Position numbers and translations under genes: made by a program. A DNA stretch of 64,000 nucleotides from NCBI GenBank assembly GCA_035279405.1, contig DATEHU010000021.1:62001-126000 (forward strand). Reading direction: 5' to 3'. Positions within the stretch are counted from its first letter, which is position 1. Each line of letters opens with the position of its first letter. Of the stretch, positions 1-64,000 are shown in pieces. Under the pieces are notes generated by a model. That model searched no databases. It had not been told where the DNA came from and was given only the letters and a program-made list of their open reading frames with translations. This DNA comes from Gammaproteobacteria bacterium. Its GTDB lineage: Bacteria > Pseudomonadota > Gammaproteobacteria > Natronospirales > REEB76.

Positions 1-12
1 CGTGTCCGGTCG

Positions 13-45
13 AAAAAACGGGACGGACCCCGTGGTCCGTCCCGT
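13..45 (-). terminator. Intrinsic terminator of the PrcB-like lipoprotein gene
   Basis: A perfect 12-bp stem (ACGGGACGGACC pairing with GGTCCGTCCCGT, loop CCGT) is followed on the minus strand by six T residues. It lies 24 bp past the stop codon of the minus-strand gene ending at 69. Confidence 0.85.
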
Positions 46-68
46 GCTCGGTCACTTGTGGATGCGGC

Positions 69-548
69 TCAGCCGCACTGTGGAGCGTTGCGCTGCACGA
101 CGTTGAAGGTCACCTGTTTGGCGGCCGGCGCGAGCGCAAACGCAAACGGATTGGAGGCCCGGCTGGGATAACGGCAATTTGTTCCGGGGATGATGACTTC
201 AACCGTCACATTGGCCGTGTCGCCGGTGACGCTGAAGTCGGTGAAACGGACCAGATAGCCGCCGTGTTTCTGGTCGCCCAGGAACATGGCCAGCACCATG
301 TTCTTGGAAAAATCCACCGTCGGCTTGTCCGGCGCGCCCGTCATGTTGGAAAACGCCTGTGTCCAGAGTGCGTCAAGATCCGCCTGAGTGTGTACGTCCT
401 TGTATTGTTCATCCTTGATGTTGCTGTAATTGCCCATGCTCAGCGGCTCAACACCGCTACCGCCGCCACCCATGCCGGCGCAGCCGGCCAGCAGCAGTGC
501 GCACACTGCGGCCGCGGCCAGTGGTTTCATCAAAAACGTGCTTTTCAC
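69..548 (-). CDS. PrcB-like C-terminal domain lipoprotein
   Basis: This 159-residue protein starts with a lipoprotein signal: a basic N-terminus, a hydrophobic stretch and the lipobox LLAGC with Cys at residue 23, so it should be anchored in the envelope. After a Gly-rich linker, the body resembles the PrcB C-terminal domain (the family of the Treponema dentilysin-complex inhibitor), including the typical stretch with 'LGDQKHGGYLVRFTDF' followed by a strand-rich half containing 'IIPGTNC'. Two Cys near the C-terminus (in GTNCRY and APQCG) could form a disulphide. It is transcribed alone and ends at a strong terminator. The domain call rests on motif recall. The partner or substrate cannot be read from the sequence. 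Confidence 0.6.
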   Translation of the reverse strand: MKSTFLMKPLAAAAVCALLLAGCAGMGGGGSGVEPLSMGNYSNIKDEQYKDVHTQADLDALWTQAFSNMTGAPDKPTVDFSKNMVLAMFLGDQKHGGYLVRFTDFSVTGDTANVTVEVIIPGTNCRYPSRASNPFAFALAPAAKQVTFNVVQRNAPQCG

Positions 549-593
549 GACACACCTCCCAGGTAAGTTAAGGCCCGATTGTACCCCAGTCGC

Positions 594-1298
594 TCAATGC
601 GCAACCCGGAGCAGATACACGGCACTCACGTCGGCGCTGATCTCAATTGTGCCCGGCGGATATTCGGCGCCGTTCATGTTCGCAGCCCCCGATTTTTCCA
701 TAAACATCATCGGCTGCGGGCGCACGAATGCGCTGCTTTCGGTAATGCTGTACACCGGCCCGAGGCTTGCACCCGCGGCCTCAGCCAGCGCCGCGGCGCG
801 CGCATGCGCGTCGTCCACCGCCGCAGCCAGCGCCTGCCGGCGCAACGCATCGAAATCGCTGCGATCCATTGTGGTGCTGAAGCTGGTCACCCCTGCCTTC
901 ACCAGCGCGCCGATCAAGTCGGGGTAGCGATTCAGGCTGCGCAGCGTGATGGCAATGCTCCGGCTCACGCGCTGGCCCATGAAAACCTGGCTGTTGTTCT
1001 GCCACTGGTATTCGGGCTGAATCGAAAGACTCGCGGCATCAATATCGCGCTCGGCCACTCCCAGCTTGCGCGCTGCCGCAATCACGGCGGTCGCGCGTTG
1101 TTCCACGTCGTTGCGGGCGAACGCCAGATTTTTGTCGGTTTTGCTCAGCGTAACGCCCACATGCGCCATGTCCGGCGCCACGGTCAGGCTGCCGTGCCCG
1201 CTCACCTGAACGTAGGGCGCGGACGGCAACGCATCCGCGAGCGCCGCCAGCGGCAACAGCAGGAGTAGAGCGGCGAGCGTTTTGATCGCTGGTTTCAT
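594..1298 (-). CDS. SIMPL-domain (DUF541) periplasmic protein
   Basis: The 234-residue protein has a cleavable signal peptide (hydrophobic 'LLLLLPLAALADA') followed by a SIMPL/DUF541 domain. The domain opens with the characteristic 'VSGHGSLTVAPDMAHV' strand and carries the family's repeated Ala/Arg-rich helices, for example 'RQALAAAVDDAHARAAALAEA'. SIMPL proteins, such as E. coli YggE, are periplasmic and have been linked to oxidative-stress tolerance, but no catalytic role is established. It lies 9 bp downstream of the deoxyhypusine-synthase-like gene on the same strand, so the two are probably co-transcribed. Family assignment is firm. Function here is unknown. Confidence 0.8.
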   Translation of the reverse strand: MKPAIKTLAALLLLLPLAALADALPSAPYVQVSGHGSLTVAPDMAHVGVTLSKTDKNLAFARNDVEQRATAVIAAARKLGVAERDIDAASLSIQPEYQWQNNSQVFMGQRVSRSIAITLRSLNRYPDLIGALVKAGVTSFSTTMDRSDFDALRRQALAAAVDDAHARAAALAEAAGASLGPVYSITESSAFVRPQPMMFMEKSGAANMNGAEYPPGTIEISADVSAVYLLRVAH

Positions 1299-1307
1299 CC
1301 CGCTGCC

Positions 1308-2318
1308 TTATCCGGCCAGAATGTACGCGAACATCAGCGGCGCCACGATGGTGGCATCGGACTCGATCACGAAGCGCGGCGTGTCCTTGCCGAGCTTGCC
1401 CCAGGTGATTTTCTCGTTGGGCACCGCGCCTGAGTAGGAACCGTAGCTGGTGGTCGAATCGCTGATCTGGCAGAAATACGCCCACAAGGGTGTCGCCTGT
1501 TCCATGTCCTGCTCCAGCATCGGTACCACGCAAATCGGGAAATCTCCGGCAATGCCCCCGCCGATCTGGAAAAAGCCCACGCCGCGGCCGCCGGAGTTCT
1601 TTCGGTACCAGTCCGCAAGCAGCATCATGTATTCGATGCCGGTGCGCACGGTATGCACGTTCTTGATATCGCGCTTCATGCAGTGCGCCGTGAAAATGTT
1701 GCCGAGCGTCGAGTCTTCCCAGCCCGGCACGATGATCGGCAGGTTCTTTTCCGCCGCCGCCACCATCCAGGAGTCCTGCGGATCAATCTGGTGATGCTGA
1801 CGGAGCACGCCGGAGCGGATGATCTTGTACATGAACTCGTGGGGGAAAAAACGCTCGCCTTTCTTGTCAGCGGCCGTCCACTCGGCCAGCACCGCGTCCT
1901 CGATGCGGCGAATGGCCTCGTCTTCCGGAATGCAGGTATCGGTCACGCGGTTCAGGTGCCGCTCCAGCAAGGCCTGTTCTTCAGCGGGCGACAGATGCCG
2001 ATAATGCGGCACGCGCACATAATGGTCGTGCGCCACGAGATTGAAGATGTCTTCTTCGAGATTCGCGCCGGTGCAGGTGATGATCTGCACCTGGTCCGCG
2101 CGGATCATGTCGGCGAGCGACAAGCCGAGTTCCGCGGTGCTCATGGCGCCGGCGAGCGTCACCATCATCTTGCCACCGGCCTTGAGGTGCGTCTTGTAGG
2201 CCTCGGCCGCATCCACCAGCGTGGCGGCATTGAAATGCCGGTAGTGGTGCTTGATGAACGCCGCCACTTCCTGGGCGTAAGCGAAGTGCGTGGAGCCCGG
2301 CTGGTCGCGCATCGGCAT
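1308..2318 (-). CDS. Deoxyhypusine synthase-like protein (candidate polyamine enzyme)
   Basis: This 336-residue protein matches the deoxyhypusine synthase superfamily, with an N-terminal Rossmann-type NAD half ('MMVTLAGAMSTAELG') and a C-terminal active-site half. The catalytic lysine motif is retained as 'EKITWGKL' with Lys308. The start at 2318 was chosen because the frame upstream looks non-coding and overlaps another gene. Bacteria lack eIF5A, so bacterial members do not make hypusine. Some make homospermidine from putrescine or spermidine by aminobutyl transfer. The gene lies between a SIMPL gene and a small conserved gene on the same strand, and a polyamine/amino-acid antiporter-type permease is encoded divergently about 370 bp away. 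Homospermidine synthesis is a plausible inference but not shown by sequence. Confidence 0.8.
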   Translation of the reverse strand: MPMRDQPGSTHFAYAQEVAAFIKHHYRHFNAATLVDAAEAYKTHLKAGGKMMVTLAGAMSTAELGLSLADMIRADQVQIITCTGANLEEDIFNLVAHDHYVRVPHYRHLSPAEEQALLERHLNRVTDTCIPEDEAIRRIEDAVLAEWTAADKKGERFFPHEFMYKIIRSGVLRQHHQIDPQDSWMVAAAEKNLPIIVPGWEDSTLGNIFTAHCMKRDIKNVHTVRTGIEYMMLLADWYRKNSGGRGVGFFQIGGGIAGDFPICVVPMLEQDMEQATPLWAYFCQISDSTTSYGSYSGAVPNEKITWGKLGKDTPRFVIESDATIVAPLMFAYILAG

Positions 2319-2380
2319 GATCCTCGGCAAGCCAAAATGACTGGCGATTGTAGCGGCTCCGCGCCGCGGTGGAACGCGAC

Positions 2381-2590
2381 TCAGGCTTTTTTGCCCCTGG
2401 CCGGCAAGCGCAAGGTTTTGTCCAGATCCAGCGCGCGAATCGCATCGAGCGCCGCCTCTTCCGCACCCTCCCGGCACAGGCCGCTGAGCGCCGCGGTCTC
2501 GAGTGCTTCGCGCGCTGCGTCCAGGCAGGCCTGGCGCACAGCCTCGGCCAGCACGCGCACATCGTCGCCCGGAGTGTTCTGCGTCACCAT
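2381..2590 (-). CDS. Small conserved acidic protein of unknown function
   Basis: This 69-residue, Ala/Leu/Asp-rich, probably all-helical protein contains 'VRQACLDAAREALETAALSGLC' in two halves and ends with a basic tail 'LPARGKKA'. Similar small proteins with an 'AEGA-E-ALDAIRALDL'-type motif occur in Xanthomonas and relatives, where automatic annotation sometimes calls them acetyltransferases. At this size that name cannot be right. It is encoded 62 bp upstream of the deoxyhypusine-synthase-like gene on the same strand and divergently from the permease at 2688. No membrane segment or signal peptide is visible. Confidence 0.6.
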   Translation of the reverse strand: MVTQNTPGDDVRVLAEAVRQACLDAAREALETAALSGLCREGAEEAALDAIRALDLDKTLRLPARGKKA

Positions 2591-2687
2591 CCACCCTGAC
2601 GCGCAGTGAAAAAGTGCGCCTGTACGCCGCCAGTCGTCGAAAACATTCCGCTACAATCCTTGCCGTCACCACCGCAGGACATCCTCC

Positions 2688-4025
2688 ATGCCAGCCCAGC
2701 GCAGCCTCGGCCTCGCCACCACTACGTCCATTGTAATCGGCAACATGGTGGGCTCGGGCGTGTTCCTGCTGCCCGCGTCGCTCGCCGTCTACGGCGCCTA
2801 CAGCCTGTGGGGCTGGGGATTCAGCACCGTGGGCGCCCTGCTGCTCGCTTGGGTGTTCAGCAGCCTGTCACGCCGCCTGCCCAAGGCCGGAGGTCCCTAT
2901 GCCTATCCACGCGAAGCCTTCGGGGATTTCGCCGGCTTTCTCATCGCCTGGATTTACTGGCTCAGCATCCTCGGCACCAATGCGGCAGTGGCCGTAGCGT
3001 TCGCCAGTTATCTCACGGTGTTCATCCCGGTACTCGGCACGGTGCCGCTGTATGGCGGACTGGCGGCGATTGCGGCGGTGTGGGTACTGACCGCGCTCAA
3101 TATCTGGGGCGTGCGCGCCGCCGGCAACGTGCAACTCGCGACCGTGATCCTGAAGCTCGCGCCCTTGCTGGCGCTGGCAATTTTCGGCTTTTTCTATTTC
3201 GACCCGAAACTGCTGACCACCGCGCACGTGACCGTGTCGGGCGCGTCCGCGGTGAACACCACCGCGGCGTTCACCATGTGGGCGTTTCTGGGACTGGAGT
3301 GCGCAACCATTCCGGCCGCATACGTCAAGAATCCGGAAAAAACCATCCCGCGCGCCACCTTGCTTGGCACCGCCATCGCCGCAGCGTTCTATATCGCCTG
3401 CACCACCGTGGTCATGGGCATGGTGCCGAGTACGGCGCTGGCGCATTCCAACGCGCCGTTTGCCGATGCCGCCCGGATCATGTGGGGCCACTGGGGCGCT
3501 TGGATCATCGCCGCAACAGCCATGATTTCCTGCTTTGGCACGCTCAACGGCTGGCTGCTGATGCAGGGACAGTTCCCCAAAGCCGTAGCCGACGACGGCT
3601 TGTTCCCGAAATTGTTCGCACGCGGCGAGCGGCGCGGTTCGCCGGCCATCGGCATGATCATTTCCAGCGTGCTGGCGACAATTCTGATTCTCATGAATTA
3701 CAGCCACGGCCTGGTGACGATGTTTAACATCCTCATCCTGCTTGCCACCTTTTTCGTGCTGGTACCGTACATGCTGTGTGCCATGGCGGAGATTGTGCTC
3801 GGCCGCAGTCAGAAGCAGGTCGGCAAATCATCGCTGCTCAATCTGGTGCTCTCCTGCCTGGCGTTCGCGTTTGCGTTGTGGGCCGCGGCCGGCACCGGCA
3901 AGGACTCCCTCTACTGGGGCACGTTGCTGCTGCTGGTGGGAATTCCCATATACGTCTGGCAAAAGCACAGCCAAACACAGCCCGCTGCCGCGCCCGCGAA
4001 CAGCGTGGAATCCAACGTCGGCTGA
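2688..4025 (+). CDS. APC-family amino acid/polyamine antiporter (AdiC/PotE-like)
   Basis: The 445-residue integral membrane protein has about twelve hydrophobic segments. TM1 carries the APC substrate-binding signature 'GNMVGSGVFLLPASLA', and the later 'WAFLGLECATIPAAYVKNPEKTIPRA' segment is typical of the AdiC/CadB/PotE antiporter branch. Such carriers exchange a cationic amino acid for its decarboxylation product, or ornithine for putrescine, across the inner membrane. A weak AGGAC site precedes the ATG, and a TACAAT hexamer 31 bp upstream could be a -10 box. The divergent polyamine-type enzyme next door supports a link to polyamine traffic. The exact substrate is not decidable from sequence. 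Confidence 0.8.
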   Translation: MPAQRSLGLATTTSIVIGNMVGSGVFLLPASLAVYGAYSLWGWGFSTVGALLLAWVFSSLSRRLPKAGGPYAYPREAFGDFAGFLIAWIYWLSILGTNAAVAVAFASYLTVFIPVLGTVPLYGGLAAIAAVWVLTALNIWGVRAAGNVQLATVILKLAPLLALAIFGFFYFDPKLLTTAHVTVSGASAVNTTAAFTMWAFLGLECATIPAAYVKNPEKTIPRATLLGTAIAAAFYIACTTVVMGMVPSTALAHSNAPFADAARIMWGHWGAWIIAATAMISCFGTLNGWLLMQGQFPKAVADDGLFPKLFARGERRGSPAIGMIISSVLATILILMNYSHGLVTMFNILILLATFFVLVPYMLCAMAEIVLGRSQKQVGKSSLLNLVLSCLAFAFALWAAAGTGKDSLYWGTLLLLVGIPIYVWQKHSQTQPAAAPANSVESNVG

Positions 4026-4029
4026 AGCC

Positions 4030-4677
4030 TTAACTCACGTTCCAGGAAAAGCCGCCGATTTGCGGACTCTCGATGCTGATGCGATCACCGCTCACGAGCG
4101 GCCCCACGCCCACAGGCGTGCCGGTAAAAATCAGGTCGCCCGGCAACAGCCGCCAGTAACGGCTCAGAAACGCAATGATCTCGGCGACCGGAAACAGCAT
4201 GTCGCGCGTGTTGCCGTGCTGGCGCAGCGCGCCATTCACCGTGCAGCGCATTTCGATGCTCTGAATATCCGTCTGCCCTGACCAAGCGGTGAATTTCCCG
4301 ACAGGCGCGCTGCCGTCGAAAGATTTGGCGCGCTCCCAGGGTTGGCCGGCCTGTTTGAGTTTGCTTTGCAGATCACGCAGCGTGAGATCAATGCCAAGCG
4401 TGACACCCGCGACGTAATTCAGTGCTTGCGACGTTGGAATTTGCACGCCTTCGCGGCCGATGGCCACGACCAGTTCCATTTCATGGTGCACGCTGCCCTG
4501 GTCTTTCGGCAGCACCAGCGGCTCACCTTCCCGCACCAAACTCGTGGCCGGCTTCATGAACATCACCGGTTCCGACGGTCTTGGCGCACCCATTTCCTTG
4601 ACGTGTTCCGCGTAGTTGCGACCGATGCAAAAGATCCGCTGGCAGCTGAATCCGAACGGTTCAACGCGCTGGTGCAT
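4030..4677 (-). CDS. Fumarylacetoacetate hydrolase family protein (acylpyruvase YcgM-like)
   Basis: This 215-residue single-domain FAH protein is close in length to E. coli YcgM (219). It has the opening 'CIGRNYAEHVKEMGAPRPSEPVMFMKP', which holds the substrate-pocket Arg/Asn/Tyr, and the metal-ligand motif 'HHEMELVVAIG' with two acidic residues. The end carries 'GDLIFTGTPVGVGPL'. These enzymes hydrolyse or decarboxylate beta-diketo acids such as acylpyruvates using Mg2+. I chose the ATG at 4677 because homologues begin just before this point; a TTG nine bases upstream is also possible. It is convergent with the antiporter gene, separated by 4 bp. It could equally be an oxaloacetate tautomerase or decarboxylase. 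Confidence 0.8.
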   Translation of the reverse strand: MHQRVEPFGFSCQRIFCIGRNYAEHVKEMGAPRPSEPVMFMKPATSLVREGEPLVLPKDQGSVHHEMELVVAIGREGVQIPTSQALNYVAGVTLGIDLTLRDLQSKLKQAGQPWERAKSFDGSAPVGKFTAWSGQTDIQSIEMRCTVNGALRQHGNTRDMLFPVAEIIAFLSRYWRLLPGDLIFTGTPVGVGPLVSGDRISIESPQIGGFSWNVS

Positions 4678-4707
4678 GTGTGTCAATTCCGTGCGGGCAG
4701 CGCCGGA

Positions 4708-5721
4708 TCAATGGGCGCGAAAATAACCCTGGAACGCACTAATCACCTGCGCCACATCGGCGGAACTCACATCCAGGTGCGTCACCAACCGCAGGTTTGC
4801 ATTCGGCAGGATGAGGATGCCGGCGCTCTTGAGATGCTCGGCCAGCAGTTTGACATGCTCGGCCGCGATACTTGCAAATACCATGTTGGTCTGCACGGCA
4901 GCGGGATCAATTTTGATCTGCTTGACCTGCGACAGGCCGTCCGCGAGTTTTTTCGCGTTTGTGTGGTCTTCGGCGAGTCGCTGCACGTGATGTTCCAGCG
5001 CATATAAACCCGCAGCCGCGAGTATGCCCGCCTGACGCATGCCGCCGCCGAGAATCTTGCGCGCGCGATGGGCGCGTGCGATCAACTCCCGCTTGCCCAC
5101 CAGCACCGTGCCCACCGGACAGCCGAGACCTTTTGACAGACATATAGACACGCTGTCGAAATGCCGGGTGATGTCCTTCACCGGCACGCCGAGTTTCACC
5201 GCGGCATTGAATACCCGCGCACCGTCGAGATGAATGCCGAGCTGGTGTGCATGCGCGAACTCCACCGCGGATTTGAGGTACGCAAGCGGCAACACCCGGC
5301 CGTTCTGGGTGTTTTCCAGCACCAGCAGGCGTGTGTGCGCAAAGTGGGCATCGTCCGGTTTGATGTGCGCCGCGACCTTCTTCAGGTCCAGCGTGCCGTC
5401 GGCTTCGTACTCGATCGGGCAAGGCCACAGACTCCCGAGCACCGCCGCGCCGCCGGCTTCGTATTTGAAGCTGTGGCCGAGACTGCCGATGATGAATTCC
5501 TCGCCGCGCCCGCAATGCGCCATAAGCGCGGCGAGATTCGACTGCGTGCCACTCGGGAAAAACACGCCGGCCTCTTGGCCGGTCATGTCCGCAAGCGTTT
5601 CCTGCAGGCGATTGACGGTGGGATCGTCGCCGAATACGTCATCGCCCACCTCCGCCGCCGCCATGGCCTTGCACATCGCGGCCGTGGGCCGCGTCACCGT
5701 GTCGCTGCGCAGGTCAATCAT
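4708..5721 (-). CDS. ltaE: Low-specificity L-threonine aldolase
   Basis: This 337-residue fold-type I PLP enzyme cleaves L-threonine and L-allo-threonine to glycine and acetaldehyde. It begins like E. coli LtaE ('MIDLRSDTVTRP'), carries 'GDDVFGDDPTVNRLQ' and 'GTQSNLAALMAHC', and has the Schiff-base lysine in 'ICLSKGLGCPVG' at Lys197, the same position as in E. coli. The ending 'VRLVTHLDVS'-type segment is present. The start at 5721 follows the family. An in-frame ATG at 5748 has a better ribosome binding site (GGGGGAGAG) and would add nine residues. A 10-bp inverted repeat sits just upstream at 5752-5774. Confidence 0.93.
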   Translation of the reverse strand: MIDLRSDTVTRPTAAMCKAMAAAEVGDDVFGDDPTVNRLQETLADMTGQEAGVFFPSGTQSNLAALMAHCGRGEEFIIGSLGHSFKYEAGGAAVLGSLWPCPIEYEADGTLDLKKVAAHIKPDDAHFAHTRLLVLENTQNGRVLPLAYLKSAVEFAHAHQLGIHLDGARVFNAAVKLGVPVKDITRHFDSVSICLSKGLGCPVGTVLVGKRELIARAHRARKILGGGMRQAGILAAAGLYALEHHVQRLAEDHTNAKKLADGLSQVKQIKIDPAAVQTNMVFASIAAEHVKLLAEHLKSAGILILPNANLRLVTHLDVSSADVAQVISAFQGYFRAH

Positions 5722-5751
5722 AAGGACAGTGCCGCAGGCACTCCTCATTCT

Positions 5752-5774
5752 CTCTCCCCCTTTCAGGGGGAGAG
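5752..5774. repeat. CTCTCCCCCT hairpin upstream of ltaE
   Basis: CTCTCCCCCT and AGGGGGAGAG form a 10-bp stem with a TTC loop. The same C-run/G-run theme recurs at 15936-15956 and inside the multi-hairpin elements at 12149 and 54946. It overlaps the region where the ribosome binding site of the longer ltaE start would lie. Confidence 0.6.
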
Positions 5775-5825
5775 ACTGAAGAGAGGGGGACAAAATAACT
5801 CATGCCGAAAGCACTCGTCGCCACT

Positions 5826-5940
5826 CCACTTAATCAATTGGTACGGCTCATGCGCACGGCACCTTCCCTGGCGGGCTTGCCAGCCGCACCATCCATGGTG
5901 CGGCGTGCAGCCGGCTCGGACAGCCACTGGCTGTCCGAAT
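5826..5940. repeat. Chain of extragenic hairpins between ltaE and the Skp-like gene
   Basis: This 230-bp non-coding gap holds at least three hairpins in a row: CTGGC/GCCAG (6-nt loop), GCCGCACCAT/ATGGTGCGGC at 5883-5904 (10-bp stem, 2-nt loop) and GGACAGCC/GGCTGTCC at 5918-5936 (8-bp stem). No open frame is convincing here. The build resembles the multi-hairpin elements elsewhere in the window, although the sequence differs. The region lies upstream of ltaE and downstream of the Skp-like gene, both on the minus strand. Confidence 0.6.
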
Positions 5941-5953
5941 AAACGCGCCGGCT

Positions 5954-6544
5954 TTACCCGCCACTCTTGGCCGCGGGTGCGGCACTCTTCTTCTTCTGTT
6001 GCTGCTGCAGCTGCTTCAGGTACAGAGGCCAATCCTTGTCCAGAGCTTCGGTTACGCCCTTGCTGACGTCATATTTGGTGTTGGCGTATATGGCGCCCCC
6101 GGCGTCCCGGCTGAGAATGAAGTCGTAGTGATGCGCCTTGGCATATTGATCGATCACCTTGCTCAACTCCACCTCGATGGGCTGCAACAACTCCTGACGC
6201 CGCTGATCCAGATCCTGGCGGCCCATGAGCACGAACTGCTGCAGATCATTGCGGCTGTCGTTGTATGTCTTCTCCAGCTTCGCGTAGTCGCCCGACTTCG
6301 GGTCGGCCTTGTCGAGCTGTTGCTTCAGCACGTTCAGCTTGGTGTTCTTGTCGTTGGCCTGGTCCTGAAGTTTTTTCACGATCCCCTGCAAGTCCTGATT
6401 GGCCTGCTGGCCGGCCTTGGAGTTGGCAATCACTTCCTGCAGGTTCACCACGCCGATGCGCAGCGCTTCCGCCGCCTGCACCGTGCCGGCCGCAAGCAAG
6501 CCGGCCGCCAGCACCGCGCCGACAAAAAATCCGTAACGTGTCAT
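5954..6544 (-). CDS. OmpH/Skp family periplasmic chaperone
   Basis: The 196-residue protein begins with a signal peptide ending near 'TVQAAEA', followed by the Skp/OmpH opening strand 'LRIGVVNLQEVIANSKAG'. A long charged coiled-coil arm follows (roughly residues 45-125, Lys/Gln/Asp-rich), and then a returning strand region with 'YDFILSRDAGGAIYANTKYDVS'. Skp trimers hold unfolded outer-membrane proteins in the periplasm. The start at 6544 has an AGGAGC ribosome binding site six bases upstream; the frame remains open a further 13 codons upstream, but without such a site. The Gln/Lys/Ala-rich tail is longer than usual. The gene is not in the usual bamA-skp-lpxD cluster, so this may be a second, dispersed paralogue. 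Confidence 0.85.
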   Translation of the reverse strand: MTRYGFFVGAVLAAGLLAAGTVQAAEALRIGVVNLQEVIANSKAGQQANQDLQGIVKKLQDQANDKNTKLNVLKQQLDKADPKSGDYAKLEKTYNDSRNDLQQFVLMGRQDLDQRRQELLQPIEVELSKVIDQYAKAHHYDFILSRDAGGAIYANTKYDVSKGVTEALDKDWPLYLKQLQQQQKKKSAAPAAKSGG

Positions 6545-6657
6545 GGAATGCTCCTGAAATGTGGGAAAAACAAAGCCCGCCAAGGGGCGGGGCTGTGGGA
6601 AGGCCCGATTAGCATAACGCAGGGGCGGCGGCAGGGACTACCGCCACCCCACGATTT

Positions 6658-7059
6658 TCAGGCTTTTTTCAGGTTCACAAATAAATTGACGGTGAAAAAC
6701 AGGATGCCCACGACCGCGATGGTCGCGCCCACGGCCACCACCGGTATGGCTGCGGCATGACCGCTATTCACGATAAACAGCCCGATCACAAATATCGGCA
6801 GGCCGATGTTGTGCAGCCAGAAATGCGTGAGCCCCAACCAGTGGCCGCCGGCCCGGGGACACAACCAGTAAATGACTCCCGCCAGCGCCAAGGTCGCCCA
6901 ACCCAGTAGGTTGATATGGGCGTGTACGGGGACGTATTGGAACTTCTCGCTGATGCCCATAACCAGTCCAAAAATCACGCCTATTAGCAGATACACGACG
7001 GCAATTTTCAACCAGATCGGCGCCATACGGCCACCACGCTGTTCGATAACAGTCTCCAT
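6658..7059 (-). CDS. Small haem-copper-oxidase subunit I-like membrane protein
   Basis: This 133-residue protein has four predicted transmembrane helices. The second carries 'VHAHINLLGWATLALAGVIYWLCP', which resembles the helix-II haem-ligand region of cbb3/NO-reductase type subunit I, where a His binds low-spin haem. A second His-containing segment, 'HFWLHNIGLPIFVIGL', also resembles that family. Full subunit I proteins are near 450-500 residues, so this is a quarter-length relative, possibly a haem- or gas-sensing membrane protein. The start at 7059 has a good AAGGAG site. The gene is monocistronic and divergent from the tricorn-type protease gene. Function is unknown. Confidence 0.6.
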   Translation of the reverse strand: METVIEQRGGRMAPIWLKIAVVYLLIGVIFGLVMGISEKFQYVPVHAHINLLGWATLALAGVIYWLCPRAGGHWLGLTHFWLHNIGLPIFVIGLFIVNSGHAAAIPVVAVGATIAVVGILFFTVNLFVNLKKA

Positions 7060-7203
7060 AAGCAACTCCTTATATGGATTTGAATTTATCGTCACTCACA
7101 GGCGGGGCGGAGTATAGCCGCGCCCGCATGGAACTGGCGCGCTTCGGCCGTGTCATACTGCGCATCTCCCCGGTCAGGCATCCCAAATCCAAGGAGCACC
7201 CCC

Positions 7204-10200
7204 ATGTCCCGGCGCCGGCTCAAACAACAAATCTGGTTGACTCCGATCCTCGCCCTCCTGCTGCTCGCGGCAGGCAATGCCCAGGCCGGCAGCACGCTCA
7301 TGCGCTACCCCACCCTGCACGGCGATTCCGTGGTGTTCGAAGCCCACGGTAATCTCTGGGAAGTGAACCGCGCCGGCGGCACCGCGCACCGCCTGACCAC
7401 CGATCCCGGCTTCGACATCATGCCGCGCTTCTCGCCGGACGGGAAATGGATTGCGTTCACCGGCCAGTACCGCGGTAACACCGACGTGTACGTGATTCCG
7501 GCGGGCGGCGGCGACGCCAAGCGCCTCACCTTCCACTCCGACGTGGTGCCAAACGCGCCGCTGCGCTGGGGCCCGGACAACATGGTGGTCACCTGGACGC
7601 CGGATTCCAGGAACATCGTGTTCCTCTCGCGCCGCAACACCTTTAATTCCTGGTTCGGCCAGTTGTTCACCGTGCCGCTGACGGGCGGCCTGCCGACCCA
7701 ACTGCCGATCCCCAAAGGCGGCATGCTCACCTACAGCCCGGACGGCCAGTCCATCGCCTACAACCGCATCTTCCGCAACTTCCGCACCTGGAAGCGCTAC
7801 AAGGGCGGCCTCGCGCAGGACGTGTGGCTCTACAACTTCGCGCAGAAGAAGAGCACGCGCATCACCGATTACCCCGGCGCCGACATGGACCCGATGTGGT
7901 ACGGCCATCTGATTTATTTCATGTCCGACCGCGGCCCGGAAAAGCGCAAGAACATCTGGGTGTATGACCTCAACACCAAGCAATTCAGGCAGGTGACGCA
8001 TTTCAAGGACTACGACATCAGCTGGCCGAGCCTCGGCAATAACGGCATCGTGTTCCAGGACGGCGGCGGTCTCTACGTAATGGATCTGCCCTCCGAGCAA
8101 CTGCACAAGCTCAGCGTGAACGTGCCGGACGACGGCGCTCGCACCGGCCTGCGCTGGGTGGATGCCTCGAAATACATCGAGATGATGGATACCGCCGGCG
8201 ACACCAATCTCGCGCTCTCGCCCAACGGTAAGCGCGTGCTGCTGCAAGCGCGCGGCGACATCTGGTCGCTGCCGCGCGAGCACGGTCCGAGCCGTGATCT
8301 CACCGATTCCTCGAACGCCGAGGAGGAATATCCCGCCTGGTCGCCGGACGGCAAGTGGATTGCCTATGCCACGGACATCAACGGCGAGGATCAGATCGCA
8401 GTGCGCCCCGCGGACAACTCCGGCGCGCAGCAGATTCTCACGGATTTCAAGACCGGTTATTTCTACGCTCCCAACTGGTCGCCCGGCAGCGACCGGCTGG
8501 CGTTCTCCGACAACGAGCACCGGCTGTGGATTCTCGACGTGAAGAGCCGCAAGCTCACCGAAGTCGCGCAGGACAAGTTCAGTGAGATGCACGACTTCAG
8601 CTGGTCGCCCGACGGCCGCTGGCTGGCCTACAGCATCACCGCGCCCAACCAGATGCGCCAGATTTACCTCTACAACCTGGCGGAAGGGGCGGCGACGCAC
8701 ATCAGTTCGCCCATGGACAACGACATGGGTGCGGTGTTCGACCCCGAGGGCAAGTACCTGTACTTCGTGTCGGCGCGCCACGAGAACCCGACCTTCAGCG
8801 AGAGCGAGTTCAACATCGCCACGCTGCAGATGTTCGGCGTGTACGTGACCACCCTGCAGAAGGCCACGCCCTCGCCGTTCGCGCCGCGCAACGATGAAGG
8901 CACGCTCTCGGAGCAAAAGGAGTCCAAACCCGGCGAATGGAAACCCGGCAACAGCAAACCCATCAGCATTGACCTTGAGGGTCTGATGGCGCGCGCCGTG
9001 CCGCTGCCGATTCCCGCGTCCAACATCAACGGACTGGCCGCAACGCCCGGTCACGTGTTCTACAGCACCGTGCCGAACCAGACCATCGCCGGGCCGTTGC
9101 CGGGCATGCAACCGGAACTCCACGTCTATGACCTCGCGAAACGCGAGGACAAGGTGCTGGGCAGCGGGTTCTACGGCTGGACGCTGTCGGCCGACGGCTC
9201 GACCATTCTCTACAACACGCCGAATAACAAGCTCTTCACCCTGGATGCCAAACCGGACTCCAAACCCGCGCCTCTCGACACCTCGAACATGTGGGTCGAG
9301 GTCAACCAGGTCGCGGAATGGAACGAGATGTATTACATGGCCTGGCGCCTGTACCGCGATTTCTTCTGGAACCGCAAGATGAACGGCGTGAACTGGGACG
9401 CCGTGGGCGCGAACTACGGGAAACTGCTGCCGCTCATGGGCTCGCGTGAGGATTTGAACTACCTCATCGGCCAGACCATTGGCGAACTCAGCAACTCGCA
9501 CACCTACGTGGGCGGCGGCGACACGGACTACCATGTGCATCGCACGCCGACCGGCCTGCTGGGCGTGGATTTCGGCTTGGATCAGGTCTCCGGCCGTTAC
9601 TACTTCAAGACCATCTATCCCGGCGACAACACACGCGCGAACTACCGCTCGCCCCTGTCCGAGCCGGGTGTGAACGTACAGGCCGGCGATTACCTGTTGG
9701 CGGTCAACGGTCGCACGCTCAAGGCGCCAACCAACCCCTACAGCCTGTTCGTGAACACGGCCAACCAGGACGTGTGGCTCACCGTGGCCGACAACAGTGC
9801 CGGCAAGAACGAGCGCCGGGTGCTGGTCAATACGATTGGCGACGAGCTGGATATCCGCCTCAAGGCCTGGATCGATCACAACCGCGAGGAAGTGAATAAG
9901 CTCTCGGACGGCAAGATCGGCTACATCTACCTGTCCGACATGGGCGCGCAGGGCATGGACCAGTTCATCCGCCAGTTCTACCCGCAGTTGACCAAACAGG
10001 GACTGATCATTGACGACCGCTACAACGGCGGCGGCTTCATTGACCAGATCCTGCTGGAGCGCCTGCGCCGTATATTGGTCGGCATGAGCAGTAACCGCGA
10101 GGAGGCGGGTACCCCGATCCCGCAGCAGTTGAGCTACAGCTACAAGGCAACGCTCATCAACCATTACTCGGCGTCCGACGGCGACATCTTCCCGTACTTC

Positions 10201-10530
10201 TTCAAGAAATACGGCTTGGGTCCGCTCATCGGCACGCGCACCTGGGGCGGCGTGCGCGGCATCCGCGGCGAGTGGCCGCTGCTCGACGATGGCTACATCA
10301 CCGTCTCCGAAGGCACCATGTACGGCCTGGACTCACAGTGGGTCATCGAGAATCACGGCGTGGATCCGGACATCGAAGTGGACGACCTGCCGGAAGACAT
10401 CATGCGCGGCTACGATGCGCAACTGCACACCGCGGTGGACTATCTGATGAAGAAGATCAAGGAACACCCGCTGGTGCTGCCGCCGCCCCCGCCGCTGATT
10501 CCGGCCTATCCACCGCCGGGTCGGCAATAA
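7204..10530 (+). CDS. Tricorn-type S41 family peptidase, periplasmic
   Basis: The 1108-residue protein has a signal peptide ending near 'GNAQAG', two consecutive beta-propeller regions built of PD40/WD40-like blades ('FSPDGKWIAFTGQ', 'WSPDGKWIAYATD', 'WSPDGRWLAYSIT'), then a core domain with a PDZ insert and a C-terminal tail-specific protease domain. All tricorn catalytic residues have counterparts: Ser765-His766 in 'ELSNSHTYVGG', the nucleophile Ser991 in 'SASDGDIF' and Glu1049 in 'VIENHGVDPD'. The protein should be an active exopeptidase-like processing enzyme acting on oligopeptides. Cytosolic tricorn forms a capsid; secreted bacterial versions are common in Xanthomonadales-type genomes. 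The start at 7204 follows an AAGGAG site and gives a proper signal peptide. The Pro-rich C-terminal tail is probably disordered. Confidence 0.93.
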   Translation: MSRRRLKQQIWLTPILALLLLAAGNAQAGSTLMRYPTLHGDSVVFEAHGNLWEVNRAGGTAHRLTTDPGFDIMPRFSPDGKWIAFTGQYRGNTDVYVIPAGGGDAKRLTFHSDVVPNAPLRWGPDNMVVTWTPDSRNIVFLSRRNTFNSWFGQLFTVPLTGGLPTQLPIPKGGMLTYSPDGQSIAYNRIFRNFRTWKRYKGGLAQDVWLYNFAQKKSTRITDYPGADMDPMWYGHLIYFMSDRGPEKRKNIWVYDLNTKQFRQVTHFKDYDISWPSLGNNGIVFQDGGGLYVMDLPSEQLHKLSVNVPDDGARTGLRWVDASKYIEMMDTAGDTNLALSPNGKRVLLQARGDIWSLPREHGPSRDLTDSSNAEEEYPAWSPDGKWIAYATDINGEDQIAVRPADNSGAQQILTDFKTGYFYAPNWSPGSDRLAFSDNEHRLWILDVKSRKLTEVAQDKFSEMHDFSWSPDGRWLAYSITAPNQMRQIYLYNLAEGAATHISSPMDNDMGAVFDPEGKYLYFVSARHENPTFSESEFNIATLQMFGVYVTTLQKATPSPFAPRNDEGTLSEQKESKPGEWKPGNSKPISIDLEGLMARAVPLPIPASNINGLAATPGHVFYSTVPNQTIAGPLPGMQPELHVYDLAKREDKVLGSGFYGWTLSADGSTILYNTPNNKLFTLDAKPDSKPAPLDTSNMWVEVNQVAEWNEMYYMAWRLYRDFFWNRKMNGVNWDAVGANYGKLLPLMGSREDLNYLIGQTIGELSNSHTYVGGGDTDYHVHRTPTGLLGVDFGLDQVSGRYYFKTIYPGDNTRANYRSPLSEPGVNVQAGDYLLAVNGRTLKAPTNPYSLFVNTANQDVWLTVADNSAGKNERRVLVNTIGDELDIRLKAWIDHNREEVNKLSDGKIGYIYLSDMGAQGMDQFIRQFYPQLTKQGLIIDDRYNGGGFIDQILLERLRRILVGMSSNREEAGTPIPQQLSYSYKATLINHYSASDGDIFPYFFKKYGLGPLIGTRTWGGVRGIRGEWPLLDDGYITVSEGTMYGLDSQWVIENHGVDPDIEVDDLPEDIMRGYDAQLHTAVDYLMKKIKEHPLVLPPPPPLIPAYPPPGRQ

Positions 10531-10559
10531 CGCGAAACCCGGAGCATCGATCAGTTAGC

Positions 10560-10588
10560 GCGGCGGCCATTCGGCCGCCGCTTTTTTT
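10560..10588 (+). terminator. Intrinsic terminator after the tricorn-type protease gene
   Basis: A perfect 9-bp GC stem (GCGGCGGCC/GGCCGCCGC, loop ATTC) is followed by seven T residues, 30 bp after the stop codon. It separates the protease gene from the exporter locus. Confidence 0.92.
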
Positions 10589-10645
10589 GCCGCTTGTAAA
10601 CCCTCGCCCTGCGGCCGGCATCCAATTACCTGATAGCGCAGTGGG

Positions 10646-10659
10646 TGTCCGGGCGGACA
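10646..10659. promoter_or_regulatory. Candidate enhancer site 1 (TGTCCG-GG-CGGACA)
   Basis: This 14-bp perfect dyad lies about 120 bp upstream of the sigma-54 promoter at 10778, the usual distance for binding sites of NtrC-family activators. The likely binder is the sigma-54 activator encoded at 21379 in the same locus. Binding is inferred. Confidence 0.55.
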
Positions 10660-10668
10660 TATCGCGGT

Positions 10669-10678
10669 GTCCGCGGAC
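10669..10678. promoter_or_regulatory. Candidate enhancer site 2 (GTCCGCGGAC)
   Basis: This second dyad has the same half-site, GTCCG, but without the two-base spacer. Its centre is 21 bp from that of site 1, or two helical turns, which suits side-by-side dimers of an NtrC-type activator. Confidence 0.45.
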
Positions 10679-10777
10679 GCACATGCACGGCCGGGACGCC
10701 GAGCCGGCACGCGCCACCGCCGGCCGCATGCCGCGGATTCAGTGGGTGCACGCCCAAAGCGCGACGCCGCAGGTACT

Positions 10778-10793
10778 TGGCATACGGCTTGCA
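10778..10793 (+). promoter_or_regulatory. Sigma-54 (-24/-12) promoter of the exporter operon
   Basis: TGGCATACGGCTTGCA matches the sigma-54 consensus TGGCAC-N5-TTGCA at all positions except one, with the invariant GG and GC at the correct 10-nt spacing. It lies just upstream of the adaptor gene. The predicted transcription start is near 10804, directly before the ATG at 10805, so the message may be almost leaderless. Confidence 0.7.
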
Positions 10794-10804
10794 CATTCAC
10801 TGAC

Positions 10805-12109
10805 ATGCAGAACACCAGCCCGAAGAAAATCGTCAATATCCGCGACACCGCCAGCCAGGATGTGGCGCTCGACAACCGCCCGCGTTTGCGACGCAAGCGC
10901 CTGTTCCTGATCGGCGGCGGCATCCTGGTACTGATCGTGCTGGCCTTGCTGGTGCCCACCGTCATCCGCATGTTCTCCGCCGAGGCCTCGGTAAGCGCCT
11001 CGCGTCTGAGCTTCGCCACTGTGCAACTGGGGCCGTTCGTACGCGACCTCGCCGCGGACGGGCGCGTGGTCGCGGCCGTGAGTCCCACCCTGTACGCAAC
11101 CTCAGCGGGCTCGGTAACCCTGAAAGTGAACGCCGGCGACACGGTGAAGGTCGGGGAAACCCTCGCCATCGTTGCCAGCCCCGACTTGAGCAGCCGCTTC
11201 GGCCAGGAGCAATCCACGCTCTCCAGCATGCAGATTGACCTCGAGCGCGAGCGCATCAACATCAAGATCGCGGCGCTCAACAACAAGGAAGCCATGGATC
11301 TGGCGAGCGTGAAACTGGAAGCCGCCACGCGCGAGATGAAGCGCGCGGAATCCGCCTGGGGGTTTCACGTCATCAGCGCCCAGGACTACGCCAAGGCCCA
11401 GGACGATCTGGCCGCAGCCAAGATCGAATACGCCAACGCCCAGGCCAGCATCCAGCTCAACAAGGACGTGCTCAATTTCGACGTGCGCACCAAACAATTA
11501 CAGGTCAAACGCCAACAACTGCTGGTGCAGGACCTGCAGCGCCAGGTCAACGATCTCACGGTGCGCTCGCCGATCAACGGCCAAGTGGGGCAGGTGTTCA
11601 TCGCTCCGCGCGCCACCGTCGCGCAGAACGCGCAATTGCTGAGCGTGGTGGATCTGTCTGCGCTGGAGGTCGAAGTCACGGTGCCGGAGAGTTTCGCCCG
11701 CGATCTGGCGAGTGGCATGCCCGCCGAAATCAGCGGCAACGGCAGCACCTGGCAGGGTACGGTGGGCGCGATTTCGCCGGAAGTGGTCAACGGCGAAGTG
11801 GCCGCGCGCGTGCGCTTCGTGGGCAATAAACCGCAGAACCTGCGTCAGAATCAGCGGCTTTCGGTGCGCATCATTCTCGACAAGCGCGACAACGTGCTCA
11901 CCGTGGCGCGCGGCTCGTTCGTGGACGAGTCCGGCGGGCGTTACGCCTACGTGGTGCACGACGGCATCGCAGTGAAAACCCCGGTGCGGCTCGGCCCGAG
12001 CTCCATAGACAAGGTCGAAATCCTGCAAGGCCTGAAAGCCGGTGACCAGATCGTGATTTCCGGCACCGATAACTTCAACGGCGCGGCGCGCGTCGTAATC
12101 AGCCACTGA
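10805..12109 (+). CDS. MacA/HlyD-type efflux adaptor subunit
   Basis: This 434-residue membrane-fusion protein has a basic N-terminus, one transmembrane helix at about residues 33-54, a lipoyl-like half-motif ('AGSVTLKVNAGDTVKVGETLAIV'), a long helical hairpin (about residues 130-240, rich in Ala, Lys and Gln), the second lipoyl half ('VRSPINGQVGQVFIAPRATV') and C-terminal beta-barrel and membrane-proximal domains ending 'ISGTDNFNGAARVVIS'. Such proteins bridge an inner-membrane ABC exporter to an outer-membrane channel of the TolC type. No Shine-Dalgarno precedes the ATG, and a sigma-54 promoter ends right before it. It heads the exporter operon. The ATPase gene follows after a 405-bp gap filled by a repeat. 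Confidence 0.85.
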   Translation: MQNTSPKKIVNIRDTASQDVALDNRPRLRRKRLFLIGGGILVLIVLALLVPTVIRMFSAEASVSASRLSFATVQLGPFVRDLAADGRVVAAVSPTLYATSAGSVTLKVNAGDTVKVGETLAIVASPDLSSRFGQEQSTLSSMQIDLERERINIKIAALNNKEAMDLASVKLEAATREMKRAESAWGFHVISAQDYAKAQDDLAAAKIEYANAQASIQLNKDVLNFDVRTKQLQVKRQQLLVQDLQRQVNDLTVRSPINGQVGQVFIAPRATVAQNAQLLSVVDLSALEVEVTVPESFARDLASGMPAEISGNGSTWQGTVGAISPEVVNGEVAARVRFVGNKPQNLRQNQRLSVRIILDKRDNVLTVARGSFVDESGGRYAYVVHDGIAVKTPVRLGPSSIDKVEILQGLKAGDQIVISGTDNFNGAARVVISH

Positions 12110-12148
12110 CGACCCCTCAGGGCACCAAACAAAATGACCATTTCTGAT

Positions 12149-12440
12149 AAATCCCCCCGCGCGCAAAGCGCGCCCCCCTTTGCAAAGGGGGGGCGAGGGG
12201 CGAAGCCCCGAGCGGGCAGCCATGGGCACAGCGCGACGCGCTGTGCGGGAGACCAGGGATGGTCTCCCTGGACCTGTACACGGCGCAGGATGGCAGAGTG
12301 TGCAGGGCTGCCCTGGACTTTCGGACGAAGCAGGGTGAGCGGCAACGCCGCGAACGCCCATACAGGATGTATGGGCTGGACTTGGGGCGGAGCAGGATTG
12401 CGCAGCCAACACGCGACGTCCGAAAGAGGGGGGATTTAAC
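12149..12440 (+). repeat. Dispersed multi-hairpin element, copy 1
   Basis: The gap between the adaptor and ATPase genes is taken up by an element bounded by AAATCCCCCC at the left and GGGGGGATTT at the right. Inside are successive hairpins: GCGCGC/GCGCGC, CCCCCCTTT/AAAGGGGGG, GGGGC/GCCCC, GCACAGCGCG/CGCGCTGTGC, GGAGACCA/TGGTCTCC, and an outer stem CTTTCGGACG (12318-12327) with CGTCCGAAAG (12417-12426) that encloses CCCATAC/GTATGGG. A shorter copy lies at 54946-55164 in the opposite orientation. The short open frames inside are by-products of the GC-rich hairpins. It may act on mRNA stability within the operon. No transposase is present. Confidence 0.85.
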
Positions 12441-12514
12441 GTGTGCCTGGTGATGACCACCGTACATTTTGTTAGACGCTCTTAGCCAATTCAGTTCACA
12501 ACGAGGAATCCGCC

Positions 12515-13228
12515 ATGTTGAAAATGAACCATCTGTCCAAGATCTACCGCACCGATGTGCTGGAAACCCATGCGCTGCGGGATTTCAGCATTGACGTCAA
12601 GGAAGGCGAGTTCGTCGCGGTCATGGGGCCCTCCGGTTCCGGCAAAACCACCTTCCTGACCATCGCCGGCCTCCTGGAAAGTTTCAGCGGCGGCGAGTAT
12701 TTCCTCGACGGCGAGGACGTGAGCGGCCTGAACGACAACGCGCGTTCCAGGATCCGCAACGAGAAGATCGGCTTCATCTTCCAGAGTTTCAACCTGATTC
12801 CGGACCTCAACGTGAGCGACAACGTGGACGTACCGCTGCGCTACCGCGGCTTCAAGGCCGCGGAGCGCGCGCGCCGCATCCGCGAGGCGCTGGAAGTGGT
12901 CGGGCTCGCCTCGCGCATGAAGCACCTGCCTTCGCAGCTTTCCGGCGGCCAGCAGCAGCGCGTGGCGATTGCGCGTGCACTCGCGGGCGATCCGCGCATC
13001 CTGCTCGCGGACGAGCCCACCGGCAACCTGGATTCGCTGATGGCGCGCCAGGTGCTGGACCTCATCGAGAATATCAATGAAAGCGGCACCACCATCGTTA
13101 TGGTCACGCACGATCCGGAACTCGCGCGCCGTGCACACCGCAGCGTGCACGTGCTGGACGGTCAGGTCATGGACCTGCACGCCGTCGCGACGCACGCGGA
13201 GCCGGTCAGCGAAGCCGCACGTGTCTGA
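12515..13228 (+). CDS. MacB/LolD-type ABC transporter ATP-binding protein
   Basis: This 237-residue nucleotide-binding domain has Walker A 'GPSGSGKTT', a Q-loop in 'FIFQSFNLIPDLNV', the signature 'LSGGQQQRVAIARAL', Walker B 'ILLADEPTGNLDS' and a switch His in 'IVMVTHDPE'. The sequence belongs to the MacB/LolD/FtsE class that pairs with FtsX-type permeases and drives mechanotransmission rather than classical transmembrane import. It is the only ATPase in the locus, so it probably serves all six permeases downstream. The ribosome binding site GAGGAA is well placed. The first permease gene begins 12 bp after its stop. Confidence 0.95.
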   Translation: MLKMNHLSKIYRTDVLETHALRDFSIDVKEGEFVAVMGPSGSGKTTFLTIAGLLESFSGGEYFLDGEDVSGLNDNARSRIRNEKIGFIFQSFNLIPDLNVSDNVDVPLRYRGFKAAERARRIREALEVVGLASRMKHLPSQLSGGQQQRVAIARALAGDPRILLADEPTGNLDSLMARQVLDLIENINESGTTIVMVTHDPELARRAHRSVHVLDGQVMDLHAVATHAEPVSEAARV

Positions 13229-13240
13229 CGGAAACCCGGC

Positions 13241-14557
13241 ATGTTCCTGTACAACCTGCGACTCGCACTGCTGAGCCTGAAGCGCAATCCGGTACTGACC
13301 TTTCTCATGATGCTGGCCATCGCGGTTGGCATCGGCGCGAGCATGACCACGTTGACGGTCATGCACCTGTTGTCGGGCGATCCCTTGCCGGGCCGGAGCG
13401 CGCACATCTTTTATCCACAGGTGGACGCCAGTCCCGCGAATTACCCCAACCGGCCGCTGGATGTGCTCGATTACCGATCGGCGCTGGACCTATGGAGCGC
13501 GCAGCGCGCCGACCACCAGACGCTGATCGTCAACAGCCAGATCAAGGTGCGCGCACCGACGACCAATCTGCCGCCGCTGATGCTGAACATGCTGTCCACA
13601 ACTGCGGATTTCTTCCCCATGTTCGCAGTACCATTCGAGTACGGCCAAGGCTGGTCCGCGCAGGACGACGCAAATCACGCGCGCGTAGCGGTGATTTCCT
13701 CCGATTTGAACGACAGGCTGTTCGGCGGTCAGGACAGCGTGGGCCAGACCCTGCGGCTCAAGGACAGTGATGTGCGTATCGTCGGCGTGCTGGCGCCGTG
13801 GCGGCCTTCGCCGCTGTTCTATGACGTGCGCGGCGGCCGTTATGCCAACGGCGACACCGGCGGTTTCTACGGCAAACCCGAAGACGTGTTCACGCCCTTC
13901 ACCACCGGCCTGGAAATCAACGACGGCGCGTTCCAGCAGTTCACCTGCTGGGGCATGCCGAAAACACCCGGCCACCTGATCGATTCGCCCTGCGTGTGGA
14001 TCGCCCTGTGGGTGGAGCTGGACAGCGCGGCGAAAGTCGCCGCCTACCGCGAGTTCCTCTCCGGCTATGCCGCGCAACAGAAGGCGCTGGGACGCTTCGT
14101 CAAGACCGACACCCGCATGCTGGATTTGATGCAATGGCTCGCCTACAACGATGCTGTGCCGAGCGACGTCAAGCTGCAGGCCTGGCTGGCGTTCGCGTTC
14201 CTCGCCATCTGCCTGTTCAATACCGTGGGCCTGCTACTGGCGAAATTCCTGCGCCGCGCCGGCGAGATCGGCATACGCCGCGCGCTGGGCGCCGCGCAGT
14301 ACGAGATCTTCGCGCAATGTCTGGTGGAGGCCGGCCTCATCGGCCTGCTGGGCGGCATCGGCGGCTGGCTGCTGACGCTGGTGGGCCTGTGGCTGGTGCG
14401 CAGTCGGCCCACTCCGTACGCCGACCTGGCGCATCTCGACACCTCCATGTTCCTGATCACGTTTGCACTCGCGATCCTGGTGAGCCTGATTGCGGGCGCC
14501 TTGCCCGCGCTGCGCGCCAGTCGCGTCGCGCCGGCGCTGCAACTGAAATCCCTGTGA
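13241..14557 (+). CDS. FtsX/MacB-type ABC permease, type A, copy 1
   Basis: The 438-residue permease has one N-terminal transmembrane helix (about residues 18-40), a large periplasmic MacB-PCD domain and three C-terminal helices forming the FtsX domain. The coupling-helix region reads 'GEIGIRRALGAAQYEIF', and the C-terminus ends 'ALQLKSL'. It belongs to the type A set here (copies at 13241, 15983 and 18756), which share an opening of the form 'NLRLALLSLKRNPVLT' and a 'VDxxP' segment in the periplasmic domain. MacB normally works as a homodimer of ATPase-permease fusions. Here A and B permeases alternate, so an A-B heterodimer with the separate ATPase is likely. Confidence 0.9.
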   Translation: MFLYNLRLALLSLKRNPVLTFLMMLAIAVGIGASMTTLTVMHLLSGDPLPGRSAHIFYPQVDASPANYPNRPLDVLDYRSALDLWSAQRADHQTLIVNSQIKVRAPTTNLPPLMLNMLSTTADFFPMFAVPFEYGQGWSAQDDANHARVAVISSDLNDRLFGGQDSVGQTLRLKDSDVRIVGVLAPWRPSPLFYDVRGGRYANGDTGGFYGKPEDVFTPFTTGLEINDGAFQQFTCWGMPKTPGHLIDSPCVWIALWVELDSAAKVAAYREFLSGYAAQQKALGRFVKTDTRMLDLMQWLAYNDAVPSDVKLQAWLAFAFLAICLFNTVGLLLAKFLRRAGEIGIRRALGAAQYEIFAQCLVEAGLIGLLGGIGGWLLTLVGLWLVRSRPTPYADLAHLDTSMFLITFALAILVSLIAGALPALRASRVAPALQLKSL

Positions 14558-14569
14558 TGACGGCACGCT

Positions 14570-14660
14570 CCAACGCCACGTCATCCCGGCCAGGGATTGC
14601 CCGGGACCCAGCGCCAAGCATGGCAAAGACACTGGATCCCGGCCTTCGTCGAGCCGACGA
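14570..14660. repeat. Degenerate CGTCATCCCGG / GGATCCCGG dispersed repeat
   Basis: The 123-bp gap between the first A and B permease genes contains CGTCATCCCGGCC and, further on, AAAGACACTGGATCCCGGCC followed by TTCGTCGAG. These are the two halves of a palindromic extragenic repeat widespread in proteobacterial genomes, here partly decayed because the closing GGGATGACG half is lost. Confidence 0.55.
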
Positions 14661-14680
14661 ATTTTGAAATTCAGAGGTTG

Positions 14681-15898
14681 ATGATGCAAATCCAGCCCAT
14701 CCTCGCCGCACTGCGCCGCCATCGGCTCGCCACCGCGTTGATCGCGCTCGAGATCGCGCTCGCGTGTGCGGTGCTGTGCAATGCCTGCTCGATGATCGCC
14801 AACCGCATCTCGGCGATGCACCTCAACAGTGGCGTGGACGAGACCGCGCTCGGCACGATCAACGTCTCGGGTTTCGATCCGGACCAGACCACCGACTTCA
14901 ACGCACGCATGCTCGCGGGGCTGGGCGCGGTGGCCGGCGTGCAATCGGTGCACGTGGTCAGTTCCGTGCCGTTCGGCGCGCAGAGCGGCGTGTCCGGCAT
15001 CACGCTCGACCAGACCGACAAGCACACCGCGGCCGTGGTGCAGTTTTACGAAGGCGATCCGGGAACCATCAAGGCGCTGGGCCTGCAACTGACCGCGGGC
15101 CACCTGCCGGAGGCGAGCGATTATCAGCCGCTGCAGGGATACGCGCCGCTCGATTCGCGCGTACTGATCACGCGTGCGCTGGCCGCAAAGCTGTGGCCGG
15201 GTGAAAATCCGCTCGGCAAGGATTTCTGGTCCGGCAAGTTCCACTTTCGCGTGATCGGCGTGATTGCGCACCTTGCGGTGTCGCAGTACAACGAGACCGG
15301 CCGCCGTGGCGCCGAATGGACGGTGTTCGTGCCTTCGCAGCCGGGTGGGCTGCTGACCGGCAGCTATCTGTTGCGTGCTGAGCCGCGCGACTTGCCGCGC
15401 GTGATGCGGGATGCGCGCCTCGCCGTCGCCAAGATCGCACCGGAAGCGGTACTGGATCATGACAACAGCCGCACCCTCAGCGACCTGCGCACGCGGTTTT
15501 TCCAGAGCGACCGCGCCATGGCCGGCCTGCTGGTCGGCGTGATCGCGGCGCTGCTCCTGGTCACTGCGCTTGGCATCGTCGGCCTTGCGAGTTTCTGGGT
15601 CGCACAACGGCGCAGACAGATCGGCATCCGCCGCGCGCTCGGCGCCACGCGCGCCGACATCCTGCGCTACTTCCAGACCGAGAATTTCCTGATCGTGAGC
15701 TTTGGCATCGTGCTCGGCGTGGTGCTGGCGATTGCCATCAATCTTTCCCTGATGAAGTTCTACGCCCTGCCGCGCCTGCCGCTGTACTACCTGCCGCTGG
15801 GCGCGATTGTTCTGTGGATGCTCGGCCAGCTCGCTGTGCTGGCGCCGGCGCTGCGCGCCGCCGCGGTGCCGCCGGTGGAAGCCACGAGGAGCGTGTGA
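14681..15898 (+). CDS. FtsX/MacB-type ABC permease, type B, copy 1
   Basis: The 405-residue type B permease begins 'MMQIQPILAALRRHRLATAL' and has one N-terminal helix, a periplasmic domain shorter than in type A, and three C-terminal helices. The coupling region 'RRRQIGIRRALGATRADILRYFQTEN' and the ending 'PPVEATRSV' are shared by all three type B copies. I chose the ATG at 14681 (a second ATG at 14684 is equally possible) because AGAGG lies just upstream and the family opening starts there; upstream sequence belongs to a dispersed repeat. It probably pairs with the type A permease encoded immediately before it. Confidence 0.9.
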   Translation: MMQIQPILAALRRHRLATALIALEIALACAVLCNACSMIANRISAMHLNSGVDETALGTINVSGFDPDQTTDFNARMLAGLGAVAGVQSVHVVSSVPFGAQSGVSGITLDQTDKHTAAVVQFYEGDPGTIKALGLQLTAGHLPEASDYQPLQGYAPLDSRVLITRALAAKLWPGENPLGKDFWSGKFHFRVIGVIAHLAVSQYNETGRRGAEWTVFVPSQPGGLLTGSYLLRAEPRDLPRVMRDARLAVAKIAPEAVLDHDNSRTLSDLRTRFFQSDRAMAGLLVGVIAALLLVTALGIVGLASFWVAQRRRQIGIRRALGATRADILRYFQTENFLIVSFGIVLGVVLAIAINLSLMKFYALPRLPLYYLPLGAIVLWMLGQLAVLAPALRAAAVPPVEATRSV

Positions 15899-15935
15899 TG
15901 TGCAGCCCCCCTTCCGGAAAGCCATCCCCCTCAAG

Positions 15936-15956
15936 CCCCCTTCCTGTGGAAGGGGG
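15936..15956. repeat. CCCCCTTCC hairpin between permease pairs 1 and 2
   Basis: CCCCCTTCC and GGAAGGGGG form a 9-bp stem with a TGT loop in the 84-bp gap between B1 and A2. A partial second copy (CCCCCCTTCCGGAAAG) lies just upstream. There is no T-run, so it is not a typical terminator. Confidence 0.6.
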
Positions 15957-15982
15957 AGGACGAGATACAGGAGTGACATGAG

Positions 15983-17299
15983 ATGTTCGGCTACTACCTG
16001 AATCTCGCGTTGCGCAGCCTGAAACGCAATCCCGCGCTCACCGCGCTCATGGTCCTGACCATCGGTTTCGGCGTGGCCGCTTCCATGACCACCTGGTCGG
16101 TGTTCCGCGCGGTATCGGGCGATCCCATTCCGTGGAAATCCTCGCAACTGTTCGTGCCGCAGATAGATGCCTGGGGGCCACAGGCACAGAGCAGCAATCC
16201 CGATTCCGACAAGGGACCGCCGGATGCGCTCACCTACGGCGACGCGGTGGCACTGATGCGCGACCATCGCGCGAAGTATCAGTCGGCGATGTACATGATT
16301 TCGCCGTCGGTGATCCCCGCTGACCCGGGCAAACATCCGATCAACACCGCTGGGCACGCGGTCTTCAGCGAGTTCTTCCCAATGTTGGACGTGCCGTTCG
16401 TGTATGGCAGCGGCTGGAGCGCCGCGGACGACGCCAGCCGCGCCAACGTGGTGGTGATCAGCGGCAAGCTCAACCGGCAGGTGTTCGGCGGCGGCGACAG
16501 CGTCGGCAAGACTTTGAACATCGAGGGCCGCGATTACCGCGTGGTCGGCGTGCTCGGGGATTGGAATCCCAAGCCGACTTTTTATGACGTGTCCAACACC
16601 GGCGGCTTCTTCGTCAGCGACGAGGGCGTGTTCCTGCCCTTCAACACCGCGATCGCCGCGGACATGCCGAACGAAGGCAACACCAATTGCTACCTGACGC
16701 CGAAGCAGGCCGGGTTCATAGGCTTGCAACAGTCCAGTTGCATCTGGATCGCCTACATGGCGCAGTTCGATAGCCCGGCGGTCGCGCCGCAATACCGGAA
16801 TTACCTGGTAGGGTTCGCGCGCGAGCACCATCCGGATTGGGCGCCGAACGTGCGTCTGCGCGGCTTGATGGCCTGGCTCGATTACGAGCACGTCGTGCCA
16901 CCGGATACGAAGATTTCGCTGTACGTCGCACTCGGCCTGCTGCTGGTGTGCCTGGTCAATACCACCGGCCTACTGCTCGCCAAGTTCCTGCGCCGCAGCG
17001 GCGAGATCGGCGTGCGCCGCGCCTTGGGCGCCGCACGCCGCGAAATCTACGCGCAATTTCTCATCGAAGCCGGCATGGTGGGTCTGGCCGGGGGCGTGCT
17101 GGGGGTGCTGTTGACTTGGCTCGGCATCGCCGGTCTCGATTGGGTGTTGCCGCGTGATATCGCCGCACTGGCGCATCTGGACGTGTCGCTGCTGGTGACT
17201 ACGCTGGTGGTGGCAATCGTGGCCACGATGCTGGCGGGCCTGTATCCGGCCCTGCGCGCCGCCGCCGTGCAGCCCGCGTGGCAGTTGAAATCGAATTGA
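15983..17299 (+). CDS. FtsX/MacB-type ABC permease, type A, copy 2
   Basis: The 438-residue permease has the same plan as copy 1: an N-terminal helix opening 'MFGYYLNLALRSLKRNPAL', a large periplasmic domain with 'PFVYGSGWSAADDASRANVV', and three C-terminal helices with 'SGEIGVRRALGAARREIYAQ' at the coupling helix. The conserved 'VGVLGDWNPKPTFYDV' block is shared with copy 3. An AGGAG site lies nine bases before the ATG. It is the first member of the second permease pair. The periplasmic domain differs enough from copy 1 to suggest old duplication rather than recent gene conversion. Confidence 0.9.
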   Translation: MFGYYLNLALRSLKRNPALTALMVLTIGFGVAASMTTWSVFRAVSGDPIPWKSSQLFVPQIDAWGPQAQSSNPDSDKGPPDALTYGDAVALMRDHRAKYQSAMYMISPSVIPADPGKHPINTAGHAVFSEFFPMLDVPFVYGSGWSAADDASRANVVVISGKLNRQVFGGGDSVGKTLNIEGRDYRVVGVLGDWNPKPTFYDVSNTGGFFVSDEGVFLPFNTAIAADMPNEGNTNCYLTPKQAGFIGLQQSSCIWIAYMAQFDSPAVAPQYRNYLVGFAREHHPDWAPNVRLRGLMAWLDYEHVVPPDTKISLYVALGLLLVCLVNTTGLLLAKFLRRSGEIGVRRALGAARREIYAQFLIEAGMVGLAGGVLGVLLTWLGIAGLDWVLPRDIAALAHLDVSLLVTTLVVAIVATMLAGLYPALRAAAVQPAWQLKSN

Positions 17300-17337
17300 T
17301 ATGCGACTGACGCGAGTATTTCCAACACCGTTCGCGC

Positions 17338-17460
17338 TGAGCCCCTCGACGAAGCTCAGGACAGGCTGCGTGAGCGCAGCGAACGAAGTCGAAGCGCAAT
17401 GTCCTTCGACTTCGGCTCCATCTCCATTCGAAGACGGGGCCTACGCTCAGGATGAACGAG
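17338..17460. repeat. TCGACGAAGCTCAGGACAGG-type dispersed repeat
   Basis: The 194-bp gap between A2 and B2 contains the well-known extragenic repeat made of CCCTCGACGAAGCTCAGGAC, GTGAGCGCAGCGAACGAAG, CCTTCGACTTCGG and CTACGCTCAGGATGAACG blocks. Such sequences occur in many unrelated proteobacterial genomes and can form an imperfect long hairpin (GAAGTCGAAG with CTTCGACTTC). No coding potential is seen. Confidence 0.65.
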
Positions 17461-17493
17461 ACTTGTGAATAAACACATCATTGGAATGCGACC

Positions 17494-18756
17494 ATGACAC
17501 TGCACCCCATCCTCGCCGCGCTGCGCCGCCACAAGGCCGGCGTCACCCTGATCACGCTGCAGATTGCGCTCACGCTCGCAATCGTGTGCAACGCGGTATT
17601 TATCATCGGCCAGCGCATCCAGCGCATTGATCGGCCGACCGGGCTCGACGAGAACAACCTGTTTGTGATTAGCCAGACCTGGGTCGGGGCGCCCACGGGT
17701 GACGACGCAGCCTCCATAGACAAGCTCGACGCGATGCAGCGCAGCGACGTGGCGACGCTGCGCAATCTGCCCGACGTGCAGTCGGCGATCGCCATCAATA
17801 CGCTGCCCTTGATCAACAGCACCTGGAGCGGCGGCATCGGATTGAAACCCGCCCAGCAGCACTCGACCGCTCAGGCGGCGTTTTACTTCGGCGACGAGCA
17901 GATGATCCCCACGCTCGGCCTGCGCCTGGTCGCGGGCCGTAACTTCACCGCCGCCGACGTGACGCACATGGGCTTTCGCGGCCACAACCAACCGCCAATC
18001 GTAATCGTCACCCAGGCCATCGCCGACAAGCTGTTCCCGCAGGGCGACGCGGTCGGCAAGACCATCTACGTGGATCGAAATACGCCCAGCACCATCATCG
18101 GCGTGATCGCGCGCATGCAGGTACCGAGCGCAGAAAGTTGGGCCAACAGCTGGTTCTGGAATTCGATGCTCATCCCAACCCGCCTGGACGCAAACTTCGC
18201 GCGCTATGCGGTGCGCGCCAAGCCCGGGCGACTCGAGGCCGCGATGCGCGAGGCGCCCAAGGCGCTGTATGCCGCCAATCCAATGCGCGTGCTCGAGACC
18301 GGCTCGAGCTACGAAGACAGCAACGTGCATACGTTTGCCGCCATCCGCGCGCATGCCTACCGCGCCGACGTCGGCATGGCGATCCTGATGGGCGTGATCT
18401 GCGTGATCCTGCTCGCGGTCACCGGCGCGGGCATCGTGGGCCTTACCAGCTTCTGGGTCGGCCAGCGGCATAAACAGATCGGCATCCGCCGCGCGCTCGG
18501 CGCCACGCGCCACGACATCCTGCGCTATTTCCAGACCGAGAACCTGATGATCGCCGGCGCCGGCGTGGTGCTGGGCGCGATCCTCGCGGTGGGTCTGAAC
18601 CTGTGGATGATGCGGCAGTTCTCCATGGATCGCATGTCGCTGCTCTACGTGCTCACCGGCGTGATCGCGCTGCTCGCGCTCGGACAGCTCGCGGTCCTCG
18701 CCCCGGCGCTGCGCGCCGCGGCGGTGCCGCCGGTGGAAGCGACTCGGAGCGTGTGA
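17494..18756 (+). CDS. FtsX/MacB-type ABC permease, type B, copy 2
   Basis: The 420-residue permease opens 'MTLHPILAALRRHKAGVTL', has the type B layout and carries 'RHKQIGIRRALGATRHDIL' before the last helices. It ends 'PPVEATRSV', like the other B copies. Its periplasmic part is about 15 residues longer than in B1. The stop codon overlaps the start of A3 (TGATG), so translation of pair 2 runs directly into pair 3. It probably pairs with A2. Confidence 0.9.
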   Translation: MTLHPILAALRRHKAGVTLITLQIALTLAIVCNAVFIIGQRIQRIDRPTGLDENNLFVISQTWVGAPTGDDAASIDKLDAMQRSDVATLRNLPDVQSAIAINTLPLINSTWSGGIGLKPAQQHSTAQAAFYFGDEQMIPTLGLRLVAGRNFTAADVTHMGFRGHNQPPIVIVTQAIADKLFPQGDAVGKTIYVDRNTPSTIIGVIARMQVPSAESWANSWFWNSMLIPTRLDANFARYAVRAKPGRLEAAMREAPKALYAANPMRVLETGSSYEDSNVHTFAAIRAHAYRADVGMAILMGVICVILLAVTGAGIVGLTSFWVGQRHKQIGIRRALGATRHDILRYFQTENLMIAGAGVVLGAILAVGLNLWMMRQFSMDRMSLLYVLTGVIALLALGQLAVLAPALRAAAVPPVEATRSV

Positions 18757-20066
18757 TGCTCGGTTATTACCTGAAGCTTGCGATGCGGAGCTTGAAACGG
18801 ACGCCTGTCGTCACCGCCCTGATGGTGCTGGCGATAGCGCTTGGCATCGGGGCGTCCATCACCATGCTCACCGTGCTGCACAACCTGTCGGGCAACCCAT
18901 TGCCGCAGAAAAGTAGCGTGCTGTTCCATCCACAGGTGGACCCGCGGCCCGCGGATCTGCCGGGAGCGGATCGCGAGCCGCCTGATAACCTCACCTACAT
19001 TGACGCGGTGAATCTGTACCAAATGGGCATTGCGCCGCGGCGCGCATTGATGAGCGCCAACTGGCTGCCCACGCGAAACGATGCGCAGGGCAGTTCGTTG
19101 GCTATGGTCACCGACCGCGCCACCACGGCCGATTTCTTCGCAATGTTCAACGTGCCTTTCATCTACGGCTCGGCATGGTCGGCGCAGGACGACACGAATT
19201 ATGCGCACGTGGTGATTCTGTCGCGCAAACTCAACGACAAACTGTTCGGTGGCGCCGACAGCGTCGGCAAGAGCCTGGTGATCGCTACCAAGGCTTTCCG
19301 CGTGATTGGCGTAATCGGCGACTGGAATCCGCAACCGCATTTCTATGACCTCGACCAGGGTGCTTATGGCGAGGCCAGCCAGATGTATCTGCCGTTCTTC
19401 ACTTGGCTGGACTTGCCGCAGGACTACGGCTACGGACCGATGAGCTGCTGGGGCAACGATCCGAGCGCGGGCACACACAACCCCAAGGTGTCGCAGTGCA
19501 CATGGGTGCAGTTCTGGGTGGAACTGGATACGCCGGCGCAAGTGGCCACTTACCGTTCCGCGCTCACACAGTACAGCATCAAGCAACACGAGTTGGGACG
19601 CTTCGAACGCAAGCCTAACGTGCGCCTGCGTGACCTGTTGGACTGGCTGGATTACAAGCACGTGATCCCGGTGGTTGTACGCATGCAGACCTGGATCGCC
19701 TTCGGCGTGTTCCTGATCTGCATGGTCAACGTGGTGGGCTTGTTGGTGGCCAAGTTCCTCCGCAAGTCGGGCGAGATCGGCGTTCGTCGTGCGCTGGGTG
19801 CCTCGCGGCGATCCGTGTTCATGCAGTGCCTAGTAGAGGCCGGCGTAGTGGGCGTTGGGGGAGGTTTGGTCGGGTTGCCGTTAGCGTGGCTTGGCCTGTG
19901 GATGGTGCGCCAGCAGCCTGTCAGTTTCGCTGAGTCCACGCATTTGGACCTTTCCATGCTGGTCGCGGCTGTATTGCTGGCAGTAGTAGCGACGCTGGCG
20001 GCTGGCCTGTGGCCGGCATGGCGGGCGGCGCACGTGGCCCCGGCCCTTCAAGTGAAGTCGCTATGA
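18756..20066 (+). CDS. FtsX/MacB-type ABC permease, type A, copy 3
   Basis: The 436-residue type A permease starts 'MLGYYLKLAMRSLKRTPVV'. The start codon overlaps the stop of B2 by one base, which fixes the start; the frame is open upstream only because it reads through B2 out of frame. It has a periplasmic domain with 'VIGVIGDWNPQPHFYDL', the coupling-helix motif 'SGEIGVRRALGASRRSVF' and the ending 'ALQVKSL'. It is most similar to A2 by eye. It overlaps B3 by four bases (ATGA), which suggests coupled translation and equal amounts of the two partners. Confidence 0.9.
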   Translation: MLGYYLKLAMRSLKRTPVVTALMVLAIALGIGASITMLTVLHNLSGNPLPQKSSVLFHPQVDPRPADLPGADREPPDNLTYIDAVNLYQMGIAPRRALMSANWLPTRNDAQGSSLAMVTDRATTADFFAMFNVPFIYGSAWSAQDDTNYAHVVILSRKLNDKLFGGADSVGKSLVIATKAFRVIGVIGDWNPQPHFYDLDQGAYGEASQMYLPFFTWLDLPQDYGYGPMSCWGNDPSAGTHNPKVSQCTWVQFWVELDTPAQVATYRSALTQYSIKQHELGRFERKPNVRLRDLLDWLDYKHVIPVVVRMQTWIAFGVFLICMVNVVGLLVAKFLRKSGEIGVRRALGASRRSVFMQCLVEAGVVGVGGGLVGLPLAWLGLWMVRQQPVSFAESTHLDLSMLVAAVLLAVVATLAAGLWPAWRAAHVAPALQVKSL

Positions 20067-21292
20067 GGAGCTTCCTGCAAGTTCGGCCTATCCTCGTGGC
20101 ACTGCGCAGGCACAAGGCCGCGGTCACGCTGCTGGTGCTGGAAATCGCACTCACCATGGCCTTGCTGGGTAACCTCGTCTTCATCGTCAACCGAGATATC
20201 CAGCGGTTCCGTACGCCGACCGGTGTCGTCGAAAGCCAGATCGGCGTGATCCAGAGCATCGGCGTGATCGGCAAAGACGAAACGAACACCGTGGGGGGTA
20301 ATCTCGCAGCTTTGCGCGCCGTGCCGGGTGTCGAGGAAGCGGCGTATGGCGGGCCACCCATTTGGGACTCGAATCGTGTCCCGATATTTCTCGCACCGGC
20401 ACGTCAGCATCCAGTGCTGCAGGCTTACGAACTTTATGGCAGTCAGGGGTTCAGCCGCTCGCTGGGTTTGCATGTCGTCGAGGGGCATGATTTCATCGAT
20501 AACGACCTGCCGAACGCAGAGCGGATATTCGGCGGAGGCGGTGGCAAGCCTCCGGTGATGCCTGTGCTTGTCACGCGTAATCTGGCACACAACTTGTATG
20601 GAAGCGTCAACCCATTGGGTCGCACGCTCTACGACGGCACGTTTGAAATGCGCGTGATCGGCGTGCTGGATTACCTTCGTGGCGAGCTCACCGGCCGCGC
20701 AAGCGACGACAATACCATTGTCGCCGAGTTTCATGTCGGCCCAGAGCATCTCGGCGGCGGATTCATAATCCGTGCCCAGGATGGCGCACGCCTGTCACAG
20801 ACACTGCGTTCCGCTGCCGCGGCACTGCAGAAGGCCGATCCTGGTCACGTGCAGGCCCAAGTATTAACGTTTCCCGAATTGCGCACTAGGTATTTCCGCG
20901 GCGCCCTAGCTACCGGCCGCATGCTGATCGCTATTATGCTGATCATGCTCGTGGTCACAGCAGTTGGCGTGAGTGGACTGGCCAGTTTCTGGGTGCAGCA
21001 AAGACGCCGGCAGATCGGTATGCGCCGCGCGCTGGGTGCCACACGCGGCGACATCTTGCGGTATTTCCAGATCGAAAACCTCCTTATCGTCACCGGTGGC
21101 ATAGTGCTGGGCGCGGCATTCGCCTACCTGCTGAACCTGTTCCTGATGCGCCACTTCGAGTTGCAACGTCTGCCGCCGGATTACCTCGTCATCGGCGCCA
21201 TCGTGTTGTGGTTGCTCGGCCAGCTCGCGGTGCTCGCCCCGGCGCTGCGCGCCGCGGCGGTGCCGCCAGTGGAAGCCACGCGCAGCGTTTGA
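20063..21292 (+). CDS. FtsX/MacB-type ABC permease, type B, copy 3
   Basis: The 409-residue type B permease starts 'MRSFLQVRPILVALRRHKAA', with its ATG overlapping the stop codon of A3. It has the 'RRRQIGMRRALGATRGDILRYF' coupling region and the common ending 'PPVEATRSV'. The last 60 bp or so of the gene are almost identical to the end of B2 at the DNA level, which may reflect gene conversion among the B copies. Its middle part has slightly lower GC than its neighbours. It is the last structural gene before the regulatory pair. Confidence 0.9.
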   Translation: MRSFLQVRPILVALRRHKAAVTLLVLEIALTMALLGNLVFIVNRDIQRFRTPTGVVESQIGVIQSIGVIGKDETNTVGGNLAALRAVPGVEEAAYGGPPIWDSNRVPIFLAPARQHPVLQAYELYGSQGFSRSLGLHVVEGHDFIDNDLPNAERIFGGGGGKPPVMPVLVTRNLAHNLYGSVNPLGRTLYDGTFEMRVIGVLDYLRGELTGRASDDNTIVAEFHVGPEHLGGGFIIRAQDGARLSQTLRSAAAALQKADPGHVQAQVLTFPELRTRYFRGALATGRMLIAIMLIMLVVTAVGVSGLASFWVQQRRRQIGMRRALGATRGDILRYFQIENLLIVTGGIVLGAAFAYLLNLFLMRHFELQRLPPDYLVIGAIVLWLLGQLAVLAPALRAAAVPPVEATRSV

Positions 21293-21378
21293 GGCTGTTT
21301 ATGGCCGTGGAATACCCGTAAACTCGGTTGTCAATTCAGGCCACCGGCCGAGCGCATTGGTTACCGTACCGGGATTGC

Positions 21379-22709
<1,331 letters not shown>

Positions 22710-22713
<4 letters not shown>

Positions 22714-24023
22714 AGTTCGGCCAGTCCCTCGAAGGCAAGTTCGCGCTGCTCGCGGGTGTGCTGGTGCTGGCGGCGGTCCTGATCGCGGTATTCCTTTCCC
22801 AGGTGTTCGATTCGCTGCTGGCCAGCCTGATTGTCGCGCTTGCGATCATGGTACCGGTGGCCGTATATGCGGTGCGCGGCTTCATGCGCCCGATCCATCA
22901 CACGCTCACCGCGCTCGGTGACGGCGTGTCGAGCTTCAAGGACCGGGACTTCAGCTTCAGCCTGAACACCGCGCGCAAGGACGAACTCGGCGAACTTGCG
23001 CGCCAATACAATCTGGCGGGCGGCATCCTGCGCCAGGAACGTTACAACCTGTACCAGCGCGAATTGCTGCTTGATACCGTGATCCAGAGCACGCCCTGGG
23101 CGCTGCTGCTCACCAACGCCAGCGGACGGGTGATCTACAGCAACGTCGCCGCGCGCCGCCTGTTCAACGCCGGGCGCAAGCTCGAAGGCCACGCGTTCGA
23201 AAGCCTGCTGCAGCAGGCGCCGGAGGCGATGCGTGCGGCCGTCGCCGGCGGCAACGACGGCATGTTCAGTGTGCCGGACGGCGAGGAACAGGAGATCTAT
23301 TACCTCAGCCGCGAACGCTTCACGCTCAATGCGCAGCCGCATCGCCTCTACATCTTCAAGCAGCTCACCCGCGAGCTGAACCGCCAGGAAGTGGCGGTGT
23401 GGAAAAAGGTGATCCGCGTCATCAGTCACGAACTCAACAATTCGCTGGCGCCGATCTCGTCGCTGGCGCATTCCGGGCGGCTGCTGACCGCACCACCGCA
23501 CGCGGGGAAACTCGACAAGGTATTCGCCAACATCGAGGAACGCGCCGCTCACCTCGGGAAGTTCATCGATGGTTACGCGCGCTTCGCCAAGCTGCCGTCG
23601 CCACGCGTCGAGCCGGTCGAGTGGGCGCCGTTCCTGGCCTCGCTGCACATGCTCATGCCCTTTACGCGACGCGGCACCGTACCCGCAACGGCCGCGCGCT
23701 TCGATCCCGCACAACTGCAGCAGGCGCTCATCAACCTGCTCAAGAACGCGCATGAATCCGGTTCGCTACCGGAGGCAATCACGCTGGAAGTACATCAGAG
23801 TACCGACGGCGTGCGGCTCGACATCGGCGATGCGGGCTCGGGGATGCCGGCCGACGTGCTGGAGCAGGCGCTGCTGCCGTTCTATTCGACCAAGCAATCC
23901 GGCACGGGTCTCGGCCTGCCGCTGTGCCGCGAGATCGTAGAAGCGCACGGCGGCCGCATCAGTCTTGCGAATCGCGCGAGCGGCGGCGTGATGGCGAGCA
24001 TCTGGTTGCCGGCACGGCGCTAA
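22710..24023 (+). CDS. Sensor histidine kinase, partner of the sigma-54 activator
   Basis: The 437-residue kinase begins at a GTG overlapping the regulator's stop. It has two adjacent N-terminal transmembrane helices (about residues 10-55) with almost no periplasmic loop, then a HAMP-like linker, a PAS domain ('DTVIQSTPWALLLTNASGRV'), the H-box 'VISHELNNSLAPI' with His240, and an HATPase with 'LLKNAHESG', 'DAGSGMP' and 'GTGLGLPLCREIVEAHGG'. The lack of a periplasmic sensor domain suggests it detects membrane state, or a signal within the membrane or cytosol, as do kinases that respond to envelope-active peptides. This last point is inference. Confidence 0.92.
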
Positions 24024-24044
24024 TACGCCCGCGACCGAAGTTGG

Positions 24045-24908
24045 CTAGCGTGTCTCCGCATTCAGCCGGCGCATCAGATCCAGCGACTGCACCTGATACG
24101 TTTCGCCGAATAGATTGAGGTGATTGAGCACGTGGTAAAGATTGTAGAGATCGCGGCGCGTACGGTAGCCGGCATCCAGCGGCCAGATCGCTTCGTAGGC
24201 TGAATAAAATTCCGGCGGAAAGCCGCCGAACAATTCGGTCATGGCGAGATCCGCTTCGCGGTCGCCGTAATACACCGCCGGATCGAAGATCACCGGTTCG
24301 CCGCTGCTCAGCACTCCCCAGTTGCCGCCCCAGAGATCACCGTGCAGCAACGAAGGTTGAAGCACATGGCCGGCAAAGAACGCGGGCAGCGATTGCATGA
24401 GCCGCGCCCCCTGTTCCTGCAACGCGCCGCGGTAGCCATTCTCGGCCGCGAGGCGCAACTGGAATCCGAGGCGGTGTTCGCGAAAAAAGCTCACCCAATC
24501 GTCGTTTGGCGTATTGAACTGCGGCGTGGCGCCGATGAAATTGTTGCGCCGCCAGCCAAAGTGTGCGCCGAAGTTTCGATGTTGTGTGGCGAGCTGTTCG
24601 CCCAGCTGCGCTGCCGCCTGCGGGGTCTTGCCTCCAAAATCCAGCCATTCCAATACCAGAAATCCGTCGTCCGTGGCCGTCACTTCGGGCACGCGCAACT
24701 CGCGGCATTCAGCCAGCGCCCGCAAACCATCCGCTTCGGCCGCCAGCATGCGCGGATCGTCCGCTGCGATCTTGACGAACCAGACACCGTCCGCACCGTG
24801 CACGCGCCACACACTGCCGCCGACGCCACGGCCGACGGCTTGCCAGCTGAACGGGCCGGCATGCTTCCCGGCCAACAGCCGTTCCACTGCATTGCGGATT
24901 TCAGTCAT
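24045..24908 (-). CDS. Fructosamine kinase family protein
   Basis: The 287-residue kinase-like fold protein belongs to the FN3K/ketosamine-3-kinase family. It has the nucleotide loop 'GRGVGGSVWRV', a catalytic Lys in 'WFVKIAAD', the family block 'FGWRRNNFIGATPQ', the catalytic loop 'LLHGDLWGGNWG' and the metal motif 'PVIFDPAVYYGDREADLAM'. These enzymes phosphorylate sugar adducts (fructosamines or ribulosamines) on protein lysines so that they detach, repairing glycated proteins. I chose the ATG at 24908; a TTG at 24920 is also in frame. Length matches the E. coli YniA class (286). It appears to be transcribed separately from the HNH gene, with a terminator between them. Confidence 0.92.
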   Translation of the reverse strand: MTEIRNAVERLLAGKHAGPFSWQAVGRGVGGSVWRVHGADGVWFVKIAADDPRMLAAEADGLRALAECRELRVPEVTATDDGFLVLEWLDFGGKTPQAAAQLGEQLATQHRNFGAHFGWRRNNFIGATPQFNTPNDDWVSFFREHRLGFQLRLAAENGYRGALQEQGARLMQSLPAFFAGHVLQPSLLHGDLWGGNWGVLSSGEPVIFDPAVYYGDREADLAMTELFGGFPPEFYSAYEAIWPLDAGYRTRRDLYNLYHVLNHLNLFGETYQVQSLDLMRRLNAETR

Positions 24909-24921
24909 GCATGCACTCAAA

Positions 24922-24947
24922 CAAAAACGGGCGCAGTGCGCCCGTTT
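24922..24947 (-). terminator. Intrinsic terminator after the HNH gene
   Basis: On the minus strand, AAACGGGCG and CGCCCGTTT form a 9-bp stem with loop CACTG, followed by further Ts (GTTTTTGT). It sits between the HNH gene stop (24969) and the start of the fructosamine kinase gene. Confidence 0.75.
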
Positions 24948-24968
24948 GCAAACCTGAAAATGTGGTAG

Positions 24969-25571
24969 TCAGGCAAGCAGTTGCTTGACCCTGCGGTGCA
25001 AAGGGCTGGAACGCGGGAAATGCGCGAGCAGGAATTCCATCTGGTCGGCGAGGATGCGCCGGCCCTTGAGGAAGATGTATTCCGCGTGATTGGGCGTGAA
25101 CGGCACCGCCAGCAACTGCATGCCGGATTCTTCCGGCGTGCGTCCGGCCTTGTGATTGTTGCAGCGTTTGCAAGCGGCTACCACATTGTTCCAGGTGTCG
25201 GTGCCGCCGCGGCTCAGCGGCGTGACGTGCTCGCGTGACAGTTCGCGCGCCGTAAACCGGTGACCGCAGTACATGCACAGGTTGGCGTCGCGCTTGAACA
25301 GCGTGTGATTGTTGAGCGGCGGCACGTAATGCTCGCGCGCCTTGGCGAGCGCATGGTTGTTGCCGTAAGTGGCGATGATGGAATTCACTTCCACACGACT
25401 CTGGCGTCCGGTGCGCGCGCAAATGCCGCCGTGCAGGCGGTAGAGCAGCATGCCGCAGCTGTAGGCCACCTGTTCCAGGTGATACAGGCGCACGGCATCC
25501 TGGTAATCAATCCACTCGAGCGGCATGCCGGCCGCATCGGTGCGCAGAACTTCTTGTGTCAGGTCGTACAC
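24969..25571 (-). CDS. HNH endonuclease family protein
   Basis: The 200-residue protein starts at a GTG. The first half (about 100 residues) has no recognised domain; the second carries a zinc-type HNH module: 'CMYCG', then 'LSREHVTPLSRGGTDTWNN', then 'CKRCNNHKAG'. The two CxxC pairs should bind structural zinc, and the His of 'REHV' and Asn of 'TWNN' should form the beta-beta-alpha metal site. Orphan chromosomal HNH proteins of this exact build are widespread in Gammaproteobacteria, and their role is unclear. There is no methylase or phage gene nearby, so restriction is unlikely. Confidence 0.85.
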   Translation of the reverse strand: MYDLTQEVLRTDAAGMPLEWIDYQDAVRLYHLEQVAYSCGMLLYRLHGGICARTGRQSRVEVNSIIATYGNNHALAKAREHYVPPLNNHTLFKRDANLCMYCGHRFTARELSREHVTPLSRGGTDTWNNVVAACKRCNNHKAGRTPEESGMQLLAVPFTPNHAEYIFLKGRRILADQMEFLLAHFPRSSPLHRRVKQLLA

Positions 25572-25768
25572 GTGACGTTCACTCCTGCCAACTGGCGGAG
25601 GTTACTGCAATAACCGGCCTGGAGGACAAATACCAGAGGTCGCGGTACAGCATCTTACTCCCGCTCAGGGTGGTAAAAAAAGTTCTCGCACTCTACACTG
25701 CGCGCGGTCCGGCGCCGGCTTGCGAACGCGGCCGGCGGACGGCCATTTCCTGCCCACACGAGAACCGC

Positions 25769-26890
25769 ATGGCCATAAGGGTCTTTGTACCGAAGGAGCA
25801 AGCCCCGGGCGAGCGCCGCGTGGCCATCAGCCCGGCGGTGGCGGTCAAACTCAAGGCCCTGGGCGCAGAGCTGCTGCTGGAATCCGGTGCCGGTACAACG
25901 GCGGGTTTTCCCGACAGTCTGTTCAAGGACGTGCACCTGACGAGCGCCGCGGACGGCGCCGCAACGGCGGACGTAGTGTTCAAGGTGCTCGCACCCCTGC
26001 CCGCAAACATCGCGCGCATGCAAGCGGGATCAATTCTGATTGGTCTTTTGAACGCGCACCGCAATCTCGAAGTGGTCAAGGCGCTGCGCGACCGCAAGGT
26101 CACGAGCTTCGCCATGGAATTCGTGCCGCGCATTTCGCGTGCGCAGGCAATGGATGCGCTGTCGTCGCAGGCCGCCGCCGCCGGTTACAAGGCAGCGCTG
26201 CTGGCCGCAGAAAAACTCGCGCGTTTCTTCCCCATGCTGACCACCGCCGCCGGCACCATCCGTCCGGCCAAGGTGCTGGTGATCGGCGCGGGCGTCGCCG
26301 GCTTGCAGGCAATCGCCACCGCGCGCCGGCTGGGCGCCATGGTCGAAGGCTACGACGTGCGCAGTGCCGCGCGTGAGCAGGTGGAATCGCTCGGCGCGAA
26401 ATTCGTGGATACCGGCGTGTCAGCGGAAGGCACAGGCGGTTACGCACGCGAATTAACCACCGAAGAAAAACAGAAACAGGCTGACGTGCTGGCGAAACAC
26501 ATGGCGCAGGCGGATGCGGTCATCACCACCGCTGCGATCCCTGGCCGCGCCGCGCCCAAAATCATTACGACGGCGATGGTGGACAGCATGAAACCCGGCG
26601 CGCTGGTCGTGGACTTGGCGGCCGAGTCCGGCGGCAACTGCGAGCTGACCAAACCCGGCGAAGATGTGTGGCACGGCCATGTGCTGGTGAGCGGTCCGCT
26701 GAATCTGCCCAGCCTGCTCGCGGAACATGCCAGCGACATGTACGCGCGCAATCTGCTCAACTTCTTCACGCCGCTGGTGAAAGACGGCAGCGTACACATC
26801 GACTGGAACGACGAGGTGTACGCCAAGAGCGTGCTCACGCACGACGGCGTGATCCGGCACGAGCCGACGCGGAGACTGGCGGAAGGATAA
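25769..26890 (+). CDS. pntAA: NAD(P) transhydrogenase subunit alpha, soluble NAD-binding part
   Basis: The 373-residue domain-I protein of proton-translocating transhydrogenase passes hydride between NADH and NADP+ together with PntB. It starts 'MAIRVFVPKEQAPGERRVAI', as in alanine dehydrogenase/PntA proteins. It has the Rossmann motif 'VLVIGAGVAGLQAIATARRLG' and the mobile-loop region 'TAAIPGRAAPKIIT'. The membrane part of alpha is a separate gene (27014), as in Rhodospirillum, rather than fused as in E. coli. The open frame extends upstream to 25556 but has no family similarity there. The next gene is 123 bp away across a tandem repeat. Confidence 0.95.
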   Translation: MAIRVFVPKEQAPGERRVAISPAVAVKLKALGAELLLESGAGTTAGFPDSLFKDVHLTSAADGAATADVVFKVLAPLPANIARMQAGSILIGLLNAHRNLEVVKALRDRKVTSFAMEFVPRISRAQAMDALSSQAAAAGYKAALLAAEKLARFFPMLTTAAGTIRPAKVLVIGAGVAGLQAIATARRLGAMVEGYDVRSAAREQVESLGAKFVDTGVSAEGTGGYARELTTEEKQKQADVLAKHMAQADAVITTAAIPGRAAPKIITTAMVDSMKPGALVVDLAAESGGNCELTKPGEDVWHGHVLVSGPLNLPSLLAEHASDMYARNLLNFFTPLVKDGSVHIDWNDEVYAKSVLTHDGVIRHEPTRRLAEG

Positions 26891-26897
26891 AGAGCAA

Positions 26898-26979
26898 GTG
26901 CTGGGTGCTGGGTGCTGAGTGCTGAGTGCTGAGTGAAGAACCAGATTCCACGCAGCACGCAGCACCCGGAACGCAGCAC
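26898..26979. repeat. Heptamer tandem repeat GTGCTGR with inverted half
   Basis: Between pntAA and pntAB, five tandem copies of GTGCTGG/GTGCTGA are followed, after about 20 bp, by three complementary units (GCAGCAC). The two halves can pair into a long imperfect hairpin. The array lies inside the operon. Its copy number is likely to vary between strains. Confidence 0.75.
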
Positions 26980-27013
26980 TTTCTGAACCGTACTGGACAT
27001 CGAGGTACGAGAC

Positions 27014-27319
27014 ATGATTAGCGGTTTTATAGCACTGTACATCTTCATGCTTGCCGCGTTCACCGGCTACGAGGTGATCTCGCGCGTACCGGTGATCCTG
27101 CACACGCCGCTCATGTCCGGTTCGAACTTCGTGCACGGCATCGTGCTCGTCGGCACCATGGTGGCGCTCGGCAACGCGCACACCACCGCCGAACAGGTCA
27201 TCGGGTTCATCGGCGTGCTGCTCGCGGCCGGCAACGTGGTGGGCGGCTACGTGTCCACCGAGCGCATGCTCGCGATGTTCAAGACCAGCGAGAAAAAGAA
27301 ACCGGAAAGCCGCACATGA
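27014..27319 (+). CDS. pntAB: NAD(P) transhydrogenase subunit alpha, membrane part
   Basis: This 101-residue protein has three hydrophobic segments and represents the membrane portion of the alpha subunit, contributing helices to the proton channel with PntB. The first segment, 'FIALYIFMLAAFTGYEVISRVP', and 'THTPLMSGSNFVHGIVLVG'-type sequence (here 'HTPLMSGSNFVHGIV') are characteristic. It ends in a basic tail, 'SEKKKPESRT', and overlaps pntB by four bases (ATGA), which suggests coupled translation. A GAGG site precedes the ATG. Confidence 0.93.
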   Translation: MISGFIALYIFMLAAFTGYEVISRVPVILHTPLMSGSNFVHGIVLVGTMVALGNAHTTAEQVIGFIGVLLAAGNVVGGYVSTERMLAMFKTSEKKKPESRT

Positions 27320-28713
27320 GCCACCTGCTCTCGCCCAAGCTCACCGACGATCTGATCCAGGCGATCTACTTCATCGCCGCGCTGCTGTTCATCATCGGAC
27401 TGAAGCGCATGAGTTCGCCCAAGGGCGCGAAGAACGGCATCGTCTGGGCCGGCGTCGGCATGCTGATCGCCGGGCTGATCACCTTCCTGTGGCCGGGGAT
27501 GCACAACTACATCCTCATCATCGTCGCCATCTTCATCGGCGGCGTGGCGGCGTGGTGGAGCGGCCGGGTGGTGCCGATGACCGCGATGCCGCAGATGGTG
27601 GCGCTCTATAACGGCATGGGCGGCGGCGCGGCCGCGGCCATCGCCTGTCAGGAGCTGATCCGCGGCAAGCCCTTCGCCACGGCCGAAGTGGTGCTCACGG
27701 TGATCGGCGCCATCATCGGCGCGGTGTCGTTCAGCGGCAGCCTCATCGCCTTCGCCAAACTGCAGGGGCTGATCAAGAAATCATTGCGCTACCGCGTGCA
27801 GCAATACGTCAACGCGTTGCTGCTCGCCGTCACCGTGGCGCTCGGCATCTGGATCATGGTGGTGCATGGCAATCCGGCGGTGTACATCGTGGTGCCGTTC
27901 TTCGTGGTGGCGCTGGTGTTCGGCATCCTCGTGACCTTGCCGATCGGCGGCGCCGACATGCCGGTGGTGATTTCGCTCTACAACGCCTGCACCGGCCTGG
28001 CCGTGGCCTTCGAGGGCTTTGCGCTGCAGAACGCCGCGATGATCATCGCCGGCATGCTGGTGGGCGCGGCCGGCACCCTGCTCACGCAACTCATGGCCAA
28101 GGCCATGAACCGTTCCATCGCCAACGTACTGTTCAGCAATTTCGGCGAAGTCGCGGCCGCGGGCGGCGAAATCTCGGGCAGTCTCAAGCCCATCGACGCC
28201 GCCGATGCCGGCACCATGATGGCGTATGCGAGCAAGGTCATCATCGTGCCCGGTTACGGCATGGCCGTTGCACAGGCGCAGCACAAGGTCTGGGAACTCG
28301 CGCAGCTCCTGCAGCACCGCGACGTGACGGTAAAATTCGCCATCCACCCGGTCGCGGGCCGCATGCCCGGCCACATGAACGTGCTGCTGGCCGAAGCCGG
28401 CGTGCCCTACGATCTGATCGCCGACCTCGAGGAAATCAATCCGGAATTCCCAACCGCCGACGTGGCGCTCGTCATCGGCGCCAACGACGTGGTGAACCCG
28501 GATGCGCGCAATAAAAAAGACAGTCCGATTTACGGCATGCCGATCCTGAACGTGGACAAAGCCAAGAACGTCATCGTCATCAAGCGCGGTCAGGGGCGCG
28601 GCTTCTCCGGCATCGAGAACGCGCTGTTCTACATGGACCACACGCGCATGCTCTACGGCGACGGCCAGGAAGCCGTGACGCGGCTCATTCAGAGCATCAA
28701 ATCGCTGGAGTAA
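27316..28713 (+). CDS. pntB: NAD(P) transhydrogenase subunit beta
   Basis: The 465-residue protein has an N-terminal membrane half of about nine helices and a C-terminal NADP(H)-binding domain III. The latter carries 'VPGYGMAVAQAQHKVWEL', the typical transhydrogenase dinucleotide loop, plus 'IHPVAGRMPGHMNVLLAEAGVPY' and 'VIGANDVVNPDAR'. Length matches E. coli PntB (462). With pntAA and pntAB it forms a complete enzyme that uses the proton gradient to make NADPH. It is convergent with the DUF3106 gene. Confidence 0.96.
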   Translation: MSHLLSPKLTDDLIQAIYFIAALLFIIGLKRMSSPKGAKNGIVWAGVGMLIAGLITFLWPGMHNYILIIVAIFIGGVAAWWSGRVVPMTAMPQMVALYNGMGGGAAAAIACQELIRGKPFATAEVVLTVIGAIIGAVSFSGSLIAFAKLQGLIKKSLRYRVQQYVNALLLAVTVALGIWIMVVHGNPAVYIVVPFFVVALVFGILVTLPIGGADMPVVISLYNACTGLAVAFEGFALQNAAMIIAGMLVGAAGTLLTQLMAKAMNRSIANVLFSNFGEVAAAGGEISGSLKPIDAADAGTMMAYASKVIIVPGYGMAVAQAQHKVWELAQLLQHRDVTVKFAIHPVAGRMPGHMNVLLAEAGVPYDLIADLEEINPEFPTADVALVIGANDVVNPDARNKKDSPIYGMPILNVDKAKNVIVIKRGQGRGFSGIENALFYMDHTRMLYGDGQEAVTRLIQSIKSLE

Positions 28714-28720
28714 GTGCCCG

Positions 28721-28748
28721 CAAAAAATAACCCCGGCGAGCGGGGATT
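28721..28748 (-). terminator. Terminator of the sigma/DUF3106 operon
   Basis: On the minus strand, CCCCG-CTCGC-CGGGG is followed by TTATTTTTT. The stem is short (5 bp) but GC-only and is well placed 27 bp past the DUF3106 stop codon. It could also attenuate pntB transcripts from the other side. Confidence 0.55.
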
Positions 28749-28774
28749 GTCTGCCGTCACGATTTGCCAATCAC

Positions 28775-29281
28775 TCAGCGCGGCGGACGATCAACGTGGG
28801 CACGGAATGCGGCGCGCTGCGCAGGCGTCATCTGCTTCCAGCGCTCGCGCAGCGCCTTGCGCTCTGCGGGCGACATCTTCTGGAACTTCTGGAATTCCGT
28901 GCGGATCTGCTGCTGCTCGGCCGGCGGCAGTTTCTGGAAGGTGTCGAAACGCTTGCGGATTTGTGTGCGCTCCGCCGGCGACAGATCGCGCCAATGCTGG
29001 CGACGCACGCGTGCCTGCTGACGTTGCGCCGGTGTCATCTGGGCCCAGCGGTCCGCGCCGCGGATCAGCCGCTGCTGGCGGTCGGGCGGCAGTGTGGCCC
29101 ATTTGTTGCGCATCGGCGCCAGCAGTTGCTGCTGCTGGGGCGTGAGGTTCGCCCATGCCACCGGTGCGGCAGGTGCAGCCGGCGCGGCTGTGGGCGACGG
29201 TGCGGCGCTCTGAGCAAACGCCGCGACTGCGGCGCAGGTCAGGCACAGAGCCGCAAGGATGATGCTTAGCCTGCGTGCCAT
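28775..29281 (-). CDS. DUF3106 domain secreted protein
   Basis: The 168-residue protein has a signal peptide ending around 'AAFAQS', a Pro/Ala-rich spacer, and then five or six helical repeats of the type 'L-P-x-R-Q-R-x-W-x-x-M-T-P-A-E-R', for example 'WATLPPDRQQRLIRGADRW', 'WRDLSPAERTQIRKRF' and 'WKQMTPAQRAAFRAHV'. This is the DUF3106 pattern. The mature protein is very basic and probably periplasmic. The repeats recall Spy/CpxP-type LTxxQ helices, but the relation is not shown. It is the last gene of an operon led by a sigma factor, and its start overlaps the preceding gene by 16 bp. Confidence 0.8.
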   Translation of the reverse strand: MARRLSIILAALCLTCAAVAAFAQSAAPSPTAAPAAPAAPVAWANLTPQQQQLLAPMRNKWATLPPDRQQRLIRGADRWAQMTPAQRQQARVRRQHWRDLSPAERTQIRKRFDTFQKLPPAEQQQIRTEFQKFQKMSPAERKALRERWKQMTPAQRAAFRAHVDRPPR

Positions 29282-29571
29282 GAGGCGCGGCTCTGCTCGG
29301 CGCCGGGCGGCGTCCCGTCCGGATTCGCCTTCTTGGAGGGCGGCACCGGTTTGCCGGTTTGACGTGCGTGTTCGGCCGTGAGTTTCTCGGGATCAATACG
29401 TGCGAAGGTCATGGGATCGACCCAGGTGCCGTCGCTGGATTGCCAGGAACCGAGAAACTCGAGCAGCGCCGGGTCCGCCTTGGGTGGAGGCGCTGCCGGT
29501 TTTGGTGTTTTGGCATACGCGGCGCTCCCACACAGCAGTGCGGCCATCAGCAAAACGGCGGACTTAGCCAT
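29266..29571 (-). CDS. Small secreted protein of a sigma-factor operon
   Basis: This 101-residue protein has a signal peptide ('SAVLLMAALLCGSAAYAKT') followed by a short mature region containing 'LLEFLGSWQSSDGTWVDPMTF' and a Pro/Lys-rich, probably disordered tail. I do not recognise a family. The start at 29571 overlaps the stop of the membrane protein gene upstream by eight bases, and its own 3' end overlaps the DUF3106 gene, so all four genes from 30570 down are translationally linked. It probably works in the envelope with its neighbours. Confidence 0.7.
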   Translation of the reverse strand: MAKSAVLLMAALLCGSAAYAKTPKPAAPPPKADPALLEFLGSWQSSDGTWVDPMTFARIDPEKLTAEHARQTGKPVPPSKKANPDGTPPGAEQSRASWHAG

Positions 29572-29971
29572 TGTTGTCGCCTCCACTCTCGGATTGCGTC
29601 TTGGAAGATTGCTGCTGTTGCGCTTGCAGCCACCGGTAGAAGTCCATGTCGGCATACATGTCGAGGTTGTCGTTCGACAGCACGATCGCCATGTCCTCGC
29701 CATTGTTGGTGGCGAAGGGCATGCTCGGCTGGGGATTCACGTTCCACCACACCAGGGCGCCGACCACGGCCGCGACCACCACGGCGGCGGCGCCCAGCGA
29801 CGCGCCCCAGACCGGACGGCGCCAGACGGCGGGAGGCGTTTGTGCTTCTTGCAGGGCGCGCTCGCGCGCCTCCCGCAGGCGTCGCAGGGTGGTGGCATCC
29901 AGCGCCGCCACGCTTTCCCGAAAGACCCGGCGGGCCTTCTCGAGCATGCGGCTATCGGTTGCTTCGTTCAT
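29564..29971 (-). CDS. Membrane protein, candidate anti-sigma factor (DUF3619-like)
   Basis: The 135-residue protein has a cytoplasmic N-terminus of about 55 charged, helical residues ('RMLEKARRVFRESVAAL'), a single transmembrane helix around residues 60-78 and a periplasmic tail ending in Gln/Ser/Gly-rich sequence. It overlaps the sigma-factor gene by four bases (ATGA). This layout is what one expects of a single-pass anti-sigma factor, and it resembles DUF3619 proteins that follow ECF sigma genes in beta- and gammaproteobacteria. There is no zinc-binding anti-sigma motif. The anti-sigma role is inferred from context. Confidence 0.6.
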   Translation of the reverse strand: MNEATDSRMLEKARRVFRESVAALDATTLRRLREARERALQEAQTPPAVWRRPVWGASLGAAAVVVAAVVGALVWWNVNPQPSMPFATNNGEDMAIVLSNDNLDMYADMDFYRWLQAQQQQSSKTQSESGGDNNG

Positions 29972-30570
29972 GACCAATGTTCCCCCAGGCTTTGGCGCAG
30001 GCTGTGCACCGCCCGCGACAGGTGGGTTTTGACGCTGCCCTCGGAGCAGCCCATGGATTTGGCGGTGTCCGCCACGTCCAGACCTTCCAATATACGCAGC
30101 ACGAAGGCTTCCCGTTGACGCCCCGGCAGGGCGTGCAGCGCCATATCCAGGGCCTGCATGGCATTGTTCTGGGCCACCTGCTCGGAGGGATCCCGGCCGG
30201 CCGTATCGGCGGCCGCCTCGATGGGATCCGGCGGGTCGCCCTCGGCCTCGCGTTGGCCGCCAAAAAAGCTCAGGAACCGGTTGCGCACCACGCGGCGCCG
30301 CTGGCAGTCACGGATACGGCTTTGCAAAATGCGGTAAAAGAGCGGCGGCCACTCCCCCTGCGGACGCGCGGCATAACGCTTGGCGAGCTGCAGCATGGCA
30401 TCCTGGACCGCGTCGAGCGCATCGTCCGGATTGCGCAAGGCAAACTGCGCGATGCGGAAGGCGCGTCGCTCCACCCCGGACAGGAACGCATTCAGATTGG
30501 CTGTGGTATCCAGAAAACCCCCGTGCACCGCCCGCGATTCCGGCGTGCCACCGGGGCCGAAGGTTATCAT
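29968..30570 (-). CDS. ECF-type RNA polymerase sigma factor
   Basis: The 200-residue protein has sigma region 2 (about residues 25-95: 'RRAFRIAQFALRNPDDALDAVQDAM') and region 4 (about residues 140-195: 'LPGRQREAFVLRILEGLDVADTAKSMGCSEGSVKTHLSRAV' in pieces), joined by a linker rich in Asp and Ala. It directs RNA polymerase to a small regulon, probably including its own operon. The ATG at 30570 has a poor ribosome binding site, and the true start may be a few codons inside, since homology begins near residue 25. It is divergent from priA. Confidence 0.88.
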   Translation of the reverse strand: MITFGPGGTPESRAVHGGFLDTTANLNAFLSGVERRAFRIAQFALRNPDDALDAVQDAMLQLAKRYAARPQGEWPPLFYRILQSRIRDCQRRRVVRNRFLSFFGGQREAEGDPPDPIEAAADTAGRDPSEQVAQNNAMQALDMALHALPGRQREAFVLRILEGLDVADTAKSMGCSEGSVKTHLSRAVHSLRQSLGEHWS

Positions 30571-30758
30571 GCCGGAGCGGCCGGGCGTGGTATCGGCGCC
30601 GCCGTGTAACCACAGCCGGCGGGTCGCGGCATCCTGCCAGGCCAGATTCCACAACATCAATTGCCATGCCGCCAAGCCGCGGACAAAATTTGCCCAAACA
30701 GAAAACCACGCACGGGAAATCGGCGATGGCCGCAGCTTCCGACAAAACATCCACAAGC

Positions 30759-30767
30759 TTATCCACA
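30759..30767 (+). promoter_or_regulatory. DnaA box upstream of priA
   Basis: TTATCCACA is a perfect DnaA-box core. A weaker relative, ACATCCACA, lies 12 bp upstream at 30747. The pair sits 24 bp before the priA start codon in the 220-bp gap between the divergent sigma and priA genes. It may be regulatory. No other origin features are seen. Confidence 0.5.
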
Positions 30768-30790
30768 GATTTTGGGAATAAACCGCTGCC

Positions 30791-33004
30791 GTGGTGAAAT
30801 CTCCGGCACCCTTGATCCTGCATGTCGCGGTACCCGCGCCGCTGCCGCGGCATTTTGATTACCTGCCGCCGGAACATGTGGATACCGCCACCCTCGCGCC
30901 CGGTATGCGCCTGCGCGTGCCCTTCGGCAAGCGCGAAATCATAGGTGTGCTGCTCGCCACCTCCACGCACAGCGACGTCCCTGCGGCAAAACTCAAGCGC
31001 GCGTCCGCGCTTCTGGATGAGACCCCGCTGATTCCGGCGGATCTGCTGGCGCTGGCGCGCTGGGCCGCCGACTATTACCACCACCCGATCGGCGAAGTCG
31101 TCGCCGCGCTGCTGCCACCGATGCTGCGCACGGGAGAATCCGGCGTGGCCGCACTGACTTATGTGTGGCGCCTGACAGCGGCGGGGTCCGCAGCCGACAT
31201 GCTGCTGCTTAAACGCGCACCCAAGCAGGCGGCGTTGCTGCGCCTGCTTGTGCAGCACGCCGGCGGCATGGAATCCGCCGCGCTCGATGCCGCGCTCGCG
31301 CATTGGCAGCCCCCGATGCGCGCGCTCCTGCGGCACGCTTGGGTGGAAAAAATTTCGCGTGTGCCGCCGTCAACACCCGCTAGCGTTCCGGTGACCGCGG
31401 GTCTCAACCTGAATGCCGCGCAGGGCGCGGCGGCGCAGAAAATCCAGGCGGCGCTGGGACAATTCCAGGCGTTCCTGCTGGACGGCGTTACCGGCAGCGG
31501 CAAGACCGAGGTGTATCTCGAGGTCATGGCCGAGTGCGTGCGCCGCGGCGGCCAGGCTTTGCTGCTGGTGCCGGAAATCGGCCTCACGCCGCAGTTGCTG
31601 CAGCGCGTGCGCCGCCGCTTCCCCGCGGCTGTGGTGTTTCATTCGGCGCTCGCTGCGGGCGAGCGGCTGGCCGCCTGGCAGGCGGCGCGCACCGGCCTCG
31701 CGCCCGTGGTGGTCGGCACGCGCTCGGCCGTGTTCCTGCCGCTCAAGCATCCCGGGCTGATCGTCGTGGACGAGGAACACGACGCCTCGTTCAAGCAGCA
31801 GGACGGCTTTCGCTATTCGGCACGCGATCTCGCGGTGGTGCGCGCCGCACGTCACCACGTTCCCGTGGTGCTGGGCTCGGCCACGCCTTCACTGGAGTCG
31901 CTGCACAACTGCGCGCAACTGCGCTATGCGCACCTGTCACTGCCGGAGCGTGCGGGCGTTGCCCAGCACCCGCAACTCCGCCTGCTCGACATCCGTGATC
32001 GTCCGATGGAGGACGGCCTGTCGGATCTCCTGCTCGACGCCATGCGCCGGCACCTGCAGGCCGAGGGGCAAGTGCTGCTGTTTCTCAACCGCCGCGGCTA
32101 CGCGCCCACGGTCATGTGCCACGTGTGCGGCGCAACGCTGCAATGCCGGCGCTGCGATGCGCGCCTCACGCTGCACGCCAACCGCCGCCTGCAGTGCCAC
32201 CACTGCGGCGCCGAACGGTCGCTGCCGGCACGCTGCGAAGAGTGCGGCGCGGGCGCGCTCGGGCAATACGGCTATGGCACCGAGCGCATCGAACGCGCGC
32301 TGGCGCGCCTGTTCCCGGACACCGGCATCGCGCGGCTGGATCGCGACAGCATCCGGCGCAAGGGCAAGCTCGAGGCGCTGCTCGACGGCATGCAGCGCGG
32401 TGAATTTCCGATCCTGGTGGGCACGCAAATGCTGGCCAAGGGTCACGATTTTCCCGGGGTCACGCTGGTCGGGATCGTGGATGCCGATCAGGGCCTGTTC
32501 GGAGTAGATTTCCGCGCCAGCGAGCGCATGGCGCAGCTCATCATGCAGGTCGCGGGACGCGCGGGGCGCGCCGCACGCCACGGCGAAGTGCTGATCCAGA
32601 CGCATCACCCGGACCATCCGCTGCTCACGCATCTGGTACGCGAGGGTTACGCAAGCTTCGCCCAGGCATTGCTCGCCGAGCGGCGCGCGGCCGGGCTGCC
32701 GCCGTATGCCGCGATGGCGCTGTTGCGCGCGGAAGCCGTGGCGCGCGCCGCCCCCATGGCGTTTCTGGAAGCCGCACGGCGCAAACTCGCGCCCGCCTGC
32801 GGCCGGCAGGTGCAGTTGCTCGGTCCGGCGCCCGCTCCCATGGAACGGCGTGCGGGCCGCTACCGCGCGCAACTGCTGCTCATCGCCGCGCAACGCGCGC
32901 TGCTGCAGCAGGCGCTGGCCACGGCTTTGCCGGCGCTGTATGCACTCAAACAGGCGCGTCGCGTGCGCTGGTCGCTGGACGTGGATCCCGCGGAAACCCT
33001 GTGA
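30791..33004 (+). CDS. priA: Primosomal protein N', replication-restart helicase
   Basis: The 737-residue superfamily-2 helicase reloads the replisome at stalled forks. The N-terminal 3'-DNA-binding domain begins 'LILHVAVPAPLPRHFDYLPP'. The helicase core has Walker A 'GVTGSGKTE' at residues 232-240 and 'VVDEEHDASFKQQ'. The zinc-binding region has eight Cys in four CxxC pairs ('CHVCG', 'CRRC', 'CHHCG', 'CEECG'), and the C-terminal helicase lobe has 'GTQMLAKGHDFPGVTLVGIVDAD'. Length matches E. coli PriA (732). Translation starts at GTG 30791 or the next GTG at 30794. Confidence 0.96.
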   Translation: MVKSPAPLILHVAVPAPLPRHFDYLPPEHVDTATLAPGMRLRVPFGKREIIGVLLATSTHSDVPAAKLKRASALLDETPLIPADLLALARWAADYYHHPIGEVVAALLPPMLRTGESGVAALTYVWRLTAAGSAADMLLLKRAPKQAALLRLLVQHAGGMESAALDAALAHWQPPMRALLRHAWVEKISRVPPSTPASVPVTAGLNLNAAQGAAAQKIQAALGQFQAFLLDGVTGSGKTEVYLEVMAECVRRGGQALLLVPEIGLTPQLLQRVRRRFPAAVVFHSALAAGERLAAWQAARTGLAPVVVGTRSAVFLPLKHPGLIVVDEEHDASFKQQDGFRYSARDLAVVRAARHHVPVVLGSATPSLESLHNCAQLRYAHLSLPERAGVAQHPQLRLLDIRDRPMEDGLSDLLLDAMRRHLQAEGQVLLFLNRRGYAPTVMCHVCGATLQCRRCDARLTLHANRRLQCHHCGAERSLPARCEECGAGALGQYGYGTERIERALARLFPDTGIARLDRDSIRRKGKLEALLDGMQRGEFPILVGTQMLAKGHDFPGVTLVGIVDADQGLFGVDFRASERMAQLIMQVAGRAGRAARHGEVLIQTHHPDHPLLTHLVREGYASFAQALLAERRAAGLPPYAAMALLRAEAVARAAPMAFLEAARRKLAPACGRQVQLLGPAPAPMERRAGRYRAQLLLIAAQRALLQQALATALPALYALKQARRVRWSLDVDPAETL

Positions 33005-33084
33005 AAAACCGCGTTTGGCTTCAATGCCGCCGGGCCAGCCTGTAGAATTTCGCCCTCAGTTTTTTCCCGTACCGGAAGCCGCGT

Positions 33085-34770
33085 TTGAAACAGCCGCTCG
33101 AAGATCTGCTGCGCTCGACCCTCAAGCACCTGGCCGGCGAACTGTTTCCGAAGACGGCGCTGCCGTCCACGTCGTTGCTCGAGCGCAGCCGCGATCCTAC
33201 GCACGGCGATTTCGCAAGTCACGTGGCGCTCACGCTTGCAAAACCCGCGGGTAAAAATCCGCGCGCACTGGCACAGGCGATCATCGCGGCGCTGCCGTCA
33301 TCGGAAGCGGTTGCCAAGGTCGAGATCGCCGGACCCGGGTTCATCAATTTTTTCCTGTCGCCTTCCGCCTACCACGCGGAGCTGCAACAGATCCTGCGCG
33401 TCGGTGCGGCGTACGGCCACAACCAACTCGGCGCGGGCCGGAGCGTAGGCGTGGAATTCGTGTCCGCCAACCCCACCGGCCCGCTGCACGTGGGCCATGG
33501 CCGCAACGCCGCGCTCGGCGATTGTCTGAGCCGGCTGCTCACGGCGGCCGGCTGGAACGTGCGACGCGAGTTCTACTACAACGACGCCGGCGTGCAGATC
33601 CACAATCTCGCGCTCTCGGTGCAGGCGCGCACCCGCGGTCTGGCACCGGGCAGCAAGGGCTGGCCCGAGGACGGCTATCGCGGCGAATACATTGCGGACG
33701 TGGCGCGCGCCTATCTCGCGGGCGAGAGCGTGAGCGTCCGGGATCACACGCTGCGCGGCGCGCAGGACCCGGACGATCTGGATGCGATCCGCGCGTTTGC
33801 CGTGGCCTGCCTGCGCCGCGAGCAAGACCTCGATCTCCAGGCCTTCGACGTGCACTTCGACGTGTATTTTCTCGAGTCCTCGCTGTACACCGACGGCAAG
33901 GTGGAGGAGACCGTGCGTGAGCTGATTGCGCACGGACACACCTACGAGAAGGACGGTGCGCTGTGGCTGCGCACCACCGATTTTGGCGACGACAAGGATC
34001 GCGTGATGCGCAAGTCCGACGGCAGCTACACGTATTTCGTGCCGGACGTGGCTTATCACCGGAGCAAGTGGCAGCGCGGCTACCACAAAGCCATTACCGT
34101 GCTCGGCTCGGACCATCACGGCTCGCTGGCACGCGTGCACGCCGGCCTGCAGGCCCTGGATTGCGGCATTCCCGCGGGTTATCCCGACTACCTGCTGTAC
34201 CAGATGGTCACGGTGATGCGCGGCGGCCAGGAAGTGAAAATCTCCAAGCGCGCCGGCGACTACGTGACGCTGCGCGAGTTGATTGACGAAGTCGGCCGCG
34301 ATGCCACGCGCTATTTTCTGGTGGCGCGCAAAGGCGATTCCCAGCTCACCTTCGACATTGATCTGGCGCGTTCGCGCAGCAACGAAAATCCGGTGTACTA
34401 CATCCAGTACGCGCACGCGCGCATCGCCAGCGTGTTCCGCCAGTTGGCGGAAAAGAGCCTGGCGTGGGATGCGCGCAACGGCGCCGCCCATCTCGCGCGT
34501 CTCGGCGAGACGCACGAACACGCCTTGATGGTGAGCCTGTCGCGCTTTCCCGAGCTGGTGGAGACTGCGGTGCGCAACCTCGAACCGCACCTGATTGCTG
34601 TGTACCTGCGCGAACTGGCCAACGACTTCCACACCTATTACGACGCCCACACCTTCATCGTCGAGGATGCGCCACTGCGCGACGCGCGCCTCACGCTCGT
34701 GGCCGCCACCCGCCAGGTACTGCAGAACGGTCTGGCGCTGCTCGGCGTGTCGGCGCCGGAGTCCATGTAA
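33085..34770 (+). CDS. argS: Arginyl-tRNA synthetase
   Basis: The 561-residue class I synthetase charges tRNA-Arg. It has the N-terminal additional domain with '[13 protein letters not shown]', the HIGH motif as 'HVGH' at residues 135-138 in '[19 protein letters not shown]', a KMSKS-like element '[15 protein letters not shown]' and the C-terminal anticodon-binding domain. Translation starts at TTG 33085; there is no ATG in the conserved N-terminal region. Its stop overlaps the start of the SPOR-domain gene (TAATG), a conserved neighbourhood in Gammaproteobacteria. Confidence 0.96.
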
Positions 34771-35339
34771 TGGCGAAGGACTATAAAAACTCGCCGAAAC
34801 CCAAAGACAAGCCGCGCGGCAAGAACGGCGGACTGCCCGGCTGGGGCTGGCTGATCATCGGCATCCTGGTGGCGGTGATCGTGATGAAAGGCGCGCCCAG
34901 GGTCTGGCAGCGCGTCCAGCACCACCTGCACCCGACCACCGGGCGGGAGGCGAAAACCCCGGGCAAAACCTCGACGCCGGCGCCGAACGCCTCCACCGCA
35001 CCGCATTTTGATTTCTACCGCATGCTGCCCTCGTTCCAGGTGGTCATCCCCAGCCAGGACAAGGAAACCCGCTCCGCCGACGTACCCGGCCCGGTGAGCC
35101 AGCCCGGCACCTATATCCTGCAGGTGGGTTCGTTCCAGGATTACGCGGAAGCCGACAAGCTCAAGGCCAACCTGGCGCTGCTCGGCATCGAATCCGGCAT
35201 CCAGACAGTCAAAGTGTCCAACGGCAGCACCTGGAACCGGGTGCGCATCGGTCCCATCCAGAATCTTGCCGACCTCAATGCGCTGCGCTCCAAGCTCGCC
35301 CAGCACCACATCGAGCCGCTGGTCATCAAGACCAACTGA
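34770..35339 (+). CDS. SPOR-domain cell division protein (FtsN-like)
   Basis: The 189-residue protein has a basic cytoplasmic head ('KNSPKPKDKPRGKNGG'), one transmembrane helix (about residues 27-45), a Pro/Thr-rich periplasmic linker and a C-terminal SPOR domain ('GTYILQVGSFQDYAEADKLK', then 'WNRVRIGP' and a final strand). SPOR domains bind denuded septal peptidoglycan, and FtsN triggers constriction. The position after argS is usual for this gene. Its last 47 bp (35294-35340) are duplicated exactly at 38402-38448, so the inserted island leaves the coding sequence complete. Confidence 0.88.
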   Translation: MAKDYKNSPKPKDKPRGKNGGLPGWGWLIIGILVAVIVMKGAPRVWQRVQHHLHPTTGREAKTPGKTSTPAPNASTAPHFDFYRMLPSFQVVIPSQDKETRSADVPGPVSQPGTYILQVGSFQDYAEADKLKANLALLGIESGIQTVKVSNGSTWNRVRIGPIQNLADLNALRSKLAQHHIEPLVIKTN

Positions 35340-35340
35340 A
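35294..35340 (+). repeat. 47-bp direct repeat, left copy (att-like)
   Basis: The last 46 bp of the SPOR gene plus one base are identical to 38402-38448. The repeat bounds the 3.1 kb island, and integration at the 3' end of a gene with reconstruction of its end is typical of site-specific integration. Confidence 0.9.
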
Positions 35341-35435
35341 AAGGTTAGTTACCCCCCGTTCGTGCTATGCGCAGCGAAGTTGCAGGATGTAACGCCAATG
35401 GAATTGAACAGAGCATCCCGGGATATCAGACTAAA

Positions 35436-35722
35436 CTAGTCTGCGTCCGTTGCGGCATTACGCCTCGCGTGCCACACACGCAGAATTTCAATCACATCTT
35501 CTTTGACACGGTAGATGAGGCGATAGGGCGTACGACCGATCACCCACTCACGGGTCCGGCTCTTTCGCCGGGCCGTCCGATGTAGGGGTTATCGCGCAAC
35601 TGCTTCCCTGCTTCCCACACCCGCTCACCGATCCGTTGGGCCGCGCGCGGGTTATCTTGTGCGATGTAGGTCTGGGCTTCGATGAGATCGGCTAAGGCGG
35701 GGCGGGTCCATTTAACTCTCAA
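35436..35722 (-). pseudogene. Frameshifted ParE/RelE-type toxin
   Basis: The frame from ATG 35722 encodes 'MRVKWTRPALADLIEAQTYI', a normal ParE N-terminus, but it stops at 35540 after 60 residues. The rest of the toxin is present in another frame: from about 35553 onwards the sequence reads 'EWVIGRTPYRLIYRVKEDVI' and 'ILRVWHARRNAATDAD', the expected ParE ending, with a stop at 35436. One base is missing near 35553 (total length 287 = 3 x 96 - 1). Either the gene is dead or there is an assembly error in a GC-rich run. Intact ParE poisons DNA gyrase. Confidence 0.85.
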
Positions 35723-35921
35723 CGTTCACGTCCCATTTCTTGAACGCGGCTTTGACTTCTTCGTCGGTGGCGAATTCGCCCCGGTCCGCCGCAGCGATGC
35801 CGGTTTCAATGGCTTTGCGAAAGCGCGCTTCCTCAATCACATCGTCCCAAGTGGCGTTCTTCGGCAGCTTGTCCGCCAGACGGTGAACTTTGTCGCTAAT
35901 GGTTTCAGGGGCGCTCGCCAT
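35712..35921 (-). CDS. Antitoxin of the ParE-type toxin
   Basis: This 69-residue acidic protein overlaps the toxin start by 11 bp, the classic antitoxin-toxin layout. It has a helical body 'DKVHRLADKLPKNATWDDVIEEARFRKAIETG' (in pieces) and a C-terminal region 'GEFATDEEVKAAFKKWDVN', which would wrap the toxin. It lacks an obvious ribbon-helix-helix DNA-binding N-terminus, so it belongs to the short 'KNATWDDV'-type antitoxins rather than to classic ParD. The ATG at 35921 was preferred to an ATG three codons upstream. With the toxin frameshifted, it may now only protect against related toxins. Confidence 0.75.
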   Translation of the reverse strand: MASAPETISDKVHRLADKLPKNATWDDVIEEARFRKAIETGIAAADRGEFATDEEVKAAFKKWDVNVES

Positions 35922-36068
35922 GGTTTGCACTCACGGATTGGACAGGCGGATTTTAAGCCTTATACACCGCCTCATTCCACTGCCTTCTGCGCCAAAGCTC
36001 CCAGCCAGATGCACACCACGGACGCGGATCATCTGCCACGTGGCCGGCCCCGTCTAGGGCATGAAGCG

Positions 36069-36515
36069 CTACCTATGTATGGAACCGCAGAAGAAACAGG
36101 CGCTGCTCGGATCAATCTCCGACAGCGGATTGTTCTCCACATACGCATAGCGAGCGAAGCTCTGACTATCGAGCGGGTCGGGCACGGTCGGATCGGCAGA
36201 AATAAATCTGCCGATCTCCGGGTCATACACCCGCCCGTTCATGTGCACCAGCCCCACCGCATCCAGTTGCTGCTGGCCGGTGTAGCCCTTGTCGGTGATG
36301 TCCGTGAGGTCGGGCAGGCTGGAGTAAGGCTGCCAGTTGGTCGGGTCGCGCCGCTCGCCAAACGCTCCGTAGCTCATGCGCTCGTCCACCGTGCCCACTT
36401 CGTCCGTGATCACGCTCACTCCGCCCAGGTGATTGCCCGTGACGTAGCGCGTGGTCAGTATCCCGTCGTCCCGCACCGTGCGGATCGCCACCACCCCGGT
36501 GCCGAGAAGGGTCAC
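36069..36515 (-). pseudogene. Orphan RHS core fragment with a vestigial tip
   Basis: This 148-codon frame contains the end of an RHS repeat core: 'RYVTGNHLGGVSVITDEVG', 'MSYGAFGERRDP', 'KGYTGQQQLDAVGLVHMNGRVYDPEIGRFISADP' (in pieces) and 'ARYAYVENNPLSEIDPS'. The core normally ends in a DPxG motif, followed by a variable toxin. Here DPSS is followed by only 11 residues ('ACFFCGSIHR') and a stop. The same 400-bp core occurs without gaps at 37939-38338. It has no RHS shell or signal and is best read as a displaced or decayed tip cassette. Confidence 0.8.
36105..36504 (-). repeat. 400-bp RHS core direct repeat, copy 1
   Basis: This segment aligns without gaps to 37939-38338 at the DNA level with mostly synonymous differences. 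It marks the cassette boundary of tandem orphan RHS tips. Confidence 0.85.
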
Positions 36516-36542
36516 CGGTTACTTGATCAAATTCAAAACCCG

Positions 36543-36959
36543 TTACTGCACGAGACCTATTGTAAACGCCTGATATCTGATGATAACAACGCTTACAACA
36601 GCCCAGACTAACACATACATCCAGATACCAATATTGCGGTACAACGCTTGGCGTTTCGTTTCTTTAAGGTTCTCAAACTTTGCAAGAATAATTTTGTACC
36701 TGAGTCCCCATCTACCTTCACAGAGCAGTAGAAATGCCGCCATTAATCCATATTTTTCAACACTCGGCAGTGCCAAAAGTTTTCCTATTACATCATATCC
36801 AGTTAGTAGTGCTGCCAATGATGACATACCGATAATAGTTACAAGTAAAACAACAAGTGTCCAAGAAAAAGCAGACCATGATGCCCAGTATTCACCCTTT
36901 CCGGCCTGCCGGATGTAGCGGTATTGGCGATAGAAAACATAATCGAAAAAACGCAGCAT
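36543..36959 (-). CDS. Candidate immunity protein, four-helix membrane protein
   Basis: The 138-residue protein has about four hydrophobic helices ('LVVLLVTIIGMSSLAALL', 'YGLMAAFLLLCEG', 'NIGIWMYVLVWAVVSVVII') and basic loops. Its start lies 4 bp after the stop of the RHS tip gene, the normal place for an immunity gene. The DNA is AT-rich compared with everything around it, which suggests recent acquisition. A membrane immunity protein is expected if the toxin acts on the inner membrane. I recognise no family. The start at 36959 was preferred over 36995, which would overlap the RHS gene. Confidence 0.6.
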   Translation of the reverse strand: MLRFFDYVFYRQYRYIRQAGKGEYWASWSAFSWTLVVLLVTIIGMSSLAALLTGYDVIGKLLALPSVEKYGLMAAFLLLCEGRWGLRYKIILAKFENLKETKRQALYRNIGIWMYVLVWAVVSVVIIRYQAFTIGLVQ

Positions 36960-36963
36960 GTTT

Positions 36964-38385
36964 TCACGGACCTGGATAACCAGGAACTGGCACACCTTGT
37001 TGCAAATCTTGTTGAATTACGGGCAGCGAAGCCCCATAACCAATTTCATTGTTTATAGCGCACGCACCTTCGCATGCCGGTGGAGCATTCTCCTGAATAA
37101 TTCTTGCAAAATCATAAAGAGCTGCACCCACAATAATCCATTCGTTACGAGATTTTAGTGCTGCCACATTCACGGCCAAGTCGCTTGTATCAAGCGCAAG
37201 CGTTGTATTGGTTGAATGAGGATTATAAAAATCCAAATAAAGCTTCACAGCACCAAGTATGGCTGCACCACCAGATAATGCCCTGCCAATGATTCCGGCC
37301 GTACGGGCAATTGTTTGGACAGTATTAGCCGGTGCCAGTGGGGGACCATAAACCTGAGTTCCATATTTAATTGCGTTAGCTGCATCTGCTCCTATACTGA
37401 GGCCGCCCGGAATCGTCATTCCCACCGACCCCGGAACCTTGGGCGCGCCGACGGTCGATCCGCCGCCGATGGGCATATGAGCGTTGGGGATTTCTATCAA
37501 TTCCCGCGGCCGAATCGCGTTAATCCCGGGTCCGGCGTTGAAAATACTCCCGTCCCACGTGGTGAATCCATCGGTGCTGTTGATTATATTCAGTACCTGG
37601 TTGTCACCGCCGCAATTAATCACATCGCAACTGTCAGTTGCAAACGGCCCCGTATCACCGTAACACGCACCGGTGGGATTCGTCGCACACGGGTTTTGCG
37701 ATTGTCCCTGTTGCTGTTGCTGCGGCGGAGGAGGCGGTGCCGGTGGCACGGTAGGTGCAGGCGGAACCGGGGTTTGTCCAGTCCCGACAGGCGACGGCAT
37801 AGTCCCGTTTCCGTAATCAGCAGCAATCTTTGTAGGGGCAAGTTTCGGTCCCGGTGCAGAACAGGGGTTGTAATTTCCCGTATAACAGTCCCAACGTGAT
37901 GTCACTACATCCCACATATAATGATCAGGCTCAAATCCGCTCGGATCAATCGCCGAGAGCGGATTGTTCTCGACATACGCATAGCGGGCAAAACTCTGCC
38001 CATCCAGCAGGTCGGGCACGGTCGGATCGGCGCTCATGAACCTGCCAATCTGCGGGTCATACACCCGCCCGTTCATGTGCACCAAGCCCACCGCGTCCAA
38101 CTGCTGCTGGCCGGTGTAGCCCTTGTCGGTGATGTTCGTGAGGTCGGGCATGCTGGCGTAGGGCTGCCAAGTCGTGGGGTCGCGCCGTTCTCCAAATGCT
38201 CCGTAGCTCATGCGCTGATCCACCGTGCCCACTTCATCGCTGATCACGCTCACCCCGCCCAGATGATTGCCCGTCACATAGCGCGTGGTCAGAATCCCGT
38301 CGTCGCGCACCGTGCGGATCGCCACCACCCCGGTGCCGCTGCTCTGCAGGTGTGGACCGCACGCTCCCGACATCCGCCCACTCAT
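36964..38385 (-). CDS. Orphan RHS C-terminal tip with variable toxin domain
   Basis: The 473-residue protein begins with about 130 residues of RHS core, ending 'ENNPLSAIDPSGF', which is the DPxG boundary. The rest is a variable region: a Pro/Gln-rich linker ('PAPTVPPAPPPPPQQQQQGQ'), a Cys-containing stretch ('CYGDTGPFATDSCDVINCGG') and a C-terminal half with a hydrophobic segment ('TAGIIGRALSGGAAILGAVKL') and 'EWIIVGAALYDFARII'. No known nuclease, deaminase or ADP-ribosyltransferase motif is visible. The hydrophobic part and the membrane partner gene suggest a membrane-acting toxin. The large RHS shell is absent, so it is an orphan cassette that may be expressed only after recombination. Confidence 0.75.
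   Translation of the reverse strand: MSGRMSGACGPHLQSSGTGVVAIRTVRDDGILTTRYVTGNHLGGVSVISDEVGTVDQRMSYGAFGERRDPTTWQPYASMPDLTNITDKGYTGQQQLDAVGLVHMNGRVYDPQIGRFMSADPTVPDLLDGQSFARYAYVENNPLSAIDPSGFEPDHYMWDVVTSRWDCYTGNYNPCSAPGPKLAPTKIAADYGNGTMPSPVGTGQTPVPPAPTVPPAPPPPPQQQQQGQSQNPCATNPTGACYGDTGPFATDSCDVINCGGDNQVLNIINSTDGFTTWDGSIFNAGPGINAIRPRELIEIPNAHMPIGGGSTVGAPKVPGSVGMTIPGGLSIGADAANAIKYGTQVYGPPLAPANTVQTIARTAGIIGRALSGGAAILGAVKLYLDFYNPHSTNTTLALDTSDLAVNVAALKSRNEWIIVGAALYDFARIIQENAPPACEGACAINNEIGYGASLPVIQQDLQQGVPVPGYPGP
37939..38338 (-). repeat. 400-bp RHS core direct repeat, copy 2
   Basis: This copy forms the core part of the intact orphan tip gene. It pairs with 36105-36504. Recombination between them would swap the toxin/immunity cassette for the vestigial tip. 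Confidence 0.85.
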
Positions 38386-38401
38386 TAACCTAAGAGCTTC
38401 G

Positions 38402-38448
38402 GCTCGCCCAGCACCACATCGAGCCGCTGGTCATCAAGACCAACTGAA
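38402..38448 (+). repeat. 47-bp direct repeat, right copy (att-like)
   Basis: This is an exact copy of the SPOR gene's 3' end, including its stop codon, ending 4 bp before the ntrX-like stop codon. It is the second boundary of the island. Confidence 0.9.
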
Positions 38449-38452
38449 GGCG

Positions 38453-39826
38453 TCAGGCGCCCTCGTCGTCGGCCAGATTGCGGAAATCAATTCCCAGCGA
38501 GTTGAGCTTACGGTACAGATGCGTGCGTTCCATGCCGACGCGCTCCGCGAGCTTGCCGACCTTGCCGCCGCAGAGCTGCAACTGCTGTTCAAGATACGCG
38601 CGCTCGAAATGTTCGCGCGCTTCGCGCAGCGGCAGCGCCAGCAGATCCTGTTTCACCAGCGGGCCGTCGGCGCTATAGGGCGCGAGTGCGGCTTCCAATT
38701 CTTCCAGCGACACCTCGCGATCCTCGCCCAGCACCAGTAGGCGGCGCACCAGATTGCGCAGCTCCGCCAGATTTCCGGGCCAGGGATAATTGCGCAGGCG
38801 GTTCTGGGCCGCCACGCTGAAGCGCCGGTACTCCAGCCGCTCGCTGTCGGCGAGCGCGTCGCTGTAATAGCGCAGAAGTTCCGGCACGTCCTCAAGATAA
38901 CTGCGCAGCGGCGGCACCTGGATGACTACGCTGCTCACATGCTCGTAGAGATCGCGGCGGAAACGGCCGTCCGCCAGTTGGTGCTCTATGGTCGGCTCGA
39001 CGGAAGCTATGAGGCGCAATTCCAGGCGGTTGGATGCCTGCGCGCCCACGCGCGTGTAACCGCCCTGCTGCAGCACGTTGTACAAAAGCTCCTGCACCGC
39101 AAGCGGCATGCCGGTGAGTTCGTTCAGGAACAGCGTGCCCTCACGCGCCGCATCCAGCCAGCCGGGCTCGACCTGTCCCGCGCTTTCGCGCCCGAGCCAA
39201 CGCATTTCGATTTCCGCCTGCGGCACGCCGGTGAGCACCGCGCTCACGAACGGTCCGGCGGACTGTGCGCTGAGAGCATGCATGTAGCGTGCCGCGCTTT
39301 CCCGGCCACTGCCCGCTTCGCCGAGCAGCAGCACCGGACTGTCCTGGCTGGCCGCGCGCCGGCATTGCTCGCGCAGTCGCTGCATGACGCGGCTGCGGCC
39401 CAGCGGCTCGAGCGACGCCGGCTGGCCGTGCGCCGCCGGGGCATTGCGCGTGTCGCGCCCGCCGGCGATTGCCTGTTCCACGGTGCGCAAGAGCTTGGCC
39501 AGCGACAGCGGCTTCTCGACAAAATCCAGTGCCCCGAGGCGCGTGGCTTCCATTGCGGTATCCACGGTGCCGTGGCCCGACAGCATCACCACCGGGAACG
39601 GCAAGCGCTGCTCGCGCGTCCATTCCTTGAGCAGGCTGATGCCGTCCATGTCCGGCATCCAGATGTCGAGCAGCACCAGGTCCGGTTCGCCCTGACGGCG
39701 CGCGCTGCGGGCTTCCGCGGCGCTGCCCGCCACTTTCACTTCGTAGCCTTCCTCGGTGAGGATTTCCTGGACCATGGCGCGGATGTCCGCTTCATCGTCC
39801 ACCACCAGAATCTGCGAGGCTCGCAT
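38453..39826 (-). CDS. NtrX-like response regulator with degenerate AAA+ domain
   Basis: The 457-residue protein has a normal receiver (acidic pair at residues 10-12, Asp54 in 'LVLLDIWMPD', Lys105), an AAA+-like middle domain and a Fis-type helix-turn-helix at the end ('GKVGKLAERVGMERTHLYRKL'). The middle domain has lost key sigma-54 activator features: Walker A reads GEAGSGRES, with Arg175 in place of Lys; the GAFTGA loop is absent around residues 211-222 ('LGRESAGQVEPG'); and Walker B reads FLNEL, with Asn235 for Asp. It probably acts as a DNA-binding regulator without ATP-driven activation, as reported for some NtrX proteins. It follows its NtrY-like kinase by 11 bp. Confidence 0.88.
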   Translation of the reverse strand: MRASQILVVDDEADIRAMVQEILTEEGYEVKVAGSAAEARSARRQGEPDLVLLDIWMPDMDGISLLKEWTREQRLPFPVVMLSGHGTVDTAMEATRLGALDFVEKPLSLAKLLRTVEQAIAGGRDTRNAPAAHGQPASLEPLGRSRVMQRLREQCRRAASQDSPVLLLGEAGSGRESAARYMHALSAQSAGPFVSAVLTGVPQAEIEMRWLGRESAGQVEPGWLDAAREGTLFLNELTGMPLAVQELLYNVLQQGGYTRVGAQASNRLELRLIASVEPTIEHQLADGRFRRDLYEHVSSVVIQVPPLRSYLEDVPELLRYYSDALADSERLEYRRFSVAAQNRLRNYPWPGNLAELRNLVRRLLVLGEDREVSLEELEAALAPYSADGPLVKQDLLALPLREAREHFERAYLEQQLQLCGGKVGKLAERVGMERTHLYRKLNSLGIDFRNLADDEGA

Positions 39827-39837
39827 GCACTACTCTC

Positions 39838-42042
39838 CTAGGCGCCGGAGCGCCGTTGCAGGCCGCCAAACAATGCGTTGCTGCGGCCGCCCTCGGTGAC
39901 CGGCAGACGAATGCTCACCACGGCGCCGCCCTCGGGACCGTTGCGCACGCGGATGCTGCCACCGTGCTCTTCCACCAGTTTCTTGACGATCGCCAATCCG
40001 AGGCCGGTGCCCTTGGGTTTGCTGGTCACGTACGGTTCGAACGCATGTCCGAGGATCTCGGCATCGAAACCCGGGCCGTTGTCCTCCACCAGAATCTCCG
40101 CCAACTCCTCCTTGTTGCGGTGGTAATAATGCGTGGTGACTTTCACGCGCCCGGTCTTGCGACCCTCCAGCGCTTCCTGCGCGTTCTTGAGCAGATTATG
40201 CAGCATTTGCCGCACCCTGCCCGAGTCGGCATCCACCCGCGGCAAGTCGTCGTCCAGCTTCAACTGAATGGCCGTGCCGGACTCGCGCGTGCGATAGAAC
40301 TCGGTGACTTCGCGCACCAGCGCGTTCAGGTCCAGCGGTGCAAATTCCAGCGGCGGGGTATGCGCGTATTCGCTGAAGGCATTGACCATGGACTTCATGG
40401 CTTCGACCTGTTGCACGATGGTATGCGTGGAGCGCTCCAGCACCTCGGCGTCGCTGCCCTTGAACTGTGGCAGGTATTTGCGGCGCAGGCGTTCCGCCGC
40501 CAGACGTATGGGGGTGAGCGGATTCTTGATCTCGTGCGCCAAGCGCCGCGCCACTTCGCCCCAGGCGGCATCACGCTGCGCTTCGATGAGTGCCGTCAGA
40601 TCGTCGAACACCAGCACGTGACCGGGCGCGTCGCCGCTGCCGGTGAGCGTGGTGCAGCTCACCATCAGCATGCGCCGGCCGGTGGCGCCGTGCAACAGCA
40701 TTTCCTCGCGCCACTCGGTCTCGCCCGCGTCCAGATGCTTGCGGCAGGCGCTCACGAACTGTGCGCACAGCGACGACTCACCGGCGAGCGGCGCCAGCGA
40801 TTTGTTGAGGTGGCGGCTGAGATCGGTATCCAGTACCGCGCTCGCGGCCGGATTCGCGGTCTTGAGCGTGAGATTGGCGCCCAGCGAGATCACGCCCGAA
40901 GACAGCCGCGTGAGCACCGCGTCCAGATAACTGCGCTCGCTTTCCACCTGCGCACGGCTCTTGCGCGCCGCGTCCTGCGCCAGCGACAGGCGCTGGGTCA
41001 TTTCGTTGAACGAGGACACCAGATAACCGATTTCGTCGCGCGAGGTCAGCGGCAGGCGCGTGCTGAAATCCCCGCGCGCCACGCTGCGCGTGCCTTCCAC
41101 CAGGTTCTGGATCGGTTCCACGAGCTTGCGCGCGGCCACGAACGCCACCCACACCGCCATCAGCACCGACAGTACCAGCACCAGCGAGAGCGTGAGCATG
41201 AAACTGTACTTGAGCGGCTGGCGCAGTACCGTGAGCTCGTGGTAGTGCGAATACGCGGCCTGCACCTGGTTGGCGAGGCCGCTTTGCTGGTCAGCCACCG
41301 GGAAAATCGCCTGCAGGATTTCCGGCCGCCACCACAAGCCACCCGCGGTCACCGGCACCAGCGCGCGAATGTGCAGACCGTTGTCGCCCGCCGGGTCCAG
41401 GCCCACGTACACGCCGCCGCTGCGCACCTGCATGAGCAGTTGCTCACCGGGCAGGTCCGGAATGAGCTGCGCCGAAAGCGCTGAGCTGGTGGCAATGATG
41501 TGCCCGTCCATGCCCGACAACAGCGTAAGCTGGGTGGCGCCGCTGCGACGACGCAGCAGGTCCAGCTGCTGAGGGGAATTCTCCGGACTGGTGACCGCCA
41601 GGGTGTTGCCGATCTGTTCGGTGCGCGCCAGCAGCTCGCGCACGCGCAACTGCAGCGCACTGCGCGACAGTTCGATGGCATCCTGCAGCGCGCGCTCCAC
41701 GCGCACGTCGAACCAGGAATCAATGCCACGGCTGATGAACTGCACCGAGAAGTAATACACCAGCACCACCGGCACGATGGCGAGCAGCACGAACATCACC
41801 ACCAGGCGCGTGGTCAGGCGCGAACCGGTGACGTTGCGGCGATACTGCAGCACCAGGCGCGCCAGGTTCCAGCCGATGACCGCCACCAGCACCAGCACGG
41901 CCACCGCGTTCACCATAAGCAGGCCGTCGTGCATTTGCTCGAAATCCGCGGAATTCGCCGTGCTCTTGCTGAGCAGCAGCAGCGACACCAGCATCACGAT
42001 CATGCCGGCCGCGATCACCAGGGGTACGACGTAGCGCCTCAT
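39838..42042 (-). CDS. NtrY-like membrane sensor histidine kinase
   Basis: The 734-residue kinase has two closely spaced helices at the N-terminus, a third near residue 85, a periplasmic sensor region of about 170 residues, a further helix near 280, a HAMP domain ('KLVEPIQNLVEGTRSVARGDF'), a PAS domain ('DAVLTRLSSGVISLGANLTL'), the H-box 'RRLAHEIKNPLTPIRLAAERL' (written in pieces), and an HATPase with 'LLKNAQEAL', 'VEDNGPGF' and 'GTGLGLAIVKKLVEEHGG'. This is the NtrY architecture, and the gene sits directly upstream of the NtrX-like regulator. The pair lies after rsmB and DUF4390, a conserved order in Gammaproteobacteria, where it is thought to respond to redox or envelope state rather than purely to nitrogen. 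Confidence 0.9.
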   Translation of the reverse strand: MRRYVVPLVIAAGMIVMLVSLLLLSKSTANSADFEQMHDGLLMVNAVAVLVLVAVIGWNLARLVLQYRRNVTGSRLTTRLVVMFVLLAIVPVVLVYYFSVQFISRGIDSWFDVRVERALQDAIELSRSALQLRVRELLARTEQIGNTLAVTSPENSPQQLDLLRRRSGATQLTLLSGMDGHIIATSSALSAQLIPDLPGEQLLMQVRSGGVYVGLDPAGDNGLHIRALVPVTAGGLWWRPEILQAIFPVADQQSGLANQVQAAYSHYHELTVLRQPLKYSFMLTLSLVLVLSVLMAVWVAFVAARKLVEPIQNLVEGTRSVARGDFSTRLPLTSRDEIGYLVSSFNEMTQRLSLAQDAARKSRAQVESERSYLDAVLTRLSSGVISLGANLTLKTANPAASAVLDTDLSRHLNKSLAPLAGESSLCAQFVSACRKHLDAGETEWREEMLLHGATGRRMLMVSCTTLTGSGDAPGHVLVFDDLTALIEAQRDAAWGEVARRLAHEIKNPLTPIRLAAERLRRKYLPQFKGSDAEVLERSTHTIVQQVEAMKSMVNAFSEYAHTPPLEFAPLDLNALVREVTEFYRTRESGTAIQLKLDDDLPRVDADSGRVRQMLHNLLKNAQEALEGRKTGRVKVTTHYYHRNKEELAEILVEDNGPGFDAEILGHAFEPYVTSKPKGTGLGLAIVKKLVEEHGGSIRVRNGPEGGAVVSIRLPVTEGGRSNALFGGLQRRSGA

Positions 42043-42641
42043 GAGGCGAGCACCCAGGCGTACCAGTCGCTCGACAGGTCCCAGCCCTTGAACAGTGACG
42101 CGATGAGTTTGAGCGGACCCGGGAACTCGGTGATGTCGAGCACCGCACGCATGCGGATCAGGTAGCGGGTGTGCGGCTCGAGCAGGCTGACGTCAATCAC
42201 CGGCAGATCGTTGACCTGGCCGAGATTCAGCACCGCGTCACGGTAGCTGGCGAAACTCTGCTGTTCGCCGCTGTTCAGGTTCTTGATCACGAAGCGCTGG
42301 GTGAGCGGATGGTAGCTGATCTGATAGCGCTCGGTGAGCGTCGCCACGGTCTGGTTCCAGAGCAAAAACCGCGGGTGGATGACCTGGATCTGCCATTCCA
42401 CGGTGAGCGGCACGCCATTTTCGAGCGCGTTCAGCACCTTGCCGCTCATGTTCAAATCCACATCCGCGCTCAGGTAATACACGCCGTTCAGCAACTCGGT
42501 GTAGGCGGTGCGGATCACGAAGCCGCCGCTGTTGTTGTCGGCATGCGCACCCGGTGACAGGCACATGCACAGCAGCGCACCGGTGAGCACGCCCGCGGCC
42601 AGACCGCGGCATGCCGGCAGCCGGCCGAACAGGCCGTTCAT
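42039..42641 (-). CDS. DUF4390 domain secreted protein
   Basis: The 200-residue protein has a signal peptide ('LAAGVLTGALLCMCLSPGAHA') followed by a single DUF4390 domain. This begins 'FVIRTAYTELLNGVYYLSADVDLNMS' and has 'ALENGVPLTVEWQIQVIHPR' and 'LRIRMRAVLDITEFPGPLKL'-type strands (here 'YLIRMRAVLDITEF'). The function is unknown, but the gene is regularly found between rsmB and the ntrYX-like pair. It overlaps the kinase start by four bases (ATGA), so the two are co-translated. It could supply the periplasmic input to the kinase. That is an inference from linkage only. Confidence 0.85.
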   Translation of the reverse strand: MNGLFGRLPACRGLAAGVLTGALLCMCLSPGAHADNNSGGFVIRTAYTELLNGVYYLSADVDLNMSGKVLNALENGVPLTVEWQIQVIHPRFLLWNQTVATLTERYQISYHPLTQRFVIKNLNSGEQQSFASYRDAVLNLGQVNDLPVIDVSLLEPHTRYLIRMRAVLDITEFPGPLKLIASLFKGWDLSSDWYAWVLAS

Positions 42642-42656
42642 GCCGATGCCAATCCG

Positions 42657-43958
42657 TCAGGCTTTGTGCAGGCACGCATAATAAAATCCATCCATACCCG
42701 ACTCGCCGGAGAGAATCTGCCGCCCGGGAGGCAACGGCACACCCCAGTGCGCGGCAAGCGGCAGCGCCCGCGCATCGGCATGGGCCGCCAGAAAGTTGTT
42801 CACCTGCGCCGCGTTCTCCTCGACCAGCAGCGAGCACGTGGCGTACAGCAGCTTACCGCCGCCGGCCAGCAGCGGCCAGAGCGCAGCCAGCATACGCGTC
42901 TGCACCGCGACCAAAGCGCTCACCTCTTCAGGACGGCGCCGCGCCTTGATGTCGGGATGGCGACGAATTACGCCCGTGGCGCTGCACGGGGCATCCAGCA
43001 GAATGCGCTCGAACGGCCGGCCATCCCACCAGGTATCCGGGCGCGTCGCATCCGCTACTTCGACCTGCGCGCTCAGCCCCAGGCGCTGCAGATTCTGGTG
43101 AATCTTCTGCACGCGCTGCACGTCGTTGTCGAGCGCCAGCACCTGCGCCTGCGGACAGCGCTCCAGGAGATGGCAGGTCTTGCCGCCGGGCGCGGCGCAG
43201 GCATCCAGCACGCGCAGGCCGACGCTCACTTCGAGCAATTCGGCGGCCAGTTGTGCGGCTTCATCCTGTACCGAAAAATGACCGGCAGCAAAACCCGGCT
43301 GGGTACGCACGTCGAACGGTTCCAGGGCAGTCACGCCGTCGGCGGAAAATCCACATGCCTGTGCGGCGATGCCCGCTGCCGCGAGTTCCGCGAGCAGCGC
43401 CGCGCGCGTACACCGCAGGCGGTTGACACGCAGGGTGAGCGGCGGACGCTGATTGCCGGCCGCGAGAATTTCCCGCCAGTGGTCGGGCCAGTCCTGGCGG
43501 ATGCGCTCCAGCAGCCAGCGCGGATGCGCGTAATACGCAACCTCGTGTTGCGGCAGGTCCGTCATGAGTCGTACCTGCTCGCGCTGGAAGCGCCGCAGCA
43601 CGGCGTTGGCCAACTGCACCGCCCACGGCTTGGACAAGTGCCGGCAGGCTTCGACGGTTTCAGCGATCGCGGCGTGCGGCGGCACGCGCATTTCGCTGAG
43701 CTGGTACAGGCCGAGCAGCAGCAGCGCGTGCAGCTCGGGCTCACGAGCATCGAGCGGGCGCGCCAGCAATCCCGTCAACCAGAACTCCAGACGCGGTTCG
43801 AAGCGCAGCGTGCCGTAGCACAATTCGCGCACCAGCGCCGCGTCGCGCGCCGGATAATCCGGGCGCACGGCTTGACGCAGAGCCTCGTCCAGGCGCGCGC
43901 CCTGCCACACGGTCGCGAGCACCCGGGCGGCGAGCGCGCGCGGCGATTCCCGGCGCAT
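42657..43958 (-). CDS. rsmB: 16S rRNA m5C967 methyltransferase
   Basis: The 433-residue protein has an N-terminal NusB-like RNA-binding domain ('RALAARVLATVWQGARLDEAL') and a C-terminal SAM-dependent methyltransferase. The SAM loop is 'VLDACAAPGGKTCHLLE', motif IV is 'ILLDAPCSATGVIRRHPD' and the catalytic Cys lies in 'YATCSLLVEEN' at Cys375, the same number as in E. coli. It methylates C967 of 16S rRNA. The start overlaps the fmt stop codon by one base. Length matches the family (429-435). Confidence 0.96.
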   Translation of the reverse strand: MRRESPRALAARVLATVWQGARLDEALRQAVRPDYPARDAALVRELCYGTLRFEPRLEFWLTGLLARPLDAREPELHALLLLGLYQLSEMRVPPHAAIAETVEACRHLSKPWAVQLANAVLRRFQREQVRLMTDLPQHEVAYYAHPRWLLERIRQDWPDHWREILAAGNQRPPLTLRVNRLRCTRAALLAELAAAGIAAQACGFSADGVTALEPFDVRTQPGFAAGHFSVQDEAAQLAAELLEVSVGLRVLDACAAPGGKTCHLLERCPQAQVLALDNDVQRVQKIHQNLQRLGLSAQVEVADATRPDTWWDGRPFERILLDAPCSATGVIRRHPDIKARRRPEEVSALVAVQTRMLAALWPLLAGGGKLLYATCSLLVEENAAQVNNFLAAHADARALPLAAHWGVPLPPGRQILSGESGMDGFYYACLHKA

Positions 43959-44890
43959 CAATCGAAGCGCAGACCGGCGAGCGCCCGCGCGCGGTTGAAA
44001 TCCGCCGCGCGCATGCCACGCCCGCCTGCGGGCTGCAACTCAGTGATACGCAGCACGCCCATGCCGGTCGCCACGTCGATGCCGTCGCGATTTGCAGCCA
44101 GCACCGTGCCGGCCGGCCGAATGGCGCTAGTGCCGAGCGCATCAGCTTTCAATATGCGCAGCGGCTCTCCCTGGTGCAGCGTCCAGGCCATGGGCCAGGG
44201 ATTGAAGGCGCGCACCGCACGCGCGAGTTCCGCTGCCGGCCGCGCCCAGTCGAGGTGCGCTTCCGCGCGCGTGAGCTTGGCGGCATACGTAGCGCGCGCA
44301 TCGTCCTGCGGCACAGGATCGAGCGCGGGAAGTTGCGCCAGAACTTGCAGCAATAATTGCGCGCCGAGTTGTGCCAGACGATCGTGCAAGGTGCCGGAGG
44401 TGTCTTGCGCGTTGATGGGCGTGGTGCGTGCGGCATACACCGGACCGGTATCCAGCCCGACCTGCATGCGCATGATGCTCACGCCGGTCTCGGCGTCGCC
44501 CGCGAGCAGCGCACGCTGCATGGGTGCCGCACCACGCCAGCGCGGCAGCAGCGAAGCGTGAATGTTGACGCAGCCGAATTCCGGGATGGCCAGCACCGCC
44601 TGCGGCAGGAGCAAACCGTAGGCCACAACCACTATCACCTGTGGCGCGGCAATTTTTATCTGCGTTTGGGCTTCGGCACTCTTGAGTGAGTCCGGCTGGT
44701 GCACCGGCAGATGCAAGTCAAGCGCGCGTTGTTTCACCGCCGAGGCCGTGAGCTTGCGGCCGCGCCCCGCCGGTCTGTCGGGCTGCGTCCACACGCCCAC
44801 GATTGCATGTCCGGCGGCCGCCAGCGCGTCCAGCGCCGGCAGCGCGAAATCCGGCGTGCCGGCAAACGCAATGCGAAGGGACGTCGTCAT
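43958..44890 (-). CDS. fmt: Methionyl-tRNA formyltransferase
   Basis: The 310-residue enzyme formylates initiator Met-tRNA using 10-formyl-tetrahydrofolate. It starts 'MTTSLRIAFAGTPDFALPAL', carries 'VWTQPDRPAGRGRKL', the catalytic 'CVNIHASLLPRWRGAAP' with Asn and His, and 'GVSIMRMQVGLDTGPVY'. The C-terminal domain has 'IRPAGTVL' and 'ITELQPAGGRGM'. The length is usual (about 315). It lies 34 bp after def and overlaps rsmB, forming the standard def-fmt-rsmB order. Confidence 0.97.
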   Translation of the reverse strand: MTTSLRIAFAGTPDFALPALDALAAAGHAIVGVWTQPDRPAGRGRKLTASAVKQRALDLHLPVHQPDSLKSAEAQTQIKIAAPQVIVVVAYGLLLPQAVLAIPEFGCVNIHASLLPRWRGAAPMQRALLAGDAETGVSIMRMQVGLDTGPVYAARTTPINAQDTSGTLHDRLAQLGAQLLLQVLAQLPALDPVPQDDARATYAAKLTRAEAHLDWARPAAELARAVRAFNPWPMAWTLHQGEPLRILKADALGTSAIRPAGTVLAANRDGIDVATGMGVLRITELQPAGGRGMRAADFNRARALAGLRFD

Positions 44891-44924
44891 GTGCAGCGAA
44901 CCTGAGACCGCCGTGAATGAAAAA

Positions 44925-45458
44925 TCAGATGGCCGGCGCCGCGCCGCGCTCTGCGCTGCGCGCTGCGTGCTGCTCTTTTTCCAGTTTCTTGCGGATGCGC
45001 TTGCGTTTGAGTTCCGACAGGTAATCCACGAACAGCTTGCCGTTGAGGTGATCGATTTCGTGCTGAATGCACACCGCCAACAGGCCGTCGGCGTCGAATT
45101 CCAGTGCCTGGCCGCTGCCGTCCAGGGCACGCACCCGCACGCTGGCCGCGCGCTCAACCTCCTCGAAGACCCCGGGTACTGACAGGCAGCCTTCCTGCAT
45201 GGTCTCGGTTCCGGCGCGTGCCAGGATTTCGGGATTGATGAACACCCGCGGCTCGTTGCCTTTCTCGGACACGTCCACCACGATCAGCCGCTGGTCCACG
45301 CCCACCTGGGTGGCGGCCAGCCCGATGCCCGGGGCGGCATACATGGTCTCGAGCATGTCCGCCGCCAGCCGCTGGATGTCGGCGCTGACGGCCGGGACCG
45401 GCTGGGCCCGGGTGCGCAACCTCGGGTCGGGGAAATGCAGTATGGTGAGCTTGGCCAT
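44925..45458 (-). CDS. def: Peptide deformylase
   Basis: The 177-residue metalloenzyme removes the formyl group from nascent proteins. All three motifs are present: '[11 protein letters not shown]', 'EGCLSVPG' with the metal Cys, and 'QHEIDHLNG' with two metal His and the catalytic Glu. The start at 45458 ('[15 protein letters not shown]') follows the family; the frame extends upstream without similarity. The C-terminal tail after '[17 protein letters not shown]' is a little longer than in E. coli. It is divergent from the LysM gene. Confidence 0.97.
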
Positions 45459-45525
45459 GGCGTCATCTGTATGGAGCCGGGAGGCCCCGGTATTCAAGGG
45501 GGACGGGGCTAATCCTCATGCACTT

Positions 45526-45553
45526 TTGTATAAAATGCTGCTAAAGTTATGAT
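45526..45553 (+). promoter_or_regulatory. Candidate sigma-70 promoter of the LysM-dprA-smg unit
   Basis: TTGTAT (45526-45531) and TATGAT (45548-45553) are spaced by 16 bp in an AT-rich patch within otherwise GC-rich DNA. The predicted start leaves an approximately 100-nt leader with a GCCTCC/GGAGGC hairpin and a GGAG ribosome binding site before the LysM gene. Confidence 0.5.
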
Positions 45554-45661
45554 GCTATTAAAAAGTTACCCGGTACATCCGCCTCCAGGGAGGCCCGACG
45601 CGGGAGCGGCAAGGGCCTGGAATCCGGAGCGGCAGTCCGGCGAGCCGTGGAGTGAAGTCCG

Positions 45662-46834
45662 ATGAGAAATTATAGCGCGACCCGGTGTTTCACCGTCCTG
45701 TGCCTCGCGGCGCTTCTGACCGCGTGCGCCCACGCTCCGCAAAAGCCGGCGCCGGTTGCGGCTCCGCCGCCCGCACCCGCGCCCGTTCAGGCGCAACCTG
45801 CGGCGCCCGCGCCCCCTCCGGCGATGCAGCCGCAGGCACCGCGTACTTATGTGGTCAAGAAGGGCGACACCCTGTGGGGCATCGCCTCCATGTACCTTCA
45901 GGATCCCTGGCGCTGGCCCGACATCTGGTACGCGAACCCGACCATCAAGAACCCGCACCTTATCTATCCCGGCGACACACTGCTGCTCGGTTCCGTCAAC
46001 GGCCGTCCGAGCCTTACGGTGATGCGCAAGGGCCAGGTGGTGACCGAGGCCACTCCGGCGCCCGCTGCCACCTCGCTGCCGGTGGAAACCCTGCAACCGC
46101 AGGTACGCTACACCGAGCTCAACCGTGCGATTCCGGCGGTGCCGCTCAATTCAATCCGCCCGTTCCTCAGTGGTACGCGCGTGGTGAGCAAGCATGAACT
46201 CGACGACTCCGGTTATCTGCTGCAGGCGCTGGACGGACGGCCGCTGATCGCCGCGGGCAACTCGGTCTACGCACGCGGGCTGAAGCAATCGGAAGGCGGA
46301 CGCTACAGCATTTACCGGCTGGGCGAGAAATACGTGGACCCCGACAACGGTGACACACTGGGCTATCAGGCCACCTACATCGGCGACGGCACGGTGGAGC
46401 GCTGGGGCGATCCGACCAAAGTCCTGCTCACGACCACGGTCCAGGAAGCCATGCCCGGCGACCGGTTCCTGCCGGTCACAACCGAACAGATCAGCCAGGA
46501 TTTCATGCCGCACCCGCCCGCCAAATCCGTGAACGGCAGCATCATCGCCGTGCTCGGCGGCGTGCAGGAAATCGGCCAGTACGAAGTCGTGGTACTGGAC
46601 CGCGGCAGCAACGCGGGCCTCGATCAGGGCACGGTGCTCGGCATCTACAGCCGCGGCAAGAAGGTCAGCGACCCGTATTCCTTCGACGGCCTGAGCGGCT
46701 CGGTCAAACTGCCTGAGGAACGCGAAGGCACGCTGCTGGTGTTCCGCACGTTCCCGACCGTGAGTTACGGCCTGGTGATGGAAGCCAAGAGCGAGATCCA
46801 CCTGTTGGACGTGGTCAAGACCCCGACTCCCTGA
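45662..46834 (+). CDS. LysM domain lipoprotein
   Basis: The 390-residue protein has a lipobox signal ('CLAALLTACAHAP', Cys at residue 22), a Pro/Ala-rich linker of about 35 residues and one LysM domain (about residues 61-110, 'TYVVKKGDTLWGIASMYLQDPWRWPDIW', in pieces). A long C-terminal domain of about 280 residues follows, typical of the large LysM proteins encoded next to dprA in Gammaproteobacteria. It probably binds peptidoglycan from the outer membrane. It is divergent from def, and its stop codon TGA is the only thing separating it from the dprA frame: both are in the same reading frame with 24 bp between the stop and the proposed dprA start. Confidence 0.9.
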   Translation: MRNYSATRCFTVLCLAALLTACAHAPQKPAPVAAPPPAPAPVQAQPAAPAPPPAMQPQAPRTYVVKKGDTLWGIASMYLQDPWRWPDIWYANPTIKNPHLIYPGDTLLLGSVNGRPSLTVMRKGQVVTEATPAPAATSLPVETLQPQVRYTELNRAIPAVPLNSIRPFLSGTRVVSKHELDDSGYLLQALDGRPLIAAGNSVYARGLKQSEGGRYSIYRLGEKYVDPDNGDTLGYQATYIGDGTVERWGDPTKVLLTTTVQEAMPGDRFLPVTTEQISQDFMPHPPAKSVNGSIIAVLGGVQEIGQYEVVVLDRGSNAGLDQGTVLGIYSRGKKVSDPYSFDGLSGSVKLPEEREGTLLVFRTFPTVSYGLVMEAKSEIHLLDVVKTPTP

Positions 46835-46858
46835 TCCGGCAAACGGGGGACACAGGAC

Positions 46859-47983
46859 ATAGACGCACAGGAAGCGACTTTCTGGCTGGCCCTGGTCCGC
46901 GCTCCGGGCCTGGGACCGGCGGGATTTTCGGCGCTGCTGGCACGCTGCGGCACGCCGGGTGGAATTTTCGCCGCGCGCAAACGCGACTTCACCGGTCTGG
47001 GGCTGGGCGCGGATACTCTCCACTGGCTCGAGTCCCCGGACTGGAATGCCGTCGAAAAAGACCAGCGCTGGCTGCAAACCGCCGGTGCCGCACTGCTGCC
47101 CTGCACCGATCCCGCTTACCCGGCGTTGCTCAGGCAAATCGCCGATCCACCGATCGCGCTGTTCCTGCGCGGCGACGTCGCGTTGCTCGACAGCCCGCAG
47201 CTCGCCATCGTCGGCAGCCGCAATCCAAGTGGCGAGGGCCGGCGCAACGCCGAGGAATTTGCTGCTTACCTGGCGCGTTGCGGCCTCACCATCACCTCCG
47301 GCATGGCGCTCGGCATTGACAGCGCCAGTCACCGCGGCACACTCAAAGCCGGCGGCAAAACGCTCGCGGTTTGGGGCACGGGCCTGGACAAGGTGTATCC
47401 GCCTGCGCACCGCGAGCTCGCCGAGCAAATCGCCGCCCAGGGTTTGATCGTGAGCGAATACGCACCCGGCACGCCGCCGCTGCCGCACAATTTTCCGCGT
47501 CGCAATCGCCTCATCAGCGGCCTGTGCGTCGGCACGCTGGTGGTGGAGGCCAACCAGTCGAGCGGCTCGCTGATCACCGCACGCCTCGCCAGCGAACAGG
47601 GCCGCGAGGTGTTTGCAATTCCCGGTTCGATTCACAACCCGCTGGCACGCGGCTGCCACCGACTGATCCGCGAAGGCGCGAAGCTGGTGGAATCCGCGGG
47701 CGACATTCTTGAAGAGCTTGCGCCGCTGCTGAAACTTGAAGCGGCCGTCGCAGAATCAGCGCCGACTGAAACGCTCGCAGCCACCGCAGCCGAAGATCCC
47801 GAATACCGCTTGCTGTTGAATTCGCTCGACTACGCCCCCACCTCCGTCGACGCTTTGGTCGAGCGCACTGGATTGACGCCCGATGTGGTTTCCTCCATGC
47901 TGCTGATGCTCGAGCTTCAGGGCCAGGTGGAAGCCGCGCCGGGTGGCCATTATTCCCGGGTAAACAAGAGGCCTGCGTCATGA
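46859..47983 (+). CDS. dprA: DNA-processing protein DprA (non-standard start)
   Basis: The 374-codon frame encodes an N-terminal helical domain ('FWLALVRAPGLGPAGFSALL'), the Rossmann core with 'AIVGSRNPSGEG', 'SGMALGIDSASHRG', 'VWGTGLDKVYPPAHREL', 'FPRRNRLISGLC' and 'EANQSSGSLITARLA', and a C-terminal winged-helix ('LLNSLDYAPTSVDALVERTG'). DprA loads RecA on incoming single strands during transformation. No ATG, GTG or TTG precedes the conserved N-terminus. The best candidate is ATA at 46859, eight bases after GGGGGA, giving 'MDAQEATFWLALVRAPG'. The first standard start codon (TTG 47126) would delete 89 residues. Either an ATG has become ATA, or translation begins at a rare codon or couples to the LysM stop. 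Confidence 0.88.
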   Translation: MDAQEATFWLALVRAPGLGPAGFSALLARCGTPGGIFAARKRDFTGLGLGADTLHWLESPDWNAVEKDQRWLQTAGAALLPCTDPAYPALLRQIADPPIALFLRGDVALLDSPQLAIVGSRNPSGEGRRNAEEFAAYLARCGLTITSGMALGIDSASHRGTLKAGGKTLAVWGTGLDKVYPPAHRELAEQIAAQGLIVSEYAPGTPPLPHNFPRRNRLISGLCVGTLVVEANQSSGSLITARLASEQGREVFAIPGSIHNPLARGCHRLIREGAKLVESAGDILEELAPLLKLEAAVAESAPTETLAATAAEDPEYRLLLNSLDYAPTSVDALVERTGLTPDVVSSMLLMLELQGQVEAAPGGHYSRVNKRPAS

Positions 47984-48462
47984 TGAAAGAAAACGTGCTT
48001 GACGTACTCATGTACCTGTTCGAGAACTACCTGGATGAGGACGACGAGGACAGCGGCACCGATCGTGAATCACTGACGGTGGAACTGGAACAGGCGGGCT
48101 TCCCCAAAGCCGAAATCAACAAGGCCTTCGACTGGCTGGAAAACCTGGCGAGCAATCCACCGGACGCCGAAACCCGCTTCAACCGACCGGACGCGTTCCG
48201 CGTGTATGCGCCGGTGGAAATCGAGCGTCTGGGCATGGAATGCCGCGGATTCCTGCAGTACCTCGAAAACATCGGCATCCTCGAAGCCGCGCAGCGCGAA
48301 GTGGTCATTGACCGCATCATGGCGCTGGACGGCGACGAAATTGACCTGGAACAGGTGAAATGGATCGCGCTCATGGTGCTGTTCAACCACCCCGGACAGG
48401 AGAATGCCTACGCGCGCATGGAAGACCTGGTGTTCGACGATTCCATCGGCGTGATGCATTAA
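47980..48462 (+). CDS. smg: Smg family protein (DUF494)
   Basis: The 160-residue acidic protein starts 'MMKENVLDVLMYLFENYLD' and has 'ELEQAGFPKAEINKAFDWLE' and 'LDGDEIDLEQVKWIALMVLFNHPG' (in pieces), all typical of Smg/DUF494. Its biochemical role is not known. It overlaps the dprA stop by four bases and precedes topA, the conserved dprA-smg-topA order of Gammaproteobacteria. It is followed by a strong terminator. Confidence 0.93.
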   Translation: MMKENVLDVLMYLFENYLDEDDEDSGTDRESLTVELEQAGFPKAEINKAFDWLENLASNPPDAETRFNRPDAFRVYAPVEIERLGMECRGFLQYLENIGILEAAQREVVIDRIMALDGDEIDLEQVKWIALMVLFNHPGQENAYARMEDLVFDDSIGVMH

Positions 48463-48480
48463 ATTCCGGTTTGTTTTCGC

Positions 48481-48509
48481 ACCGCCGCAGCCGCACTGCG
48501 GCGGTTTTT
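48481..48509 (+). terminator. Intrinsic terminator after smg
   Basis: ACCGCCGCAG and CTGCGGCGGT form a perfect 10-bp stem with loop CCGCA, followed by TTTTG. It lies 18 bp past the smg stop and separates it from topA. Confidence 0.88.
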
Positions 48510-48582
48510 GTTGCCAGGCACCGCGGCAGCCGGGTGCCCGGACTTGCCGTGATACCGGCGTTTGTAGTATTTGTGTATAGAT

Positions 48583-50910
48583 ATGAGTGAAAACCTGGTC
48601 ATCGTCGAATCTCCCGCGAAAGCCAAAACCATCAAGAAATACCTCGGCAAGGGTTTCGAGGTGCTGGCCTCCTACGGCCACGTGCGCGATCTGGTGCCCA
48701 AGGAAGGCGCGGTGGACACCGCCAACGGATTCGCCATGAAGTACGCGCCCATCGAGCGCAATGCCAAGCACGTGGCGGAAATCGCCAAGGAACTGAAGAA
48801 GGCCGACGCGCTGTACCTCGCCACCGACCCGGACCGCGAGGGCGAAGCGATTTCCTGGCACCTCTACGAGATGCTCAAGGACAAGGGCGCGCTCAAGGAC
48901 AAGGACGTGCACCGCGTGGTGTTCCACGAAATCACCCAGCGCGCCGTCAACGAGGCGGTGGCGCATCCGCGCGAGCTGTCCACCGAGCTGGTGAACGCCC
49001 AGCAGGCGCGGCGCGCGCTCGATTACCTTGTGGGCTTCAACCTCTCGCCGCTGCTGTGGAAAAAAATCCGCCGCGGCCTATCCGCGGGCCGGGTGCAATC
49101 GCCGGCGCTGCGCCTGATCGTGGAGCGCGAGGCGGAAATCGACAAATTCAAGAGCGAGGAATACTGGACGCTGGCCGCCAACGCCGAAAAAGACGGCCAG
49201 GCCTTCAGCGCCCGGCTGTACCAGTACGCCGGCAGCAAAGTCGAGCAATTCAGCTTCCGCGACGAAACCTCGGCGCACGCCGCGGAACAGGCCTTGGGAC
49301 TATCCGCGCAGGGCGCACTGCGCGTGATCTCGGTGGCGAAGAAACAGCGCAGACGCAATCCGTCGCCGCCGTTCACCACCTCCACCCTGCAGCAGGAGGC
49401 CTCGCGCAAGCTCGGCTTCGGCGCGCAGCGCACCATGCGCGTCGCGCAGAAACTCTACGAAGGCATTGACCTCAGCGGCGAAGGCCCGGTGGGCCTGATT
49501 TCCTACATGCGCACCGATTCGGTGAATCTCGCGGCCGAAGCCGTGGCGGAAATCCGCGAAGTCATCGCCAGTCGCTTCGGCCCGGATCACTTGCCGTCCG
49601 AACCGAGCGTGTACAAGACCAAATCCAAGAATGCCCAGGAAGCCCACGAGGCCATCCGCCCGACTTCGGCCGCGCGTGCGCCCGAAACCGTCCACGGCAA
49701 GCTCACCGACGAGGAACGCAAGCTTTACGAGCTCATCTGGAAACGCACCATCGCCTGCCAGATGGAACAGGCGGTGTTCGACACCGTGACCGCGGACATG
49801 GATGCGGGTGCCCAGAGCACGTTCCGCGCCACCGGCTCGACGCTGGTAGTGCCGGGATTCATCGCCGTGTATCAGGAAGACCGCGACGACAATGGCGCCG
49901 ACGAGGACAGCGAGATGCGCCTGCCGCCGCTGGCCGAGGGCGACAGCGTCGTGCTGCAGGGCATCCTGTGCGAACAGCACTTCACCGAGCCGCCGCCGCG
50001 TTACACCGAGGCCAGCCTGGTGAAAGCGCTCGAAGAGTACGGCATCGGCCGGCCCTCGACCTACGCCACCATCATTTCCACGCTGCAACAGCGCGAATAC
50101 GTGGAGATGGACAAGAAGCGCTTCAAGCCCACCGATGTGGGCAAGGTGGTGGCCAAGTTCCTCACCGAGCATTTCACCCAGTACGTGGATTACGACTTCA
50201 CCGCCAAGCTCGAAGACGAACTGGACGCGGTGTCGCGCGGCGAGAAGGAATGGGTGCCGGTGATGCGCGAATTCTGGGGCCCGTTCAAGCAACTCGTGGA
50301 CCACAAGGAAGAAAACGTGTCACGCAAGGACGTGACCACGGAGAAGCTCGATGAGAAATGCCCGAAGTGCGGCAAGCCGCTCTCCATCCGCCTGGGACGG
50401 CGCGGGCGCTTCATCGGTTGCACCGGCTACCCGGACTGCGATTACACCCGCAACCTCGACGAGACCGCCGAGCAGGCCGCGCAGCCGGAAAAAATCGAAG
50501 GCCGGCAGTGTCCGCAGTGCGGCTCGGATCTGATCATCCGCCGCGGGCGCTACGGCAAGTTCATCGGCTGCTCGAGTTATCCCAAGTGCAAATACGTGGA
50601 ACCGCTGGAAAAACCCCAGGATACCGGCGTCGAGTGCCCCGAGTGCCATCAGGGCACGTTCCTGAAACGTAAATCGCGCTACGGCAAGATTTTCTATTCG
50701 TGCGCGCGCTATCCGGACTGCAAGTACGCGGTGTGGAACCCGCCCATTGCCCAGCCCTGCCCGCGCTGCGCCTGGCCGATCCTCACCGTGAAGACCACGA
50801 AACGCAAAGGCACCGAACGCGTCTGCCCGCGCAAGGAATGCGGTTTTGCGGAGCCGGCGCCGGAGCTGGCCCCAGCGGTGGAACCCGCAGCGGCGGCCGC
50901 GATTTCTTGA
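48583..50910 (+). CDS. topA: DNA topoisomerase I
   Basis: The 775-residue type IA topoisomerase relaxes negative supercoils. The N-terminal Toprim domain starts 'MSENLVIVESPAKAKTIKKY' and has 'ATDPDREGEAISWHL'. The active-site Tyr308 is in 'LISYMRTDSVNLA', and 'YGIGRPSTYATIISTLQ' lies further on. The C-terminus has four Cys4 zinc modules, starting at 'CPKCGKPLSIRLGRRGRF', 'CPQCGSDLIIRRGRYGKF', 'CPECHQGTFLKRKSRYGK' and 'CPRCAWPILTV'. The start at 48583 follows homologues; four earlier codons are open. It is separated from smg by a terminator, and TTGCCG/TAGTAT with a 15-bp spacer is a weak promoter candidate. Confidence 0.97.
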   Translation: MSENLVIVESPAKAKTIKKYLGKGFEVLASYGHVRDLVPKEGAVDTANGFAMKYAPIERNAKHVAEIAKELKKADALYLATDPDREGEAISWHLYEMLKDKGALKDKDVHRVVFHEITQRAVNEAVAHPRELSTELVNAQQARRALDYLVGFNLSPLLWKKIRRGLSAGRVQSPALRLIVEREAEIDKFKSEEYWTLAANAEKDGQAFSARLYQYAGSKVEQFSFRDETSAHAAEQALGLSAQGALRVISVAKKQRRRNPSPPFTTSTLQQEASRKLGFGAQRTMRVAQKLYEGIDLSGEGPVGLISYMRTDSVNLAAEAVAEIREVIASRFGPDHLPSEPSVYKTKSKNAQEAHEAIRPTSAARAPETVHGKLTDEERKLYELIWKRTIACQMEQAVFDTVTADMDAGAQSTFRATGSTLVVPGFIAVYQEDRDDNGADEDSEMRLPPLAEGDSVVLQGILCEQHFTEPPPRYTEASLVKALEEYGIGRPSTYATIISTLQQREYVEMDKKRFKPTDVGKVVAKFLTEHFTQYVDYDFTAKLEDELDAVSRGEKEWVPVMREFWGPFKQLVDHKEENVSRKDVTTEKLDEKCPKCGKPLSIRLGRRGRFIGCTGYPDCDYTRNLDETAEQAAQPEKIEGRQCPQCGSDLIIRRGRYGKFIGCSSYPKCKYVEPLEKPQDTGVECPECHQGTFLKRKSRYGKIFYSCARYPDCKYAVWNPPIAQPCPRCAWPILTVKTTKRKGTERVCPRKECGFAEPAPELAPAVEPAAAAAIS

Positions 50911-50916
50911 TGCAGC

Positions 50917-51477
50917 ATGGGCGCGCTGCGGTGGCCATTGAAGCGCGCACGCGATGTGATCTGGGGCGGCGGCGTCATCGCCTATCCCACCGAAGCGGTT
51001 TTCGGTCTCGGCTGTGATCCGCTCAATGCCCGGGCCGTGGCGCGGATTTTCGCCATCAAGCAGCGCGCTCCCGCAAAAGGTTTTATCCTGATCGCCGCCG
51101 ATATCGCCCAGCTCGAACCGTTCATGCAATTGGACGCCGCGATGCGCGCCGAAGTACTCAAGACCTGGCCCGGCCCCGTCACCTGGGTGGTGCCCGCGAG
51201 CAAGGGCGTACCCGAATGGCTGAGCGGCGGACGCGACACGCTCGCGGTACGCGTCACCGCCCATCCGGTGGCACGTGCGCTCTGCGAAGCTACCGCCCTC
51301 GCACTGGTATCCACGAGTGCGAACCTGAGCGGCCATGCGCCGCTGCGTTCGCCGCCCACCGTGCGCCGCCTGCTGGGTGACAAAGTGGATTACGTGGTGC
51401 CGGGCACGGTGGGCGCACTGAAAAACCCCACTGAAATCCGCGACGCGCGTACCGGCAAGATTCTGCGCGCCGCATAA
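50917..51477 (+). CDS. tsaC: L-threonylcarbamoyladenylate synthase
   Basis: The 186-residue YrdC/Sua5-fold protein makes threonylcarbamoyl-AMP from threonine, bicarbonate and ATP for the t6A37 modification of ANN-decoding tRNAs. It has '[18 protein letters not shown]', the Lys-x-Arg motif in '[14 protein letters not shown]' and '[14 protein letters not shown]'. It lacks the extra Sua5 domain, so it is the short TsaC form (E. coli 190). It begins 7 bp after topA and runs into hemF 8 bp later, as often seen in Gammaproteobacteria. Confidence 0.95.
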
Positions 51478-51484
51478 GGATCGC

Positions 51485-52396
51485 ATGACTCAAGAAATCG
51501 ATGTTGCAGCGGTGGAAACCTGGCTGTGCAGTTTGCAGGACAAGATCACCCTGGCCCTGGAAGCGCTCGACGGCAAGGAGAAATTCACCTGCGACCGCTG
51601 GACCCGTGCCGAGGACGGCGGTGGTGAAAGCCGCGTGCTCAAGGCCGGCGCGCTGTTCGAGCAGGCCGGCATCAATTTTTCGAGCGTACGCGGTACGACT
51701 CTGCCGCCTTCCGCCACCGCGCAGCGGCCCGAACTCGCGGGTCGCGCCTGGGAGGCGCTGGGCGTATCACTGGTGCTGCATCCCTGGAACCCCTACGTGC
51801 CGACCACGCACATGAATGTGCGCTTTATCGCGGCCACCCAGGCAGGTGAACCGCCGGTCTGGTGGTTTGGCGGCGGCTTCGACCTCACGCCATATTACGG
51901 CTTTGAAGAGGACGCGCGGCACTGGCATGCGACCGCCCAGGCGGCGTGCGCACCGTTCGGAGCGGATGTGTACCCGCGCTACAAGCAATGGTGCGACGAG
52001 TATTTTTTCATCAAGCACCGCAACGAGGCGCGCGGCATCGGCGGTCTGTTCTTCGACGACCTCAACGCGTGGGAGTTCGATCAATGCTTCGCGTTCCTGC
52101 AAAGCGTGGGCGATCATTTTCTCCCGGCCTATGTGCCCATCGTCGAAAAGCGGCGCGCATTGAAATACGGCGACCGCGAGCGCAACTTTCAGTTGTACCG
52201 CCGCGGCCGCTATGTGGAATTCAACCTGGTGTATGACCGCGGCACGCTCTTTGGTCTGCAATCCGGCGGCCGCGCCGAATCCATCCTCATGTCGCTGCCG
52301 CCGGAAGTACGCTGGGAGCACGATTGGAAACCGGAGCCCGGTTCACCGGAGGCGGAACTGCACGATAAATTTCTCAAGCCCAAAGATTGGGCTTGA
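51485..52396 (+). CDS. hemF: Oxygen-dependent coproporphyrinogen III oxidase
   Basis: The 303-residue enzyme converts coproporphyrinogen III to protoporphyrinogen IX with O2. It has the family blocks '[21 protein letters not shown]' (in pieces), 'HMNVRFI', '[23 protein letters not shown]', '[19 protein letters not shown]' and '[20 protein letters not shown]'. Length matches E. coli HemF (299). An oxygen-dependent enzyme implies aerobic growth. The last codons lie in a 13-bp inverted repeat (52370-52400). Confidence 0.97.
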
Positions 52397-52400
52397 GAAA
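52370..52400. repeat. 13-bp palindrome spanning the hemF stop codon
   Basis: TTTCTCAAGCCCA and TGGGCTTGAGAAA pair perfectly around loop AAGAT, with the stop TGA inside the right arm. No T-run follows, so it is a weak terminator candidate at best. It may stabilise the 3' end of the mRNA. Confidence 0.7.
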
Positions 52401-52414
52401 GTGAGGGGTGAGGT

Positions 52415-52852
52415 GTGAGGAGTAAGGCGTTAAGAACCATTCCGTTGTTTCACCTAGCGTTTCCGGTGCGCGATCTGGAAGAAGCGCGGCGCTTCTACAC
52501 CGGCTTGCTCGGCTGCCCCACCGGACGCGAGTCCGAGCGCTGGATTGATTTCAATTTCTTCGGCCACCAGATCGTCGCGCATCTGGCGCCGGCCGAACAC
52601 GCGGCCGCCACCAATCCGGTGGACGGCGAGGACGTGCCGGTGCGGCATTTCGGTGTGATTCTGGAATGGAATCAATGGCAGGCGCTGGCAGACAAACTCA
52701 AAGCCGCCAACGTGCAATTCATCATCGAACCCGGCATCCGCTTCCAGGGAAAGGTGGGCGAACAGGCCACGATGTTCTTCAAGGATCCGAGCGGAAATGC
52801 GCTGGAACTCAAGGCGTTCCGCGATACTGCGCAAGTTTTCGCGCGGGAATAA
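52415..52852 (+). CDS. VOC family (glyoxalase/dioxygenase-like) protein
   Basis: The 145-residue protein starts at a GTG and has a single pair of beta-alpha-beta-beta-beta modules: '[22 protein letters not shown]' begins the first and '[20 protein letters not shown]' the second. The metal ligands can be placed at His13 in 'FHLAF', His in 'RHFGV' and Glu in 'NALELKAF'. These match a mononuclear metal site of the vicinal-oxygen-chelate superfamily. The substrate is unknown; relatives are loosely annotated as glyoxalase or dioxygenase. It follows hemF by 18 bp and may be co-transcribed with it. Confidence 0.85.
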
Positions 52853-52896
52853 TACCAGTGCGGCCTATGGCCGCGACCGTATCAAGACAGCGGGCT

Positions 52897-53110
52897 TCCG
52901 CGCCCGCGCGGCGGGTGACTTTCTTTGGACGTGCAAAGAAAGTCACCAAAGAAACACGCCCCCGGACGCCGCCGCTGCGCGGTTCCCTGCGCGCTTCACT
53001 CGTTCGGGGCTTCGCAGACGGTGCATCCCTGCACCGCTGCGAAGGCTCGCCATACCTGGCTTCGCCCGCTGCGCGGCCTGACCCTCACTCGCTCCAGTGC
53101 TCGGCGGCGT
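52897..53110. repeat. Dispersed palindromic repeat with GTGACTTTCTTTG hairpin
   Basis: The 360-bp gap before the ankyrin gene contains a 14-bp perfect hairpin (GGTGACTTTCTTTG/CAAAGAAAGTCACC, 52914-52947), followed by ACACGCCCCCGG, and a second 15-bp hairpin with one bulge (CTTCGCAG-A-CGGTGCA / TGCACCG-CTGCGAAG, 53010-53044). Repeats of this kind are abundant in Xanthomonas, Lysobacter and relatives. Frames within it are not genes. Confidence 0.75.
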
Positions 53111-53215
53111 CGAAGGGGGTAAATAATGTGGAGTACCCTTATTTGATGCGAACGTTCCAAGTATGGCTTAATCCCGCTTGGCTAGATTAGGGATTACTTG
53201 ACCAGGTACGACAAG

Positions 53216-53887
53216 ATGAAAAGCTGGGCATTCCTATTGTTGTTTGCATTACTACCCGTCGCGCACGCAAGCAGCAATGAACTCGATAGATGCAGCACCA
53301 CGGGTGAAAACACTGTGTGGCAAATCGTTCGGGGCAATCCCCTCCATATTACCGAAACAAAAATACTGAAAGGGAATTCAGCGCTTCCCGATGATGCCCT
53401 AACCAATGCGGTGATATTTGGATATAAGGATTTGATTTATAAATTATTAAAGAATCACACACTAGTGCTTCAACACGGTGGCAACGCCTTGTCGGCGGCC
53501 GCATCAATGGGAAGAATCGATATCACAAGAATCCTGATTGGCAACGGGATTTCAGCAAACGCACTGAATGAAAATGGCACAACAGCATTATTCGAAGCCG
53601 TGGTTTATGGCTGTACAGATGAGCTTGCATTCCTCGTTACACATGGCGCCAATATCAACTATCGTCCAAATAATCAGCACGCTACCTTAATGGTGGCCGC
53701 ATTCGCGGAACGCCACTATCAAACAGCAGCTGCTCTACTTCAGAATGGCTACAAAGCTACCCAGGGAGAAATAAGAAAAATAAAGACCATCATTACAAAG
53801 CGAGATGGTGGCGATGACGTGAATGGCGCTCTGGTATATGAGTATTTATTCCCCACACATAAAACAAAAGATAAAAGCTCGGATTGA
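53216..53887 (+). CDS. Secreted ankyrin-repeat protein
   Basis: The 223-residue protein has a signal peptide ('WAFLLLFALLPVAHASS') and then three to four ankyrin repeats, recognisable as 'ALTNAVIFGYKDLIYKLLKN', 'ALSAAASMGRIDITRILIGNG', 'ALFEAVVYGCTDELAFLVTHGA' and 'TLMVAAFAERHYQTAAALLQNG'. It is probably periplasmic and works by protein binding. The DNA is much richer in AT than its neighbours, and the gene is next to a dispersed repeat, so it was probably acquired by transfer. The ATG at 53216 gives the signal peptide; a TTG at 53198 is also in frame. Confidence 0.8.
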   Translation: MKSWAFLLLFALLPVAHASSNELDRCSTTGENTVWQIVRGNPLHITETKILKGNSALPDDALTNAVIFGYKDLIYKLLKNHTLVLQHGGNALSAAASMGRIDITRILIGNGISANALNENGTTALFEAVVYGCTDELAFLVTHGANINYRPNNQHATLMVAAFAERHYQTAAALLQNGYKATQGEIRKIKTIITKRDGGDDVNGALVYEYLFPTHKTKDKSSD

Positions 53888-53932
53888 ATCTGTTCTCTCG
53901 GTATTACTGATGAGCTGTAACACAAAAGAATA

Positions 53933-54883
53933 CTAACCTCTTACCCTATCCAGCCATACGGCCAAGCCCTTGGCATTGAGATCCACGTCCATGGCGAGCC
54001 AGGAATCCACCGTGGCCTGATCCAGCGTGCAGCCGTGTTCGCGCACGCGTTTCACCAGCAAGGCGTGCATGCGGTTGCGCATGCAGGCGATGCGCTGGTC
54101 GCCCTTCTCGGCGCAGGAGTGCGCCAGCTGCACGTAGGCAACCAGGCTGGCGTGCATGTCGGCCGCCAGGCGCGGCAGCCCCGTGATTCGGCTGTAATGG
54201 GTGAGGAACACATCTACCGGCTCGAACGACAGGATACGGTCCAGTGAGGCGTGCGCCTGCTCGGGATCGAAATGCGTGGGCGTGGTGGCCGGGAATATGA
54301 ACGGGCCCCGGTCGGTATCGAAGATGCGGTAGGAAATGCCGAAACTGTCGCCGGTGAACACGCTGCGGCTGTCTTGGTCCACGATGCAGTAATGGTGCAG
54401 CGCATGGCCGGGCGTGTGGATGCACACGAATTCACTGCCGTTCAGCCGCACGCGGCTGTCGTCTTCGACCAGCTGAATGCGTTCCTTGGGAACCGCAACG
54501 ATATCACCGTATAGCGCAGTGAACTTTTCCGCGCCGTAAACCTGTATGGTCCCGGCCACGAGTTTTTCCGGCGCGGAAAGATGCGCCGCCCCGCGCGGAT
54601 GCACCAGCACCGTGGCGTTCGGCAGGTGTTTCAGCAGCTCGCCTGCGCCGCCGGCATGATCCAGGTGCACGTGCGTGAGAAACACCCAATCCACGTCGCC
54701 CACGTCGAGATTTTTCCGCTTGAGTGCGGCCAGCAGCAGCGGCACCGAATGGTTCACGCCCACATCCACGAACGCTGCCCGTCCGCCGCGCACGACCAGG
54801 TGGCTCGCGTCCAGCTGCGGGCGCACGTAGTCGGTATCAATGGCGCTGATACCGTGGGGCAAGTCCAGGATATCGGGAGTCAT
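53933..54883 (-). CDS. MBL-fold metallo-hydrolase
   Basis: The 316-residue protein has the metallo-beta-lactamase motif 'FLTHVHLDHAGGAGELLKHL' with two metal sites, His in 'CIHTPGHALHHYCIVD' and Asp in 'VFTGDSFGISY'. The N-terminus starts with 'DILDLPHGISAIDTDYVRP', and the C-terminal region of about 120 residues is helical. It resembles hydrolases of the glyoxalase-II/RNase Z-like fold, but the substrate cannot be told. It is transcribed alone; the 340-bp region upstream contains a multi-hairpin repeat. No Shine-Dalgarno is clear before the ATG. Confidence 0.85.
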   Translation of the reverse strand: MTPDILDLPHGISAIDTDYVRPQLDASHLVVRGGRAAFVDVGVNHSVPLLLAALKRKNLDVGDVDWVFLTHVHLDHAGGAGELLKHLPNATVLVHPRGAAHLSAPEKLVAGTIQVYGAEKFTALYGDIVAVPKERIQLVEDDSRVRLNGSEFVCIHTPGHALHHYCIVDQDSRSVFTGDSFGISYRIFDTDRGPFIFPATTPTHFDPEQAHASLDRILSFEPVDVFLTHYSRITGLPRLAADMHASLVAYVQLAHSCAEKGDQRIACMRNRMHALLVKRVREHGCTLDQATVDSWLAMDVDLNAKGLAVWLDRVRG

Positions 54884-54945
54884 CACGGCGGGTTCGCTAA
54901 ATGCCTCTGATAAAATGCGATGCAAGGTACGACAACCAGCACCCG

Positions 54946-55164
54946 AAACCCCCCCTCTATCGTACTTCGCAATCCCGCTTCGTCCGATAGTCCAAGGCAG
55001 CCCTGCACACTCTGCCATCCTGCGCCGTGTACAGGTCCAGGGAGACCATCCATGGTCTCCTGCACAGCGCGTCGCACTGTGCCCATGGCTGCCCGCTCGG
55101 AGCTTCGCTCCTCGCCCCCCTTTGCAAAAGGGGGGAGCGCGCTCCGCGCGCCGGGGGATTTAAC
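54946..55164 (-). repeat. Dispersed multi-hairpin element, copy 2 (inverted)
   Basis: This is the second copy of the element at 12149-12440, in reverse orientation. It keeps the hairpin order but lacks about 70 bp around the CCCATAC/GTATGGG stem. Paired changes keep stems intact: the outer stem is CTATCG/CGATAG here (CTTTCG/CGAAAG in copy 1) and an inner stem is GGAGC/GCTCC (GGGGC/GCCCC in copy 1). It fills most of the 343-bp gap between the MBL and rimO genes. Confidence 0.85.
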
Positions 55165-55226
55165 ACCACTGCTAACCATGTCAATTACTCTGGGCCAAGA
55201 TGCGATAGATTTTACCGCGGGCAACA

Positions 55227-56570
55227 TCAGGCGGCGGGAATCGCATCCAGGTCGTGGTGCCCGCTGCCGGTGACGCGCACGCGCGCGAACTGGCCCTGCT
55301 TCAGCTTGCCGGCGTGCGCAATGCGCACCACGCCGTCAATTTCGGGAGCGTCGGCGAAGCTGCGCGCCACTGCCGTGCCGTCCGTCACATTGTCCACCAG
55401 CACCTGGAGTTCGCGGCCGAGAAAACGACGCAGGCGTTGCGCGCTGATCTGCGCCTGGGTCTCCATGAATAAACGGCGGCGTTCTTCGGAAACTTCGGCT
55501 GGTACGTGATCCGGCAGCGTATTGGCGTCAGCAGTTTCCACGGGTGAATAGGCGAAACAACCGACACGATCCAACTCGGCTTCCTTTATGAAAGTCAGCA
55601 GTTCCTCGAACTCCGGTTCGGTTTCGCCGGGAAATCCGACGATGAAGGTGGAACGCACAGTGAGATCCGGACAGATCGTACGCCACTCACGGATGCGTTC
55701 CAGCGCTTTGGCGCTCGCCGCCGGCCGACGCATGGCCTTGAGAATCCTCGGATTGGCGTGCTGCAAGGGAATGTCCAGATACGGCAGCACTTTGCCCTTG
55801 GCCATGAGCGGAATTACCTCGCTCACGTGCGGGTAGGGATAGACGTAATGCAGCCGCACCCATACGCCCAGTTGCCCGAGAGCGTGGCAAAGATCCGTCA
55901 TGTGCGTGCGGTATTCATGGCCGTGCCATGCGCTGCCGGCGTAATGCATATCCACGCCGTAGGCCGAGGTATCCTGTGCCACCACCAACAATTCCTTCAC
56001 GCCGTCGCGCACCAGCGCTTCGGCTTCGCGCAGCACCTCGCCGATCGGGCGGCTCACGAGCGGACCACGCAGCTTGGGGATGATGCAGAAGCTGCACTTG
56101 TGGTTGCAGCCTTCGGAGATTTTCAGATAAGCGTAATGCCGCGGCGTCAACTTGATGCCACTCGCGGGGATCAAGTCCACATAGGGATTGCGAGCGGGTG
56201 GTGCGAGCTGTTTGTGCACCGCGCGCATCACCGATTCGTAGTCATGAGGTCCGGTGATGGCGAGCACTTCCGGATGGCGTTCGCGAATCAACGCCTCGCG
56301 TTTGCCGAGACAGCCGGTGACGATGACCTTGCCGTTCTCGGCCAGCGCCTCGCCGATGGCGTCGAGCGATTCCTGCTGTGCGGCCTCGATGAATCCACAA
56401 GTGTTGACCACCACGAGGTCGGCTTCGCGGTAGCCGCCCACGATTTGGTAACCCTCGACGCGCAACTGGGTAAGGATGCGCTCGGAATCCACCAGCGCCT
56501 TGGGGCAGCCGAGGCTCACGAACCCGATGCGCGAGGCGCTGCGGACATCAGGAGATGCGGTGGCTGACAT
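55227..56570 (-). CDS. rimO: Ribosomal protein S12 methylthiotransferase
   Basis: The 447-residue radical-SAM enzyme adds a methylthio group to Asp89 of ribosomal protein S12. The UPF0004 N-terminal domain has its three cluster Cys in '[12 protein letters not shown]', '[14 protein letters not shown]' and 'VTGCLGKRE'. The radical-SAM Cys triad is 'CNHKCSFC', and the C-terminal TRAM domain ends '[21 protein letters not shown]' (in pieces). Length matches E. coli RimO (441). The start at 56570 is supported by the position of the first motif. Confidence 0.96.
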
Positions 56571-56675
56571 GCGGAATGCTGGGCCGAGACGGGCTGCGTA
56601 TGCTACGTGCACCCGGCGGTGACAACAAGCGTTGTGGGCGCGCCCCAGGGATTGAGGCGTAGCGGCCGGGACCGT

Positions 56676-57437
56676 TCACAATGCGGCCTGCAAGTCTGTG
56701 CGCAACTGCGGATCGTCCGGCGCGGTCTTGGGCGCATAGCGTTTAATGATCCTGCCGTCCTTGCCCACGAGGAATTTCTCGAAATTCCACTGGATGTCGG
56801 TGCCGCCGGTTTGCGCTTTCAGCCATTTGTACAGGGGATGCGCACCCGACCCGTTGACCTCGATCTTGCTGGTGAGCGGAAACGTCACCTGGTAGCGGGT
56901 GCTGCAGAACTGCTGGATCTCGGCCTCGGTGCCCGGCTCCTGCGCGCCGAACTGGTTGCAAGGCAGGCCGAGCACGCTGAAATTGCCGTGGCCGAATTCG
57001 CGCTGCAGTTTTTCCAGCCCTGCGTATTGCGGCGTCAGGCCGCATTCGCTCGCCACGTTCACCACCAGCACCGCCCGGCCCTTGTAGTCTTTCAGGGACT
57101 GGTCCTGGCCGGCAATGGTGCGCACCGTAAAATCATGGAAACTCGACATGACGGGCTCCTCCGGTGAAATGCTGCCTGGTTCAGAGGACAGGGATTTTGC
57201 GCCGTGTGTAATGCGCATGACAATGCCAATGACCGCCAACACAACAAAACCGCCGAGCTGCCACGGCCAGGCGATCTGCGGGAACAACATCAGCGCGATG
57301 CCCACGAGACCGGCGGCCACCGCGGGCATCAGCAGCCAGCCGCGCAGCAGGAAAACATCCACGATCCCCAGCACGATGGCCAACAACCACCAGTCGAGAA
57401 AGTTCAGGGATTCGAGCGCATAGCGAGCGGCGTTCAT
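56676..57437 (-). CDS. Glutathione peroxidase with an NfeD-like membrane extension
   Basis: The 253-codon frame encodes two unlike parts. Residues 1-80 are four hydrophobic helices resembling the membrane half of short NfeD proteins ('FLDWWLLAIVLGIVDVFLL', 'WPWQLGGFVVLAVIGIVMRI'). Residues 97-253 are a full BtuE-type glutathione peroxidase: peroxidatic Cys in 'NVASECGLTPQY' (Cys36 of that part), 'LGLPCNQFGAQEPG' with the Gln, and 'WNFEKFLVGKDG' with the Trp. An internal ATG at 57149 has a GGAGGAGC ribosome binding site seven bases upstream, while the ATG at 57437 has none, so a separate 157-residue soluble peroxidase is likely the main product. Whether the long fusion is also made is open. 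Confidence 0.8.
   Translation of the reverse strand: MNAARYALESLNFLDWWLLAIVLGIVDVFLLRGWLLMPAVAAGLVGIALMLFPQIAWPWQLGGFVVLAVIGIVMRITHGAKSLSSEPGSISPEEPVMSSFHDFTVRTIAGQDQSLKDYKGRAVLVVNVASECGLTPQYAGLEKLQREFGHGNFSVLGLPCNQFGAQEPGTEAEIQQFCSTRYQVTFPLTSKIEVNGSGAHPLYKWLKAQTGGTDIQWNFEKFLVGKDGRIIKRYAPKTAPDDPQLRTDLQAAL
57155..57162 (-). promoter_or_regulatory. Strong internal ribosome binding site of the peroxidase
   Basis: GGAGGAGC on the minus strand lies five bases before the in-frame ATG at 57147-57149. It favours translation of a stand-alone glutathione peroxidase from within the longer frame. Confidence 0.7.
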
Positions 57438-57456
57438 GCGCCGCGCATCATACCGC

Positions 57457-58182
57457 TCAGATGCTCCAGGCCACCATTTTCATGAATTCGTGGGCGATCG
57501 GCATCATGGGCGTGGGGTTGTTGGCGATGATGGCAATGCTGCCCTGGTCGTGCGGCAGGATCACGCCCTCGAAACCCTGCTCGTTGAAATGCGTCGGCCG
57601 GTCCACGTGGACGTGCGGCAAGAGCAGCACCGTCACCGGACCGTCCGGACCGCGCACCACCAGATGCGCCATCATCTCGCCACGAAACGGACAGGCGCGC
57701 GCGTAGGAAATGTCATCCATGCTGCCGTGCATGCGGATACCCGCCTGATTCAGCACTCCGGTCACGAAACTCACGTCGCGGATGGCCGGCCGGTTGGGGT
57801 CGAGCGCGAAGGATTCCTTGGGATTCATCACGTGCGCCACCAGCGCTTGGCCGAGCATCGCCGGAGAATTCTGCCGGTATTGCCACACGCCCACGCCGAC
57901 TATCACCGCCAGCACCACGGAGGCCGCAGCCGCGAGCCATGGATAGGCGCGGCGGCGTTCCACGGGCCGGAACTCGGCGCGGAACACGATGCGCGCTTCC
58001 AGATCCTTGGGCACCTCGATGTTCAGCGCGCGCTCCAAACGCTGATCCAGCGTCAACATTTCCTTGAGGAACGCGGCACACTGCGCACACACTTTGCAAT
58101 GCTCAAGAATCCACGCATCGCGGCGCTGCGGTTCGGCGCCGAGAGCGCGGCGCACATCCAGACAGGTAATGTGGGTGTTCAT
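57457..58182 (-). CDS. DUF3379-like anti-sigma factor
   Basis: The 241-residue protein has a cytoplasmic zinc-finger-like N-terminus ('CLDVRRALGAEPQ', then 'EHCKVCAQCAAFL'), a transmembrane helix at about residues 90-108 ('WLAAAASVVLAVIVGVGVW') and a periplasmic domain of about 130 residues. This matches the DUF3379 family linked to ECF sigma genes. It overlaps the sigma gene upstream by four bases (ATGA), so it very probably holds that sigma factor at the membrane. The signal sensed by the periplasmic domain is unknown. Confidence 0.85.
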   Translation of the reverse strand: MNTHITCLDVRRALGAEPQRRDAWILEHCKVCAQCAAFLKEMLTLDQRLERALNIEVPKDLEARIVFRAEFRPVERRRAYPWLAAAASVVLAVIVGVGVWQYRQNSPAMLGQALVAHVMNPKESFALDPNRPAIRDVSFVTGVLNQAGIRMHGSMDDISYARACPFRGEMMAHLVVRGPDGPVTVLLLPHVHVDRPTHFNEQGFEGVILPHDQGSIAIIANNPTPMMPIAHEFMKMVAWSI

Positions 58183-58691
58183 ACTGTACCCTCCAACCAC
58201 TGGGCACTGTTACCGCCCAGCAGTTCGCGTAATTGATTGCGCGCGCGGAACAGCCGCGTCAATACCGCCGCCTGTGTCAGTTGCAGGGTCTCGGCAATCT
58301 CCTGGGTGCTGCAACCCATCAGCACCTGCAACACCAAGGGCTCGCGGTATGCCGCATCCAGCTTGTGCATGGCGCGGCGCACGTCCTCAGCATCGGTGTC
58401 GCTGCCGCCGACGCGCGCGCCGGGGTCCGGCAGTGGCAGATCGTGGATGTCCAGCGTGTTTTTGCGATGCGACAGCTCGCGGGCAAATTCGCGCCGCAGG
58501 ATCGTGATCAGCCACTGGCGCGCAGCCGCCTCGTCGCGCAACTGGTCCAGCGATCGCCAGGCGCGCAACAAGGTTTCCTGTACCAGGTCGTCCGCAAGCG
58601 CGCGATCGCGGCACAGCCACCAGGCGTAGCGGTAAAGCCCCGGCACCAGGGCCTTGGCCAGAATCTCGAAGCGGTGCTGACGGACTGCCAT
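58179..58691 (-). CDS. ECF-type RNA polymerase sigma factor
   Basis: The 170-residue sigma factor has region 2 ('LYRYAWWLCRDRALADDLVQETLLRAWRSLDQL', in pieces) and region 4 ('LDAAYREPLVLQVLMGCSTQEIAETLQLTQAAVLTRLFRAR', in pieces). The region 2.3-2.4 tract 'ARQWLITILRREFAREL' is typical of the class controlled by DUF3379 anti-sigma proteins. The ATG at 58691 was preferred to a TTG two codons earlier. It is divergent from the large BNR-repeat gene, which could be a target, since only 107 bp separate them. Confidence 0.9.
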   Translation of the reverse strand: MAVRQHRFEILAKALVPGLYRYAWWLCRDRALADDLVQETLLRAWRSLDQLRDEAAARQWLITILRREFARELSHRKNTLDIHDLPLPDPGARVGGSDTDAEDVRRAMHKLDAAYREPLVLQVLMGCSTQEIAETLQLTQAAVLTRLFRARNQLRELLGGNSAQWLEGTV

Positions 58692-58798
58692 GGGCAAAAG
58701 ACCCGCCTACTGACGAATTTATTACCGGCTGCCGGAAACCCGACGAACCAGCCACCAATCAGTATAATTGCCTCTCCCCACCCCAATCCCGCCCCGGC

Positions 58799-61700
58799 AT
58801 GAGGACCACCGCCATGCGCCGTGCCCCGCTGTCATTGCTTGTTGCCCTGGGCCTCGCCCTTGCAGCCGTAGCCGCTTCCGCCCAGCCGTATTCCCCCGCC
58901 CTGTTCGCCGGCATGCAATGGCGCCCCATCGGCCCGTTGCGCGGCGGGCGCACGCGTGCGGTTTCCGGCGTGCCGAGCCAGCCCAACGTGTTTTATTTCG
59001 GCGCCGACAACGGCGGCGTGTGGAAGTCCACCGACTACGGCAACAGTTGGCATCCGATCTTCGACCACGAGCCCACGGGTTCGATCGGAGCGCTCGCCGT
59101 TTCGGTTTCCGATCCGAACGTGATTTACGTGGGCACCGGCGAGAGCAACATCCGGCCCGATCAGGCGACCGGCATGGGGATGTACAAGTCCACCGATGCC
59201 GGCCAGACCTGGAACTACATCGGCCTCAAGGATACCCAGGACATTGCCTGGATTGCGGTGGACGCGCACAACCCTGAGCGCGTGTTTGCGGCGGCGCTCG
59301 GGCATGTTTACGGGCCGAACCCGGAGCGCGGGATTTTCCGCTCGCTGGACGGAGGCAAGACCTGGAAGAACGTGCTGTACGTCAACGCCTACACCAGCGG
59401 CGACCAGGTACTGATTGATCCGGCCAACCCCGACATCGTGTACGCCACGCTGTGGCAGCAGCAGCAAGCGCCGTGGGAGAACGGACAGTTCGGGGGAACG
59501 GATGGAGGCATCTTCAAGTCGACCGATGGCGGCAACACCTGGTCGAAGCTCAGCAAGGATTTGCCGCAGGTACAGCAAGCGCTGTTGGCGATCGCGCCGA
59601 GCGCCCCGAATATCATCTATACCTCGGTATCAAGTGGCCCGGGCGCACCCGACGGCCAGGTGGGCCTTTACCGCTCAAACGATGCCGGCGCGAGCTGGCA
59701 CAAGATCACCGACGATCCACGTCCCGCAGAACGCATTGGCGGCGGCGACCTGCCGCCACTGGCGATTGACCCGAAGAATCCGGACATCGTGTACAGCAAC
59801 ACGCCGGTGTTGTGGAAGTCCACCGACGGCGGCAAGACCTGGTTCGGCTTCCGCGGCGCGCCGGGCGGCGACGATTACCAGCAGACCTGGATCAATCCCT
59901 ACAACCCCGACATCATGGAAGTCGCGAGCGACCAGGGCACCATCGTCACGGTGAACGGCGGCAAGACCTGGAGTTCCTGGTACAACCAGCCGACCGCCGC
60001 GATGTACAAAGCGGGCATCGATCCCACCTGGCCGTACCAAGTGTGCGGCGGGCAACAGGACAGCGGCTCGGCCTGCGTGCCGGTGCGCGGCAACGACGGC
60101 GAGCTGACCGCGCACGACTGGCACCCGGTGGGCATCGAGGAATACGGCAGTGCCGCTGCCGACCCGCTGTATCCCAATCTGATTTACGGCGCCGCCCGCA
60201 GCGGCGTGACGCTTTACAACCGCGACACCGGGCAGATTGCCGACGTGGGTCCGAAGGCATTGAACGCACCCGATTACCGGACAGTGCGCACCATGCCGCT
60301 GATGTTCTCGCCGCTTGACCCGCATCGGCTGTATTTCACGTCCAACACGGTGTGGCAAACCGACGACGGCGGCCAGCATTGGAAGTCCATCAGCCCGGAC
60401 CTGACGCGCAAGACCTGGGAAATCCCGGCCAGCGTCGGCCAATACCGCGACAGCAAAGCAGCCCAGCCGACCGACCGCGGCGTGGTGTACGCACTCGCGC
60501 CCTCGCCGCTCAACGTCAATCTGATCTGGGCGGGCACCGACGACGGCTTGATCTGGGTGACGCACGACGGCGGCACGCACTGGGACAATGTCACGCCGCC
60601 GCAACTCAAACCCTGGTGGCGGGTGTTTTCCATGGAGGCCAGCCACTTCAATCCGAACGTGGCCTACGCCGCGGTCAACACCATGTGGCTCGATCAGATG
60701 CAACCGCACCTGTTGCGCACCGAGGATGGCGGCAAGACCTGGACCGAGATTGACAACGGCATCGCCGACGATGCCGCCACCAACGTGATCCGTGAGGACC
60801 CGGTGAGGAAGGGCCTGTTGTTCGCCGGCACCGAGACCCAGACCTGGGTGTCCTTCGACGACGGCGATCACTGGCAATCGCTGCGGCTCAACATGCCGGC
60901 GATCTCGGTGCGCGACTTGAAAATCTACGACGATGATTTGATCGCCGCGACACATGGACGCGGTTATTACGTGCTCGACGACATCACGCCGCTGCGCCAG
61001 ATCGACGCGCAAGTCGCGCAAGCCCCGGCGACACTGTTCAAGCCCGAAACCGCCGTGCGCGTGCGCTGGGACATGAATCCGCCGACGCCCTGGCGCATGC
61101 CCTCGCTGCCGAATCCTCCGCCCGGGGCCATCATTGACTATTACCTCGCAAACAATGCGAGCGCACCGGTCACGCTCGACGTTTACGATAGTCACGGCAG
61201 TCTGGTGCGCCATTTCTCCAGCGCCGAGCCGCAAAAGCCGCTGGATCCGGCGAAACTCGATGTGCCCGACTGGTGGCCGCGCCCGCCGATGAACCTGTCC
61301 ACTGAAGCCGGCATGCACCGCTTCATCTGGGACATGCACTACCCGCCCCTGCCCGGCGCCATGCCGCGCCTGGACGACAACCAGGCGGTGATGCACAACA
61401 CGCCGCTCGCGCCCAGTTCGCCCTGGATCATGCCCGGCCATTACAGCGTGAAGCTCACGGTGGACGGCCGGACTTATACGCAGGCGCTCAGCGTACGCAT
61501 GGACCCGCGCGTGAAAACGCCAACTGCGGCGCTCGAGCAGCAGTTCGATCTTTCGCTAAGCGCATACCAGGGAAGCGTCGCCGCCGTTGAAGCGCTGGGA
61601 CAGATCCATGGTCTGCAACAGCAGGTTGCTGCGCGGGAAAAGCAACACGGTGCATCGGCGGCGCTGACCGCCTTCAGCAAGCAACTGGAAACGCTCACCG

Positions 61701-61927
61701 GGCCGCCGCTCTCGCCGTTCGCGTTCTTCTTCGGCTACCGCGGCCCGCCGAATCTGGTAAGCGTCGGCCTGCAGCTGCAAATCCTCATGGGTAGCATGCA
61801 GGCCGCCGACCGGGCACCGACCGCCGCCGATGTGCAGGCGCTCGACAAGACCAGCGCCGAGCTGAAAACCTTGATGACGCGCTGGGCCACACTCAAGAGC
61901 CAGACGCCTTTGGGCATCGGAAGCTGA
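58799..61927 (+). CDS. Secreted BNR/sortilin-like beta-propeller protein
   Basis: The 1042-residue protein has a signal peptide ('LLVALGLALAAVAASAQ') and then a large double propeller with at least ten Asp-box turns of the type S-T-D-G-G-x-T-W ('KSTDYGNSWHP', 'KSTDAGQTWNY', 'RSLDGGKTWKN', 'KSTDGGNTWSK', 'RTEDGGKTWTE', 'VSFDDGDHWQS'). A C-terminal beta-sandwich and helical region (about residues 770-1040) follows. The layout resembles Vps10/sortilin-like and xyloglucanase-type proteins, but no glycosidase catalytic pair is evident. Such proteins are often called glycosyl hydrolase without evidence. A TATAAT hexamer lies 31 bp before the ATG; no good -35 is seen. Confidence 0.85.
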   Translation: MRTTAMRRAPLSLLVALGLALAAVAASAQPYSPALFAGMQWRPIGPLRGGRTRAVSGVPSQPNVFYFGADNGGVWKSTDYGNSWHPIFDHEPTGSIGALAVSVSDPNVIYVGTGESNIRPDQATGMGMYKSTDAGQTWNYIGLKDTQDIAWIAVDAHNPERVFAAALGHVYGPNPERGIFRSLDGGKTWKNVLYVNAYTSGDQVLIDPANPDIVYATLWQQQQAPWENGQFGGTDGGIFKSTDGGNTWSKLSKDLPQVQQALLAIAPSAPNIIYTSVSSGPGAPDGQVGLYRSNDAGASWHKITDDPRPAERIGGGDLPPLAIDPKNPDIVYSNTPVLWKSTDGGKTWFGFRGAPGGDDYQQTWINPYNPDIMEVASDQGTIVTVNGGKTWSSWYNQPTAAMYKAGIDPTWPYQVCGGQQDSGSACVPVRGNDGELTAHDWHPVGIEEYGSAAADPLYPNLIYGAARSGVTLYNRDTGQIADVGPKALNAPDYRTVRTMPLMFSPLDPHRLYFTSNTVWQTDDGGQHWKSISPDLTRKTWEIPASVGQYRDSKAAQPTDRGVVYALAPSPLNVNLIWAGTDDGLIWVTHDGGTHWDNVTPPQLKPWWRVFSMEASHFNPNVAYAAVNTMWLDQMQPHLLRTEDGGKTWTEIDNGIADDAATNVIREDPVRKGLLFAGTETQTWVSFDDGDHWQSLRLNMPAISVRDLKIYDDDLIAATHGRGYYVLDDITPLRQIDAQVAQAPATLFKPETAVRVRWDMNPPTPWRMPSLPNPPPGAIIDYYLANNASAPVTLDVYDSHGSLVRHFSSAEPQKPLDPAKLDVPDWWPRPPMNLSTEAGMHRFIWDMHYPPLPGAMPRLDDNQAVMHNTPLAPSSPWIMPGHYSVKLTVDGRTYTQALSVRMDPRVKTPTAALEQQFDLSLSAYQGSVAAVEALGQIHGLQQQVAAREKQHGASAALTAFSKQLETLTGPPLSPFAFFFGYRGPPNLVSVGLQLQILMGSMQAADRAPTAADVQALDKTSAELKTLMTRWATLKSQTPLGIGS

Positions 61928-61950
61928 GCACCAATCCTGCATTGACCCGC

Positions 61951-61983
61951 AAAAAAATCCCGGTGGATTACTCCACCGGGATT
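61951..61983 (-). terminator. Intrinsic terminator of the cupin gene (bidirectional stem)
   Basis: AATCCCGGTGGA and TCCACCGGGATT form a perfect 12-bp stem with loop TTAC. On the minus strand it is followed by a run of Ts (complement of A51-A57). It lies between the convergent BNR and cupin genes. Confidence 0.88.
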
Positions 61984-62011
61984 GCACACAAGTCTGACAA
62001 AACCGCGAGAG

Positions 62012-62497
62012 TTATTGTTTCTTGCTGGGATCATCCGCCGGATTCACGTAGGTAATCTGGAACGGTCCCATGAGGTCCACCTGCACCACTGCGCCGGTCT
62101 TGGTCCAGGCAAAATGGTGCATGTTTGCCGGAGCAACGGCATAACCACCGGCTTTAAGTACCTTGGCGTGCTTCCTATCAAGCTTGTCTCCCATGCCGAT
62201 GGCAAGGGTTCCGGAGATGACCGTGACGCGTTCATCCGTCGGATGCCAGTGCGGCGGAATCCGGTAGCCCGCCGGCATCTTCAGGCGCAGGGTGACCGGG
62301 CCGGTTCCGGCAGGGTCACCGGCGAGCACCGCCAGTTTGACGCCCGCAGGCAACACCGGCGGTGCCGGACCCCAGGTGATTTCTTCCGGCTGCAGCGGCC
62401 CGCTCGCATGGCCGAGCAGCGGCACGGCCAGCAAGAGACCAGCGAGTAACACCCATAGTGGGCGCGGCAATGACGATTTGAATGATGTGCGGCACAT
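62012..62497 (-). CDS. Secreted cupin-domain protein
   Basis: The 161-residue protein has a signal peptide ('PLWVLLAGLLLAVPLLGHASG') and a single cupin barrel with the metal motif 'IPPHWHPTDERVTVISGTLAIG' (two His and one Glu) and a later His pair in 'ANMHHFAWTKTGAVVQV'. Small periplasmic cupins of this type bind a divalent metal. Their substrate is unknown. The start at 62497 has a GGAGA site eight bases upstream. It ends at a strong terminator and is divergent from hemB. Confidence 0.85.
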   Translation of the reverse strand: MCRTSFKSSLPRPLWVLLAGLLLAVPLLGHASGPLQPEEITWGPAPPVLPAGVKLAVLAGDPAGTGPVTLRLKMPAGYRIPPHWHPTDERVTVISGTLAIGMGDKLDRKHAKVLKAGGYAVAPANMHHFAWTKTGAVVQVDLMGPFQITYVNPADDPSKKQ

Positions 62498-62517
62498 ACA
62501 AGATTCTCCATGTGTGA

Positions 62518-63825
<1,308 letters not shown>

Positions 63826-63874
63826 AACAGGGTTTCGTTGCATAGCCGGAACCTGCCGGCCCGAGAGAGCGTCC

Positions 63875-64000
63875 ATGTCCCAGGCCCCAGCGCGTTACGC
63901 CGTCATCGGCCATCCGGTCGCCCATAGCCGCTCGCCACAGATCCACGCCGAGTTCGCACGCCTCACCGGCAAGGCGCTGGTATACACGCGCATCGAGGCG
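63875..64000 (+). CDS. aroE: Shikimate dehydrogenase, N-terminal part (runs off the window)
   Basis: Only the first 42 codons are inside the window. '[21 protein letters not shown]' (in pieces) is the standard AroE opening, with the shikimate-binding Ser-x-Ser in 'SRSP'. The enzyme reduces 3-dehydroshikimate with NADPH in aromatic amino acid synthesis. A GAGAGAG site lies just upstream of the ATG. Confidence 0.92.

Follow-up and report, generated by a model that had tools for sequence, protein, structure and literature searches.

The 370-bp element termed copy 1, which lies within the window (the whole stretch of 64,000 nucleotides that was analysed), is by its ends a non-autonomous IS5-family MITE. 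Its cargo would be a hairpin array similar to the CsrB and RsmZ RNAs, displaying on one strand unpaired GGA triplets that mostly belong to the motif CANGGAYG; we give this reading of the sequence a probability of about two in three. Its directly supported parts are the IS5-type ends, the covarying fold, the conserved GGA, the match of the loop to the CsrA/RsmE consensus, and the presence of csrA in the genome.

Copy 1 is flanked by two co-directional ORFs, one on each side (10667-12109 and 12515-13228). The initial annotation had delimited it as 12149-12440; the structure in this interval is real, but it is only the inside of a larger unit, 12116-12485, bounded by 21-bp terminal inverted repeats. 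These repeats correspond to CTNAGRGCRYCTAACAAAATG, which recurs in the genome as paired sites 120-370 bp apart. CTNAG is found at the flanks, and TNA is identical on both sides in 7 of the 15 complete or near-complete copies, the rest having decayed. In a collection of bacterial genomes, the same ends bound elements of 863-916 bp with overlapping transposase frames that match PF13340, PF01609, and the IS5-family model NF033580; the hosts of these full elements are Noviherbaspirillum, Ereboglobus, and Betaproteobacteria. Many transposase-less elements of 95-415 bp in that collection also carry these ends. Since the ends are common to full IS5-family elements, copy 1 is assigned to the IS5-type MITEs. 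It shares with the MITEs of NF033580-type relatives the ends, the CTNAG flanks, the absence of a transposase, and the high copy number, but differs from them by the length and structure of its cargo and by the conserved CsrA-type loops therein. A full-length partner element with these ends was not found in the organism's own draft assembly (59 contigs).

The initial annotation had proposed a link to a REP-associated transposase, that is, a REP/BIME-type repeat moved by a RAYT protein. The genome does possess four Y1_Tnp loci, and GTGGGAGCG-type REP sequences are present elsewhere in it. REP/BIMEs are defined as tagged palindromes of 20-40 bp with a RAYT gene, whereas the unit described here is 370 bp long with terminal repeats common to IS5-family elements, and none of its copies lies within 1.5 kb of the four Y1 loci. 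The proposal is therefore contradicted and we consider it hardly credible. To note, one of the four RAYT-like loci (L062-L065) has an internal stop codon, and a 171-bp element (G000:C26:196428-196598, L070) combines the same IS5-type ends with an interior of GTGGGAGCG-type REP sequence. A DUF559 gene was also considered as a linked gene and rejected: it is present as a single genomic copy, with no core at its locus.

In the organism's own genome (2.46 Mb, 59 contigs), the core yields 79 BLAST matches, among which incomplete copies and hits of the short palindrome on the reverse strand are counted; relatives of copy 1 in this genome and in its sister MAGs number in the dozens. Both copies reported in the initial annotation are present where it had placed them, the second in inverted orientation. 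Related copies occur in two MAGs of Gammaproteobacteria of the same genus, REEB188 and REEB89. Mobility within the genus is shown, for example, by an element at L262 of genome G002 that is absent near positions 24863-24911 of the window, the flanks having partly diverged. Some related hairpin arrays have no terminal repeats, and the hairpin cargo is thus not bound to one set of ends. The features of the two copies are collected in Table 1.

Table 1. Coordinates in the window of the two copies, of the structural features of copy 1, and of two separate hairpins with the same loop motif.
Feature	Position	Strand	Remarks
Copy 1, complete MITE, 370 bp	12116..12485	+	GGA (folded) strand is +
Left terminal inverted repeat CTCAGGGCACCAAACAAAATG	12116..12136	+	
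Core, closed by outer stem AAATCCCCCC...GGGGGGATTT	12149..12437	+	
Hairpin A, GCGCGC-AAA-GCGCGC	12159..12173	+	Loop freely variable
Hairpin CCCCCCTTTGCAAAGGGGGG	12174..12192	+	
Hairpin B, GGGGC-GAA-GCCCC	12197..12209	+	Compensatory changes
Three-hairpin multibranch, closing stem GGGCAGCC/GGCTGCCC	12214..12313	+	Variants TTG/CAA, TGG/CCA, CCG/CGG
Hairpin C, GCACAGCGC-GAC-GCGCTGTGC	12226..12246	+	
Hairpin D, GGGAGACCA-GGGA-TGGTCTCCC	12247..12268	+	Loop CANGGAYG (CsrA consensus), GGA 12257-12259
Unpaired conserved GGA	12270..12272	+	Linker CTGGAC
Hairpin E, end loop GCAGGATGGC	12274..12305	+	GGA 12288-12290
Unpaired conserved GGA	12315..12317	+	Linker CTGGAC
Stem F, CTTTCGGACG/CGTCCGAAAG	12318..12426	+	
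Hairpin H, GCCCATACAGGATGTATGGGC	12356..12376	+	GGA 12365-12367
GGA in GAGCAGGATTGCGC end loop	12395..12397	+	
Right terminal inverted repeat CTAAGAGCGTCTAACAAAATG	12465..12485	-	
Copy 2 core, short form	54946..55161	-	6 unpaired GGA on - strand, 0 on +
Copy 2 including decayed terminal repeats	54897..55196 (approximate limits)	-	Judged by eye
Separate CANGGAYG hairpin GCCGCACCATGGATGGTGCGGC	5883..5904	-	Unrelated array
Separate CANGGAYG hairpin CGGTGCAGGGATGCACCG	53019..53036	-	Another unrelated array

The aligned copies share a chain-like fold made up of hairpin B, then a multibranch stem enclosing hairpins C, D, and E, then stem F. In the short copies, stem F closes a GCAGGATTGC loop, while in copy 1 it holds the extra internal stem already observed by the initial annotation, which proves to be a module of stem-loops of ~74 nt. 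Another copy contains three such units in tandem. Tandem growth of hairpin modules is visible at G000:C55:25230-25459 (L017-L019) as three units of ~62-66 bp, split at the loop as GG|A, and in L022/L012 a hairpin-module unit is duplicated in a second copy. Folding is far beyond chance, with z = -10.0 for copy 1 and z = -6.1 for copy 2.

The paired differences between the two copies quoted in the initial annotation are all present, namely GGGGC/GCCCC against GGAGC/GCTCC, CTTTCG/CGAAAG against CTATCG/CGATAG, and the change of GCACAGC to GCACAGT that gives a G-T pair. Covariation was then evaluated on an alignment of 28 distinct copies from three genomes (160 columns, 51 pairs tested). Two-sided compensatory change is found in 21 of the 51 pairs, whereas 1000 tree-based null simulations that preserve the tree and the per-column number of changes average 8.2 such pairs and never exceed 15. 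A coding explanation is rejected, as indels of 1, 7, and 10 bases between copies exclude a conserved reading frame; together with the covariation in excess of the tree null, this upholds the earlier conclusion of selection on the fold and not on a peptide. On the other hand, the excess of G-U over A-C departures that served as a test for selection on the RNA strand is absent (44 versus 33, p = 0.25): the two are equal within error, and single copies therefore give little indication of RNA-strand selection after insertion.

Template switching at quasipalindromes, in which one arm of a hairpin serves as the template for the other, may also produce compensatory changes in the absence of selection. 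This process fits the perfect or near-perfect arms, the clustered changes, and the tandem growth of modules, and it may contribute to the covariation. It predicts unconstrained loops, however. Among unpaired positions, the GGA in loops and linkers are instead the best conserved, and several genomes show an identical loop on stems that are not related to one another. As a full account of the compensatory changes, template switching is quite improbable.

The initial annotation had described the loops as freely varying. This holds for the loops of hairpins A (AAA), B (GAA), and C (GAC) but not for that of hairpin D, in which the difference between GGGA and TGGA keeps the GGA. The numbers of parsimony changes along the loop C-A-N-G-G-A-Y-G of hairpin D are 1, 0, 5, 1, 0, 1, 6, and 0. 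The ends of hairpin E and stem F read GCAGGAT, hairpin H reads ACAGGATGT, and the linkers read CTGGAC. Unpaired GGA bases undergo 0.83 changes per site, as compared to 3.11 for other unpaired bases (p = 0.0008) and 1.81 for paired ones, and are the slowest-evolving class among those tested. In copy 1 and copy 2 alike, the unpaired GGA, six in number, are confined to one strand, the complementary strand having none; when copy 1 is shuffled by dinucleotides, the mean is 2.45 and the maximum 5.

The same loop emerges from a survey of 462 kb of the genome. Among hairpins closed by CA(N)xyz(Y)G, the triplet GGA is found 38 times against a mean of 3.2 over the 63 alternatives. Each fixed base of CANGGAYG is required (28 occurrences versus 0-2), while N is free and Y is preferred. 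The loop is carried by 27 different stems, and 34 of the 38 GGA-loop hairpins are intergenic. These CANGGAYG hairpins can be sorted into several families whose flanks are unrelated; some form arrays adjoining tRNA genes. Two further unrelated intergenic arrays with such loops lie in the window, at 5750-6050 (-) and 52900-53250 (-); for the latter, relatives whose stems covary (CGGTGC, CGGCAC, CGGTAC) are found at G000:C17:170692 and 203229. At G000:C17:244600-245150 (L278) and in G000:C48 (bases 4700-5000 of L284), arrays stand amid partial tandem tRNA 3' ends, tRNA-Pro-like and tRNA-Glu-like as judged by eye, which suggests another insertion route for such arrays.

The sites of the CsrA family comprise the CsrB repeats CAGGA(U/A/C)G, the SELEX consensus RUACARGGAUGU, and the ANGGAN loop of RsmE complexes (PMC7652899). 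By comparison with these, the CANGGAYG loop consensus is the CsrA/RsmE site, and hairpin H displays the CAGGAUG of the CsrB repeats and comes near the SELEX sequence. The conserved loops, together with the GGA linkers, point to binding by CsrA/RsmA, a feature that had been missed in the earlier reading of this DNA. The CsrA of this organism is canonical, with both L4 and R44, and probably binds the RNA of the element. The array resembles the titrating RNAs CsrB, RsmZ, and RsmY by its many GGA in hairpin loops and linkers and by its CAGGAUG and ANGGAN loops. It differs from them in being multi-copy and mobile and in having no Rfam match: none of the Rfam families reaches threshold with the element, the best being RsmW, whose 17.7 bits fall short of the threshold of 52. 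The Rfam CsrB model itself, searched against the genome with E-values up to 10, gives no match. RNAs of this type have a GacA-controlled promoter of their own; in the element, a search for a sigma-70-like promoter found none. Against the CsrA reading stands the possibility, raised in PMC7652899, that CsrA binding is weakened where stems are very stable.

That the hairpins are generic stem-loops of untranslated RNA, acting as mRNA stabilisers or weak terminators in which the GGA loops are incidental, would agree with the strong folding of the element on either strand and with its intergenic placement. Such a role leaves the base-by-base loop consensus unexplained, and we consider it very improbable.

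The distribution of the loop was surveyed in 397 genomes of Pseudomonadota by counting a short CANGGAYG-hairpin pattern, with the backwards pattern as a control. The pattern outnumbers the control by 1710 to 298 in csrA+ genomes and by 946 to 496 in csrA- genomes. At least 20 matches are found in 22 of 199 csrA+ genomes and in none of 198 csrA- genomes (p = 2.6e-7, lineage-clustered). These 22 enriched genomes represent eight families of Pseudomonadota, and all eight are csrA+. Within the Gammaproteobacteria, once the Pseudomonas-type family is set aside, the ratio of pattern to control is equal with csrA (2.41) and without it (2.44), while in other classes with csrA it reaches 7.4. As the within-class association vanishes without the Pseudomonas-type family, the link with csrA is weighed at the family level only. 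The enriched genomes that were examined contain elements with two adjacent CANGGAYG hairpins on unrelated stems, and base-by-base loop specificity is observed in two csrA+ genomes, picked as enriched, whereas two csrA- genomes do not show it. In the Pseudomonas-like genome G308, paired CANGGAYG hairpins occur in dispersed intergenic repeats. In genome G219 (L316, L318, L319), genes of IS110-family transposases are located between the arms of a long imperfect palindrome; the arms carry CANGGAYG hairpins, and many copies of the palindrome are devoid of transposase.

These data also bear on whether the hairpins act as DNA, the stem and CANGGAYG being read by a transposase or recombinase, or through cruciform or single-strand recognition, with CsrA irrelevant. 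The copies occur in either orientation, G-U and A-C departures are similar, and in genome G219 a long inverted repeat carries the hairpins in each of its arms, all of which would suit such a role. Conversely, the loop consensus equals the CsrA site, single-stranded linkers also carry conserved GGA, all the enriched genomes are csrA+, and the Rsm proteins of P. putida have pulled down palindromic repeat RNA. Furthermore, no DNA-binding protein is known to have a CANGGAYG loop consensus. Recognition as DNA is hence regarded as unlikely, though less so than the other alternatives.

Under the preferred reading, a MITE whose cargo is read by CsrA as RNA, the element, for which no promoter of its own was found, would be transcribed by read-through from neighbouring genes. 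CsrA dimers would then bind and bridge the RNA, with three conceivable outcomes: CsrA may be titrated, the neighbouring mRNA may be placed under CsrA control, or the cover provided by CsrA may soften the cost of insertion and make insertions tolerable. Relative to the upstream gene, 16 of 27 copies are sense, 8 antisense, and 3 unclear, a bias that is not significant and an orientation that does not discriminate among the three outcomes. Cis effects and tolerated insertion are ranked above genome-wide titration because the copies face either way. No physiological effect of the element is claimed.

Published repeats offer two parallels, both drawn by description. When RsmA, RsmE, and RsmI were affinity-purified from P. 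putida KT2440 (RIP-seq), intergenic regions beside copies of ISPpu8 were recovered, as well as a “long palindromic region” presented as a putative insertion site (PMC7937890). As here, the repeats are palindromic, scattered between genes, and linked to an insertion sequence; in that host they are Rsm-bound. They differ in that ISPpu8 is listed as an IS4-family element (PMC3056050), and a repeat-wide CsrA motif is not described in the consulted parts of PMC7937890. The P. fluorescens repeats R0, R1, R2, R6, and R178 are likewise MITE-like intergenic hairpin repeats and may be compared with the dispersed intergenic repeats of genome G308; in the portions of PMC2718517 consulted, they are presented as possible terminators or MITEs, without a link to CsrA. 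MITEs of IS5 elements and CsrA-binding arrays are each known already. In a literature search conducted mostly outside subscription journals, no paper was found that connects CsrA/Rsm binding with MITEs or with dispersed palindromes taken as a class, nor was a description found of what appears from the sequences to be a MITE carrying a CsrA-type array, or of a wider repeat class built from such arrays.

We tentatively propose, at somewhat less than even confidence, that dispersed and often mobile hairpin arrays built from CsrA/RsmA sites form a class in Gammaproteobacteria and other classes of Pseudomonadota, which would spread CsrA-binding RNA and shape the Csr/Rsm network. If this is true, common intergenic repeats dismissed as “junk” would become readable, their loops naming the binding protein, and the unexplained RIP-seq signal at the ISPpu8 palindromes of P. 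putida could be accounted for. CsrA/Rsm proteins are global switches, and RNA sites determine how much of them is free; by multiplying such sites, mobile elements could rewire or buffer the CsrA switch and bring new genes under its control.
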